This document shows, in pieces, positions 1 to 36,490 of a DNA stretch of 36,490 nucleotides; position 1 is the stretch's first letter; each line of letters begins with the position of its first letter. A program made the translations under genes and the position numbers. The notes beneath the pieces were generated by a model. The model was not told where the DNA came from. It did no database searches and was given only the letters and a program-made list of their open reading frames with translations. The DNA lies in NCBI GenBank assembly GCA_007570995.1, contig RKSG01000075.1, forward strand, positions 1 to 36,490, in the 5' to 3' direction. Origin of the DNA: Nitrospirales bacterium (GTDB taxonomy: Bacteria; Nitrospirota; Nitrospiria; Nitrospirales; UBA8639).

Positions 1-23
1 ATTCCTGCGCCCGCAGGAATGAC
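1..23. repeat. REP-like palindrome, copy at window edge
   Basis: The window opens with a perfect inverted repeat, ATTCCTGCG and CGCAGGAAT separated by two bases, followed by GAC. It is the same core seen at 3221, 13131, 16267 and 16520, so it is one more copy of the dispersed family, cut by the window edge. The rest of 24-161 shows no gene or site I can support. Confidence 0.75.
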
Positions 24-161
24 AACAGGAACGCCGCCCCAACGTCGCGCTCACCCCACGTCGCAACAGACTCACCTGGCCAACAATACGCCTCCGGTCA
101 CAGCTGTATAACCGGTAGTCCGAACGGTCTTCTTTCATTCAAGCCCCCGTCCGATTGACTG

Positions 162-1694
162 TTACCGCTCACCAACTGATTCGGCATAGTAGTCATCCAG
201 CAGGGCGCATCGCTCGCGATCCATCATCACAATCTGACGTTGATCGTAGGTGTTTGCCCAATACAGATAATGGAACTTGCCGGCGCAACGTCCGTATTCA
301 ATGTGACGTTGTCGCCCATCCACCTCCTCGTCGGTCTTCTCTCGCATGACCACCCGTTCCGGAAGCATCCGCCACACCTGCTCGGCAGCGGGGCCATGAT
401 GTTCATAAACAGGAGCCTGTTCCACGACAACGCTCGCCTGTGCTGACCAGATGCGTTTGAGTCGGGTCTCGGAAAACGCCGAGGACCCGGCGGATTGCTC
501 TTCCCGCAGCTCACGGCTCACCAGTTCAATCATGAACGGCTGGAGCACACGTACACCAAGCATCAGACCCGCACAGATCCCCTGGCTCATGAGACGCACG
601 TAGCAGAGTCCCCCGCCCGTTTGACCGGTTTCATACCACAGGCCTTCTTCTCCCACATTCACAGCCACGGGGCCTGAAGAGATATCGTCTTTCGGCAACC
701 TGGCATACACAAAATCCGCCAACGGTTGCCCCGGACAACGGTACAGGCTCTCTCGAAGATCCGGTTGCACGTCTTCATCAAACACAGAAGACGTCCAGGA
801 TGAACCGCGCCGCATGATGTACAATGGCCCCTCCGTCACTGATTCCCCCAGCTCGACATACGTCAGCAACTGCGGTGGTTCAACGGGCATAAGGCCCCTT
901 GCTCCCAGTGCTCTCTGGAACAATACCCGTCTCCCAACATGCACCGCCTTTTCACAGAACACGATTCTGCCTGAAGGAGCCAGCGCCTGCGACACGCGAT
1001 CAAGACGAACCCCGAGGCCCGTCCGCTGTTCCAGGCGGTACTGTCGTTGGGCATCATGGTCGCGTTCAAAGGTTGACCAGCTCCGGCTTGGAAGCCCAGG
1101 ATCAGATTCCGACTGGAACAGGGCCTGGGTCGCTACGATGGTGTCAAAGCCCTCGGGAATGTTCTGTTGCATCATGTCACAATGTTGAAAACTCATATTC
1201 CTGAGCCGCGCCGACTGCGCAAACCGCCGCGCCGCTTCAAGCGATTGCAGGGACCGATCAATGCCCAGAAAGGTGACGCCCGGGAATCGGGCGGCATACC
1301 ACGTTGTGAGAATACCCGCCCCGCACCCCACGTCCAGGACCCGATGCGCGCCCTGCAGCACAGCGGCCATCGCGAGGGCCAGTGTCCGGTAATAGCCGTA
1401 CCGCTGGCTGTGTAACACGGGCAACACATCAGGCGCCGCCGCCAGATCATAAAAGTCCAGGTCCGCGCGGGATTCCCCTCCTTCACGTCGTCGTTGTGCC
1501 AGGTGCCAAAGCCGCCGAAGACGATCTCCGGCCAGGGATTGCCGCTGCCAGACGTCGTAGGATGCTTCGTCAGGCCACTGGCGCAGTCCCCATTGCGCCA
1601 GGTGCCGTTCAATGGCCAAGCCAGACATGGATCGGAACGAGGATGAAGGTGGGAGATACACGGAAACGCGCACGCAACGCGAAGAGAACGGCAC
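162..1694 (-). CDS. Class I SAM-dependent methyltransferase with unassigned C-terminal region
   Basis: A 510-residue protein (from the GTG at 1694) with a clear SAM-binding motif I, VLDVGCGAGILTTWYAARFPG, around residues 117-136, followed by an acidic motif II region (FLGIDRS). This is a Rossmann-fold methyltransferase; the substrate cannot be read from the sequence. Roughly 270 residues follow the methyltransferase core. They contain an aromatic stretch near the end (FHYLYWANTYDQRQIV) that I cannot assign, so the protein is long for a plain methyltransferase. The GTG start lies 20 bases after the ProA-like stop, suggesting co-transcription. An in-frame ATG at 1628 starts at MSGLAIERHL and is equally plausible, since neither start has a good Shine-Dalgarno sequence. 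Family confidence is high; function is unknown. Confidence 0.8.
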   Translation of the reverse strand: MPFSSRCVRVSVYLPPSSSFRSMSGLAIERHLAQWGLRQWPDEASYDVWQRQSLAGDRLRRLWHLAQRRREGGESRADLDFYDLAAAPDVLPVLHSQRYGYYRTLALAMAAVLQGAHRVLDVGCGAGILTTWYAARFPGVTFLGIDRSLQSLEAARRFAQSARLRNMSFQHCDMMQQNIPEGFDTIVATQALFQSESDPGLPSRSWSTFERDHDAQRQYRLEQRTGLGVRLDRVSQALAPSGRIVFCEKAVHVGRRVLFQRALGARGLMPVEPPQLLTYVELGESVTEGPLYIMRRGSSWTSSVFDEDVQPDLRESLYRCPGQPLADFVYARLPKDDISSGPVAVNVGEEGLWYETGQTGGGLCYVRLMSQGICAGLMLGVRVLQPFMIELVSRELREEQSAGSSAFSETRLKRIWSAQASVVVEQAPVYEHHGPAAEQVWRMLPERVVMREKTDEEVDGRQRHIEYGRCAGKFHYLYWANTYDQRQIVMMDRERCALLDDYYAESVGER

Positions 1695-1713
1695 GGAACA
1701 CGCACACGGTCAT

Positions 1714-3069
1714 CTAAAATTTTGCGGACAGCATCATGGCGTCCTGATACGCCTGAGGCACGGGATGCGGCTCCCGTAACTGACCGGCCCCGAACCCCAC
1801 GTATTTCTCGGCAGTCAGGGCCTGGAGGGTAAGCGGCCCCCTCACGGGGACATGCGAGACGTTGACACCCAGTTCTTCGCCCAAATCCATTTGCGGCCCA
1901 GCGTGTAACCGGGTCGAGGCATTGACCAGCACTGCACTGGAATCCACTTCCCGAACGAATCGCATGGCGGTTTCATAATTACGGGTGACAATGGTATCGG
2001 TATGCCCCGGGCCGACGGCCGCAATGGCCGTGAGCCCCTCGTCCAGATCTTTGACAATTTTAATGCCCAACGTCAAAGACTGCCTCTTTTGCCCCCAATC
2101 GGCGTCGGTGGCCGGTTGAATACCCTTGTGGCCAGTCATGGCCATGATGCCCATCATGGAGATGGTTTTGGGACAGCCGATGAGATCAACGACATATTCG
2201 CTGAGCAACCGACGAATGAGGCCCGGGAGCAACGGCTGGGCAATGGCCTGATGGACTAACAGCACATCCAACGCGTTGGCAGCAAACGGATCCTGAATTT
2301 TGGCATTCACCACTACGCTTTGAGCCAGCGGGACGTCTGTCTCTTTATCAACGTAGACGTGACACAGGCCGCCGTCGTACCCCAGCACGGGGACCCGCGA
2401 CTGCTCCATCACCGCTTTGCGCAAACCGACTTTACCTCTGGGCACGACACCGTGAACCAAATGGCGCAATCGGGTCAGTTCCAGCACCCCTTCGCGGTCG
2501 GGACGATCGACAAACGTGATCGCCCCTGGAGGCACGCTGCTGGCTTCGGCCGCCTCACGCAGGACCCGCGCCAGCACGACATTGGTTCGAAACCATTCTC
2601 TCCCACCCCGAATCACACAGACGTTTCCCGACCTGAGACACATGGCAACAGATTCCGCCGTCACGGCCGGGCCAAATTCGGAAATCACGGCAATGACCCC
2701 GAGAGGCACGCGGACCCGATGCAGGCGAAGCCCGTCCTGAGTCATCCATCCCTGCGACACTTCCCCTGTGGGATCGGGTGCCCCGGCCATCCGGCGAATG
2801 AAGGCGACCATACCGGCAACATCGCCTTCGGTCACGGATATTTGATCTCTGGCCTTTCGATAGTCGTCTGTTGATCCATCCCTGGGGATGGCCTCAATAT
2901 CCTGTTTGTTGGCTGCCAACACGTCCTCTACGCTTGCTTCCAACCGATCCGCCATGGCCCGGAGGGCCAGGGTGCGATCATGGCTGGTCATCAACGATAA
3001 GGGACGGGCTGCAGCATTGGCCTGTTTTGCAAGACCCTGAATATACAGCTTGAGAGGAACTTCAATCAT
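1714..3069 (-). CDS. ProA-like glutamate-5-semialdehyde dehydrogenase homologue lacking the catalytic cysteine
   Basis: A 451-residue protein that aligns along its whole length with ProA, the NADPH-dependent gamma-glutamyl phosphate reductase of proline synthesis. Landmarks include residues 123-150 (PLGVIAVISEFGPAVT), VNAKIQDPFAANALDVLLVH (254-273) and VNASTRLHAG (382-391). In active ProA the segment after NAK reads like PxxCNA; here it is PFAANA, so Ala264 occupies the nucleophile position (codon GCC, no frameshift). Other motifs are altered too: PRGKVGL replaces the usual PRGG loop and LHAGPQ replaces the F-x-DGG region. The frame is intact over full length, so this is not a decayed gene but probably a catalytically altered paralogue. 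No proB is present in the window. It precedes the methyltransferase gene by 20 bases. Family assignment is firm; enzymatic activity as ProA is doubtful. Confidence 0.85.
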   Translation of the reverse strand: MIEVPLKLYIQGLAKQANAAARPLSLMTSHDRTLALRAMADRLEASVEDVLAANKQDIEAIPRDGSTDDYRKARDQISVTEGDVAGMVAFIRRMAGAPDPTGEVSQGWMTQDGLRLHRVRVPLGVIAVISEFGPAVTAESVAMCLRSGNVCVIRGGREWFRTNVVLARVLREAAEASSVPPGAITFVDRPDREGVLELTRLRHLVHGVVPRGKVGLRKAVMEQSRVPVLGYDGGLCHVYVDKETDVPLAQSVVVNAKIQDPFAANALDVLLVHQAIAQPLLPGLIRRLLSEYVVDLIGCPKTISMMGIMAMTGHKGIQPATDADWGQKRQSLTLGIKIVKDLDEGLTAIAAVGPGHTDTIVTRNYETAMRFVREVDSSAVLVNASTRLHAGPQMDLGEELGVNVSHVPVRGPLTLQALTAEKYVGFGAGQLREPHPVPQAYQDAMMLSAKF

Positions 3070-3215
3070 TCAAACACCCTGTTGTCAGATATCGTACATG
3101 GCCCGGATCATTGTCTCTCACACGCACGGCGGGGGAAGACTGTACCTGCATTCAGGAACGCTCGTCAAAATTTTCGCCTCTCACGCACGGGCTGCCACCT
3201 TGCATGGAACCCTCA

Positions 3216-3445
3216 CCCTGGATTCCTGCGTGCGCAGGCATGACGGCAAGATGCCCCTCCACACGGACCGCCGCCGCGCACAGAACCATAGCCCTGGATC
3301 CCGGCTTGCGCAGGCATGACGGAAGGAGGCCCCTCACACAAACTGCCGCCGCGCACCAAAAAACCCTCACCCTGGATCCCTGCGTGCGCAGGAATGACGG
3401 AAGGATGCTCCTCCACAAGGGCTGCCGCCGCGCGCGAAACCATAG
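3216..3445. repeat. Tandem array of three REP-like units, period about 77 bp
   Basis: Three copies start with CCCTGGAT at 3216, 3292 and 3370. Each carries a palindrome of the CCTGCG/CGCAGG type followed by ATGACGG, and each is followed by a diverged spacer ending in a CTGCCGCCGCGC-like motif, giving spacings of 76 and 78 bases. The array occupies the gap between the divergent proA-like gene and rpsB. The remaining part of the gap (3446-3676) must hold the rpsB promoter and leader, but I could not pick a convincing -35/-10 pair. All three reading directions through it give only shadow frames. Confidence 0.8.
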
Positions 3446-3676
3446 CCCAGACCGGGGAACAAGTTTTCTACGACAGGGCAGAGAATTTACCTTGCATTCA
3501 AAACGGTGGTTATGGTACATGCTTTCTTCCTGCATGTTGACGTCCCACGTGAAGGCATGCTCGGAGAATGGCAAAAGGGCACTGGTCGTTGTTGCGTGTC
3601 GTACTTGCCAGGCAGCCGGTGTGGGACGCATGTCGCTTGCGTTATGTGCTATTGATATGTTTGGTATGTGCAGATT

Positions 3677-4495
3677 ATGACTAACGGCGAACACCCCAGT
3701 GTGATTTCCATTAAAAACCTGTTGGAGGCGGGCGTCCATTTTGGCCACCAGGTCAATCGTTGGAATCCCAAGATGAAGCCCTATATTTTCGGGGAAAATA
3801 AGGGCATTCATATTATTGATCTGCAACAGACCGCCGCCCTGTTCCTCAAAGCCTACCAGTTCGCCCGCGATACCGTCGCGGCAGGGCAATCTGTCCTCTT
3901 TGTGGGAACCAACAAACGGCAGGCCATCGGTATCGTGGAAGAAGAAGCCAGACGGTGCAACATGTATTACGTGACGCAACGCTGGCTTGGAGGCATGCTC
4001 ACCAATTTCCAGACTATTCAAAAAAGCATCGGCCAGCTCAGGAGACTCGAAGAGGCCCAAACCGACGGGACACATGAACGCCTGAAGAAAAAAGAAGTCC
4101 TGTTTATGGAAAAAGAACGAGCCAGACTGGAGAAATTTCTGAGCGGCATCAAGGGAATGGAAAGTTTGCCCGGGTGTGTCTACGTTCTGGATACGCGTAT
4201 TCAACGCATTACCGTCAAGGAAGCGAATCGTCTGGGCATCCCCGTCATCGCCATCGTGGATACCAACAGCGACCCGTCCGGGATTAATTATCCCATCCCG
4301 GGCAACGACGACGCTATCCGGTCGTTAAAACTCTTTACGGCACGCATCGCAGACGCCTGCCTGGAAGGCCACGCCCTGCAGGCCCGTCAAGAGGTTCCGA
4401 ACAAAGTTGAGGGAGAAGAAGACAGTATTATGGCGGAGATGATCGCTGCCCGTTCCCCGCAGGACGAGGTGGCAAGTGCGCAAACGCCTTCCTGA
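3677..4495 (+). CDS. rpsB: 30S ribosomal protein S2
   Basis: A 272-residue protein that is S2 throughout: [16 protein letters not shown] near the N-terminus, then [14 protein letters not shown], the WLGGMLTNF segment, and [22 protein letters not shown] toward the end. S2 sits on the back of the small ribosomal subunit and bridges head and body. I start at the ATG at 3677; a GTG nine bases earlier is in frame, and neither has a strong Shine-Dalgarno sequence. An acidic tail of about 40 residues follows the S2 core. rpsB is the first gene of the translation cluster and is followed 72 bases later by tsf, the usual bacterial order. Confidence 0.97.
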
Positions 4496-4567
4496 TACTT
4501 CACTTTCGTCCGTCACAGTGTTTCGTTGTACACCTGATCCCCGCCACAGAAGGGAGAACACAGTACG

Positions 4568-5164
4568 ATGTCCAGCATGCGCAACTTGGTCCGGGAACTG
4601 CGTGATAAAACGGGGGCGGGAATCCTCGATTGTCAAACCGCACTCAAGGAAACCGGCTCGGACATGGACAAAGCCATTGACCTCCTCCGACAACGAGGCC
4701 TGGCTGCAGCCCAAAAGAAAGCCGGACGAGAAACCAGGGAAGGCATCATTGCATCCTACATTCATGCGGGGAGCAAAATCGGTGTCCTCGTGGAGGTCAA
4801 TTGCGAAACGGACTTCGTCGCGCGCAATGATGAGTTTCAGGCACTGGTCAAAGATATCGCCCTGCAAATCGCCGCAGCCCATCCCACCTGCATTCAACGC
4901 CAGGACGTCCCGCCCCAGCAGGTTGACCGCGAAACGGCTATTTATCAGGCACAGGCCAACGAACTCGGCAAGCCCGCAGCTGCACTGGAAAAAATCGTGC
5001 AGGGCAAGCTGGAAAAGTTCTATCAGGCACAATGTCTCCTCGAGCAAAGTTTTATTAAAGATCCCAGCGTCACCATCGCCGACATCCTCACGGAAAAAAT
5101 CGCCAAACTCGGTGAGAATATCACCATTGCCCGCTTTACACGCTACCAGTTAGGCTCGGAATGA
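4568..5164 (+). CDS. tsf: Translation elongation factor Ts
   Basis: A 198-residue EF-Ts, the nucleotide exchange factor that releases GDP from EF-Tu. The N-terminal UBA-like domain ([19 protein letters not shown]) and the diagnostic core [10 protein letters not shown] are intact. At 198 residues it is the short form of the family, lacking one of the duplicated core subdomains of the E. coli type. The ATG at 4568 is preceded by GGGAG about ten bases upstream. The stop codon overlaps the pyrH start in an ATGA arrangement, which suggests translational coupling. Confidence 0.97.
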
Positions 5165-5916
5165 CGCCTGTGCGGTACCGTCGCGTTCTCCTCAAAATCA
5201 GCGGTGAAATGCTGGCAGGGGATCAGGGCTACGGCATTGCCCCCAAGGTACTTGCGACACTGGCCGACGAAATTCGAGAAGTCGTTGACATGAGCATCGA
5301 GATTGCACTCGTGATCGGCGGCGGGAATATTTGCCGAGGCGTGACCGCCAGCGGTGCCGGGATGGAACGGGCCTCGGCGGATTACATGGGTATGCTCGCC
5401 ACCCTGCTGAATGCCCTCGCACTGCAAAACGCACTCGAAAAAACCGGCGTGGTCACACGCGTGTTGTCCGCTATCGAAATGCGGCAACTGGCAGAAGGAT
5501 ACATCCGCCGGCGCGCCATTCGGCATCTTGAAAAAAAACGCGTGGTGATCTTCGCTGCAGGAACCGGGAACCCGTATTTTACCACGGACACGGCAGCAGC
5601 GTTGCGGGCCATGGAAATCCAGGCCGATGTGATCATGAAAGGCACCAAGGTCAACGGTATTTACGATTCGGACCCGGTCAGCAACCCCGCGGCCACCATG
5701 TTTGACACACTGTCGTTCCTCGCCGTCATCAACAAAAGTTTGAAGGTCATGGATGCCACGGCCATCACACTCTGCATGGACAACCACCTTCCGTTGATCG
5801 TGTTTAACATCACGGAGCCGGGCAATCTGAAACGTGTGGTCATGGGGGAAAAAATCGGGACCTTCGTGACACAGGATGCCACCCCAACCTCACCGAGGCT
5901 CTCGACCGATGTCTGA
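5161..5916 (+). CDS. pyrH: UMP kinase
   Basis: A 251-residue amino-acid-kinase-fold protein that phosphorylates UMP to UDP in pyrimidine nucleotide synthesis. Visible motifs are [10 protein letters not shown] at the N-terminus, GGGNICRG (phosphate-binding glycines), [13 protein letters not shown] and the uridine-site region [14 protein letters not shown]. The start ATG overlaps the tsf stop (ATGA at 5161-5164). About ten residues extend beyond the usual C-terminus, and this extension overlaps the beginning of frr. The tsf-pyrH-frr order is the classic bacterial one. Confidence 0.97.
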
Positions 5917-6469
5917 TCGTGCCCTTCTCGACAAAATGACCCGCAAGATGGACGGGGGGCTTGATCACCTCAAAAAAGAGCTTGCCGGCCTCAGAGGCAG
6001 CCGGGCATCCGTATCACTCCTGGACCACGTGACCGTCACATACTACGGGACACCCACCCCCTTGAAACAAGTGAGCACGATCTCCATCCCGGAAAGCCGG
6101 TCGTTCATGATCCAGCCGTGGGACCCCTCAAGCATTCCAGACATTGAAAAGGCGATTCATGCCTCCGACCTTGGTCTCAATCCGTCTAATGACGGGAAAG
6201 TAATTCGCATTCCCATTCCTGCCCTGAGCGAGGAACGTCGTAAACAACTGGTCAAGATTTGCCGGAAATACGGGGAAGACTCGAAAATCAAGATTCGGGG
6301 CATCCGTCGTGAGACCAATGATGAGCTCAAACGTCTCCACAAGAGCAGCATGCTGACCGAGGACGACGTCCGACGGAACGAGGCGGCCGTCCAGAAAATC
6401 ACGGACAGGAAGATTCAACAGGCCGACGAACTCTTACAGAAAAAGGAAGAAGAAATCCTGGAGATTTGA
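5909..6469 (+). CDS. frr: Ribosome recycling factor
   Basis: A 186-residue RRF, which splits post-termination ribosomes together with EF-G. The start at [10 protein letters not shown] gives the standard family length. It lies inside the last codons of pyrH (eight-base overlap), with GAGG about eleven bases upstream. An in-frame codon at 5876 would add eleven residues not typical of the family. The signature segments [20 protein letters not shown] and [17 protein letters not shown] are intact. Confidence 0.97.
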
Positions 6470-6479
6470 AGCCCCACCC

Positions 6480-7658
6480 GTGTCCTCCCTCGCTCCCGCA
6501 GCTTCCCCGACCGTCTCCTCTTCGCTGTCACCAACCCTGGCTCACATCCGTCTTTCCGCCTTAGCACACAATGTTGGCGAACTGCGTCGCATGCTCCCGT
6601 CACGCACCGACATCATCGCCGTGGTCAAAGCCGATGGCTATGGCCACGGGTGCCTGACCATGGCCCAAACCCTGTCTCAACTCGGCATTCAACATTTCGG
6701 CGTGGCCACAGTCCAGGAAGGCATTCTCCTGCGTTCCTCAGGTCTTGCCGGAACCATTCTCGTGATGGGCGGCATCCTGTCCTCACAATGCCAGGCACTC
6801 ATCGAGGCCAACCTGACTCCTGCGATCTCAGACGCCGACGCGGCCCATGCCCTGAGTCAACGGGTGTCACGGCAAAGATGCCCCTACCCCATCCATATCA
6901 AACTGGATACCGGCATGAGACGTTTAGGATTCGCCCCCGAGGAGGCCAGTGTCCTCCTGCAGTCGCCCATGTTTTCTCACACCTTGTCGTGCCAGGGATT
7001 CATGACTCATCTGGCCGACGCCGAGAACACGGATCATACGTTCACCATCCAACAGCTTGACAGGTTCGCACATGCCATTCCGAAGCTCCGCGCTGCAGGG
7101 ACACCGGTTCCACGCCTTCATGCCGCCAACACTGCCGGGATACTCTGGCACCCGCAAGCGTGGCTGGATATGGTCCGCCCCGGATTGTTGCTCTACGGAT
7201 ATACACCGGCACCGGACAAACCCATACCCGTTTCCCTGCAACAGGTGATGACCCTGACAACCAGAGTGGTGCACATCAAAACGGTCGGCAAAGATGAACC
7301 CGTGAGTTACGGGGGCAGCTACCGCACCAGACGGCATTCCCGTTTGGCCGTCCTCCCCATCGGGTATACCCACGGCTATAATCGTCGGATCTCCAACAGA
7401 GGGGCGGTGATCATTCACGACCAACGCTGCCCGATTGTCGGACGCATCTGTATGGATATGATGGTCGTGGATGTGACCGATGCCCCTGGCACCAAACCGG
7501 GGGATCAGGTCATTGTACTGGGCCAATCGAAAACGCAGAACATTTCCGCCTGGGATCTGGCGGACTGGCAGGATTCCATTCCCTATGAAGTCTTATGCAA
7601 TCTCGGGTCACATGCACAGCGGGTGTATGCACCGCTGACGGACAGCCTCCCCGGATAA
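6480..7658 (+). CDS. alr: Alanine racemase
   Basis: A 392-residue fold-type III PLP enzyme that interconverts L- and D-alanine for peptidoglycan. Lys50 in VVKADGYGHG is the PLP-binding lysine. Tyr277 in VSYGGSYRT is the second catalytic base. The metal/anion-site motif ICMDMMVVDV lies further on. The GTG start at 6480 lies ten bases after the frr stop, so alr is probably read from the same transcript as the translation genes. The first 18 residues are Ser/Pro/Ala-rich and may not all be native; the family core begins around LAHIRLSALAHN. The linkage to frr is less common than the rest of this cluster. Confidence 0.95.
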   Translation: MSSLAPAASPTVSSSLSPTLAHIRLSALAHNVGELRRMLPSRTDIIAVVKADGYGHGCLTMAQTLSQLGIQHFGVATVQEGILLRSSGLAGTILVMGGILSSQCQALIEANLTPAISDADAAHALSQRVSRQRCPYPIHIKLDTGMRRLGFAPEEASVLLQSPMFSHTLSCQGFMTHLADAENTDHTFTIQQLDRFAHAIPKLRAAGTPVPRLHAANTAGILWHPQAWLDMVRPGLLLYGYTPAPDKPIPVSLQQVMTLTTRVVHIKTVGKDEPVSYGGSYRTRRHSRLAVLPIGYTHGYNRRISNRGAVIIHDQRCPIVGRICMDMMVVDVTDAPGTKPGDQVIVLGQSKTQNISAWDLADWQDSIPYEVLCNLGSHAQRVYAPLTDSLPG

Positions 7659-7710
7659 GTCGTCACCCCGGCACCGGGTAGACGCGACCGTCGCGCCCTG
7701 TGACGGGTCT

Positions 7711-8019
7711 TCACGTCTTCAGTTTCTTTTTCAGCCGTTTTTCCACGCTGGCCACTTTCCCGCTTAAGCGATTCCGGTGCCCTTTGCGATAATCAACTTT
7801 CATCGTACAGGAGATACGGGTACAATCTTTTTTCATGCGCTCATAGCACTGGCGTACCACATCCAGCACCTCATCCCACTCTCCCTCCAACACCGTCCCC
7901 ATGGGATTCAGTCGGTACGCCACCCCACTTTTGTCGACAATCTGTAACGAACGGGATACATATTTCCCGACACTCTCGCCTTTACCCAAGGGAGACATAC
8001 TGAATTCCAGTAAGACCAT
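7711..8019 (-). CDS. UPF0045 / MTH1187-family thiamine-binding protein
   Basis: A 102-residue protein beginning MVLLEFSMSPLGKGESV, the conserved opening of the UPF0045 (DUF77, MTH1187/YkoF-like) family. Members form ferredoxin-like folds, and some bind thiamine or its pyrimidine moiety. I choose the ATG at 8019 because the family starts there and AAGGG lies eight bases upstream; a GTG at 8028 is the alternative. It ends with a lysine-rich tail. It lies 23 bases downstream of the siroheme-type gene and is probably co-transcribed with it; its physiological role is not known. Confidence 0.85.
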   Translation of the reverse strand: MVLLEFSMSPLGKGESVGKYVSRSLQIVDKSGVAYRLNPMGTVLEGEWDEVLDVVRQCYERMKKDCTRISCTMKVDYRKGHRNRLSGKVASVEKRLKKKLKT

Positions 8020-8042
8020 CGCCACCACCCTTCAGAAAAGTA

Positions 8043-8675
8043 TCAATCGGAAGATTGCCGGTGCGTGACCCATGCCGGGGGATACTCAATGTTCCCCGTC
8101 AAATGAAATCCCGCCACCGCCGCTTTCAATCGTGCCCGCCTCTGTTCCAGACCAGGTTCATTCGCTCGGACTTCCTCGCGCACCTCACCCAGCCAGTCCA
8201 CAAACTTTCCAAATTCCTCATCAAAAATTTCCTCACAGTCCTTTCGCAGGGCACTCGCCAGTGCAGGGGACGCACCGCCCGTACTGATCGCCAGACGCAA
8301 GCCCCCCTGTTGGACCACAGCCGGCATCATCACGTTCGACCATTCCGGCTGATCAACCGACCACACCAGAAACCGTTCGGCTTCCGATAACGCATGCAAC
8401 GATCTGGCAAGATCCGTATCAGCCAACAGGGTGTTGAGGACCATGAAGACGCCATGCGTATCGGTTGACCGGAAACGTCGTCCACGATGAAGAATCTTAC
8501 CGGAGGCCGTGAGTGCCCGAAGCGGCACGTTCAATGTGGGGTTCACCACCACCACTTTGGCCCCACTGGCCAGCAACAGCGCGGTTTTGTGCGATGCCTC
8601 GTCTTCGCCGCCGATGACTACACAGAATCGGCCCTGCAGATTTAACGAAATCTGAAAACCGGGATTGTTCGCCAT
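8043..8675 (-). CDS. Precorrin-2 dehydrogenase / sirohydrochlorin ferrochelatase (siroheme synthase N-terminal type)
   Basis: A 210-residue protein of the Met8p/CysG N-terminal family, which oxidises precorrin-2 and inserts iron to give siroheme. The N-terminal NAD-binding stretch reads CVVIGGEDEASHKTALLL, with a glutamate where the third glycine of GGG usually sits. The segment SVDQPEWSNVMMPAVVQQGG carries the aspartate expected at the catalytic position, and AISTGGASPALASALR is the conserved dimerisation-region motif. The ATG at 8675 has AAGGAAG seven bases upstream. The methyltransferase (CobA) domain of full CysG is absent, so SUMT activity must be encoded elsewhere. Siroheme would serve sulfite or nitrite reductases; it also shares precursors with cobalamin, the dominant theme of the window. 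Confidence 0.88.
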   Translation of the reverse strand: MANNPGFQISLNLQGRFCVVIGGEDEASHKTALLLASGAKVVVVNPTLNVPLRALTASGKILHRGRRFRSTDTHGVFMVLNTLLADTDLARSLHALSEAERFLVWSVDQPEWSNVMMPAVVQQGGLRLAISTGGASPALASALRKDCEEIFDEEFGKFVDWLGEVREEVRANEPGLEQRRARLKAAVAGFHLTGNIEYPPAWVTHRQSSD

Positions 8676-8815
8676 ACCGACTCTTCCTTCTATGCGATAC
8701 ATCTGGCCGTCAGCCAGGAAACAAGGCCTCCCGCACGCAAAGCAACACCTGCGCGCCAGCAGGTCACGAACGGGGGGAACATCAACGGCCCGAAGCCAGT
8801 GAGAGGAACCGGCAG

Positions 8816-9346
8816 TTATTCATCGGAGTCCAGTGCTCCATGCCAGTAGAGATAATCGCGCCAGCTTCCCGGAGCGTTCCGAATGCCGGTCATGAGGGCA
8901 AGGGCGGGATTCCAGCGTGGCTTTTCCGGCTGTTTCATTAAACGCATACGTGCTTCTTCCGGCGTTCTCCCGCTCTTTTGATTATTGCAACGCCAGCACG
9001 CCGTCACGATGTTGCTCCAGGTTTTCTTCCCACCGCTGGCAATCGGCACGACATGATCAAAGGTCAGCTCTTCAGAGGCAAACTTCTTACAACAGTACTG
9101 GCACCTGTATTTGTCGCGAGTAAAAATGTTAACCCGCGAAAACTTGACCGACCGATGCGTGGATTTCAGCCTGACAACGTTCCGGAGCCGCATGACCGAG
9201 GGGAGCTTCACACGAATCGTGATCCCTCGAATTTCCCGGTCATAGCATTCGAGGACCTCAACCTTCCCCTGATACAGCAGAGTTACAGCCTTCTGCCATT
9301 GCACGACACGCAGCGGCTCATACGTCGCGTTTAACAACAATGTCAT
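8816..9346 (-). CDS. HNH endonuclease family protein
   Basis: A 176-residue protein. It opens with MTLLLNATYEPLRVVQWQKA, typical of a widespread HNH family, and its C-terminal half carries CQYC, then LTFDHVVPIASGG, then WSNIVTACWRCNNQKSGRT. These are the two zinc-knuckle CxxC pairs and the H-N-H catalytic elements. The ATG at 9346 is preceded by a GGGGG run eight bases upstream. A longer reading from 9406 adds residues outside the family. No adjacent methylase or phage gene is visible, so its role as a chromosomal nuclease is unknown. Confidence 0.9.
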   Translation of the reverse strand: MTLLLNATYEPLRVVQWQKAVTLLYQGKVEVLECYDREIRGITIRVKLPSVMRLRNVVRLKSTHRSVKFSRVNIFTRDKYRCQYCCKKFASEELTFDHVVPIASGGKKTWSNIVTACWRCNNQKSGRTPEEARMRLMKQPEKPRWNPALALMTGIRNAPGSWRDYLYWHGALDSDE

Positions 9347-9500
9347 CAGCATGCCCCCCGAGAGCTGTGCATGAATCCCGGCGGATTTTGAGCGTGTATA
9401 TAGCACCGGGAACGCCCGCGACGCAACACCCGCTGTTCATCACTTGCGGCAGCTACCACACACTGGTACGCTCCGGTTCCTCTGAGTTCAGGGGGTCGTA

Positions 9501-9824
9501 ATGCGCTATATTGACGTGGCACATATCAGCGAGGTTGAACCCGGAACATGCCGGTCGTTTGAAGTCGAAGGAGAGTGCGATGTGGCACTCTGCAACGTGG
9601 ATGGAGAAATCCTGGCACTGCAGGATACGTGCCCGCACGCCGGGGGGCCACTTGGGGAAGGGACGCTGGAAGGAAACATCGTGCAATGCCCGTGGCATGG
9701 ATGGGCATTCGACGTGCGCACGGGGCAATGTTTGAAAAACCCCGTTCCGGCCTGGTCGGTCCCCTGTCACCCAACCCGGGTGGAAAACGGCATCATCCAG
9801 GTCGCTTTTCCGCCGGAACCGTAG
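9501..9824 (+). CDS. Rieske [2Fe-2S] ferredoxin
   Basis: A 107-residue soluble Rieske protein. The cluster ligands are CPHAGG (Cys-x-His) and CPWHGW (Cys-x-x-His), separated by 15 residues. There is no signal peptide or membrane anchor, so it resembles cytoplasmic ferredoxins of dioxygenase systems or the NirD-type subunit rather than a bc1 Rieske protein. A GGGGG run lies just upstream of the ATG. It is the only plus-strand gene between 7711 and the right end, and no oxygenase or nitrite reductase lies next to it, so its redox partner is not identifiable here. Confidence 0.93.
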   Translation: MRYIDVAHISEVEPGTCRSFEVEGECDVALCNVDGEILALQDTCPHAGGPLGEGTLEGNIVQCPWHGWAFDVRTGQCLKNPVPAWSVPCHPTRVENGIIQVAFPPEP

Positions 9825-9833
9825 AGCATGACC

Positions 9834-10280
9834 TCAGGATATCTGATCCTGATGAGGCAACGGCGGTAATTCATGAAACGGCATAAAGTGAACGGCAGCC
9901 AGAGAAATCACGCGGACCGTTGCATCCTTTAACGTGACACGCCATGCAAATTCCCGTTCAATCCATTCCTGCGACCCTTTTTCCCTGACCAGCATTCTGA
10001 CGGCATACACACCGGGGCGTTCTTTGCCCACCTGCCACTCACCTTTCCGAACGGGGACGCCCCGTGCTTTCAGCTCTTCGACATACCGGGTAATCGCCTG
10101 TTCCAACGTGGGATCATTACGGGCAGGATGCGAACGCACCAGCTCCAGGGCTTCGCGGGCCTGGGCGTCATCCGGGACCGCGGGGGTATGACCTGCGGGC
10201 CTAGAAAACATAAATCCCGCGATCACCAGAAGCCCTAACGCGCCAAGACCTACGATGCTTCTGACACCGACCGTTCCCAT
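9834..10280 (-). CDS. Hypothetical protein with N-terminal membrane anchor
   Basis: A 148-residue protein starting at the ATG at 10280. Residues 6-26 (VRSIVGLGALGLLVIAGFMF) form a hydrophobic helix, either signal anchor or uncleaved signal. The remainder is soluble, with a helical segment followed by a probable beta-rich part, and would lie in the periplasm. I do not recognise the family. It overlaps the end of the adenosyltransferase gene by 31 bases, so the two are likely co-transcribed. A GTG at 10316 could extend it by 12 residues. Confidence 0.65.
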   Translation of the reverse strand: MGTVGVRSIVGLGALGLLVIAGFMFSRPAGHTPAVPDDAQAREALELVRSHPARNDPTLEQAITRYVEELKARGVPVRKGEWQVGKERPGVYAVRMLVREKGSQEWIEREFAWRVTLKDATVRVISLAAVHFMPFHELPPLPHQDQIS

Positions 10281-10837
10281 AACAGTTCCGGCTCTCCGGT
10301 CCGGTGCCCCACCCACCGTGCCAGTACAAACAGCATGTCGCTCAACCGGTTCAGAAACGGAATGATGTGAGGCGCAATGGATTCTTCACGAACCAGGCAG
10401 ACACACCGGCGTTCGGCCCGACGGGCCACCGTCCTGGCCTGATGCAGGAATCCGGGCACCTTCCCCCCTCCCGGCAACAGGAATTCCTGTAACGGTTCCA
10501 GGTCCTGCTGGCACCGGTCAATCCACTGCTCCAGTCGTTCGACATCTCCCGGAGTGACCGTCGGCATGTTCCGAAATTGCTGCCCCGGAGCCGTCGCGAG
10601 CAGGCCGCCAATGTCAAAGAGTTTATGCTGAACCCACTTCATCTGTTCTTCCAGTTGACGGGACATCCCGCCCTGTTGGCCATCATTAAACGCTCGCACC
10701 AACCCGATGATGGCATTGAGTTCATCAACGGTCCCGTAAGCCTCCACCCGTACGGCGTCTTTTTCGACCCGCTGCCCCCCGGCCAGGTGTGTCTGTCCGC
10801 CATCGCCGGTTCTCGTATAGACTTTGGAAATTCTCAT
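10250..10837 (-). CDS. pduO: PduO-type ATP:cob(I)alamin adenosyltransferase
   Basis: A 195-residue cytoplasmic enzyme that transfers the adenosyl group of ATP to cob(I)alamin, producing coenzyme B12. Family motifs are visible: TRTGDGGQTHLAGG (ATP-binding loop), VEAYGTVDELNA, RTVARRAERR (the conserved arginines) and LNRLSDMLFVLAR. It lies 80 bases downstream of btuB in the same direction, so imported corrinoid is likely converted by a co-regulated enzyme. No strong Shine-Dalgarno sequence precedes the ATG. The symbol follows the PduO family; the pathway using the product is not shown here. Confidence 0.93.
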   Translation of the reverse strand: MRISKVYTRTGDGGQTHLAGGQRVEKDAVRVEAYGTVDELNAIIGLVRAFNDGQQGGMSRQLEEQMKWVQHKLFDIGGLLATAPGQQFRNMPTVTPGDVERLEQWIDRCQQDLEPLQEFLLPGGGKVPGFLHQARTVARRAERRCVCLVREESIAPHIIPFLNRLSDMLFVLARWVGHRTGEPELLWERSVSEAS

Positions 10838-10917
10838 GGGTCAATTCTCGCTGTCCGCCCCGACACCTCGCGCACGGGAGCGGGGTGTGCGTGCCGGCCG
10901 TTCGCCCAGCCTGCCCC

Positions 10918-12885
10918 TTACAGAAAGGGCATGTCAAAATTCACGCGAAGCCCGCCGAAGACCGACCGTCCTGGCGTTCCAAAATTCAACACTTCCTCAT
11001 ATTCTTCATCCAACAGATTATCCACACGAACGTAGGCCTGAACCTGCCTGGAAATGTCATAGGTCGCTGCCAGGCCAAACACCGTGAATCCATCAGGCCC
11101 CCTCGTATTATTCAGATCATCAAACTGCGAGCCTACGAAACGGAAATCCAGCGTCATAGTCAGGGGAGCAACCGGCTGATACAACACACTGACAGTGGCC
11201 TGATCCGCAGGTCTCCGGATCAACCTCCTGGTCGTGTCCAGGTCACGTGCCAGGGTCACGGTATAACGCCATTGAAGTTCCAGTCGTTTTGTCCAGGGAC
11301 GATCCCGCATCACCACCACATCGGCCGACAATTCCCATCCCTGGGATTTGGCGGACGCGGCATTGGCAGGACAAAAATTGGGGCCGTACGTCCCGGTTCC
11401 ACATATCGCTGCACTCCGAATCGTCTGAATGAGCTGGCGATACCGATTCCAGAAGTAGCCTGCACCAATAGTCACTCGTTCATCAAAAAAGCTCTGGTCA
11501 ACGCCCACGTCGAAACTCCGGCTTTTTTCCGGCCGCAAATCAGGATTGCCAAAGTCAGGGAAAAACAATTCGTTGATGTTTGGTGCCCGAAATCCTGTCG
11601 CATAACTGCTGCGAATTTTCGCCTCGCCAAAGACAGTGGAGAACACATACCCTCCGGTCACGCGATACGTGGTCGCATTGCCAAAGGTATTGAAGGCATC
11701 ATGCCGCAGCCCTGCCGTGGCAAAGACGCGATCCCACAGGTTGAATTGTATCTGACCGAAGCCGGCATGGGACGCATTGATCTTCGCTGGCGAAGACGTC
11801 TGCTGTGCGTCACGAAACTGATAGCCCACCATCAGCGTGACGTACCGGTTGAGTCGGAAGTCATGTTGACTCTCGACCCTGTTTGTCAGCTCACGGCCCT
11901 CACTCGGGCTTCCAAAGGGTACCCCCACCACACCAGTTTGCGTATTGCGCTGCAACGTGCCCGGATGGTTCACGGAGGTGGACTGGGCACGAGACAGCGT
12001 CAGCACATGGGTCCACCAGCTGGTCAGCGGTTGCCGCCATGTGCCGCTGAACACAAAACGTCGGGTGTCCGTTTTGGCCTTATACACGTCGGCCGGGCCA
12101 AAAGAGTTGTCAATATTCACCGAACCATTCGACCACCTGACCGTAAAGTCGAACCGGCCATCGGCGGGAAGGGCCGTGCCAATCCTGCCCGAACCCTGCC
12201 AGTTCCGGTACGAATCGCGTTCGGAAGCCCCTCTTCGATAATTAATCGCGGAAATGTTCGAGGTATCCCAGCGGGAGAGTACGAGAGAAAAATCAACCTG
12301 GCCCTTCTGCCCGGACAGGCTCCCCCCTTCCCGTATCGTGTTAAAGGCTCCGTATTCAAAAAACCCACCCACCTTCGGCCGCCCGTAGCCTCGTTTCGTG
12401 GTAATGGAAATGACACCACCCATCGCGTCTGAGCCCCATACGGTACTCTGTGCCCCCCGAACGATTTCAATTTTGGCAATGTTGTCCACCGTTAAATCGC
12501 TGAAGTCAAAAATCCCCCCGCGCGCGTTGTTCACAATGGCACCATCAATCAGGACCAGCGTCTGACTGGAACTCCCGCCCCGGATCCGCACCGTGGCGAG
12601 CCCGCCCGGGCCGCCGTTCTGCGTGACCACCATGCCCTGCGACAACCGCAGTGCTTCCACCACCGTCTTGATCTGTCTGCGTTCCAGGTCTTCCGCGGTC
12701 CACACTTCGACCGCACTGGTGGTCTTGCGAAGGGGAACCTCGGTTTTGGTGGCGCTCACGACCACCTGTTCCAGTGTCTGAACATCCGAATCATCGGAAG
12801 ACGCCTGACCGAAGGCCCATGACGGGAACAACGGAATACCCAGCAGAACAGCCAGACAGACAACCTGTAACGGATGACACAACAT
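10918..12885 (-). CDS. btuB: TonB-dependent outer-membrane receptor, BtuB type (cobalamin)
   Basis: A 655-residue receptor. Signal peptide at residues 1-26 (hydrophobic VVCLAVLLGIPLFPSWAFG), then a TonB-box-like VVVSATKTE, the plug domain (TVRIRGGSSSQTLVLIDGA, IEIVRGAQSTVWGSDAMGG) and a beta-barrel ending in FDMPFL. The ATG at 12885 is chosen because GGGGAGG lies six bases upstream and the signal peptide begins there; a longer frame to 12930 would start inside the riboswitch region. The upstream cobalamin riboswitch and the neighbouring btuFCD-like genes support cobalamin as substrate. It imports ligand across the outer membrane using TonB energy; no tonB gene is in the window. Confidence 0.93.
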   Translation of the reverse strand: MLCHPLQVVCLAVLLGIPLFPSWAFGQASSDDSDVQTLEQVVVSATKTEVPLRKTTSAVEVWTAEDLERRQIKTVVEALRLSQGMVVTQNGGPGGLATVRIRGGSSSQTLVLIDGAIVNNARGGIFDFSDLTVDNIAKIEIVRGAQSTVWGSDAMGGVISITTKRGYGRPKVGGFFEYGAFNTIREGGSLSGQKGQVDFSLVLSRWDTSNISAINYRRGASERDSYRNWQGSGRIGTALPADGRFDFTVRWSNGSVNIDNSFGPADVYKAKTDTRRFVFSGTWRQPLTSWWTHVLTLSRAQSTSVNHPGTLQRNTQTGVVGVPFGSPSEGRELTNRVESQHDFRLNRYVTLMVGYQFRDAQQTSSPAKINASHAGFGQIQFNLWDRVFATAGLRHDAFNTFGNATTYRVTGGYVFSTVFGEAKIRSSYATGFRAPNINELFFPDFGNPDLRPEKSRSFDVGVDQSFFDERVTIGAGYFWNRYRQLIQTIRSAAICGTGTYGPNFCPANAASAKSQGWELSADVVVMRDRPWTKRLELQWRYTVTLARDLDTTRRLIRRPADQATVSVLYQPVAPLTMTLDFRFVGSQFDDLNNTRGPDGFTVFGLAATYDISRQVQAYVRVDNLLDEEYEEVLNFGTPGRSVFGGLRVNFDMPFL

Positions 12886-12890
12886 GATAC

Positions 12891-12912
12891 ACCTCCCCTT
12901 TGGCTCGAAGGG
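12891..12912 (-). promoter_or_regulatory. Hairpin masking the btuB Shine-Dalgarno sequence
   Basis: On the minus strand CCCTT (complement of 12908-12912) can pair with AAGGG (complement of 12896-12900) across a seven-base loop. The 3' arm is the start of the AAGGGGAGG ribosome-binding sequence of btuB, six bases from the ATG. With only about 45 bases between aptamer and start codon and no T-tract, translational control is the likely output of this riboswitch. The stem is short, so this is a suggestion. Confidence 0.45.
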
Positions 12913-12929
12913 TGGGTTGAGAAGTGACA

Positions 12930-13171
12930 ACGGCAGCTGGGTCTCCTGACTTGCGGATCATGGCTCCGCTGCACCTTCCCGGCAGCTCCGCGATCCCGAG
13001 CCATCGGCTCGCGTATCGCGTCGTCGTCCAGTGGTATGCCCGCAGCGTGACTCCCCGCTTACAGTGGCGGCACCGTGATGGAGTTGCACCATCTTCCCCG
13101 ACACATGCGTTTCACACCCCCCACCCCTGGATGCCTGCGTGCGCAGGCATGACGGAGGGGGGGCATGCCGT
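12930..13171 (-). ncRNA. Cobalamin riboswitch controlling btuB
   Basis: Read on the minus strand, the region carries the ordered cobalamin aptamer elements: GGGGAAG followed by GGTGCAACTCC, then CCGCCACTGTAA (around 13060-13072), CACTGG, GGGAAGGTG, and finally CAAGTCAGGAGACC before the P1 3' strand. P1 forms between ACGGCA (complement of 13166-13171) and TGCCGT (complement of 12930-12935). Between P1 and the core lies a C-rich arm, a REP-like palindrome and a G-rich arm, which together would make a long P2 extension. The gene immediately downstream is btuB. Cobalamin binding is expected to lower btuB expression. Confidence 0.93.
13108..13163. repeat. REP-like palindrome inside the btuB riboswitch P2 region
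   Basis: ATGCCTGCG (13131-13139) and CGCAGGCAT (13142-13150) form a perfect palindrome. It is flanked by CGTTTCACACCCCCCACCCC on the left and GACGGAGGGGGGGC on the right, so outer C-rich and G-rich arms can pair as well. The same flank (CGTTTCA, then C-rich) precedes the copy at 16243, which marks the boundary of the repeat unit. Confidence 0.85.
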
Positions 13172-13273
13172 AATAGTTCCTCGATCCCTTCCTTTCGTGA
13201 CTGGTTGAACCGTATGAAGGGCCACAGCCCTTCGCATGATACTTCCCTCGGCCGGAACGCGGCACAAGGGGCC

Positions 13274-14092
13274 TTACACAGGCACCGCGACCCGCGGTGC
13301 ATGAGATCGGGGATGCTGATCCACGATCACTTCGCAGCGATAAACAGGTTCCAGCACATCGGATCGAATCACGTCGGCCGGATGCCCCTGAGCAGCGATT
13401 TCTCCCTGGTGCAGGAGCAGCAGTTGATCGCAACACTGACTGGCCAGATTCAAATCATGAGAGACCATCACCACCGTTAAGCCCTGTTCCCGATTCAGTT
13501 GCCGCAGTTTGCGGGCAATGTCGAGCTGATGGTGGAGATCCAGAAACGCGGTCGGTTCATCCAGGAGCAGCACGTCGGCATCCTGCGTCAACGCCCGCGC
13601 AATCATCGCCCGTTGCCGTTCGCCGCCCGACACGTCCGACATCATGCGATTGGCCAGCGAGGCAATCTCCATGCTGTGCATGGCCCGGGTTGCATGCCGA
13701 ACGTCATCGGCCGCGTCCCACCCCCATCCCGCGAACGGTTGATGAAAAGGAAACCGTCCCATCAGCACCAGTTCGCCCAAGGTGAATGGAAACAGCTGGG
13801 GTGTCTCTTGCGGCACGAACGCGATCCGCCGGGCAAGTGTGGCCGGCGACACTGTCTCGATGTCCTTTCCAAACACGCGAATCTCCCCGGACTCCGGATG
13901 CAACAGCTTCATCAACAATTTGAGCAGGGAGGTTTTTCCTGACCCGTTTGGCCCGATGATACCGACAATGGTGCCGGCCTCGACGGCATACTGAACATGC
14001 CTGAGCGCCCATCGGCAATCCGGCGCATGATCGTACCGGAAAGACAGGCCCCGAACAGAGAACGCGGGGACAGTTGCTGCCGTCTCCGTCAT
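13274..14092 (-). CDS. btuD: ABC transporter ATPase, BtuD/FecE type
   Basis: A 272-residue ATPase with Walker A GPNGSGKTS, Q-loop FVPQE, signature SGGERQRAMIARAL, Walker B VLLLDEPTAFLD and the H-loop VSHD. It energises import by the FecCD/BtuC-type permease encoded immediately upstream. Start and btuC stop overlap as ATGA (14089-14092). The assignment to cobalamin rather than ferric siderophore rests on the riboswitch before the operon and the neighbouring btuB and pduO; sequence alone does not separate the two. The gap after it to the btuB riboswitch (13172-13273) shows only a small hairpin. Confidence 0.92.
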   Translation of the reverse strand: MTETAATVPAFSVRGLSFRYDHAPDCRWALRHVQYAVEAGTIVGIIGPNGSGKTSLLKLLMKLLHPESGEIRVFGKDIETVSPATLARRIAFVPQETPQLFPFTLGELVLMGRFPFHQPFAGWGWDAADDVRHATRAMHSMEIASLANRMMSDVSGGERQRAMIARALTQDADVLLLDEPTAFLDLHHQLDIARKLRQLNREQGLTVVMVSHDLNLASQCCDQLLLLHQGEIAAQGHPADVIRSDVLEPVYRCEVIVDQHPRSHAPRVAVPV

Positions 14093-15210
14093 ACTGCGAC
14101 TCCGGCACGACGTTTCACTAACAGATACATGAAGACAGGCCCCCCGGTGAGAGCCGTCACCACCCCCACCGGCAGTTCCGTCGGCGACAACGCCGTGCGG
14201 GCAATGGTATCGGCCACCATCAGAAACGATCCGCCCACCAGAGCAGACGCCGGCAACAGGAGACGGTGGTCCGCGCCGGCGATCATGCGAACCACATGAG
14301 GCACGACCATGCCGACGAAACCGATGAGACCGGCAAGCGACACGACGGCACCGGTCATCAGGGCTGACACGACAAAGATGAGCTTTTTGACCCGTTCAAC
14401 TTCAACGCCCAACGCCCTCGAGGTTTCCTCGCCCATGGTCAGCACGTTGAGCGAACGAGCCAGCCAGAACAGCACCGTGCCGCCGGCGCCCAGCCACACG
14501 GCAAGCCAGAGCAACGTGGAATACGACGGCGCAACGATCGTGCCCATCAACCACATCATGATTTTGAACGCCTGCGTGGGATCGGCAAGAGACACCACAA
14601 ACATGATCAGCGCCGAAAACAACGCGTTCAGAATCACGCCGGCCAGTAACAGCGTGTGGACCGACAACATGCGATATGTCACGCTGATCCGATACACGAC
14701 CAGAATAGACAACAGGCCTCCGCAAAACGCCCATACCGGAAGCACCGACAGGCCCAGGACCGTTCCGCCGACCCCGAGCAACAGACCCACCGTCGCCCCA
14801 AAGGCCGCCCCGCTGGAAATACCCAGCACATACGGCTCGGCCAGAGGATTTCGCAGAAGCGCCTGCAAGCTTGCCCCCACGACGGCCAGCGAGCTCCCGA
14901 CCAGGAACGCCAGGCCGAGGCGTGGAAGACGAAACTGCAACAGGATGACACTGGACGCACCAACGGATTCGAGTGCGTCACCATCTCCCTGAAGCACCAT
15001 TCCCGCAATCCGCAGGATGGTTCCAACGGCCACCGATTCGGCCCCTACGGCAAGGCACACGACCCCGATGAACAGACTCGACATCGCCAGGCTCGTTACC
15101 CCGATCACCCAGCGCCCCACCGACAGGTGCCTCATGAGACGATCGGACTGTCCCGCCCCGGACCGCGTGCCGGCCGGCCATGTGGAAGCGGGAATGTGCG
15201 TGTTGCTCAC
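14089..15210 (-). CDS. btuC: FecCD-family permease, BtuC type
   Basis: A 373-residue polytopic inner-membrane protein of the iron/cobalamin importer family, with about ten hydrophobic segments. Landmarks are RLPRLGLAFLVGSSLAVVGASLQ, NPLAEPYVLGISSGAAFGA and GFVGMVVPHVVRMIAG, the last being the conserved segment that contacts the ATPase. The GTG start at 15210 is preceded by AGGAGG eight bases upstream, inside the last codons of btuF. The N-terminal 30 residues before the first membrane segment are polar and longer than usual. It forms the channel through which BtuF-delivered ligand passes. Confidence 0.93.
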   Translation of the reverse strand: MSNTHIPASTWPAGTRSGAGQSDRLMRHLSVGRWVIGVTSLAMSSLFIGVVCLAVGAESVAVGTILRIAGMVLQGDGDALESVGASSVILLQFRLPRLGLAFLVGSSLAVVGASLQALLRNPLAEPYVLGISSGAAFGATVGLLLGVGGTVLGLSVLPVWAFCGGLLSILVVYRISVTYRMLSVHTLLLAGVILNALFSALIMFVVSLADPTQAFKIMMWLMGTIVAPSYSTLLWLAVWLGAGGTVLFWLARSLNVLTMGEETSRALGVEVERVKKLIFVVSALMTGAVVSLAGLIGFVGMVVPHVVRMIAGADHRLLLPASALVGGSFLMVADTIARTALSPTELPVGVVTALTGGPVFMYLLVKRRAGVAV

Positions 15211-15213
15211 CGA

Positions 15214-16242
15214 TCAGTCCTCCTGAAAAAGCTCCGGATGAATCAGCCTGGCCAGTGCCGCGAGGCCCTGCACGAGCCGCGGCCCAGGTCTGTTGACGAT
15301 GATCCGGGGTATAAAATGCACCCGGTTATGTTTCACTGCCGTGAGCGTGGACCATTGCGTCCACTGTTCCGTCCCGGACCCGGCGGACGCATCATCGTCC
15401 CGTGGAGGCAACAGAAGAATTTCGGGGTCTTTCTGCAGCACCACCTCCATGCTCAAACGGGGCCAGGCTGTGCCGGCGTCCTTGGCGATATTGTCCGCAC
15501 CGGCCAGCTCAAGAATCTGATGCACAAAACTTCCCCTGGCCACGCTGATAAACGGCCGCTCAGACAACACGTACAGGACACGAGGTCTGGACACGGACCG
15601 GGTCTTCTCGACAATGGCCTGAACCTTCGCACGCATGGCATGGACCATCGCATTGGCTTCCGGAACGCGTCGGAACATCCGTCCCAGCGTCTGCATGTGG
15701 GCATACACATGTTCCAGCGAGGCGGTGTTCATGATGAACAACGGAATTTTCAGGCGCCGTAACGTCTCCAGCGCATCGTTCCGAACCGCATCCACAGCCA
15801 GCACCAGATCCGGCTCAAGGGCCAGGATGGCTTCGATATTCGGGCGCATATCGCCCACCTTCGCCCTGGTCCTGGCCTCCGGCGGATAATCGCACCATTG
15901 CGTCACACCGATGACCGCGTCGCCCGCGCCAATGGCAAACACCATCTCCGTAATGCTGGGCATGAGAGAAATCACACGTGTCGGAGGATCCGACAGGTAC
16001 AGTTTCCGGCCGGTATCATCCACAAACGTCCGCGTGGCCACGTTGGCCATAAAGGGCATCCCTGTCAGAATTCCCTGTTGACGACGTTTCATGATCGAGG
16101 AGTGGTCGGAGAAACCGAACAGAGGGGTACAGGCCAGCAGCACCAGAACGAGACCGGTCACGCCAACGTGAACGGGGTGACACGGCCGCCGCTTCTCACG
16201 CGCATCCCGGCACGGCAGGAACAGCCAACACCCCGCTACCAT
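15214..16242 (-). CDS. btuF: Periplasmic cobalamin-binding protein, BtuF type
   Basis: A 342-residue substrate-binding protein of the Fe/B12 periplasmic class. The mature part opens with RVISLMPSITEMVFAIGAGD and contains VIGVTQWCDYPPEA and RPGPRLVQGLAALARLIHPE, typical of BtuF-like proteins. I place the start at the ATG at 16242, giving a charged n-region and a hydrophobic VGVTGLVLVLLACTPLFGF signal segment. The longer frame to 16377 would translate a REP palindrome and a transcription terminator and is rejected. Its stop is three bases before the btuC GTG. It is the first gene of the btuFCD operon, controlled by the riboswitch at 16442-16722. Confidence 0.9.
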   Translation of the reverse strand: MVAGCWLFLPCRDAREKRRPCHPVHVGVTGLVLVLLACTPLFGFSDHSSIMKRRQQGILTGMPFMANVATRTFVDDTGRKLYLSDPPTRVISLMPSITEMVFAIGAGDAVIGVTQWCDYPPEARTRAKVGDMRPNIEAILALEPDLVLAVDAVRNDALETLRRLKIPLFIMNTASLEHVYAHMQTLGRMFRRVPEANAMVHAMRAKVQAIVEKTRSVSRPRVLYVLSERPFISVARGSFVHQILELAGADNIAKDAGTAWPRLSMEVVLQKDPEILLLPPRDDDASAGSGTEQWTQWSTLTAVKHNRVHFIPRIIVNRPGPRLVQGLAALARLIHPELFQED

Positions 16243-16300
16243 ACGTTTCACGCCCCCCACCCCTGGATTCCTGCGTTCGCAGGAATGACAGAGGGGGGGC
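16243..16300. repeat. REP-like palindrome in the btuF leader
   Basis: ATTCCTGCG (16267-16275) and CGCAGGAAT (16278-16286) with a two-base loop. Its flanks are ACGTTTCACGCCCCCCACCCC and GACAGAGGGGGGGC, the same as for the copy at 13108. It sits between the terminator and the btuF start codon, so every read-through btuF transcript should carry this hairpin just upstream of its start. Confidence 0.85.
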
Positions 16301-16302
16301 AT

Positions 16303-16339
16303 AAAAAAAATCCCCAAGGCCTCAACGACCTTGAGGATT
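16303..16339 (-). terminator. Rho-independent terminator, expression platform of the btuF riboswitch
   Basis: On the minus strand an eleven-pair stem, AATCCTCAAGG with CCTTGGGGATT (one G-U pair), encloses a nine-base loop and is followed by a run of eight T residues (complement of 16303-16310). It lies after the aptamer and before btuF. The bases ACGACCTT (complement of 16387-16394) can pair with AAGGTCGT (complement of 16325-16332) in the stem and loop, giving a mutually exclusive antiterminator. Confidence 0.88.
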
Positions 16340-16441
16340 GCACCGGCAACTTCATCCTCACCCGTTCCCCAGCCCACGAGGGTTCGAAGGTCGTGAATGC
16401 CGTTCCCGTGTCCTCATGCGAACGGCGGAAACGACATTCCA

Positions 16442-16722
16442 GCACGGGTCGGTCTTCTGGCTTCCGGATCCTAACCTACTTCCCACGCCTTCCCATCACA
16501 ACGTTTCATGCCCCCCTGAATTCCTGCGTTCGCAGGAATGCATGCCCCTGGCGCCCCCCTGGATTCCCGCTCAACTCACTGCGGGAATGACGGAGGGGGG
16601 GCTTTTGACCAGGGGACGGATGGGGAGGCATAACCGAATGTGACAGTGACATATGCGGGGTTCGTGTCCGGTTACAGCGGCGGGACCGCGAAGGATTCGC
16701 ACCTTCTTCCCTGTACCCGTGC
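16442..16722 (-). ncRNA. Cobalamin riboswitch controlling btuFCD
   Basis: On the minus strand: P1 5' strand GCACGGGT (complement of 16715-16722), GGGAAG, GGTGCGAATCC (16693-16703), CCCGCCGCTGTAA (16672-16684), CACTG (16644-16648), GGGAAGG (16488-16494), GCCAGAAGACC (16451-16461) and the P1 3' strand ACCCGTGC (16442-16449), an eight-base perfect pair. All canonical elements are present and in order. The segment between CACTG and GGGAAGG is about 150 bases and contains two REP-like palindromes, making this aptamer much longer than usual. A terminator follows before btuF. Confidence 0.93.
16501..16612. repeat. Two REP-like palindromes inside a variable arm of the btuF riboswitch
   Basis: Copy one: ATTCCTGCG (16520-16528) and CGCAGGAAT (16531-16539). 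Copy two: ATTCCCGC (16563-16570) and GCGGGAAT (16581-16588), with CCCCCCTGG before and GACGGAGGGGGGG after it. The first begins with the ACGTTTCA flank seen in other copies. The second has the longer-loop form found in the array at 20942. Confidence 0.85.
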
Positions 16723-16746
16723 CTCTCATTGTTTCAACGAGGGAGG

Positions 16747-16776
16747 AATGTAGGGAAACCCGTCATCCGTTGTCAA
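16747..16776 (-). promoter_or_regulatory. Probable sigma-70 promoter of the btuFCD riboswitch transcript
   Basis: On the minus strand a perfect TTGACA (complement of 16771-16776) is followed after 18 bases by TACATT (complement of 16747-16752), four of six matches to the -10 consensus. Transcription would begin about 20 bases before the riboswitch P1. The remaining gap to the glycosyltransferase gene (16777-16919) shows nothing else. Confidence 0.6.
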
Positions 16777-16919
16777 GCCACGAACAGGCGCCCTGCAGAC
16801 GTTGCGGAAGTGTCCGGCGAAGACCTCGATGTGCAGGCGATGATTGCCCACCCCGGCTTTCCGCGGATGACGCAGACGGGCTGTGGTCGCCGACAGTTCG
16901 CTTGTCGCCTGCACCACCG

Positions 16920-18515
16920 TCACCGTCGTTTGTAGATCACGAACCCCGGGACGACGTCCCAGCGGGGAAACGCCGGGACTTCTTTCCATCGGACATAATC
17001 CATTGCCAGTTTAGCATCAAACCACTCCTGCACCGAGGGAGACATAAATTGCCACGCGCTGACGTCGGTGGCGAGGACGATATAATCATAATCATCTGTC
17101 ATGACCCGTTGGAACTCATCCTCGGGCAGATAGCCATGTTCAACCAGGCCCCAGAAGGTACCCCCCGGCCCCAGGGAGTACAGTGAGTCCGGATGAACCA
17201 CTTTCGATGGCGGCGGCTGGTTCAGATACCAGTAGATGAGATGGTGGGTAGGAGCGAAGACCGTGCCCCCACCGTCATCCTCGCGGATGAGATCCGCGAC
17301 GCGTTGCAACGGGGTTCGCCCGAGCGAATCCCACTGGCTCACAACATGGTTGACGCTTTCGCTCCCGTAACGTATCAGGCCAGTGATAAGTACCAGCACG
17401 GCCAGAACCACCCCGACCCACGCCGCTTTTCCCTTCCAGCACACGCGGAGTGTGAGTGTGCCGAAGCCGAGAGTCGTGAAGACCGCAACCAGGGGAAACA
17501 GTTGCAGCAGATAATGCATATGCGCCTGGCCAGACTGCAGGATAGACAACCCCAAGGCACCGAAGACCAGCACAAGCGGGCCACTGTCCTCCCACAGCCT
17601 GGCCTTTTTCCCGTTCACGACCCAGAGGCACAGCCCTCCGATGATGAACACGGTCATCAAGAAAGTATAGCGGGTGACGAAATCTTGAGACAGGAGCACA
17701 TCCACGAACTTCCAGAAGGCATGCATGACACCGAGCTGTCCGTAGGCATAGCTCCCTATCAGCGTCACATTGACAAACATGAACTCATCCAGAGCATCCG
17801 CACGCCAGTAGACCCAGACCACGAGCACCAGCGGCACCAGCCCTCCCGCGCCATAGACAACGGGTTCCCACAGAGACACCTCGGGGCGCCCCCGCCACCA
17901 GTACCAGAGGTAGTAGCCGCCCAGGGCCAGGGCCCCATAGGCCACATTCGTTCGCACGAGCGTGGCCGACGAGACAAGAACCCCGACGAGGAAGATCGCC
18001 CACAGGACGCCGCGCCTGGCGACGAGCAACCAGAGGGCAGGCATCAGCAGGGCAATGGCCACCGTTTCGGCCATCGTCGACTGGAAATCCGGAACACCGG
18101 TCAGTGTCATCAACGCCGCAATGGACAGGCCGGCGACCCACGATGTCGTGTGGCGTACGACGATGCCATAACTCGCCACGGCGGCCACCAGCAGGCAGAA
18201 GGTGCCAAAGTGGCGCACGACCGACAGCGACTCGCCAAACAGGGACATCACCCCCGCGAGTGCCAGGAACAGGACTGGCGGCTTGATGTCATACAGGTCG
18301 ACATAGGGAAGTTGCCCGTGCAGAAGACCGGATGCCATGAGGATGAAGGTGCTCTCGTCGTTATTGAGAACGCGGGGCATTAAATAAATAACGTCCCGGT
18401 CCAGATTGACCAGCTGCGTGCTCAGCAGGACGACGAGGAACACGAGCGTCCACACTTTGGCCGGGACATCTCGCGGTGTTTCGGATTCATGCTGTTTTTT
18501 GCGACGCCTCGTCAA
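16920..18515 (-). CDS. GT39/ArnT-like membrane glycosyltransferase
   Basis: A 531-residue polytopic protein with a basic N-terminus (TRRRKKQ), a first membrane helix at about residues 22-37 and roughly ten more hydrophobic segments. The first extracytoplasmic loop contains NNDESTF, the acidic motif characteristic of GT-C fold enzymes that use lipid-linked sugars, followed by LPYVDLYDIKPP. The C-terminal 130 residues are soluble and periplasmic. It likely transfers a sugar from a polyprenyl phosphate donor; acceptor and sugar are unknown. The start is TTG at 18515 with GGGAG eight bases upstream. A decayed insertion sequence lies about 80 bases upstream of the start, so its original promoter may be displaced. 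No other cell-surface glycan genes are adjacent. Confidence 0.82.
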   Translation of the reverse strand: MTRRRKKQHESETPRDVPAKVWTLVFLVVLLSTQLVNLDRDVIYLMPRVLNNDESTFILMASGLLHGQLPYVDLYDIKPPVLFLALAGVMSLFGESLSVVRHFGTFCLLVAAVASYGIVVRHTTSWVAGLSIAALMTLTGVPDFQSTMAETVAIALLMPALWLLVARRGVLWAIFLVGVLVSSATLVRTNVAYGALALGGYYLWYWWRGRPEVSLWEPVVYGAGGLVPLVLVVWVYWRADALDEFMFVNVTLIGSYAYGQLGVMHAFWKFVDVLLSQDFVTRYTFLMTVFIIGGLCLWVVNGKKARLWEDSGPLVLVFGALGLSILQSGQAHMHYLLQLFPLVAVFTTLGFGTLTLRVCWKGKAAWVGVVLAVLVLITGLIRYGSESVNHVVSQWDSLGRTPLQRVADLIREDDGGGTVFAPTHHLIYWYLNQPPPSKVVHPDSLYSLGPGGTFWGLVEHGYLPEDEFQRVMTDDYDYIVLATDVSAWQFMSPSVQEWFDAKLAMDYVRWKEVPAFPRWDVVPGFVIYKRR

Positions 18516-18593
18516 TGCCCCGCTCTCCCGATCTCGTCATCGGACCATCAGGCGATTTGCCATCCGGAACAGAACATACCCACATTGACCACT

Positions 18594-19336
18594 CTTTTTC
18601 AGGGAAGGGTCAAGATAATTGGGTTTTCCCTGCACGATTTGAGCAAGATTTGACAGATCTCGTTGTGTCGGTGATTGAACCTGAATTCACATTCTTTGAG
18701 GTGCAGGTAGAAGGTTTGCTGGTTCATGCCGCGGAACTTCGCCAAGCGGCTTTTCGCGAAGCCCCAGAAGCCCTCGATGCCGTATGATGGGCACGCCCCC
18801 GCGCACGAACTCATCGCGCCCATGATCGACTTTGAAAGTGCCGGCCGTACCCCACATCCACCAGGTGCCATCATAGCCGCGCCAGCCGTCCGAGTACCGC
18901 ACACTGTCCATGCTCACCCACCTGCGGATAATGGCTTGCAGCGTGGCTTTCTGACAGTCCGGCACGATTTCGGTATACATTTGGTCATGGCGTTTGAAAA
19001 GGCCGAAGACGGCGGTTTTGCCGAAGGCGCCGCGCCCGCGCTTGCCCCGCCCGCGGTGCGCCGAAGGAGGATTCATCCACTTCAATTTCTCCGCCCATCG
19101 GCTGGATCTGATCGCCGTGCCAAGCCACGCACCGGCGCAACGCAGTCAGATGGCGGTTGATGGACACACGACCGAGTCCGGTCAAGGCGGCAGTTCAAGC
19201 CGAGCGCGAACAGCCCGCACAATGTGGCGAAATTTCGCCTCTGAGACTCGAGAATAGAAAATATACCGATTTGACATTTATAATCAACAGGTCACGCACA
19301 TTTTACCTCGATTACGTTACCATGACCCTGACAAAG
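18594..19336 (-). mobile_element. Degenerate IS1595-family (IS1016-like) insertion sequence
   Basis: About 740 bases bounded by imperfect inverted ends: CTTTTTCAGGG at 18594-18604 and the reverse complement CTTTGTCAGGG at 19326-19336 (one mismatch in eleven). The enclosed transposase reading is broken by frameshifts. The ends are my estimate; I could not identify a convincing target-site duplication. Confidence 0.7.
18599..19277 (-). pseudogene. IS1595/IS1016-like transposase, frameshifted
   Basis: Translation must change frame three times to recover one transposase. The pieces in order are MSNRYIFYSRVSEAKFRHIV, then LTGLGRVSINRHLTALRR and GGEIEVDESSFG, then KTAVFGLFKRHDQMYTEIV with SVRYSDGWRGYDG and VDHGRDEFVRGG, and finally IEGFWGFAKSRLAKFRGMNQ with LKECEFRFNHR. 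These match the IS1016 group: a DDE-type enzyme with the aspartates in VDES and YSDG and the C-terminal GIEGFWG element. The ATG is at 19277 and the stop codon lies in the left inverted end. With multiple frameshifts the copy should be immobile on its own. Confidence 0.88.
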
Positions 19337-19395
19337 CCCCAGGAAAAATAACGCCGGACAGGAGGGCACGTCCACGGCACCACAGGTTCCCACGT

Positions 19396-20907
19396 CTATC
19401 CAGCAACGGACAGGCGCAACGCTTCAAGGATGGTCTTCATGTCAACGTGCTGCTCGACGTGATCAGCCCAGCGATCAATCGCAGACGCGAGCCGCCGGGT
19501 CACCTGTTCGGAATCGGACACAGGGCGCGGTGCCAGACCTTTTCGCGCACGTGCCCGGTTAATCCAGGCGCGACGGAAAGACGGCGCATCAAAGACGCCG
19601 TGGAGATACGTACCCCACACCAGACCATCAGCGGACATCGCTCCGTCCTCCCGCACGCCCGTCTCTTCAACAATTCGGAAACAGGGAACGCCCCGACGAC
19701 GATGCGTCACCCCCATGTGTATTTCATAGCCATGCACCATTGCGGACTCAGACAGGCCGGGCAGCAGTGGTTGCGCCATCACCTGCGCGGTCTGTTTCAC
19801 GGGATGCAGTTCGGTCCGCACGGGCAACAGACACAGCCCTTCAGCCTCTCCGCCGCCTTCGACCTGATGCGGATCGGCAATCCATTCCCCCAGCATCTGC
19901 AATCCTCCGCATAACCCCACCACCTCCAGGTGATGCGCCCCCGGCAACGTCAGGATTTCGGCAAACCCGTTTTCCCGCACGTAACGAAGATCCTGCATCA
20001 CGTGTTTGCTGCCCGGCAGGATGATGACATCTGCATCGGCCAGGGCCCGTGCTCGCCCAACATACCGCACCACCACGTCAGGCTCTGCGGCCAGGGCGTT
20101 CAAGTCGGTAAAGTTGCTCATGCGAGGCAGCAGCACGACAGCCACGTTCACCGTCTCACGGGAAAACGGCGTTTCGGATTCCGATTCAATCACCACACTG
20201 TCTTCCTGATCGATCCACACTTCACGCATGAACGGCACGACACCAAGCACGGGAAGCCCTGTCCGCTCCTCCAGGATGGCAACGCCATCGTCAAAGAGAC
20301 GCTGATCACCTCGGAATTTGTTGACCACCACACCCAGCACACGCGCACGTTCCGGCGGCGCCAGTAAATCCAGCGTGCCGATGACCTGAGCAAAGACGCC
20401 TCCACGGTCAATATCGGCCACGAGAATCACCCTGGCATCAGCCATATGCACCACTGGCCAGTTGACCAGATCCCGGTCCCGCAGATTCAACTCGGCCGCA
20501 CTGCCGGCGCCTTCAATCAGCATCACCTCACAGTCGGCCGCCAGACGCGCATAGCTGTCGCGCACCACGCCGAACAGCTCCGCCTGGTCATCAAAATACG
20601 CGCCGGCATCCCGCGTCCCCCAGACGACACCCTGCACCACGACCTGCGATCGCTGTTCGCCTTCCGGCTTCAGGAGAATCGGGTTCATGTCCACATGCGG
20701 GCGCACACCGCAGGCCTGGGCCTGGACGACCTGTGCCCGCCCCATTTCACCACCCTCGACGGTCACAAACGAGTTCAGCGACATGTTCTGCGCCTTGAAC
20801 GGCGCCACACGCACGCCCCTTCTTAAAAGCAGGCGGCCAAGGCCGGCCGTCACGAGACTTTTGCCGACATCAGACGCCGTTCCAAGAACAGCCAGTGCTT
20901 CAGCCAT
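19396..20907 (-). CDS. cobQ: Cobyric acid synthase
   Basis: A 503-residue glutamine-dependent amidotransferase that amidates adenosyl-cobyrinic acid a,c-diamide at four positions to give cobyric acid. The N-terminal half is a dethiobiotin-synthetase-like ATPase (GTASDVGKS P-loop, then APFKAQNMSLNS). The C-terminal half is a class I-like glutaminase domain with the nucleophile in GLCGGLQMLGEW and a histidine in YLHGVFD. The ATG at 20907 is chosen because the family begins there (MAEALAVLGTASDVG); the longer frame would translate a REP repeat. No riboswitch is visible directly upstream, unlike the uptake genes. Its presence implies that at least late corrin synthesis or salvage occurs. Confidence 0.95.
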   Translation of the reverse strand: MAEALAVLGTASDVGKSLVTAGLGRLLLRRGVRVAPFKAQNMSLNSFVTVEGGEMGRAQVVQAQACGVRPHVDMNPILLKPEGEQRSQVVVQGVVWGTRDAGAYFDDQAELFGVVRDSYARLAADCEVMLIEGAGSAAELNLRDRDLVNWPVVHMADARVILVADIDRGGVFAQVIGTLDLLAPPERARVLGVVVNKFRGDQRLFDDGVAILEERTGLPVLGVVPFMREVWIDQEDSVVIESESETPFSRETVNVAVVLLPRMSNFTDLNALAAEPDVVVRYVGRARALADADVIILPGSKHVMQDLRYVRENGFAEILTLPGAHHLEVVGLCGGLQMLGEWIADPHQVEGGGEAEGLCLLPVRTELHPVKQTAQVMAQPLLPGLSESAMVHGYEIHMGVTHRRRGVPCFRIVEETGVREDGAMSADGLVWGTYLHGVFDAPSFRRAWINRARARKGLAPRPVSDSEQVTRRLASAIDRWADHVEQHVDMKTILEALRLSVAG

Positions 20908-20941
20908 GACCAGTGAACAGGTAAACGTACCGATACATGTA

Positions 20942-21380
20942 TGCCCCTGGCGCCCCCCTGGATTCCCGCTCAACACACTGCGGGAATGACGGAGGAGGCT
21001 TGCCCAAGGAGAACAGTCAGAATGGTACCTCCATTATGCATGCCCCTGCCCCCCCCCTGGATTCCCGCTCAACACACTGCGGGAATGACGGAGGAGGCTT
21101 GCCGGGAATGACGGAGGGGGCTTGCCCAAGGGGAACAGTCAGAATGGTACCTCCATTATGCATGCCCCTGCTGCCCCCCCTGGATTCCCGCTCAACACAC
21201 TGCGGGAATGACGGAGGAGGCTTGCCGGGAATGACGGAGGGGGCTTGACCAAGGGGAACAGTCAGAATGGCACCTCCATTATGCATGCCCCTGCCCCCCC
21301 CTGGATTCCCGCTCAACACACTGCGGGAATGACGGAGGAGGCTTGCCCAAGGAGAACAGTCAGAATGGCACATCCATTGT
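20942..21380. repeat. Four-unit tandem array: REP-like palindrome plus copies of the esterase 3' end
   Basis: Units begin with TGCCCCTG at 20942, 21041, 21163 and 21286, giving lengths of 99, 122, 123 and about 95 bases. Each holds ATTCCCGC and GCGGGAAT around a ten-base loop, GACGGAGGAGGCTT, and a tail that, on the minus strand, reads ATGGAGGTRCCATTCTGA. The two middle units carry an extra 23-24-base duplication of GGGAATGACGGAGG-like sequence. The tail of the fourth unit is the real last codons and stop of the esterase gene. The array fills the whole gap between cobQ and that gene. Confidence 0.9.
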
Positions 21381-22763
21381 CAGTCGGGCGGGAAAGAGTC
21401 GGTCCGCATTCCCGCGCCGCCGCGCCTCGCGCAACAGCACCTCCACGTGCGGGGACACCTGGCCATCAAACGTCGTGCGGCCATTGGTCACCACGGTCAC
21501 GGGCTGCGAAAAATCCACCAGCGCTTCATTCAACAGCAATGTATAACGACGGACACGTGTGACCTGCACGTCAATGTGATTGGGACGCGTGATCGTGGCG
21601 TCCAGCGAGGCATAGACTCTGTTGTGTATCAACGCATCCACATGATCCACCATCCGTTCCGAAAACATGGCAATCCGGTCGGTGGCATCAATGCGCACCC
21701 AGCCGAAATCCTCCAGATGACTCGCGTCCCGCACCACGGTCACTCGTCGCGGATAGGGATGACGTCGCTGCTTCCCCAGCCACTCCAGCAGGGCCGGCAG
21801 CTCCTGTCGAGGGAAAAAATGCCCGCCGGCATGGGGATGCGACCTGTCATGTTCACGATACGTGTGAGCAATGCCCAGTCGCGTCAACTCGCTGGTAATG
21901 GCCCGGCTCAGCTGGACGGGCATGATGGCATCCCGGCTCCCGTGAATCACATACACCGGCGTCTGCCGAAGATTGGCCAGAAACGGGAATAACACGTCGT
22001 CAATGCCGCCGGCCATGGGCGCCACCGCGGCAAACAGGGGCGCATGATGCATGCCGATGATCCACGCGCCGACGCCGCCATTGGACATGCCGGTCAGATA
22101 GATCCGGTCGGGATCAATGCGATAGGTGGCGCGCACATCGTTGATGGTCGCCAGCACCAGTTCTTCGGCGATCCGGGTCCACCATGCCCCCATCGTGAAC
22201 GTGGGACAGGCCAGGATAACGTCGTCGCCCAACCGCGAGGCCCACCGCTCCAGATAGGCATCACCCGTAAACCCGGCACCGTGCAGACAGACCACCAGCG
22301 GCAGCGCCACGTCGGCGTCATGGGCACGCGGCACAAACAACCCGTACGACAAGGTTTTCCCGCGAACCTGCACCGGCTGACCAGGCAGCATGCCCACCGC
22401 AGCGGGGCCATAGGGCCGGTACGATCGGAGCAGGTGACTGACGCGAGCCAGGCTCGTATCGGTATGCGCCAGAATCGCCCGTAGCCATGGTTCCGCCTGC
22501 ACACGATCCGTCGTCGCAAGATAGCGCTCGACGAGTGTGACCAGGGGCAGGTCGGACATCCGGTCGGACCCGGTCGCCGCACCGGACGTCGTGGTCTGTG
22601 CCCATGCACCGGAACAGGCCGTCATGCTCCAGCCCACCACAAGCCCGACAAGCCAGAGACGCATCGCCAGACGACTCACCGGCAGCCATATCCTGTGAGG
22701 GGAGAAGCACATGCGGGGACAGGCCCGACGGGACAAACGGGTGCGGAGGACCCGCACGCTCAT
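21360..22763 (-). CDS. Secreted alpha/beta-hydrolase esterase (polyhydroxybutyrate-depolymerase / feruloyl-esterase-like)
   Basis: A 467-residue protein with a hydrophobic export segment at residues 35-50 (MRLWLVGLVVGWSMTAC). The cysteine there may mark a lipoprotein site, or cleavage may follow AWA at about 55. The hydrolase core shows CLHGAGF (oxyanion loop, about 160-164), the nucleophile elbow GMSNGG with Ser227, Asp278 in HGSRDAIMP and a histidine around 309-315 (HPHAGGHF). It would hydrolyse ester bonds in the periplasm or outside the cell; the substrate is unknown. A 120-residue C-terminal part follows the core. The start overlaps the stop of the upstream DNA ligase gene (ATGA at 22760-22763). 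An internal ATG at 22664 is possible. Its last codons are duplicated three times downstream. Confidence 0.8.
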   Translation of the reverse strand: MSVRVLRTRLSRRACPRMCFSPHRIWLPVSRLAMRLWLVGLVVGWSMTACSGAWAQTTTSGAATGSDRMSDLPLVTLVERYLATTDRVQAEPWLRAILAHTDTSLARVSHLLRSYRPYGPAAVGMLPGQPVQVRGKTLSYGLFVPRAHDADVALPLVVCLHGAGFTGDAYLERWASRLGDDVILACPTFTMGAWWTRIAEELVLATINDVRATYRIDPDRIYLTGMSNGGVGAWIIGMHHAPLFAAVAPMAGGIDDVLFPFLANLRQTPVYVIHGSRDAIMPVQLSRAITSELTRLGIAHTYREHDRSHPHAGGHFFPRQELPALLEWLGKQRRHPYPRRVTVVRDASHLEDFGWVRIDATDRIAMFSERMVDHVDALIHNRVYASLDATITRPNHIDVQVTRVRRYTLLLNEALVDFSQPVTVVTNGRTTFDGQVSPHVEVLLREARRRGNADRLFPARLTMDVPF

Positions 22764-23716
22764 CGTGTCTCCGTCACGACATCTTCCGGCACGTCACGGC
22801 GCAGACGCAGGAACACCGGGAAACGAGGAAGGCCGTCTCCGGTCAGGCCTTGGTATTTGTAGGTGATGGTCGCCCCGACAGGCGGCGGGTGGCGGCGCTG
22901 GGCATCGGACAGGCCGCTCCCGACATTGAACACCGTGCCGTCACTGGCGCGCACGCGCAGCGAGCCAAGCAAGCCCGTGTATTTGCCCTTGCCGGGATTG
23001 TGGCCCACGACCACGGCGTCGGCATCGGTGAAGCGTTTGTATTTGAGTAAATCGTCGCTTCTGCCGCCGTGGTGACGTGACACGACCCGCCGCAGGATCA
23101 GGCCTTCCCCGCCGCCAGCGGTGATGTCGGCAAAGCGTTGTTCCAGTGCCGCATGCGATTCAATCGGCTCGTGTGGCGCCACGCGCCAGTAGCGGCCGGG
23201 GTGTTCCGCCGCCAGCGCAATCAGCGCGGCGTACCGTTCGCGAAAGACCCCGCCATGTTCGGGCAAATCAAACACCATGTATCGAATATCCCGCCATCCT
23301 TCGTGCGGGCGACTGCGGCGGACGACGGAGGTAGTATCTTCAAAGCGCCCGCGCCCCAGCCATAATTCACCATCCAGTACGGCGGCGGGCAATGCGTCAA
23401 CGAACCAGGCCGGCGCGGCGAACGGTTTGCCTCCGCGCGAGATCAGACGCCGACCGTCCCACAGGGCACGCACGCCATCGTATTTTTCACTCATCCAGTA
23501 CTCGGCAAGATTGACCGTCTCATCGCCGGGCCGATACACATGGGCCAGCGCAAAATCAGGCGGTGCGTCTTCATGCGTACCGGCACCGAGGCCGGCCCCG
23601 GCCATGGTACACAGGGCAACAAGCACCAGGACGGCAAGACGAAGCGTACCCGTGTCGTTCAGGCGGGTGGGACGCGGCACGGCGTCAGACGGAATGGGGA
23701 TGGACGGTTGTCGCAT
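22760..23716 (-). CDS. Secreted minimal ATP-dependent DNA ligase (LigE-like)
   Basis: A 318-residue protein. Residues 25-45 (LRLAVLVLVALCTMAGAGLGA) form an export signal. The ligase core follows: motif I SEKYDGVR with the adenylated Lys78, motif III LDGELWLG (Glu117), motif IV EGLILRR (about 204) and motif V LLKYK (Lys225/227), then a short OB-fold tail. Such minimal ligases with signal peptides (LigE and relatives) act in the periplasm of several Proteobacteria and have been linked to DNA uptake or extracellular DNA. No competence gene is in the window. The gene overlaps BtuF2 by about 30 bases upstream and the esterase by four bases downstream, forming a compact operon. Confidence 0.88.
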   Translation of the reverse strand: MRQPSIPIPSDAVPRPTRLNDTGTLRLAVLVLVALCTMAGAGLGAGTHEDAPPDFALAHVYRPGDETVNLAEYWMSEKYDGVRALWDGRRLISRGGKPFAAPAWFVDALPAAVLDGELWLGRGRFEDTTSVVRRSRPHEGWRDIRYMVFDLPEHGGVFRERYAALIALAAEHPGRYWRVAPHEPIESHAALEQRFADITAGGGEGLILRRVVSRHHGGRSDDLLKYKRFTDADAVVVGHNPGKGKYTGLLGSLRVRASDGTVFNVGSGLSDAQRRHPPPVGATITYKYQGLTGDGLPRFPVFLRLRRDVPEDVVTETR

Positions 23717-24626
23717 CGGTCAGGCAACGCACAGGTGGCACTCCGGCAGGCAGAGGATGCGTGTCAGGGTGCAACGCATGCGCCATCATCTCCAGACTCT
23801 CCACCAGACGCGGCCCTGGTCGGCTGAAATAATGCGATCCGTTGGCGACATAGACTCTGCCAGAGCGAACAGCGGGCAGATCCCGCCATTCAGGGACAGC
23901 GGGAAGCCTCTGCACGTCCCGCATTGTGCGATCCAGATCGAAACCGCAGCACGCGATCACGACCACCTCCGGCTGCCAGGCGGCGACTTCGTTCCAGTGC
24001 ACAGTCCGACTGGGCTGGCCTTCTTGGCCAAGCCCCTCAATGCCGCCTGCCAGCCGCACCAGTTCCGGGCTCCAGTGCCCGCAGGAAAAGGGAGGATCCA
24101 ACCACTCCATCAGCGTGACACGTGGACGGTGTGGCAGGACGGAGGAACGGGCAACGACCGCCTCGACGCGCTCCGTCAGCCGTGCCACGCACTCGTGACC
24201 AACGTGCTGCACGCCAGCGGCCTCCGCCACCTGGTGTATCGTGTCAAAGACCTGCGAAAGGGTTTGCGGCTCCAAGCTGACCACCGTGGGACGACAGGAG
24301 AGCGAGCAGACCGCGTCCTGCACCTCGGCTTCTGCCACTGCGCACACTTCACACAGGGCTTGCGTCACGATCAGGTCCGGACGCAATGACTCCAGTGTCG
24401 GGATGTCAAGCCTGTACAACGCCCGCGTCGTCTGCAGTTGCTTCCGGACAAGATCGTCTATTTCGGCACTCGAGGCATCAGAGGGAATGAGCGTGCGGGT
24501 GACGTTCGGCAGGTCTTTGACGAATGATGGAAAATCACACTCGTGCGTCACCCCGACCAACTGTTTGCCTAAGCCCAACTCACAAATGATTTCCGTCGCA
24601 CTCGGGAGCAAGGAGACAATGCGCAT
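23685..24626 (-). CDS. Signal-less BtuF-like cobalamin-binding protein
   Basis: A 313-residue member of the BtuF/FecB class-III binding-protein family, beginning directly with the mature fold (MRIVSLLPSATEIICELGLG) and lacking any signal peptide. It has the cysteine pair of this subgroup, QALCEVCAV, plus SRPGPRLVESLEMMAHAL near the end. The ATG at 24626 fits the family; an upstream codon at 24656 adds ten residues. Cytoplasmic BtuF-like proteins occur in various bacteria and in plants, and their role is not settled; corrinoid binding is inferred from the family. It shares the operon with the secreted ligase and esterase, which have no obvious link to cobalamin. Confidence 0.85.
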   Translation of the reverse strand: MRIVSLLPSATEIICELGLGKQLVGVTHECDFPSFVKDLPNVTRTLIPSDASSAEIDDLVRKQLQTTRALYRLDIPTLESLRPDLIVTQALCEVCAVAEAEVQDAVCSLSCRPTVVSLEPQTLSQVFDTIHQVAEAAGVQHVGHECVARLTERVEAVVARSSVLPHRPRVTLMEWLDPPFSCGHWSPELVRLAGGIEGLGQEGQPSRTVHWNEVAAWQPEVVVIACCGFDLDRTMRDVQRLPAVPEWRDLPAVRSGRVYVANGSHYFSRPGPRLVESLEMMAHALHPDTHPLPAGVPPVRCLTDATTVHPHSV

Positions 24627-24688
24627 GGGTGTCGGTTCCTGTGTGGAGCGGGGCATTATGACGCCACGGCTTTTTAATCCCGTTGGGC

Positions 24689-24717
24689 ATTATATTCGCA
24701 CTTTTTTTGCATAGACA
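24689..24717 (-). promoter_or_regulatory. Possible promoter for the btuF2-ligase-esterase operon
   Basis: A perfect TATAAT on the minus strand (complement of 24689-24694) overlaps the stop codon of the upstream hypothetical gene and lies about 60 bases before the BtuF-like start. The -35 position, 17 bases upstream, reads TGTCTA and is poor, so support is limited to the -10. Confidence 0.35.
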
Positions 24718-25145
24718 GGACTCTTGCGCTGATTGTGGGTGACAGCAAGGTACACATACCCGCTACCCAATTGCCTTTGCATGCCCGACTGATCAACCAG
24801 ATGTTTCCATTCTTCACCTGGTTTGAGAACATATGGAAGAGTGTCCGAAAGCGGCATTGGGGGTATGACAAAGTTTTGTCGTTTCCCTTTATCAGATGAA
24901 TGGCACCCGTGAAAATTAGTGATTGTTGTTGCAGCTTTTCCAATGTTTACTGCTTTTACCTGTATATAGGTTGTGTTTTGAGTATCAGGGGTGTCGGGCA
25001 ATAACACCATATTGGGGCTAACTCGCAGATCAATGCGTGGGCCAGATCGCCATTCCCTGAAGATAGTCCACCCGAAGGTCAATGTCCCAATCCCCGATCC
25101 CCACCACGCGGCATAATCGCTGATTGACCAATCTGCAGAATTCAT
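24690..25145 (-). CDS. Hypothetical membrane-anchored protein in the restriction-modification cassette
   Basis: A 151-residue protein with the ATG at 25145 preceded by GAGGAG a few bases upstream. Residues 5-28 (WSISDYAAWWGSGIGTLTFGWTIF) form one likely membrane helix near the N-terminus, followed by a basic residue cluster (REWRSGPR) that predicts a cytoplasmic C-terminal domain. The rest, with TTYIQVKAVNIGKAATTITNF and GYVYLAVTHN, looks like a small beta-sandwich. I do not recognise a family. It lies downstream of the S subunit in the same direction and shares the lower GC content of that cassette. Confidence 0.7.
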   Translation of the reverse strand: MNSADWSISDYAAWWGSGIGTLTFGWTIFREWRSGPRIDLRVSPNMVLLPDTPDTQNTTYIQVKAVNIGKAATTITNFHGCHSSDKGKRQNFVIPPMPLSDTLPYVLKPGEEWKHLVDQSGMQRQLGSGYVYLAVTHNQRKSPVYAKKVRI

Positions 25146-25229
25146 TTCTCCTCGCTCTCTCAAACGATCAAACTGGCAGCGACAGGGAATGGTAGGGCCT
25201 TGCGAACAGCATAGCCCTTGTCGACGGCT

Positions 25230-26687
25230 TTATTGTGCAGAAACGACTTTCTCATCGAGGATATTCAGTGCCTGTTGTTCCAGATCCCAGGCTTCGACCC
25301 GTTTGCTGTTTGCTTTCAATACCTTATCGTTAATTGTTTTTTGCACATCAGCATCTTCCAGCAAAGGAATGGCTATTTGTGAAACCTGTTTACCATCAAT
25401 TTCGTCAATAACGGCTCCATAGGTAAAGCGGGTTATTAAGGGACAGGCATAGTCACTGCTTAACCAGGCATACATGTAACCTGCTATGTCGTCATGTGCA
25501 GGCACAACTCGAATAATGTGCTCATTGGCCGTCCAACTTTCCCAATGCTCAGGCACAATCGCTACTTTCCCAACCGTTCCGCTGCGTGTAATCAGGGTCA
25601 TATTCTCACGCAAGATTAATTGGGTTTTGATTCGGTCTGCATGATGCACCAAGGACAGATATTTTTTACTGCCTGGATCAAGTTCATAAATTGACTTTCC
25701 ACCAAAGAACGGAACGCCATGTTCTTCCCGAATGTAAACCTTCTTGAAACGCCCGGGTAGAATAACGGACCGGCTTATCCTTGTGTCCCCGATTGAGGTT
25801 ACCTCCTTTGCGTTCTTGTGCAGACATTGCTCAATTAATTGAACAACGGGAACATGATATGAGGCATCCAAACGATAGTCTAATCGGTCTGAAGGTACGG
25901 AGTAATTCAGAACACCTGCCTTGTTATCAAACTGATTGGCTTGCGCGTGTAGCTTTTCAATGCCAGGTAACTGCAGGGCATCTTTGAGCAAGGTTTGTGC
26001 TTCATCCATCAATTCATTGGATTCATCCCGCAGATTGAAGGATGATTCAATCAGGTTGTGAATTTCCTGTTTCAGCACCGATGGAGGGTCAGGGATAGGA
26101 ATGTTGTTGAGATGCTCCGGCTCTATATGGCTGACAACTGAACCGTAGTTATTCGTTTCAACCAGCAATCTTCCTGTCTTTGACTTCAAGTAGGCATAAA
26201 CGTAGCCTGAATATTCCCCTGCCTCAATCCGTATAACATCATGCGATAATGATTGATTGTGAAGTGCCCTGCTTACATACGAAGCAACACCAATCGTGCC
26301 GGAACATGTTAGAAGCACATGACCTTTCTTAACCCGTGTGCTTTCAATATCAGTATCTGTTGCAGCAGAAATAAACTTAACGGCTCTCGGATAAAGTTCT
26401 GTTATTTGAGAAGGCAGAATGAAAGGTATTCCCTTGCCTTTATCAACATAAATCCGCCTGAATCTGTTCAGATAAAATGTGTCCCTTACAAAATCCTTTA
26501 AATTGACAGTATCCCATTTACATTTTTCCAAATCCCTTCTGACCAGTCTTCCTTCTGTCCCGTAAAAACTCGCATCCATCCTGTAATCGTTTGCAATGAT
26601 TTCTTCTACGGAGACCACCGTGAACTTAAGGGGTGGGGTGAAGATTTGGTTAAAAGATGCCGCAGATTGCAATGGCTGTCCTACCAT
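25230..26687 (-). CDS. Restriction-modification specificity subunit S
   Basis: A 485-residue protein with two target-recognition half-modules. The first covers about residues 15-230 and ends in the central helices (LKQEIHNLIESSFNLRDESNELMDEAQTLL); the second covers about 260-485 and ends in the distal helix (DVQKTINDKVLKANSKRVEAWDLEQQ). Each contains the recurring S-subunit elements, for instance LLTCSGTIGVASYV and LITRSGTVGKVAIV, and SVVSHIEPEHLNNIPIP and AVIDEIDGKQVSQIAIP. The ATG at 26687 overlaps the upstream stop (ATGGTAG) with AAGGA six bases before it. It supplies DNA sequence recognition for the fused nuclease-methylase next to it. Confidence 0.93.
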   Translation of the reverse strand: MVGQPLQSAASFNQIFTPPLKFTVVSVEEIIANDYRMDASFYGTEGRLVRRDLEKCKWDTVNLKDFVRDTFYLNRFRRIYVDKGKGIPFILPSQITELYPRAVKFISAATDTDIESTRVKKGHVLLTCSGTIGVASYVSRALHNQSLSHDVIRIEAGEYSGYVYAYLKSKTGRLLVETNNYGSVVSHIEPEHLNNIPIPDPPSVLKQEIHNLIESSFNLRDESNELMDEAQTLLKDALQLPGIEKLHAQANQFDNKAGVLNYSVPSDRLDYRLDASYHVPVVQLIEQCLHKNAKEVTSIGDTRISRSVILPGRFKKVYIREEHGVPFFGGKSIYELDPGSKKYLSLVHHADRIKTQLILRENMTLITRSGTVGKVAIVPEHWESWTANEHIIRVVPAHDDIAGYMYAWLSSDYACPLITRFTYGAVIDEIDGKQVSQIAIPLLEDADVQKTINDKVLKANSKRVEAWDLEQQALNILDEKVVSAQ

Positions 26688-28702
26688 GGCAATCCTTCTT
26701 GTTTCTTCCATTCTGCAAACAAACCTGGAACTTCACGGCTCTGGTCGTCAATAATACGGGTTCTAGTTGCTGCCTTAGCGGTTGTGTCCGTTTTGTTAAT
26801 GCTTGATCCTTGAGAAACCCAAATTTCATTGCCGTGGTCATCACGCTGGAATATCGTATTGCCACGTTTGTCATGGCCGACCCTCTCTACCATCGTCATA
26901 AAGACATTGTAGGGCCTTATCTTTCCTGTACCTTGCTCAACCTGTATTTCCTTTTCGGTCTTTTTCTGAATGATTAGGACAGATGTTTGCGTACCATTCC
27001 CAGGCTGAAAAGTGTCTACTGGCAAATCCACACTCGCCAGTATTCGTGCTTTTCTGGTCAACCAGTGGCGAACGTAGACAAGGCTGGGATTACTCAAAAT
27101 AGAATCAGGCAAGACAATGGCTAATCGCCCCCCAGGTTTCAGGAATTGAAGGCATCGTTCAATAAACAATTGTTCGGGTGGAACCGAAGATTGAAAATCT
27201 GACGAAACAGTCCAGCCTGTCTGGTTATTCACAGTGTATCGCGCATTGCGCCAAATATAGCCGAGGTTAAACTGTTCAAGAATGTGGCCACCTTTAATTG
27301 GTATTCGGCTTCCAAAAGGCGGATTGGTGACAACGACATCAAAAAAACCAATGTTGTGGGCATTGCTGATGTTACCAGAATCTATGTGCAACGCTTGTGC
27401 TAACTGCTGTTTCAGTTCCCAAGCCCATTCATGTGGCGGTAACAATGAATCATTGCGATAGATATTACCGCTACCGTCGTTATTCATAACCATGTTCATC
27501 TTTGTGGCTTTCACGAGATCAGGATTGATGTCGAAACCATAAAAATTCGACTGAGCGATCTCCTTGATCTTGTCTCTAAAATTGTCCCTTTCGGTATCTT
27601 TCCATGCACTTTCAGGTTTTCCAAAATCTTTCTCTGCCTCATGTTTCAGCTTCTCAACAACATGGGTCATTGCCATAATCAGGAATCCGCCTGTCCCACA
27701 CGCGGGATCACAAACCTTTTCATCCGGTTTCGGGTTAATCATCTTCACCGCCATCTGCATGATGTTTCTTGGCGTGAAAAATTCTCCCCTGTCACCCCGT
27801 AAATTGGCACCAACCAGTTCCTCATAGGCCTTACCTTTTACGTCAACATGGGTTTCAAGCAAACTGTAAGGTTGTAACTCTGTAACAATCCACGACAGAG
27901 AGCGGGGCAGTAATTCAATTTCGTCGTTTGATCCGAAGATCTGCGGAAACCGTCTTTTAACTTTTTCGAATATTTGCTTAACACGATTCTTAACCGTTAA
28001 TTGCCCATCTGGACTGGCTCGCTCTTGCGATGTCGCATAAAACTCCAGTGGCTGCCCTACATTCTGTTCATCAAGTGTCTTGCAAAAGATAAGTTTCAAC
28101 AGTTCAAAAAACGCCAGCTGTTTCTGCAACCCATCGGTAATGTAAACATGGTTGTGACAGGTTTTGAACACCATCACAAGATTGTCTTCATAGGCTTTTT
28201 TCAATTTGTTGCGTTTGGGTCTGTCTATGTCGTCTACAGAACCGTCGGCGGGGGGAATATCGTTGTATTCCCGGAACACGTACTTTCCTTTCTCTTGTTC
28301 TTTTCTTAAGACTTCTTTGTACTTCCCATTCGTCCACATACCCCATTCACAATTGGGGCAAGCACTCATATAGGATTTAAGTTGATCGACCCCATCTTTT
28401 TTGTTTCCTTGTTCTACGACTTCGCTTTTGCACTCAACAATCAGCCAAATATCACCTTGAGTAAATGTGTGGCTGCTTTCAGGAAAGACAACAATATCCG
28501 CACGAGGATGACGGGAACCGAGTCTCAGACCAAACTCTATTTTGATTTGTTCCCGTTTGTATTTGTGTTCATTGACTAGCCGTTTTTCAATGGTTTGGCG
28601 TACATATTCTTCCGGCGTGTCCTTGCGGAATGTATCGTCAATGTAATCACAAATTTCTCCATCAGGCACCGTGGTAGTTTTTCCGCCTGGTGTTGTGCTC
28701 AT
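26681..28702 (-). CDS. Fused restriction nuclease and N6-adenine methylase subunit (BcgI-A-like)
   Basis: A 673-residue protein combining two activities. The N-terminal 160 residues hold a PD-(D/E)xK nuclease core: RADIVVF, then IWLIVECKS, giving Asp69, Glu90 and Lys92 from this start. The remainder is a type I-style methylase with a helical N-terminal domain, motif I VCDPACGTGGFL (about 330-341) and motif IV VVTNPPFG (about 458-465), which modifies adenine. A separate S subunit follows. This RM-plus-S architecture is that of BcgI-like type IIB enzymes, rather than classical type I, since no HsdR translocase is present. The ATG at 28702 has GGAG five bases upstream; a longer start at 28726 is possible. 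Confidence 0.9.
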   Translation of the reverse strand: MSTTPGGKTTTVPDGEICDYIDDTFRKDTPEEYVRQTIEKRLVNEHKYKREQIKIEFGLRLGSRHPRADIVVFPESSHTFTQGDIWLIVECKSEVVEQGNKKDGVDQLKSYMSACPNCEWGMWTNGKYKEVLRKEQEKGKYVFREYNDIPPADGSVDDIDRPKRNKLKKAYEDNLVMVFKTCHNHVYITDGLQKQLAFFELLKLIFCKTLDEQNVGQPLEFYATSQERASPDGQLTVKNRVKQIFEKVKRRFPQIFGSNDEIELLPRSLSWIVTELQPYSLLETHVDVKGKAYEELVGANLRGDRGEFFTPRNIMQMAVKMINPKPDEKVCDPACGTGGFLIMAMTHVVEKLKHEAEKDFGKPESAWKDTERDNFRDKIKEIAQSNFYGFDINPDLVKATKMNMVMNNDGSGNIYRNDSLLPPHEWAWELKQQLAQALHIDSGNISNAHNIGFFDVVVTNPPFGSRIPIKGGHILEQFNLGYIWRNARYTVNNQTGWTVSSDFQSSVPPEQLFIERCLQFLKPGGRLAIVLPDSILSNPSLVYVRHWLTRKARILASVDLPVDTFQPGNGTQTSVLIIQKKTEKEIQVEQGTGKIRPYNVFMTMVERVGHDKRGNTIFQRDDHGNEIWVSQGSSINKTDTTAKAATRTRIIDDQSREVPGLFAEWKKQEGLPW

Positions 28703-28742
28703 CATCTCTCCGCAAAAATGCGTCAACGAGTCAGTACGTGGG

Positions 28743-29396
28743 TCAGGCCATCTTCAGCAGGGCGTCAATCGCGCCGCCGATGCCCTCGAAGATCTGATGC
28801 GGTTTCGCTGTCCCGTACATATAGGCCGGTGTGGTAATCACCCTGTTGGCTGAATCCACGACAAACTTCTCCACGGCACAACTGGCATGTCTGGCTCCCG
28901 TTTTTTCGATTTCCGACGCCGTGGCCTGATCGTCGCCAATCGTGACGTTGACCCCCTGTTTGCCGAAGGCCAGAGCCATAATGGCCGGCGCGATACAAAT
29001 CGCGGCAATGGGTTTGCGGGCCTCGTGAAACTCGTTCACGATACGAAGGACCTGCGGATCAACGACGCCCCCACTCCCCTTCTGCGCAAAATCACTCAAA
29101 TGAAGCGCCGCGCCATACCCGCCAGGCATCGCCAGCGCGTCAAAATCTTTCACCGCAAGGTCTTCAAGCGGGCGGATCTCGCCCCGCGCAATACGGGCGG
29201 CCTCCTGCATGACATTTCTCTTGTGCCCGGTTGGCTGCTGCGTCAGATGATTCGTTTCAGGTGCGTCCCTGTTCGGCGCAAAACACCGATACTCCGCACC
29301 CCGCTGACCAATCGCCACCAGTGTACTTATCGCTTCGGTAATCTCCGACCCATCCAGAAACCCGCAACCTGACAGAATAACGGCGATGTTTTTCAT
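28743..29396 (-). CDS. elbB: ElbB-type glyoxalase (DJ-1/PfpI superfamily)
   Basis: A 217-residue protein beginning MKNIAVILSGCGFLDGSEI, the ElbB signature. It has a class I glutamine-amidotransferase-like fold with the nucleophile elbow AAICIAPA. ElbB was originally linked to isoprenoid biosynthesis; E. coli ElbB has reported glyoxalase activity, and the cellular role is not settled. The ATG at 29396 is six bases after GGGGAGG; the ATG immediately before it is an alternative. It is the nearest normal-GC gene upstream of the restriction-modification cassette, whose methylase start lies about 40 bases beyond its stop codon. Confidence 0.9.
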   Translation of the reverse strand: MKNIAVILSGCGFLDGSEITEAISTLVAIGQRGAEYRCFAPNRDAPETNHLTQQPTGHKRNVMQEAARIARGEIRPLEDLAVKDFDALAMPGGYGAALHLSDFAQKGSGGVVDPQVLRIVNEFHEARKPIAAICIAPAIMALAFGKQGVNVTIGDDQATASEIEKTGARHASCAVEKFVVDSANRVITTPAYMYGTAKPHQIFEGIGGAIDALLKMA

Positions 29397-29461
29397 CATG
29401 ACCTCCCCGACGTTGCACGTAGAATCCAGTTTCTCTGTTTCTGCCCCATTCCATCACGCCG

Positions 29462-30640
29462 TCACGGACATGCGGTGGTGTCGACCCGTGACAGTCTGCT
29501 CCTCTTTACGGCCCGGGCCGGTAAGGATCCTGTGACCAGAACATCCTCTCCAAGAAACCGGAGCCGCATATCAGACACCGCTACGGCATCAGCCAGGCTC
29601 CCGGGCGAGAGACCGCCCAACAGACCCGTGGCATTGTGCCCTCCCAGCAGAATCGGCGCCACGTACAGATACACCTGATTCACCAGACCCTCACGCAGAA
29701 AACTGGCGTTCAGCTCACCGCCACCCTCCACCAGCAGACTGGTCACGCCCCTTTTGCCAAGTGCCCGGAGGCAACGGTGAATGGAAACACGCCCCCCCCG
29801 TTGAGCAAGTGTCAGGACATCCACGCCCATTGTTCGCAACCGTTCAATGTTTCGGTGAAGGGCCAGTTTCGTCGTGGCCACGACCGTCGGAACGTGCGGC
29901 GCGTCCCGCAACACACGTGCCGTGGAGGGAATCCGAAGACGGCTGTCAAACACTACCCGAACCGGCGGACGAGCGGAGTACGCACGTCGTTTGCTCCCGG
30001 GGATCCTCACCGTTAACCTGGGATCATCGTGAAGCACCGTGTTGACACCTACAGCAATCGCGTCCACGCGGCCACGCAGTTGATGGACATGTGCTCTTGC
30101 CACGGCTCCGGTGATCCACTGCGATACGCCGGCCGCCGTCGCAATTTTGCCGTCAAGGGTCATCCCCGCTTTCAGTATGACGAAGGGCCGGCCGGTTTGT
30201 ACCCAATGGCAATAGACCTCATTGAGTTTCGCCGCATCCTGTTTGAGACACCCGACGTCAACGACAATCCCCGCCCGTCTGAGTTGCCGAATACCACGCC
30301 CCGACACCAGGGGATTAGGATCGCGCATCGCCACGACGACACGCTGCACACCGGCATCAATAATCGCCGGCACGCAGGGCGGCGTGCGTTTCTCCGTATG
30401 GCAACAGGGTTCCAGTGTGATGTAGAGGGTCGCCCGACGAGCACGGGTCCTGGCTCGTTGCAAGGCCACGATTTCGGCATGAGGCCCGCCGGCTTGCGCA
30501 TGATACCCGCTCCCAACGACGTTCCCCCCGGCCACGACCACCGCACCGACCATGGGATTCGGGCTGGTCGTCCCTCGTCCTCGAGCCCCGAGTGCAAGGG
30601 CCTGTTTCATGAAACGGACGTCTGGCTCGACGTCCTTCAC
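29462..30640 (-). CDS. ribD: Bifunctional riboflavin biosynthesis deaminase/reductase
   Basis: A 392-residue RibD. The N-terminal deaminase domain has the zinc site HAEIVAL and TLEPCCHTEKRTPPC. The C-terminal reductase domain begins around VILKAGMTLDGKIAT and contains SLLVEGGGELNASFL. The enzyme performs the second and third steps of riboflavin synthesis. I start at the GTG at 30640, which overlaps the ppdK stop as GTGA; an internal ATG at 30610 (MKQALALGARG) is also close to family starts. A longer frame to 30868 lies inside ppdK and is unlikely. The other rib genes are not in the window. Confidence 0.95.
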   Translation of the reverse strand: MKDVEPDVRFMKQALALGARGRGTTSPNPMVGAVVVAGGNVVGSGYHAQAGGPHAEIVALQRARTRARRATLYITLEPCCHTEKRTPPCVPAIIDAGVQRVVVAMRDPNPLVSGRGIRQLRRAGIVVDVGCLKQDAAKLNEVYCHWVQTGRPFVILKAGMTLDGKIATAAGVSQWITGAVARAHVHQLRGRVDAIAVGVNTVLHDDPRLTVRIPGSKRRAYSARPPVRVVFDSRLRIPSTARVLRDAPHVPTVVATTKLALHRNIERLRTMGVDVLTLAQRGGRVSIHRCLRALGKRGVTSLLVEGGGELNASFLREGLVNQVYLYVAPILLGGHNATGLLGGLSPGSLADAVAVSDMRLRFLGEDVLVTGSLPARAVKRSRLSRVDTTACP

Positions 30641-33477
30641 CGACGAGAGCGTGTCTTGCGTGACCGAGCCTTGACCTTCGGTCTGGACACCGTGGACGTC
30701 ACGGGACGCGCAGAAGAAGGCCTGGATGACGCCCGGCCAGCCGTGCGCGTTGGCTTCGCAGCCTTCCGCTCGGCTTCTGCCTTCAACGTGGCCTGAGCGG
30801 CGGCCAGCCGGGCAATGGGCACCCGATACGGAGAACAGCTCACGTAGTCGAGACCCAGGTTGTGGCAAAATTCGACGGAACTGGGTTCCCCACCATGTTC
30901 CCCGCAGATCCCAAGTTTCAGGTCCGGACGAGTCACACGGCCTTCGTGCATCGCCAAACGCATGACCGCTCCCACGCCTTCCTGATCCAGCACGGCAAAG
31001 GGATCAAACTCCAGCAGCTTGTGCTCGCGATAAAAACCCGTGAACTTGGCTGCGTCATCCCTGGAGAATCCGTAGGTGGTTTGGGTCAGGTCATTCGTGC
31101 CAAAAGAAAAGAACTCCGCATCTTCGGCGATCTGCTGCGCCGTGACCGCAGCTCGAGGCAGTTCAATCATGGTCCCGACCAGATACGTGAGTTTTTTTCC
31201 GTACCGTTTCATGACGGCATCGGCCACTTCCGTAATCAGGGCTTTTTGCTCTTTCATTTCCGATGACATGCCCACCAGCGGGATCATGATTTCCGGCACG
31301 ATGCGTTTTGACTCCCTGGCCATCTCACAAGCGGCTTCCATAATCGCACGCACCTGCATCCGAGTGATTTCCGGCATCGTAATACCCAGGCGGCATCCCC
31401 TGAGCCCAAGCATGGGGTTGAATTCATGCAACTCTTCAACGCGGGCCAGCATGTTCCGCGTTTCCTGCAGATCGGGGGAATCCGCGTTCGTGGCCTCGGC
31501 CCGGGCAAGCTCCACCATCAGTTGTTCGCGTTTCGGCAGAAACTCATGCAAGGGCGGATCCAGAAGCCGAATAGTGACCGGATACCCTTTCATTTCCCGA
31601 TACAGCCCTATGAAATCTTTTTTCTGGAGGGGAAGCAGGCGTTCGAGATACTGCTCCCGTTCCTGGTGGGTTGAAGCCAGAATCATGGCCTGCATGAGTG
31701 GCGCACGATCTTCCGCAAAGAACATGTGCTCCGTTCGACAGAGACCAATGCCCTCCGCCCCAAACCCTCGTGCAATGCGGGCCTGTTCCGGGACATCGGC
31801 ATTGGCCCGCACATTGAGGTGCCGCACCGCATCCGCCCATTTCAAAATCGTGGAAAAATAGCGGAACTTCCCGGAGCGAGCCGCGGGAAGTGTACCCCGG
31901 ATCACCTGCACCACTTCCGACTCAACCACGGAGAGCATCCCGCTGTAGACCAGACCGGAAAATCCGCTAATGGAAATATAATCCCCTTCCTTGAACACCG
32001 ACGGCCCAATCCGTACTTTGGCTTCCTCCTCGAAGATCTCGATGTCCTCGCACCCGGCAACGCAGACCTTGCCCATTTGGCGCGCCACCACCGCCGCATG
32101 GGAGGTCGTGCCTCCCGTCGCTGTCAAAAATCCTTCCGAGGCGTGCATACCATGGATGTCATCCGGGCTGGTTTCTTTACGGACGAGCACGACCCGTTCT
32201 CCCGCAGCCCTGAGCGCCACGGCCCGATCCGGAGCCAGAACGATTTTCCCGCAGGCAGCACCGGGACCGGCGGGAAGCCCTTTGCCAATCGGTTGACATT
32301 GCTTTTCTTCGTCCTGCTTAAAAATGGGATAGAGATACTGCGCCAGTTGCTCCGGTTCCACACGGCGCACCGCTTCCTTTTTATCAATCAGCCCCTCCTT
32401 GACCATATCCACGGCAATCCGGACGGCGGCAATGCCCGTCCTCTTCCCCACCCGTGTTTGCAGCATATAGAGCTGGCCTTCCTGAATCGTGAACTCCATG
32501 TCCTGCATATCGTGGTAATGGGTTTCCAGAATGCGTTGGGTGGTCATGAGAGATCGATAGGCGGCGGGCATGTTTTTCTTCAGGGCAGAGAGAGGTTGGG
32601 GCGTCCGCACACCTGCCACGACGTCCTCCCCCTGGGCGTTCAACAACCATTCCCCGAAAAACGCACGCTCCCCCGTGGACGGATTTCGGGAAAACGCCAC
32701 GCCGGTGCCGCTGGTCTCGCCCATATTCCCGAACACCATAGCGACCACATTGACCGCCGTTCCCCACGTATCCGGGATATCATAGATTTTTCGATAGGCC
32801 ACCGCCCGACCCCCAAACCAGGATGCAAAGACCGCGTTCGTCGCCATCCTGAGTTGCTCGAACGGATCCTCGGGAAGCGCATGCCCGGTTTCCTGTTTGA
32901 TGACCGACTGACATGCCTCGACCACATCGCGGAGGGCACTCGGAGACAGTGCAGTATCAGACGCTGCCCCAACCTGTTTCTTTTTCTCTTCGAGGACGAG
33001 GTCAAATTGTTCCTTGGGCACAGACATCACCACAGAGCCGAACACCGTGATAAAACGACGGTACGAATCCAGAGCAAACCGTTCATTCTGCGTTCTGCGG
33101 GCCAATCCCTGGACAGTGGCTGCGTTCAGACCCAGGTTCAACACCGTGTCCATCATACCGGGCATGGACGCGCGCGCACCGGATCGCACGGCGACCAGCA
33201 ACGGGTTGTCCGGATCTCCAAATCCCGCGCGCATGGATCGTTCCACGCGTGTCATGCCGCGCAGCGTTTGCTCCCACATGCCTTCCGGATACCGGCCCCC
33301 GGCTTGAAAATAGGCGAGGCAGGCTTCCGTCGTGATGGTAAATCCCGGGGGGACGCGGATTTTCAAATTCGTCATTTCCGCGAGGCCGGCCCCCTTCCCG
33401 CCGAGCAGCTCTTTCATGTCGCCGTTGCCTTCGGCTTGACCGTCGCCGAAGCCATAGACGTATTTTCTGTTCCGCAT
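30637..33477 (-). CDS. ppdK: Pyruvate, phosphate dikinase with basic C-terminal tail
   Basis: A 946-residue enzyme interconverting pyruvate, ATP and phosphate with phosphoenolpyruvate, AMP and pyrophosphate. Order of domains: ATP-grasp N-terminus (KYVYGFGDGQ, GGKGAGLAEMTNL), the swivelling phosphohistidine domain with His460 in GGTTSHAAVVARQ, and the PEP/pyruvate TIM barrel with GLCRTEHMFF and the catalytic cysteine in LGICGEHGG. After the usual end (about residue 895) comes a tail of about 45 residues rich in Arg, Lys, Ser, Thr, Pro and Ala, which most PPDKs lack. The ATG at 33477 has AGGGA about nine bases upstream. It supports gluconeogenic or reversed glycolytic flux. ribD overlaps its stop. 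Confidence 0.96.
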   Translation of the reverse strand: MRNRKYVYGFGDGQAEGNGDMKELLGGKGAGLAEMTNLKIRVPPGFTITTEACLAYFQAGGRYPEGMWEQTLRGMTRVERSMRAGFGDPDNPLLVAVRSGARASMPGMMDTVLNLGLNAATVQGLARRTQNERFALDSYRRFITVFGSVVMSVPKEQFDLVLEEKKKQVGAASDTALSPSALRDVVEACQSVIKQETGHALPEDPFEQLRMATNAVFASWFGGRAVAYRKIYDIPDTWGTAVNVVAMVFGNMGETSGTGVAFSRNPSTGERAFFGEWLLNAQGEDVVAGVRTPQPLSALKKNMPAAYRSLMTTQRILETHYHDMQDMEFTIQEGQLYMLQTRVGKRTGIAAVRIAVDMVKEGLIDKKEAVRRVEPEQLAQYLYPIFKQDEEKQCQPIGKGLPAGPGAACGKIVLAPDRAVALRAAGERVVLVRKETSPDDIHGMHASEGFLTATGGTTSHAAVVARQMGKVCVAGCEDIEIFEEEAKVRIGPSVFKEGDYISISGFSGLVYSGMLSVVESEVVQVIRGTLPAARSGKFRYFSTILKWADAVRHLNVRANADVPEQARIARGFGAEGIGLCRTEHMFFAEDRAPLMQAMILASTHQEREQYLERLLPLQKKDFIGLYREMKGYPVTIRLLDPPLHEFLPKREQLMVELARAEATNADSPDLQETRNMLARVEELHEFNPMLGLRGCRLGITMPEITRMQVRAIMEAACEMARESKRIVPEIMIPLVGMSSEMKEQKALITEVADAVMKRYGKKLTYLVGTMIELPRAAVTAQQIAEDAEFFSFGTNDLTQTTYGFSRDDAAKFTGFYREHKLLEFDPFAVLDQEGVGAVMRLAMHEGRVTRPDLKLGICGEHGGEPSSVEFCHNLGLDYVSCSPYRVPIARLAAAQATLKAEAERKAAKPTRTAGRASSRPSSARPVTSTVSRPKVKARSRKTRSRR

Positions 33478-33553
33478 GTGTTGGGGTCCCTCTGTCGACT
33501 CACACGGGAGCCAGCCAGTCTGTTTGTTGTGTCCTGTCAAGCACTGAGACGGA

Positions 33554-33581
33554 AATGTACCACAATGTTGTGATTTCTCAA
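33554..33581 (-). promoter_or_regulatory. Probable sigma-70 promoter of ppdK
   Basis: On the minus strand TTGAGA (complement of 33576-33581, five of six consensus matches) and TACATT (complement of 33554-33559) are separated by 16 bases. The start of transcription would lie about 70 bases before the ppdK ATG. It sits in the 179-base gap between glyS and ppdK, which otherwise shows nothing. Confidence 0.5.
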
Positions 33582-33656
33582 AAAATTTTCTTCACACCAG
33601 CCCTCCAATACGGTGCACGTGGCGTTGGTCAGAACAATGCCCGAAATCCAGACAGG

Positions 33657-35909
33657 TCACCCATACCCCCCATGGAAGCCGACTGACCGGTCAGATGCCT
33701 GCCCCTGCACCTGGATATGAGACAAATCACCAAAGCTGGAAAACAGATCATCAACCCGGCGCAACAACGATAGCCGATTCGCGCGAATATCAGATTCCGG
33801 CGCATTGACCAGCACGTCCTCAAAGAAACGGTCAATGGGGCCTTTGAGCACCATGAGATGCCGCAACGCTCCATCATAATCACGGATCGCCATCGCATCC
33901 TTCACGCTGTGTGTGGCCGAGTCGACAGCCTGATGCAAGTCACGCTCCGTCGGGTGAGTCAACCGGGCCACCGTGACGTCATCTGACTCCCACGCCTCTT
34001 TGACCACGAGACGATGCGCCCGCTTAAATCCAACCATGAGCGCATCAAACTCCTGCCGGATCGTGACGGCCTGCAGGGCGTCCATGCGCGAGAACAGATC
34101 CCGGATATCAAGCTCGGTGCTGTTGTGACGCGCCAGGACACTGGCCATGACGTCCTCACGATAGCCGGAGACGAGACGTCCGTAATAGCGGAGCCGATCC
34201 TCCAGAAATCCGAACAAGGGCCACAGCGAGGGACGATGTTCCGCCGTGTCGCCTTGCGGAAGGGAGACGGCCTCGACGCCCTGCCTGGCCAGCATCTGTT
34301 CCATCTGCCGCAAGTACGTCCCGACATTGAGGTGAAACCCGGACGCACTCGCAAGACGAATCAGGCCAAACGCATGACGACGCAGGCCATAGGGATCTTC
34401 CGAGCCTGACGGGATAATCCCCGCATAGAAAAATGCCGCCAGGGTATCCACCCGGTCGGCCAGTGCCAGCAACCGTCCCACCGTCGTCACAGGAAGGGCA
34501 TCCTCTGGCGTCCGGGGGCGATAATATTCCCCCAGGGCTGCAGAGACCTGGCCGGATTCTCCATCATGCGCGGCATACAGGCCTCCCATCACGCCCTGGA
34601 GTGTGGGAAATTCTCCGACCATTCCCGTCACCAGATCGGCTTTGCTCAAGAACGCGGCGCGCTGACAGGCCTCTTTCAGCTCCGGCACCCCGGTGTCAGT
34701 CGCCAAGGCTCCTGCCAGCGCGATCAGGCGTTCAGTTTTCTGGTACAGGGACCCCAGTTGTTTATGAAACACCACACCATGGAGTTGCGGCACCCGGTCA
34801 GCCAGTGTTTGCTTGCGATCCTCGTGAAAGAAATACCGGGCGTCCGCCAGACGGGCAGCCAACACGCGTTCATTGCCAACCCTGACCAGCTCCATATTGT
34901 CGGCGTCCATGTCAGTGGGAGCGAAAAACAGGGGACGTAATTCATGGTGCCGGTTCACGACAGGGAAAAATCCCTGATGCTCCTGCATGGAAGTCGTCAG
35001 CACGTCCGGCGGCAACTCCAGATAGCGTGTATCAAACGTTCCATGCAGCATATTGGGCCACTCCAGCGAAAAAACCGCCTGCTCCAGCAGCGCCTCCCGA
35101 TTGTCCGGGGGCACCTGCCCCTCAGCCAAACTGGCAAGGCGGGTGAGTCGCCGGGTCAGGATGTCCCGACGACGGACAGGATCAACGATCACGCCCGCGC
35201 GTTCCAGCGTGTCCTCATACGCTTCCGGCCGGGCAAGACGCAGGCTCTTGCCCTCAGCGTCATTGCTCCCCGACCAGAAGCGATGCCCCCTTGAACGAGG
35301 CTCCGACCGCACCCCCGCGAACTCAAGAGGGAACGGCTTCGTCCCCAGCATGGCGACCAACCATCGAATGGGGCGGGGATACCGGACCCCGGATGCATTC
35401 CATCGCATGGTGTTCGGAAAGGCGAGTTGCCCAAGCAGACCGGCAAGATGCCTGGCGAAGACACTGGCGACAGGCATCCCCTCTTCCCGTTTGACCGCAC
35501 ACAGATAGGTTCCTTTGGGCGTCTCCCGTGTTTCCAGTTGCGCGACTTCCACCCCTTGAGAACGCGCGAACCCCCCCGCGGCTCTGGTCGGCTGGCCCTG
35601 GTCATCCAACGCCACGGCTGTGGAGGGGCCCAACACTTCGCGCAGAATCGAGGACTGCGTTGTGGCCAGCCCCGTCACGATGACGGCAAGTCGCCGCGGC
35701 GTGCCACAGGTTCGGATACCATCATGGGAGAGGCGATGATTGGTCAGGAAGTCTTCCATCAGACGATCCAGTTGACGCATGGCCGGTTGAATCACCTGCC
35801 ATGGCAATTCCTCAGAGCCGATTTCCAGGAGAAAGGATGTCGTGGAGGCACGACGGCGTGCGGGCTTTTGCTTCGGCACAGGTGGCTGCGTCATCTGTCG
35901 AGCCTTCAT
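33657..35909 (-). CDS. glyS: Glycyl-tRNA synthetase beta subunit
   Basis: A 750-residue beta subunit of the bacterial heterotetrameric glycyl-tRNA synthetase, which binds tRNA-Gly and assists the catalytic alpha subunit. Landmarks are FLLEIGSEELPW at the N-terminus, TPRRLAV, VRYPRPIRWLVAM, LTTSMQEHQGFFPV and, in the second half, DPYGLRRHAFGLIRL. It is longer than many GlyS proteins, with a basic N-terminal extension (KQKPARRRAS) and an extra C-terminal tail. The start may be the ATG at 35909 or the ATG at 35894, which has AAGG eight bases upstream. It follows glyQ by 19 bases and so is in the same operon. Confidence 0.95.
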   Translation of the reverse strand: MKARQMTQPPVPKQKPARRRASTTSFLLEIGSEELPWQVIQPAMRQLDRLMEDFLTNHRLSHDGIRTCGTPRRLAVIVTGLATTQSSILREVLGPSTAVALDDQGQPTRAAGGFARSQGVEVAQLETRETPKGTYLCAVKREEGMPVASVFARHLAGLLGQLAFPNTMRWNASGVRYPRPIRWLVAMLGTKPFPLEFAGVRSEPRSRGHRFWSGSNDAEGKSLRLARPEAYEDTLERAGVIVDPVRRRDILTRRLTRLASLAEGQVPPDNREALLEQAVFSLEWPNMLHGTFDTRYLELPPDVLTTSMQEHQGFFPVVNRHHELRPLFFAPTDMDADNMELVRVGNERVLAARLADARYFFHEDRKQTLADRVPQLHGVVFHKQLGSLYQKTERLIALAGALATDTGVPELKEACQRAAFLSKADLVTGMVGEFPTLQGVMGGLYAAHDGESGQVSAALGEYYRPRTPEDALPVTTVGRLLALADRVDTLAAFFYAGIIPSGSEDPYGLRRHAFGLIRLASASGFHLNVGTYLRQMEQMLARQGVEAVSLPQGDTAEHRPSLWPLFGFLEDRLRYYGRLVSGYREDVMASVLARHNSTELDIRDLFSRMDALQAVTIRQEFDALMVGFKRAHRLVVKEAWESDDVTVARLTHPTERDLHQAVDSATHSVKDAMAIRDYDGALRHLMVLKGPIDRFFEDVLVNAPESDIRANRLSLLRRVDDLFSSFGDLSHIQVQGQASDRSVGFHGGYG

Positions 35910-35928
35910 GTATCAGGACGCCCGGCAA

Positions 35929-36490
35929 TCAGGACGGCACAGGCTTCCGTTGTCGTTTCGGTGACGGGACGTTACCGGCAACCGATAGTGACGGGGCAGG
36001 ACGCAGCAAAGGGAACCCCAGTTTTTCCCGTCTTGCGACATAGGCATCCGCGCACCCCCTGGCCAGGCCGCGCACCCGTCCTATAGAGCCCGTTCGTTCA
36101 GCCACACTCAACGCACCCCGTGCATCAAGCACGTTGAACAAATGTGAGGTTTGCATACACGCATCATAGGCCGGCAACACCAGCCCCTGCTCCAGCAACA
36201 TGCGACATTCCCCCTCCCGGGCCAGGAAGATCGTCCGGATCATGTCAACATCCACCACCTCGAAATTGTACCGGGAAAACTGGACTTCGGCATCGTGGAA
36301 CAAATCGCCGTAGGTGACCTCCCCGGACCACTGAAGATCGTACACGCTGTCAACGCCCTGCAAATACATCGCAATCCGTTCAGTGCCATAGGTCAGCTCC
36401 ACGGTCACGGGATCGAGCGATTGCCCGCCGGCTTCCTGAAAATAGGTGAACTGGGTGATTTCCATGCCATCGAGCCGCACTTCCCACCCC
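35929..36490 (-). CDS. glyQ: Glycyl-tRNA synthetase alpha subunit, 3' part
   Basis: The last 186 residues of the catalytic alpha subunit; the N-terminal portion lies beyond the right edge. The frame runs open to 36489 with [18 protein letters not shown], a hallmark of GlyQ, followed by [19 protein letters not shown]. The first codon in the window, if treated as a start at 36480, would be a false one. The C-terminus carries about 30 extra residues ending in a basic segment ([12 protein letters not shown]). Confidence 0.95.

Follow-up and report, generated by a model that had tools for sequence, protein, structure and literature searches.

A CGTC-1-type REP probably inserted at the P2 position of the btuB cobalamin riboswitch in a Nitrospirales bacterium

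The leader of a btuB-like gene in a Nitrospirales genome contains a complete REP-like unit within its cobalamin riboswitch, and comparison with the sister genome shows the same site without it. We consider it probable that a 60-nt CGTC-1-type REP inserted in this lineage, that it folds as an arm at the P2 position, and that the predicted B12 binding and btuB control were probably kept. The window, meaning the whole stretch of 36,490 nt analyzed here, is contig C126 of a MAG of 1.98 Mb in 186 contigs (G000; 90% complete). G002, its sister genome in the order Nitrospirales, was the reference for the empty-site comparison.

The minus strand of the window carries a B12-uptake operon in the order RS1, btuF-like, btuC-like, ABC ATPase, RS2, btuB-like receptor, and cobalamin adenosyltransferase; a search of the whole genome found RS1 and RS2 to be its sole cobalamin riboswitches. 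RS1 (16430–16735; RF00174, 75.5 bits) is the leader of the btuF–btuC–ABC ATPase genes, with an intrinsic terminator at 16309–16339. RS2, the btuB leader, extends over 12922–13177 including both P1 strands, based on RF00174 and a genus covariance model (R1): the Rfam Cobalamin model RF00174 matches 13139–12919 with 74.0 bits (gathering threshold 31.5), and R1 matches 13115–12922 with 122.5–122.6 bits. The TonB-dependent B12 receptor gene that follows (10918–12885; TIGR01779, E 5e-77, below the curated cut-off) has an open reading frame with an ATG at 12885, the mechanical ORF start being 12930. A minus-strand HNH protein at 8816–9406 has weak similarity to IscB, far under the curated cut-off.

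The repeat in RS2 forms a 65-nt BLAST unit (13168–13104, minus strand), which includes both copies of a GCATG direct repeat (13168–13164 and 13108–13104) and reads GCATG-CCCCCCCTC-CGTC-ATGCCTGC-GCAC-GCAGGCAT-CCAG-GGGTGGGGGGTGTGAAAC-GCATG. Its core (13131–13154) consists of the CGTC tag (13154–13151) and the stem ATGCCTGC (13150–13143) paired with GCAGGCAT (13138–13131) around the loop GCAC. The CGTC tag, an 8-bp stem starting with AT, a 4-nt loop, and a CCA tail match the definition published for CGTC-1 REPs (Di Nocera et al. 2013, PMC3733652), a group without a dedicated transposase to which the Neisseria dRS3 and Rickettsia RPE-6 repeats belong. The unit resembles those repeats in tag, stem, loop, tail, and lack of a transposase, and copies inside genes were already known (PMC3733652). 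It differs from them in its host, since that paper's list of five phyla with CGTC repeats does not cover the Nitrospirales, and in its long C-rich and G-rich arms, its location in a riboswitch, its empty sites, and its short flanking repeats. A RAYT/Y1 transposase was rejected as the mobilizing enzyme, as none was found in G000 or in G002; the lack of any Y1 transposase (PF01797) match in G000, a MAG that is 90% complete, agrees with the published absence of a dedicated enzyme for CGTC repeats. Assignment to the RAYT-mobilized GTAG REP or REPIN class was likewise rejected, given the CGTC tag and the missing Y1 transposase match.

Related sequence turns up by BLAST at 73 places in the genome of 1.98 Mb (about 70 genome copies), and the CGTC tag is present in 53 of the 66 copies read. 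The palindrome core is common genome-wide, and the full form of the unit with a GTGAAACG end was found in G000 only at 13108 and 16244, a ATGAAACG variant of this end being found in RS1; the confinement of the long form to the B12 operon suggests local spread. The units at 13104–13166 and 16240–16302 share 90% identity over 63 nt, which, together with the Rfam match, bears out the original prediction of a REP-like unit in a btuB cobalamin riboswitch. Alone among the 66 copies, the unit in RS2 has both sides of its stem changed from the family consensus, the third pair being G-C instead of T-A; six copies with G/A as the third stem pair retain the mismatch. Three degenerate REP units are clustered at about 3210–3400 of the window.

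Where the window has TACGGCATG-unit-GCATGTGTCGGGGAAG, G002 reads CACGGCATGTGTCGGGGAAG, an exact empty site; the net insert is 60 nt, and GCATG is single in G002 and doubled in G000. The hairpin is absent from all 17 relatives of the genus and family, namely 16 that were aligned and G009, whose riboswitch gives a 161-nt match to the genus covariance model without the insert. The riboswitch itself is kept in these related leaders, so that the anticipated comparison came out in favor of a mobile unit placed between P1 and core. The occupied site is seen in one genome only, and given the empty site in G002 and the hairpin-free relatives the insertion is, as far as these leaders indicate, one that took place within the G000 lineage only.

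Two further REP insertions are found in the same operon: a composite of two palindromes in the P6 extension of RS1 (16501–16630, flanked by TTATG and TTGTG), and a unit directly after the terminator T-run of the RS1 leader (16240–16302, flanked by TATG on both sides). All three insertions are missing from G002, where TATG stands just once at the site matching 16240–16302 and the unit is absent. The flanking repeats, single at the empty site, would fit a target duplication of the MITE type, with GCATG and TATG doubled relative to G002 and the third site (TTATG/TTGTG) imperfect; they would equally fit insertion beside a YATG site by an element with a YATG-like end. Other REP copies in G000 also have CATG adjoining the C-run. 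For the REP loci L005, L013, and L020 no clean empty site was found in G002. At L030, around 1480–1560 (G000:C31:8223–8273), the outer arms of a CGTC REP unit read CCCTGGTC/CCAGGGG, and the unit is close to an ORF start; the ORF at this position is shorter in G002, a likely coding-region insertion in G000.

As had been proposed, the unit can form one long continuous hairpin (13114–13166), in which the C-rich arm pairs with the G-rich arm and the helix then runs unbroken into the REP stem (mean pair probability 0.93); its energy is −41.6 kcal/mol (z −3.6), and 0 of 200 shuffles were equally stable. The relatives have a consensus of a 9-bp P1, a junction of about 4 nt, and a GGG/CCC P3, that is, a fused P1–P3 arm without P2. 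Their P1 is supported by covariation, with 94% of cells paired and changes on both sides in six of eight pairs, compared with at most 57% paired in slid controls. In G000 the strand ACGGCA upstream of the insert (13166–13171) forms six Watson–Crick pairs with UGCCGU (12930–12935), and this P1 appears in the MFE structure. The interval originally predicted for the P2 extension, 12930–13171, coincides exactly with the outer limits of this P1 (13171–13166 with 12935–12930). It should be noted that this P1 is short, with 6 bp compared with 9 in the relatives, and that its pair probabilities are 0.2–0.55 without constraint.

That the hairpin lies where P2 belongs is probable. Running the Rfam Cobalamin model on the minus strand did recover the riboswitch at 13139–12919, but it draws the P1 5′ strand within the repeat with several non-standard pairs, and R1 also chooses P1 strands other than 13171–13166. 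We rejected the Rfam placement, which would disrupt the strong hairpin and require these non-standard pairs; the covariance models probably misplace P1 through penalizing an insert of 60 nt more heavily than six base pairs can repay. Thermodynamics and the homology of the upstream ACGGCA support a REP arm lying within P1, at the P2 position. Riboswitches of the same order have native P2 hairpins UGCCCGAAAGGGCA at the equivalent position. The suggestion that the repeat took the place of an existing P2, or was fitted into one, does not hold: since the relatives have P1, the short junction, and P3 without P2, the repeat is by comparison with them an addition, which would have created a P2-like arm on a fused P1–P3 arm.

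The conserved aptamer core, from GGGGAAG to the B12 box and the 3′ side of P1 (12919–13099), retains all 81 columns that are invariant in the 16 relatives, confirming that it is undamaged. We therefore propose that a unit with a CGTC-1-type REP entered the fused P1–P3 arm, where it would fold by itself into a long hairpin that occupies the P2 position and stacks on a P1 made by strands outside the unit, leaving the P3–P6 binding core free. Such an insertion would be tolerated because many cobalamin riboswitches naturally have an arm at this position, and with a tolerant site, predicted B12 binding and btuB control would probably be kept. The P6 extension of RS1 and the spot behind its terminator may also be places that tolerate extra sequence. 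With the core columns intact and the receptor ORF open, we expect RS2 to be a working or slightly altered switch, and a tolerated insertion with riboswitch function retained is the most likely prediction.

An unlikely alternative places the insert within the 5′ strand of P1, which would now be formed downstream by AACG (13111–13108) with CGUU (12932–12929), leaving the REP hairpin outside, just 5′ of the aptamer. The genus covariance model does align P1 in this way; however, this helix has four contiguous pairs plus one G-C past three mismatches, against six pairs (four of them G-C) upstream, and with the core enforced it is about 3 kcal/mol worse (ensemble energy −118.8 vs. −121.9 kcal/mol with P1 upstream of the insert). 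It also leaves aside the upstream ACGGCA, to which the relatives' ACGACA is homologous. We likewise regard it as unlikely that the riboswitch was impaired or abolished by the insertion, with btuB constitutive or off. The short P1 with its low unconstrained pair probability would agree with such damage, as would the R1 score, which is lower than in the sister (about 122.6 vs. 137.5 bits), the non-standard pairs of the G000 alignment lying mostly in P1; against it stand the complete set of invariant core columns, the open btuB frame, and the fact that, where the 15 relatives other than G002 share 89 invariant columns, G000 keeps 85 and G002 81.

The existence of P2 in other cobalamin riboswitches could also point to an ancestral P2 that was lost in the relatives, but this is extremely improbable given the 17 hairpin-free relatives, the precise empty site in the sister, and the identity of the unit as a copy of a genome-wide repeat. 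An assembly artefact joining repeat copies might be suspected, given the fragmentation of the MAG (186 contigs) and its many copies of this repeat; it is very improbable, as the 60-nt unit is shorter than usual reads, its unique flanks are colinear with G002 on both sides, and the three insertions are separate and clean, with short matching repeats beside them. Beyond the tolerated insertion that we favor, it is conceivable, if distinctly doubtful, that the REP was co-opted, its P2-like arm stabilizing or retuning the btuB aptamer so that a mobile palindrome became a working riboswitch helix. If so, early selection on the RNA would show in the G-C pair that this unit, alone among the 66 copies, has restored in its stem.

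RS2 resembles the RF00174 family in its full-length match, B12 box, intact core, and position before B12 uptake genes, and is unlike the cobalamin riboswitches of its relatives in having a repeat-derived P2-like arm. The metE B12 riboswitch of Mycobacterium tuberculosis has a P2 arm and that of ppe2 a fused P1–P3 arm (PMC11260477); like the P2-like arm of RS2, the metE arm is a peripheral element that issues from the binding pocket, but it is not known to have a mobile-repeat origin. In the open-access literature, we found no report of a REP or transposon insertion in a riboswitch, or of a REP-derived riboswitch helix. A comparable case is the RNase P RNA of cyanobacteria, a functional RNA that takes up short STRR repeats in a variable helix. 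RS2 differs from these in being a riboswitch with a single unit and an empty site in the sister.

The G000 and G002 leaders thus appear to be a before-and-after pair for the gain of a peripheral helix by a riboswitch. The mobility of CGTC REPs was undecided in 2013, a transposase being lacking (PMC3733652); the operon would show such REPs on the move in a recent lineage, their insertions flanked by short repeats. The B12-binding parts are spared at all three places, which makes the structural tolerance of riboswitches testable with natural alleles. An order-wide pattern search for a REP beside a cobalamin core in 236 genomes gave three matches, compared with two in the reversed control, with a pattern that misses RS2 itself because its stem reads GGCATCC. 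At L104 in G019, a riboswitch has 373 nt from core to B12 box, about 260 nt above the usual length, and so has another large insert.

Follow-up and report, generated by a model that had tools for sequence, protein, structure and literature searches.

A cobalamin riboswitch upstream of btuFCD in a Nitrospirales bacterium carries two dispersed palindromes of the REP type in one of its arms while its aptamer remains intact. The window analysed here is a single contig of 36,490 nucleotides (RKSG01000075.1) from a 1.98-Mb assembly (GCA_007570995.1; 186 contigs, 90% complete). The insertion is recent, insertions into the same arm recur across the Nitrospirota and are restricted to that site within the modelled part of the aptamer, and in the cases tested the repeats match the pool of their own lineage. 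The explanation that we consider highly probable is that dispersed palindromes have inserted into a loop of a functional riboswitch that is indifferent to ligand binding, this permissive arm being revealed by purifying selection elsewhere in the RNA.

The btuFCD leader matches the cobalamin riboswitch family RF00174 well above the cut-off of 31.5 bits (E 4.9e-17), and the match covers all 189 positions of the model (1-189). It is one of exactly two RF00174 matches in the assembly, both inside the window (Table 1). The score above the gathering threshold, the intact B12 box, the perfect P1 and the terminator-like platform all place it in this family, as does the position of the two riboswitches upstream of genes for B12 transport (btuF-btuC-btuD and btuB). 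The first-pass annotation had described the core and an eight-base P1 as perfect, and this is borne out by the full-length match and by the P1 pairing; the segment that it singled out, 16442-16722, runs exactly from P1 to P1. The 5′ and 3′ cores also align together in RF00174, so the riboswitch is not broken.

Further elements of the leader are shared with relatives, which carry TTGACA and, after it, TACAGT-like elements at the promoter position, and several of which have a similar stem and T-run 3′ of the btuF riboswitch. Anatomically, the btuFCD leader is that of a transcription-attenuation riboswitch and would regulate accordingly. The btuF gene more likely starts at ATG 16242 than at GTG 16377, the start of the longer ORF, because an ORF from 16377 would contain the terminator. 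Relatives of BtuF place the window in the Nitrospirales (Nitrospirota), the nearest named record being MEX2-MAG7 (67% identity). It is very improbable that the riboswitch is dead and its leader decaying, with the REPs as mere debris: although both leaders carry large insertions and the REP family is expanded in this genome, every core motif is intact at 75.5 bits, as are P1, the B12 box, the promoter and the terminator, and the btuFCD frames downstream are open.

Table 1. Features of the two cobalamin riboswitch loci in the window
Feature	Position	Strand	Evidence or remark
Sigma-70-like promoter of the btuFCD leader, TTGACA-18-TACATT	16747..16776	-	consensus scan, 10/12 matches
Complete cobalamin (AdoCbl-type) riboswitch of btuFCD	16430..16735	-	RF00174, 75.5 bits
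P1, 5′ strand, GCACGGGT	16715..16722	-	8/8 pairs with 16442-16449
Base of invaded arm, 5′ strand, CUGUCACA	16639..16646	-	pairs with UGUGAUGG in the unconstrained whole-leader fold
Loop of 149 nt between CACTG and GGGAAGG	16495..16643	-	two REP palindromes; fold z -6.1 against dinucleotide shuffles
Full-length long-loop REP	16545..16615 (core 16559-16592)	-	same extended unit at other genomic sites
Second, truncated short-loop REP, ATTCCTGC-GAAC-GCAGGAAT	16511..16540	-	
Base of invaded arm, 3′ strand, UGUGAUGG	16493..16500	-	pairs with CUGUCACA in the unconstrained whole-leader fold
B12 box, AAGCCAGAAGACC	16451..16463	-	conserved among the aligned Nitrospirota riboswitches
P1, 3′ strand, ACCCGTGC	16442..16449	-	8/8 pairs with 16715-16722
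Intrinsic terminator, 13-bp stem and T8, presumed expression platform	16303..16339	-	between aptamer and btuF
Third REP, between terminator and btuF start	16244..16299	-	63-nt repeat, 90% identical to the btuB-riboswitch REP
btuF	15214..16242	-	PF01497, 2.8e-31; start predicted
btuC	14089..15210	-	PF01032, 1.7e-88
btuD	13274..14092	-	PF00005, 9e-33
Second cobalamin riboswitch (btuB)	12919..13171 with the upstream P1 strand	-	RF00174, 74 bits (12919-13139)
btuB-riboswitch REP, between P1 and P3 (Rfam's P2 place)	13109..13163	-	empty site in L153
btuB-type TonB receptor	10918..12885	-	PF00593, 1.4e-44; PF07715, 5.1e-25

The Rfam alignment places a large unaligned insert within the innermost hairpin. 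As the first-pass annotation had noted, two REP-like palindromes lie there, between CACTG and GGGAAGG. The full-length one has an outer stem CCCCTGG/CCAGGGG around a core of CGTC-ATTCCCGC-10-nt loop-GCGGGAAT-CCA. When the 306-nt RNA is folded without constraints (-134.3 kcal/mol, z -3.7), P1 and the base of the arm are kept and the REPs are stacked on the arm. The third REP puts a G-rich stretch right before the btuF ATG and has TATG at both flanks.

Close relatives have a short arm at this site. The btuFCD arm of the nearest relative (G006) is 14 nt long (CCACTG-TCACGTTTGGTGAT-GGGAAGG), and the 13 congeners have two riboswitches each, with btuB arms that are mostly 16 nt among those read. Because the congeneric btuF arms read are 13-20 nt, we conclude that the btuFCD insert was acquired recently and by this genome only. 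Our own covariance model of the riboswitch (R1, described below) misaligns this member owing to the insert, placing only 16587-16725 at 47.8 bits, and the Rfam alignment was used there.

The REP family itself is abundant, with 287 exact copies in the 1.98-Mb assembly against 0 for a reversed control pattern. Thirteen congeners have 7-85 copies, so the family is expanded here. Nearly all copies listed have CGTC or TGTC before ATTCCYGC, and the short type has an 8-bp stem starting with AT, a 4-bp loop and a CCA tail (ATTCCTGC-GAAC-GCAGGAAT-CCA); in a longer variant the loop measures 10 nt. The window REPs fit the CGTC-1 super-family in all four of these features (tag, stem, loop and tail), in keeping with which the family is present in high copy number. 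No RAYT (Y1_Tnp, PF01797) was found in this 90%-complete assembly, which does not agree with the class of GTAG REPs with a RAYT; a RAYT as the mover of these REPs was rejected on the same absence. No enzyme that would move the REPs was identified, and their insertion is deduced from empty sites and copy number. Nor do the REPs belong to the period-7 class described below, as the window arm has no lag-7 peak and this genome has 0 GTGANNN triples.

Two further features of the family were observed. About four long-loop REP units, each of ~120 nt, are arrayed in tandem at window positions 20938-21350, between a CbiA/CobB-like gene and the next gene. In addition, REP copies are often found at contig starts or ends (window 1-23; contigs C6, C10, C24 and C35), that is, assembly breaks coincide with the repeat.

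The btuB riboswitch, which has a P1 of ACGGCA (13166-13171) and TGCCGT (12930-12935), carries its REP elsewhere. This repeat is flanked by GCATG direct repeats (13104-13108 and 13164-13168), and where the window has ACG-GCATG-REP-GCATG-TGTCG, with a 5-bp direct repeat, the leader of G006 reads ACGGCATGTGTCG, an empty site. The repeats therefore occupy different sites in the two riboswitches, as the first-pass annotation had claimed: the CACTG/GGGAAGG loop for btuFCD and the P1-P3 stretch, where Rfam puts P2, for btuB. It had also taken the presence of REPs in two riboswitches of one genome as telling, but this coincidence is explained by REP density. The non-coding DNA of the window holds twelve REPs in ~3.4 kb; from the density in this DNA outside the riboswitches, 1.07 REPs are expected in the two native riboswitches, and the probability of at least two is ~0.29. 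With such a high density, the pairing needs no special cause.

We then turned to the arm in the phylum as a whole. Riboswitches were extracted from 80 Nitrospirota btuF loci, picked by BtuF similarity and mostly from MAGs, together with 40 family stretches; arms were identified first by motif search and then confirmed with R1, a covariance model built from 30 short-arm members, which found 147 Nitrospirota cobalamin riboswitches. Within the part modelled by R1, inserts of at least 20 nt are found in this loop in 67/147 riboswitches and elsewhere in 1/147, where the latter count may be low, as the model could miss riboswitches carrying such inserts, and concerns a region whose first position is 14 nt 5′ of the P3 strand, with the P1-P3 junction invaded in the window's btuB riboswitch lying outside it. 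Long arms are about equally frequent in the two classes (33/69 btuF riboswitches and 33/68 btuB riboswitches). Most of them share a periodic design: lag 7 gives the best autocorrelation in 59 of 66 long arms. Their folds have a median z of -4.5, and 55 are more stable than shuffles by more than 3 sd.

At a lag-7 threshold of 0.45 (0.38 proved too lax, as flanks and control lags were also high), period-7 elements are found in 55/145 riboswitches compared to 9/143 upstream and 5/144 downstream flanks of 230 nt, and control lags of 5, 6, 8 and 9 give only 0-3 elements in the riboswitches. Clustering of 65 long arms at 70% identity yields 23 clusters, several of which span btuF and btuB riboswitches; the null maximum for this clustering is 65% identity, the level below which everything merges. 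In one genome (L076) the btuF and btuB arms are 89% identical despite differing riboswitches, which suggests gene conversion or twin insertion. Period-7 palindromes also occur just 3′ of the btuF-riboswitch terminator in L081 and L093, matching the position of the window's third REP and pointing to a second recurrent leader site, and in L072 an unbroken run of about ten CGTGAAG heptamers lies immediately 5′ of the btuB riboswitch (~6045-6265).

The contrast between riboswitches and flanks might also arise if the repeats favoured hairpin loops or other palindromes, making the arm a mutational hot spot beyond mere tolerance, since period-7 elements are found in 55/145 riboswitches but in only 5-9 of about 144 much longer flanks. 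We regard such targeting as unlikely, as inserts may be purged from the flanks, which include coding DNA, promoters and terminators, and as two REPs, that of the btuB riboswitch and the third one near btuF, are located outside the arm. Other structured RNAs give the same indication: REPs are absent from RNase P RNA (L241 1500-1965, G000:C174:20479-20942), which spans 464 nt where the model has 367, and, in the 272 kb sampled, from tRNAs, 5S and 23S RNA. A tmRNA above the cut-off was not found in the assembly, weak matches coinciding with tRNA-sized stretches. A stronger form of the same idea, in which the arm is a true insertion hot spot for unrelated palindrome families and the swapped resident repeat modulates folding or stability of the leader as a co-opted domain, is in our judgement rather improbable.

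A likely origin of the long arms lies in the dispersed repeats of the genomes that carry them. In N. moscoviensis the same period-7 design is dispersed, mostly in non-coding DNA, with 335 GTGANNN triples against 53 in the control. CGTTANN heptamers number 80 in the L129 genome and 67 in that of its close sister L120, compared to 0-1 in nine others, and the L129 arm is of the CGTTANN type while that of L120 is only 25 nt long. Similarly, TCAGCNN is most abundant (75) in the L072 genome, whose btuF arm is of the TCAGCNN type. In the cases tested, arm type thus follows the dispersed-repeat pool of its own genome.

These pools bear on whether the long arms grew in situ, by slippage and duplication of heptamers, instead of by insertion of dispersed elements. 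The inserts are indeed period-7 arrays, and the related pair L088 and L086 differs by one 7-nt unit. Nonetheless, we give in-situ growth a low probability: the heptamer type of an arm is that of a dispersed pool nearly absent from other genomes, the dispersed copies in N. moscoviensis share the overall design, and the window REPs lack a 7-nt period and have hundreds of matching copies.

Long arms also turn over between species. On a BtuF tree, the long or short state changes at least 17 times for btuF and at least 19 times for btuB, compared to shuffled means of 23.4 and 22.9. This tree was built by a quick method, leaves 21 forks open and represents the species by a single gene, and the counts are blind to gain versus loss. 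The state thus carries little phylogenetic signal. Sister species differ in having a long arm, for example L119 versus L109 and L115, and L120 versus L129.

The first-pass annotation had proposed either repeated insertion into permissive loops or selection for added helices. The former is favoured by empty sites, recurrence and turnover. The latter would mean that an extra helix aids folding, timing or stability of the riboswitch, so that any palindrome supplying it is retained. In line with this, arms fall into two length classes (bimodal, at about 9-37 nt and 63-110 nt) with about half of the species long, and the inserts are more stable than shuffles. In three sets of related inserts, though, compensatory changes are nearly nil (0/37, 0/37 and 2/29 pairs, a comparison of low power), sisters lose or lack the arm freely, the congeners of the window genome have no long arm, and the state shows little phylogenetic signal. 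Selection for a long arm is accordingly improbable. About half of the changed cells in related inserts break a pair and about half preserve pairing, the latter being slightly many, and weak selection for a helix may therefore act; the inserts themselves are probably neutral.

Insertion of dispersed palindromes into a permissive arm suggests the following course of events. Transcription would start at about 16740, after which the aptamer folds, and the terminator would, judging from its anatomy, decide on read-through into btuFCD. Two CGTC-type REPs would have entered the arm that CACTG and GGGAAGG cap, at its terminal loop, where they are predicted to fold as an outward extension without affecting P1, the core or the B12 box. 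Across the Nitrospirota, this loop would have been invaded repeatedly by dispersed palindromes of other kinds, for the most part period-7 hairpins drawn from the pool of the same genome. Other parts of the aptamer hardly ever carry insertions, which are presumably destructive there.

Inserts tolerated by riboswitches and palindromes within RNA genes are already known, and the units of the cyanobacterial STRR sequences are reportedly heptamers. The cobalamin riboswitch RF00174 has been described with 'variable insertions' (Barrick and Breaker 2007, PMC2258182), and the window aptamer resembles such members in its complete core. What differs here is that the insert is identified as belonging to a family of dispersed repeats, for which there are empty sites, turnover and pools that match the lineage. 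The CGTC-1 REP super-family, which includes Neisseria dRS3 and was described without a dedicated transposase (PMC3733652), shares with the window REPs the CGTC tag, the 8-bp stem starting with AT, the 4-bp loop of the short type and the CCA tail. The Nitrospirota, however, are not among the five phyla listed there, and the 10-nt-loop variant with the outer CCCCTGG/CCAGGGG stem is common here.

Dispersed palindromes have been met in other structured RNAs. Rickettsia palindromic elements sit in tmRNA and RNase P RNA according to the review of this work (Ogata 2002, reviewed in PMC2229807), and some of them are CGTC REPs (PMC3733652). As far as the review describes them, they are similar in that the RNA is apparently still functional, and differ in that the host here is a riboswitch of which one arm was invaded independently by many families. 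STRR sequences lie within cyanobacterial RNase P RNA (Vioque 1997, a reference in PMC4748335); as cited there, they are likewise short tandem repeats inside a structured RNA gene, but not palindromic hairpins in a riboswitch. The literature that we searched describes no dispersed repeats within the aptamer of a riboswitch, an absence that is no proof, and their recurrence in one arm from lineage-matched sources appears to be new.

Taken as such, dispersed palindromic repeats are a likely source of the 'variable insertions' of riboswitches, at least in one phylum. Riboswitch finders with a capped arm length will miss such RNAs. A single RNA arm is a recurring safe harbour for dispersed repeats, with nearly half of the Nitrospirota B12 riboswitches filled there. 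With the one site filled in some and empty in others of dozens of species, the arms form a natural library with which tolerance, targeting and co-option can be addressed.
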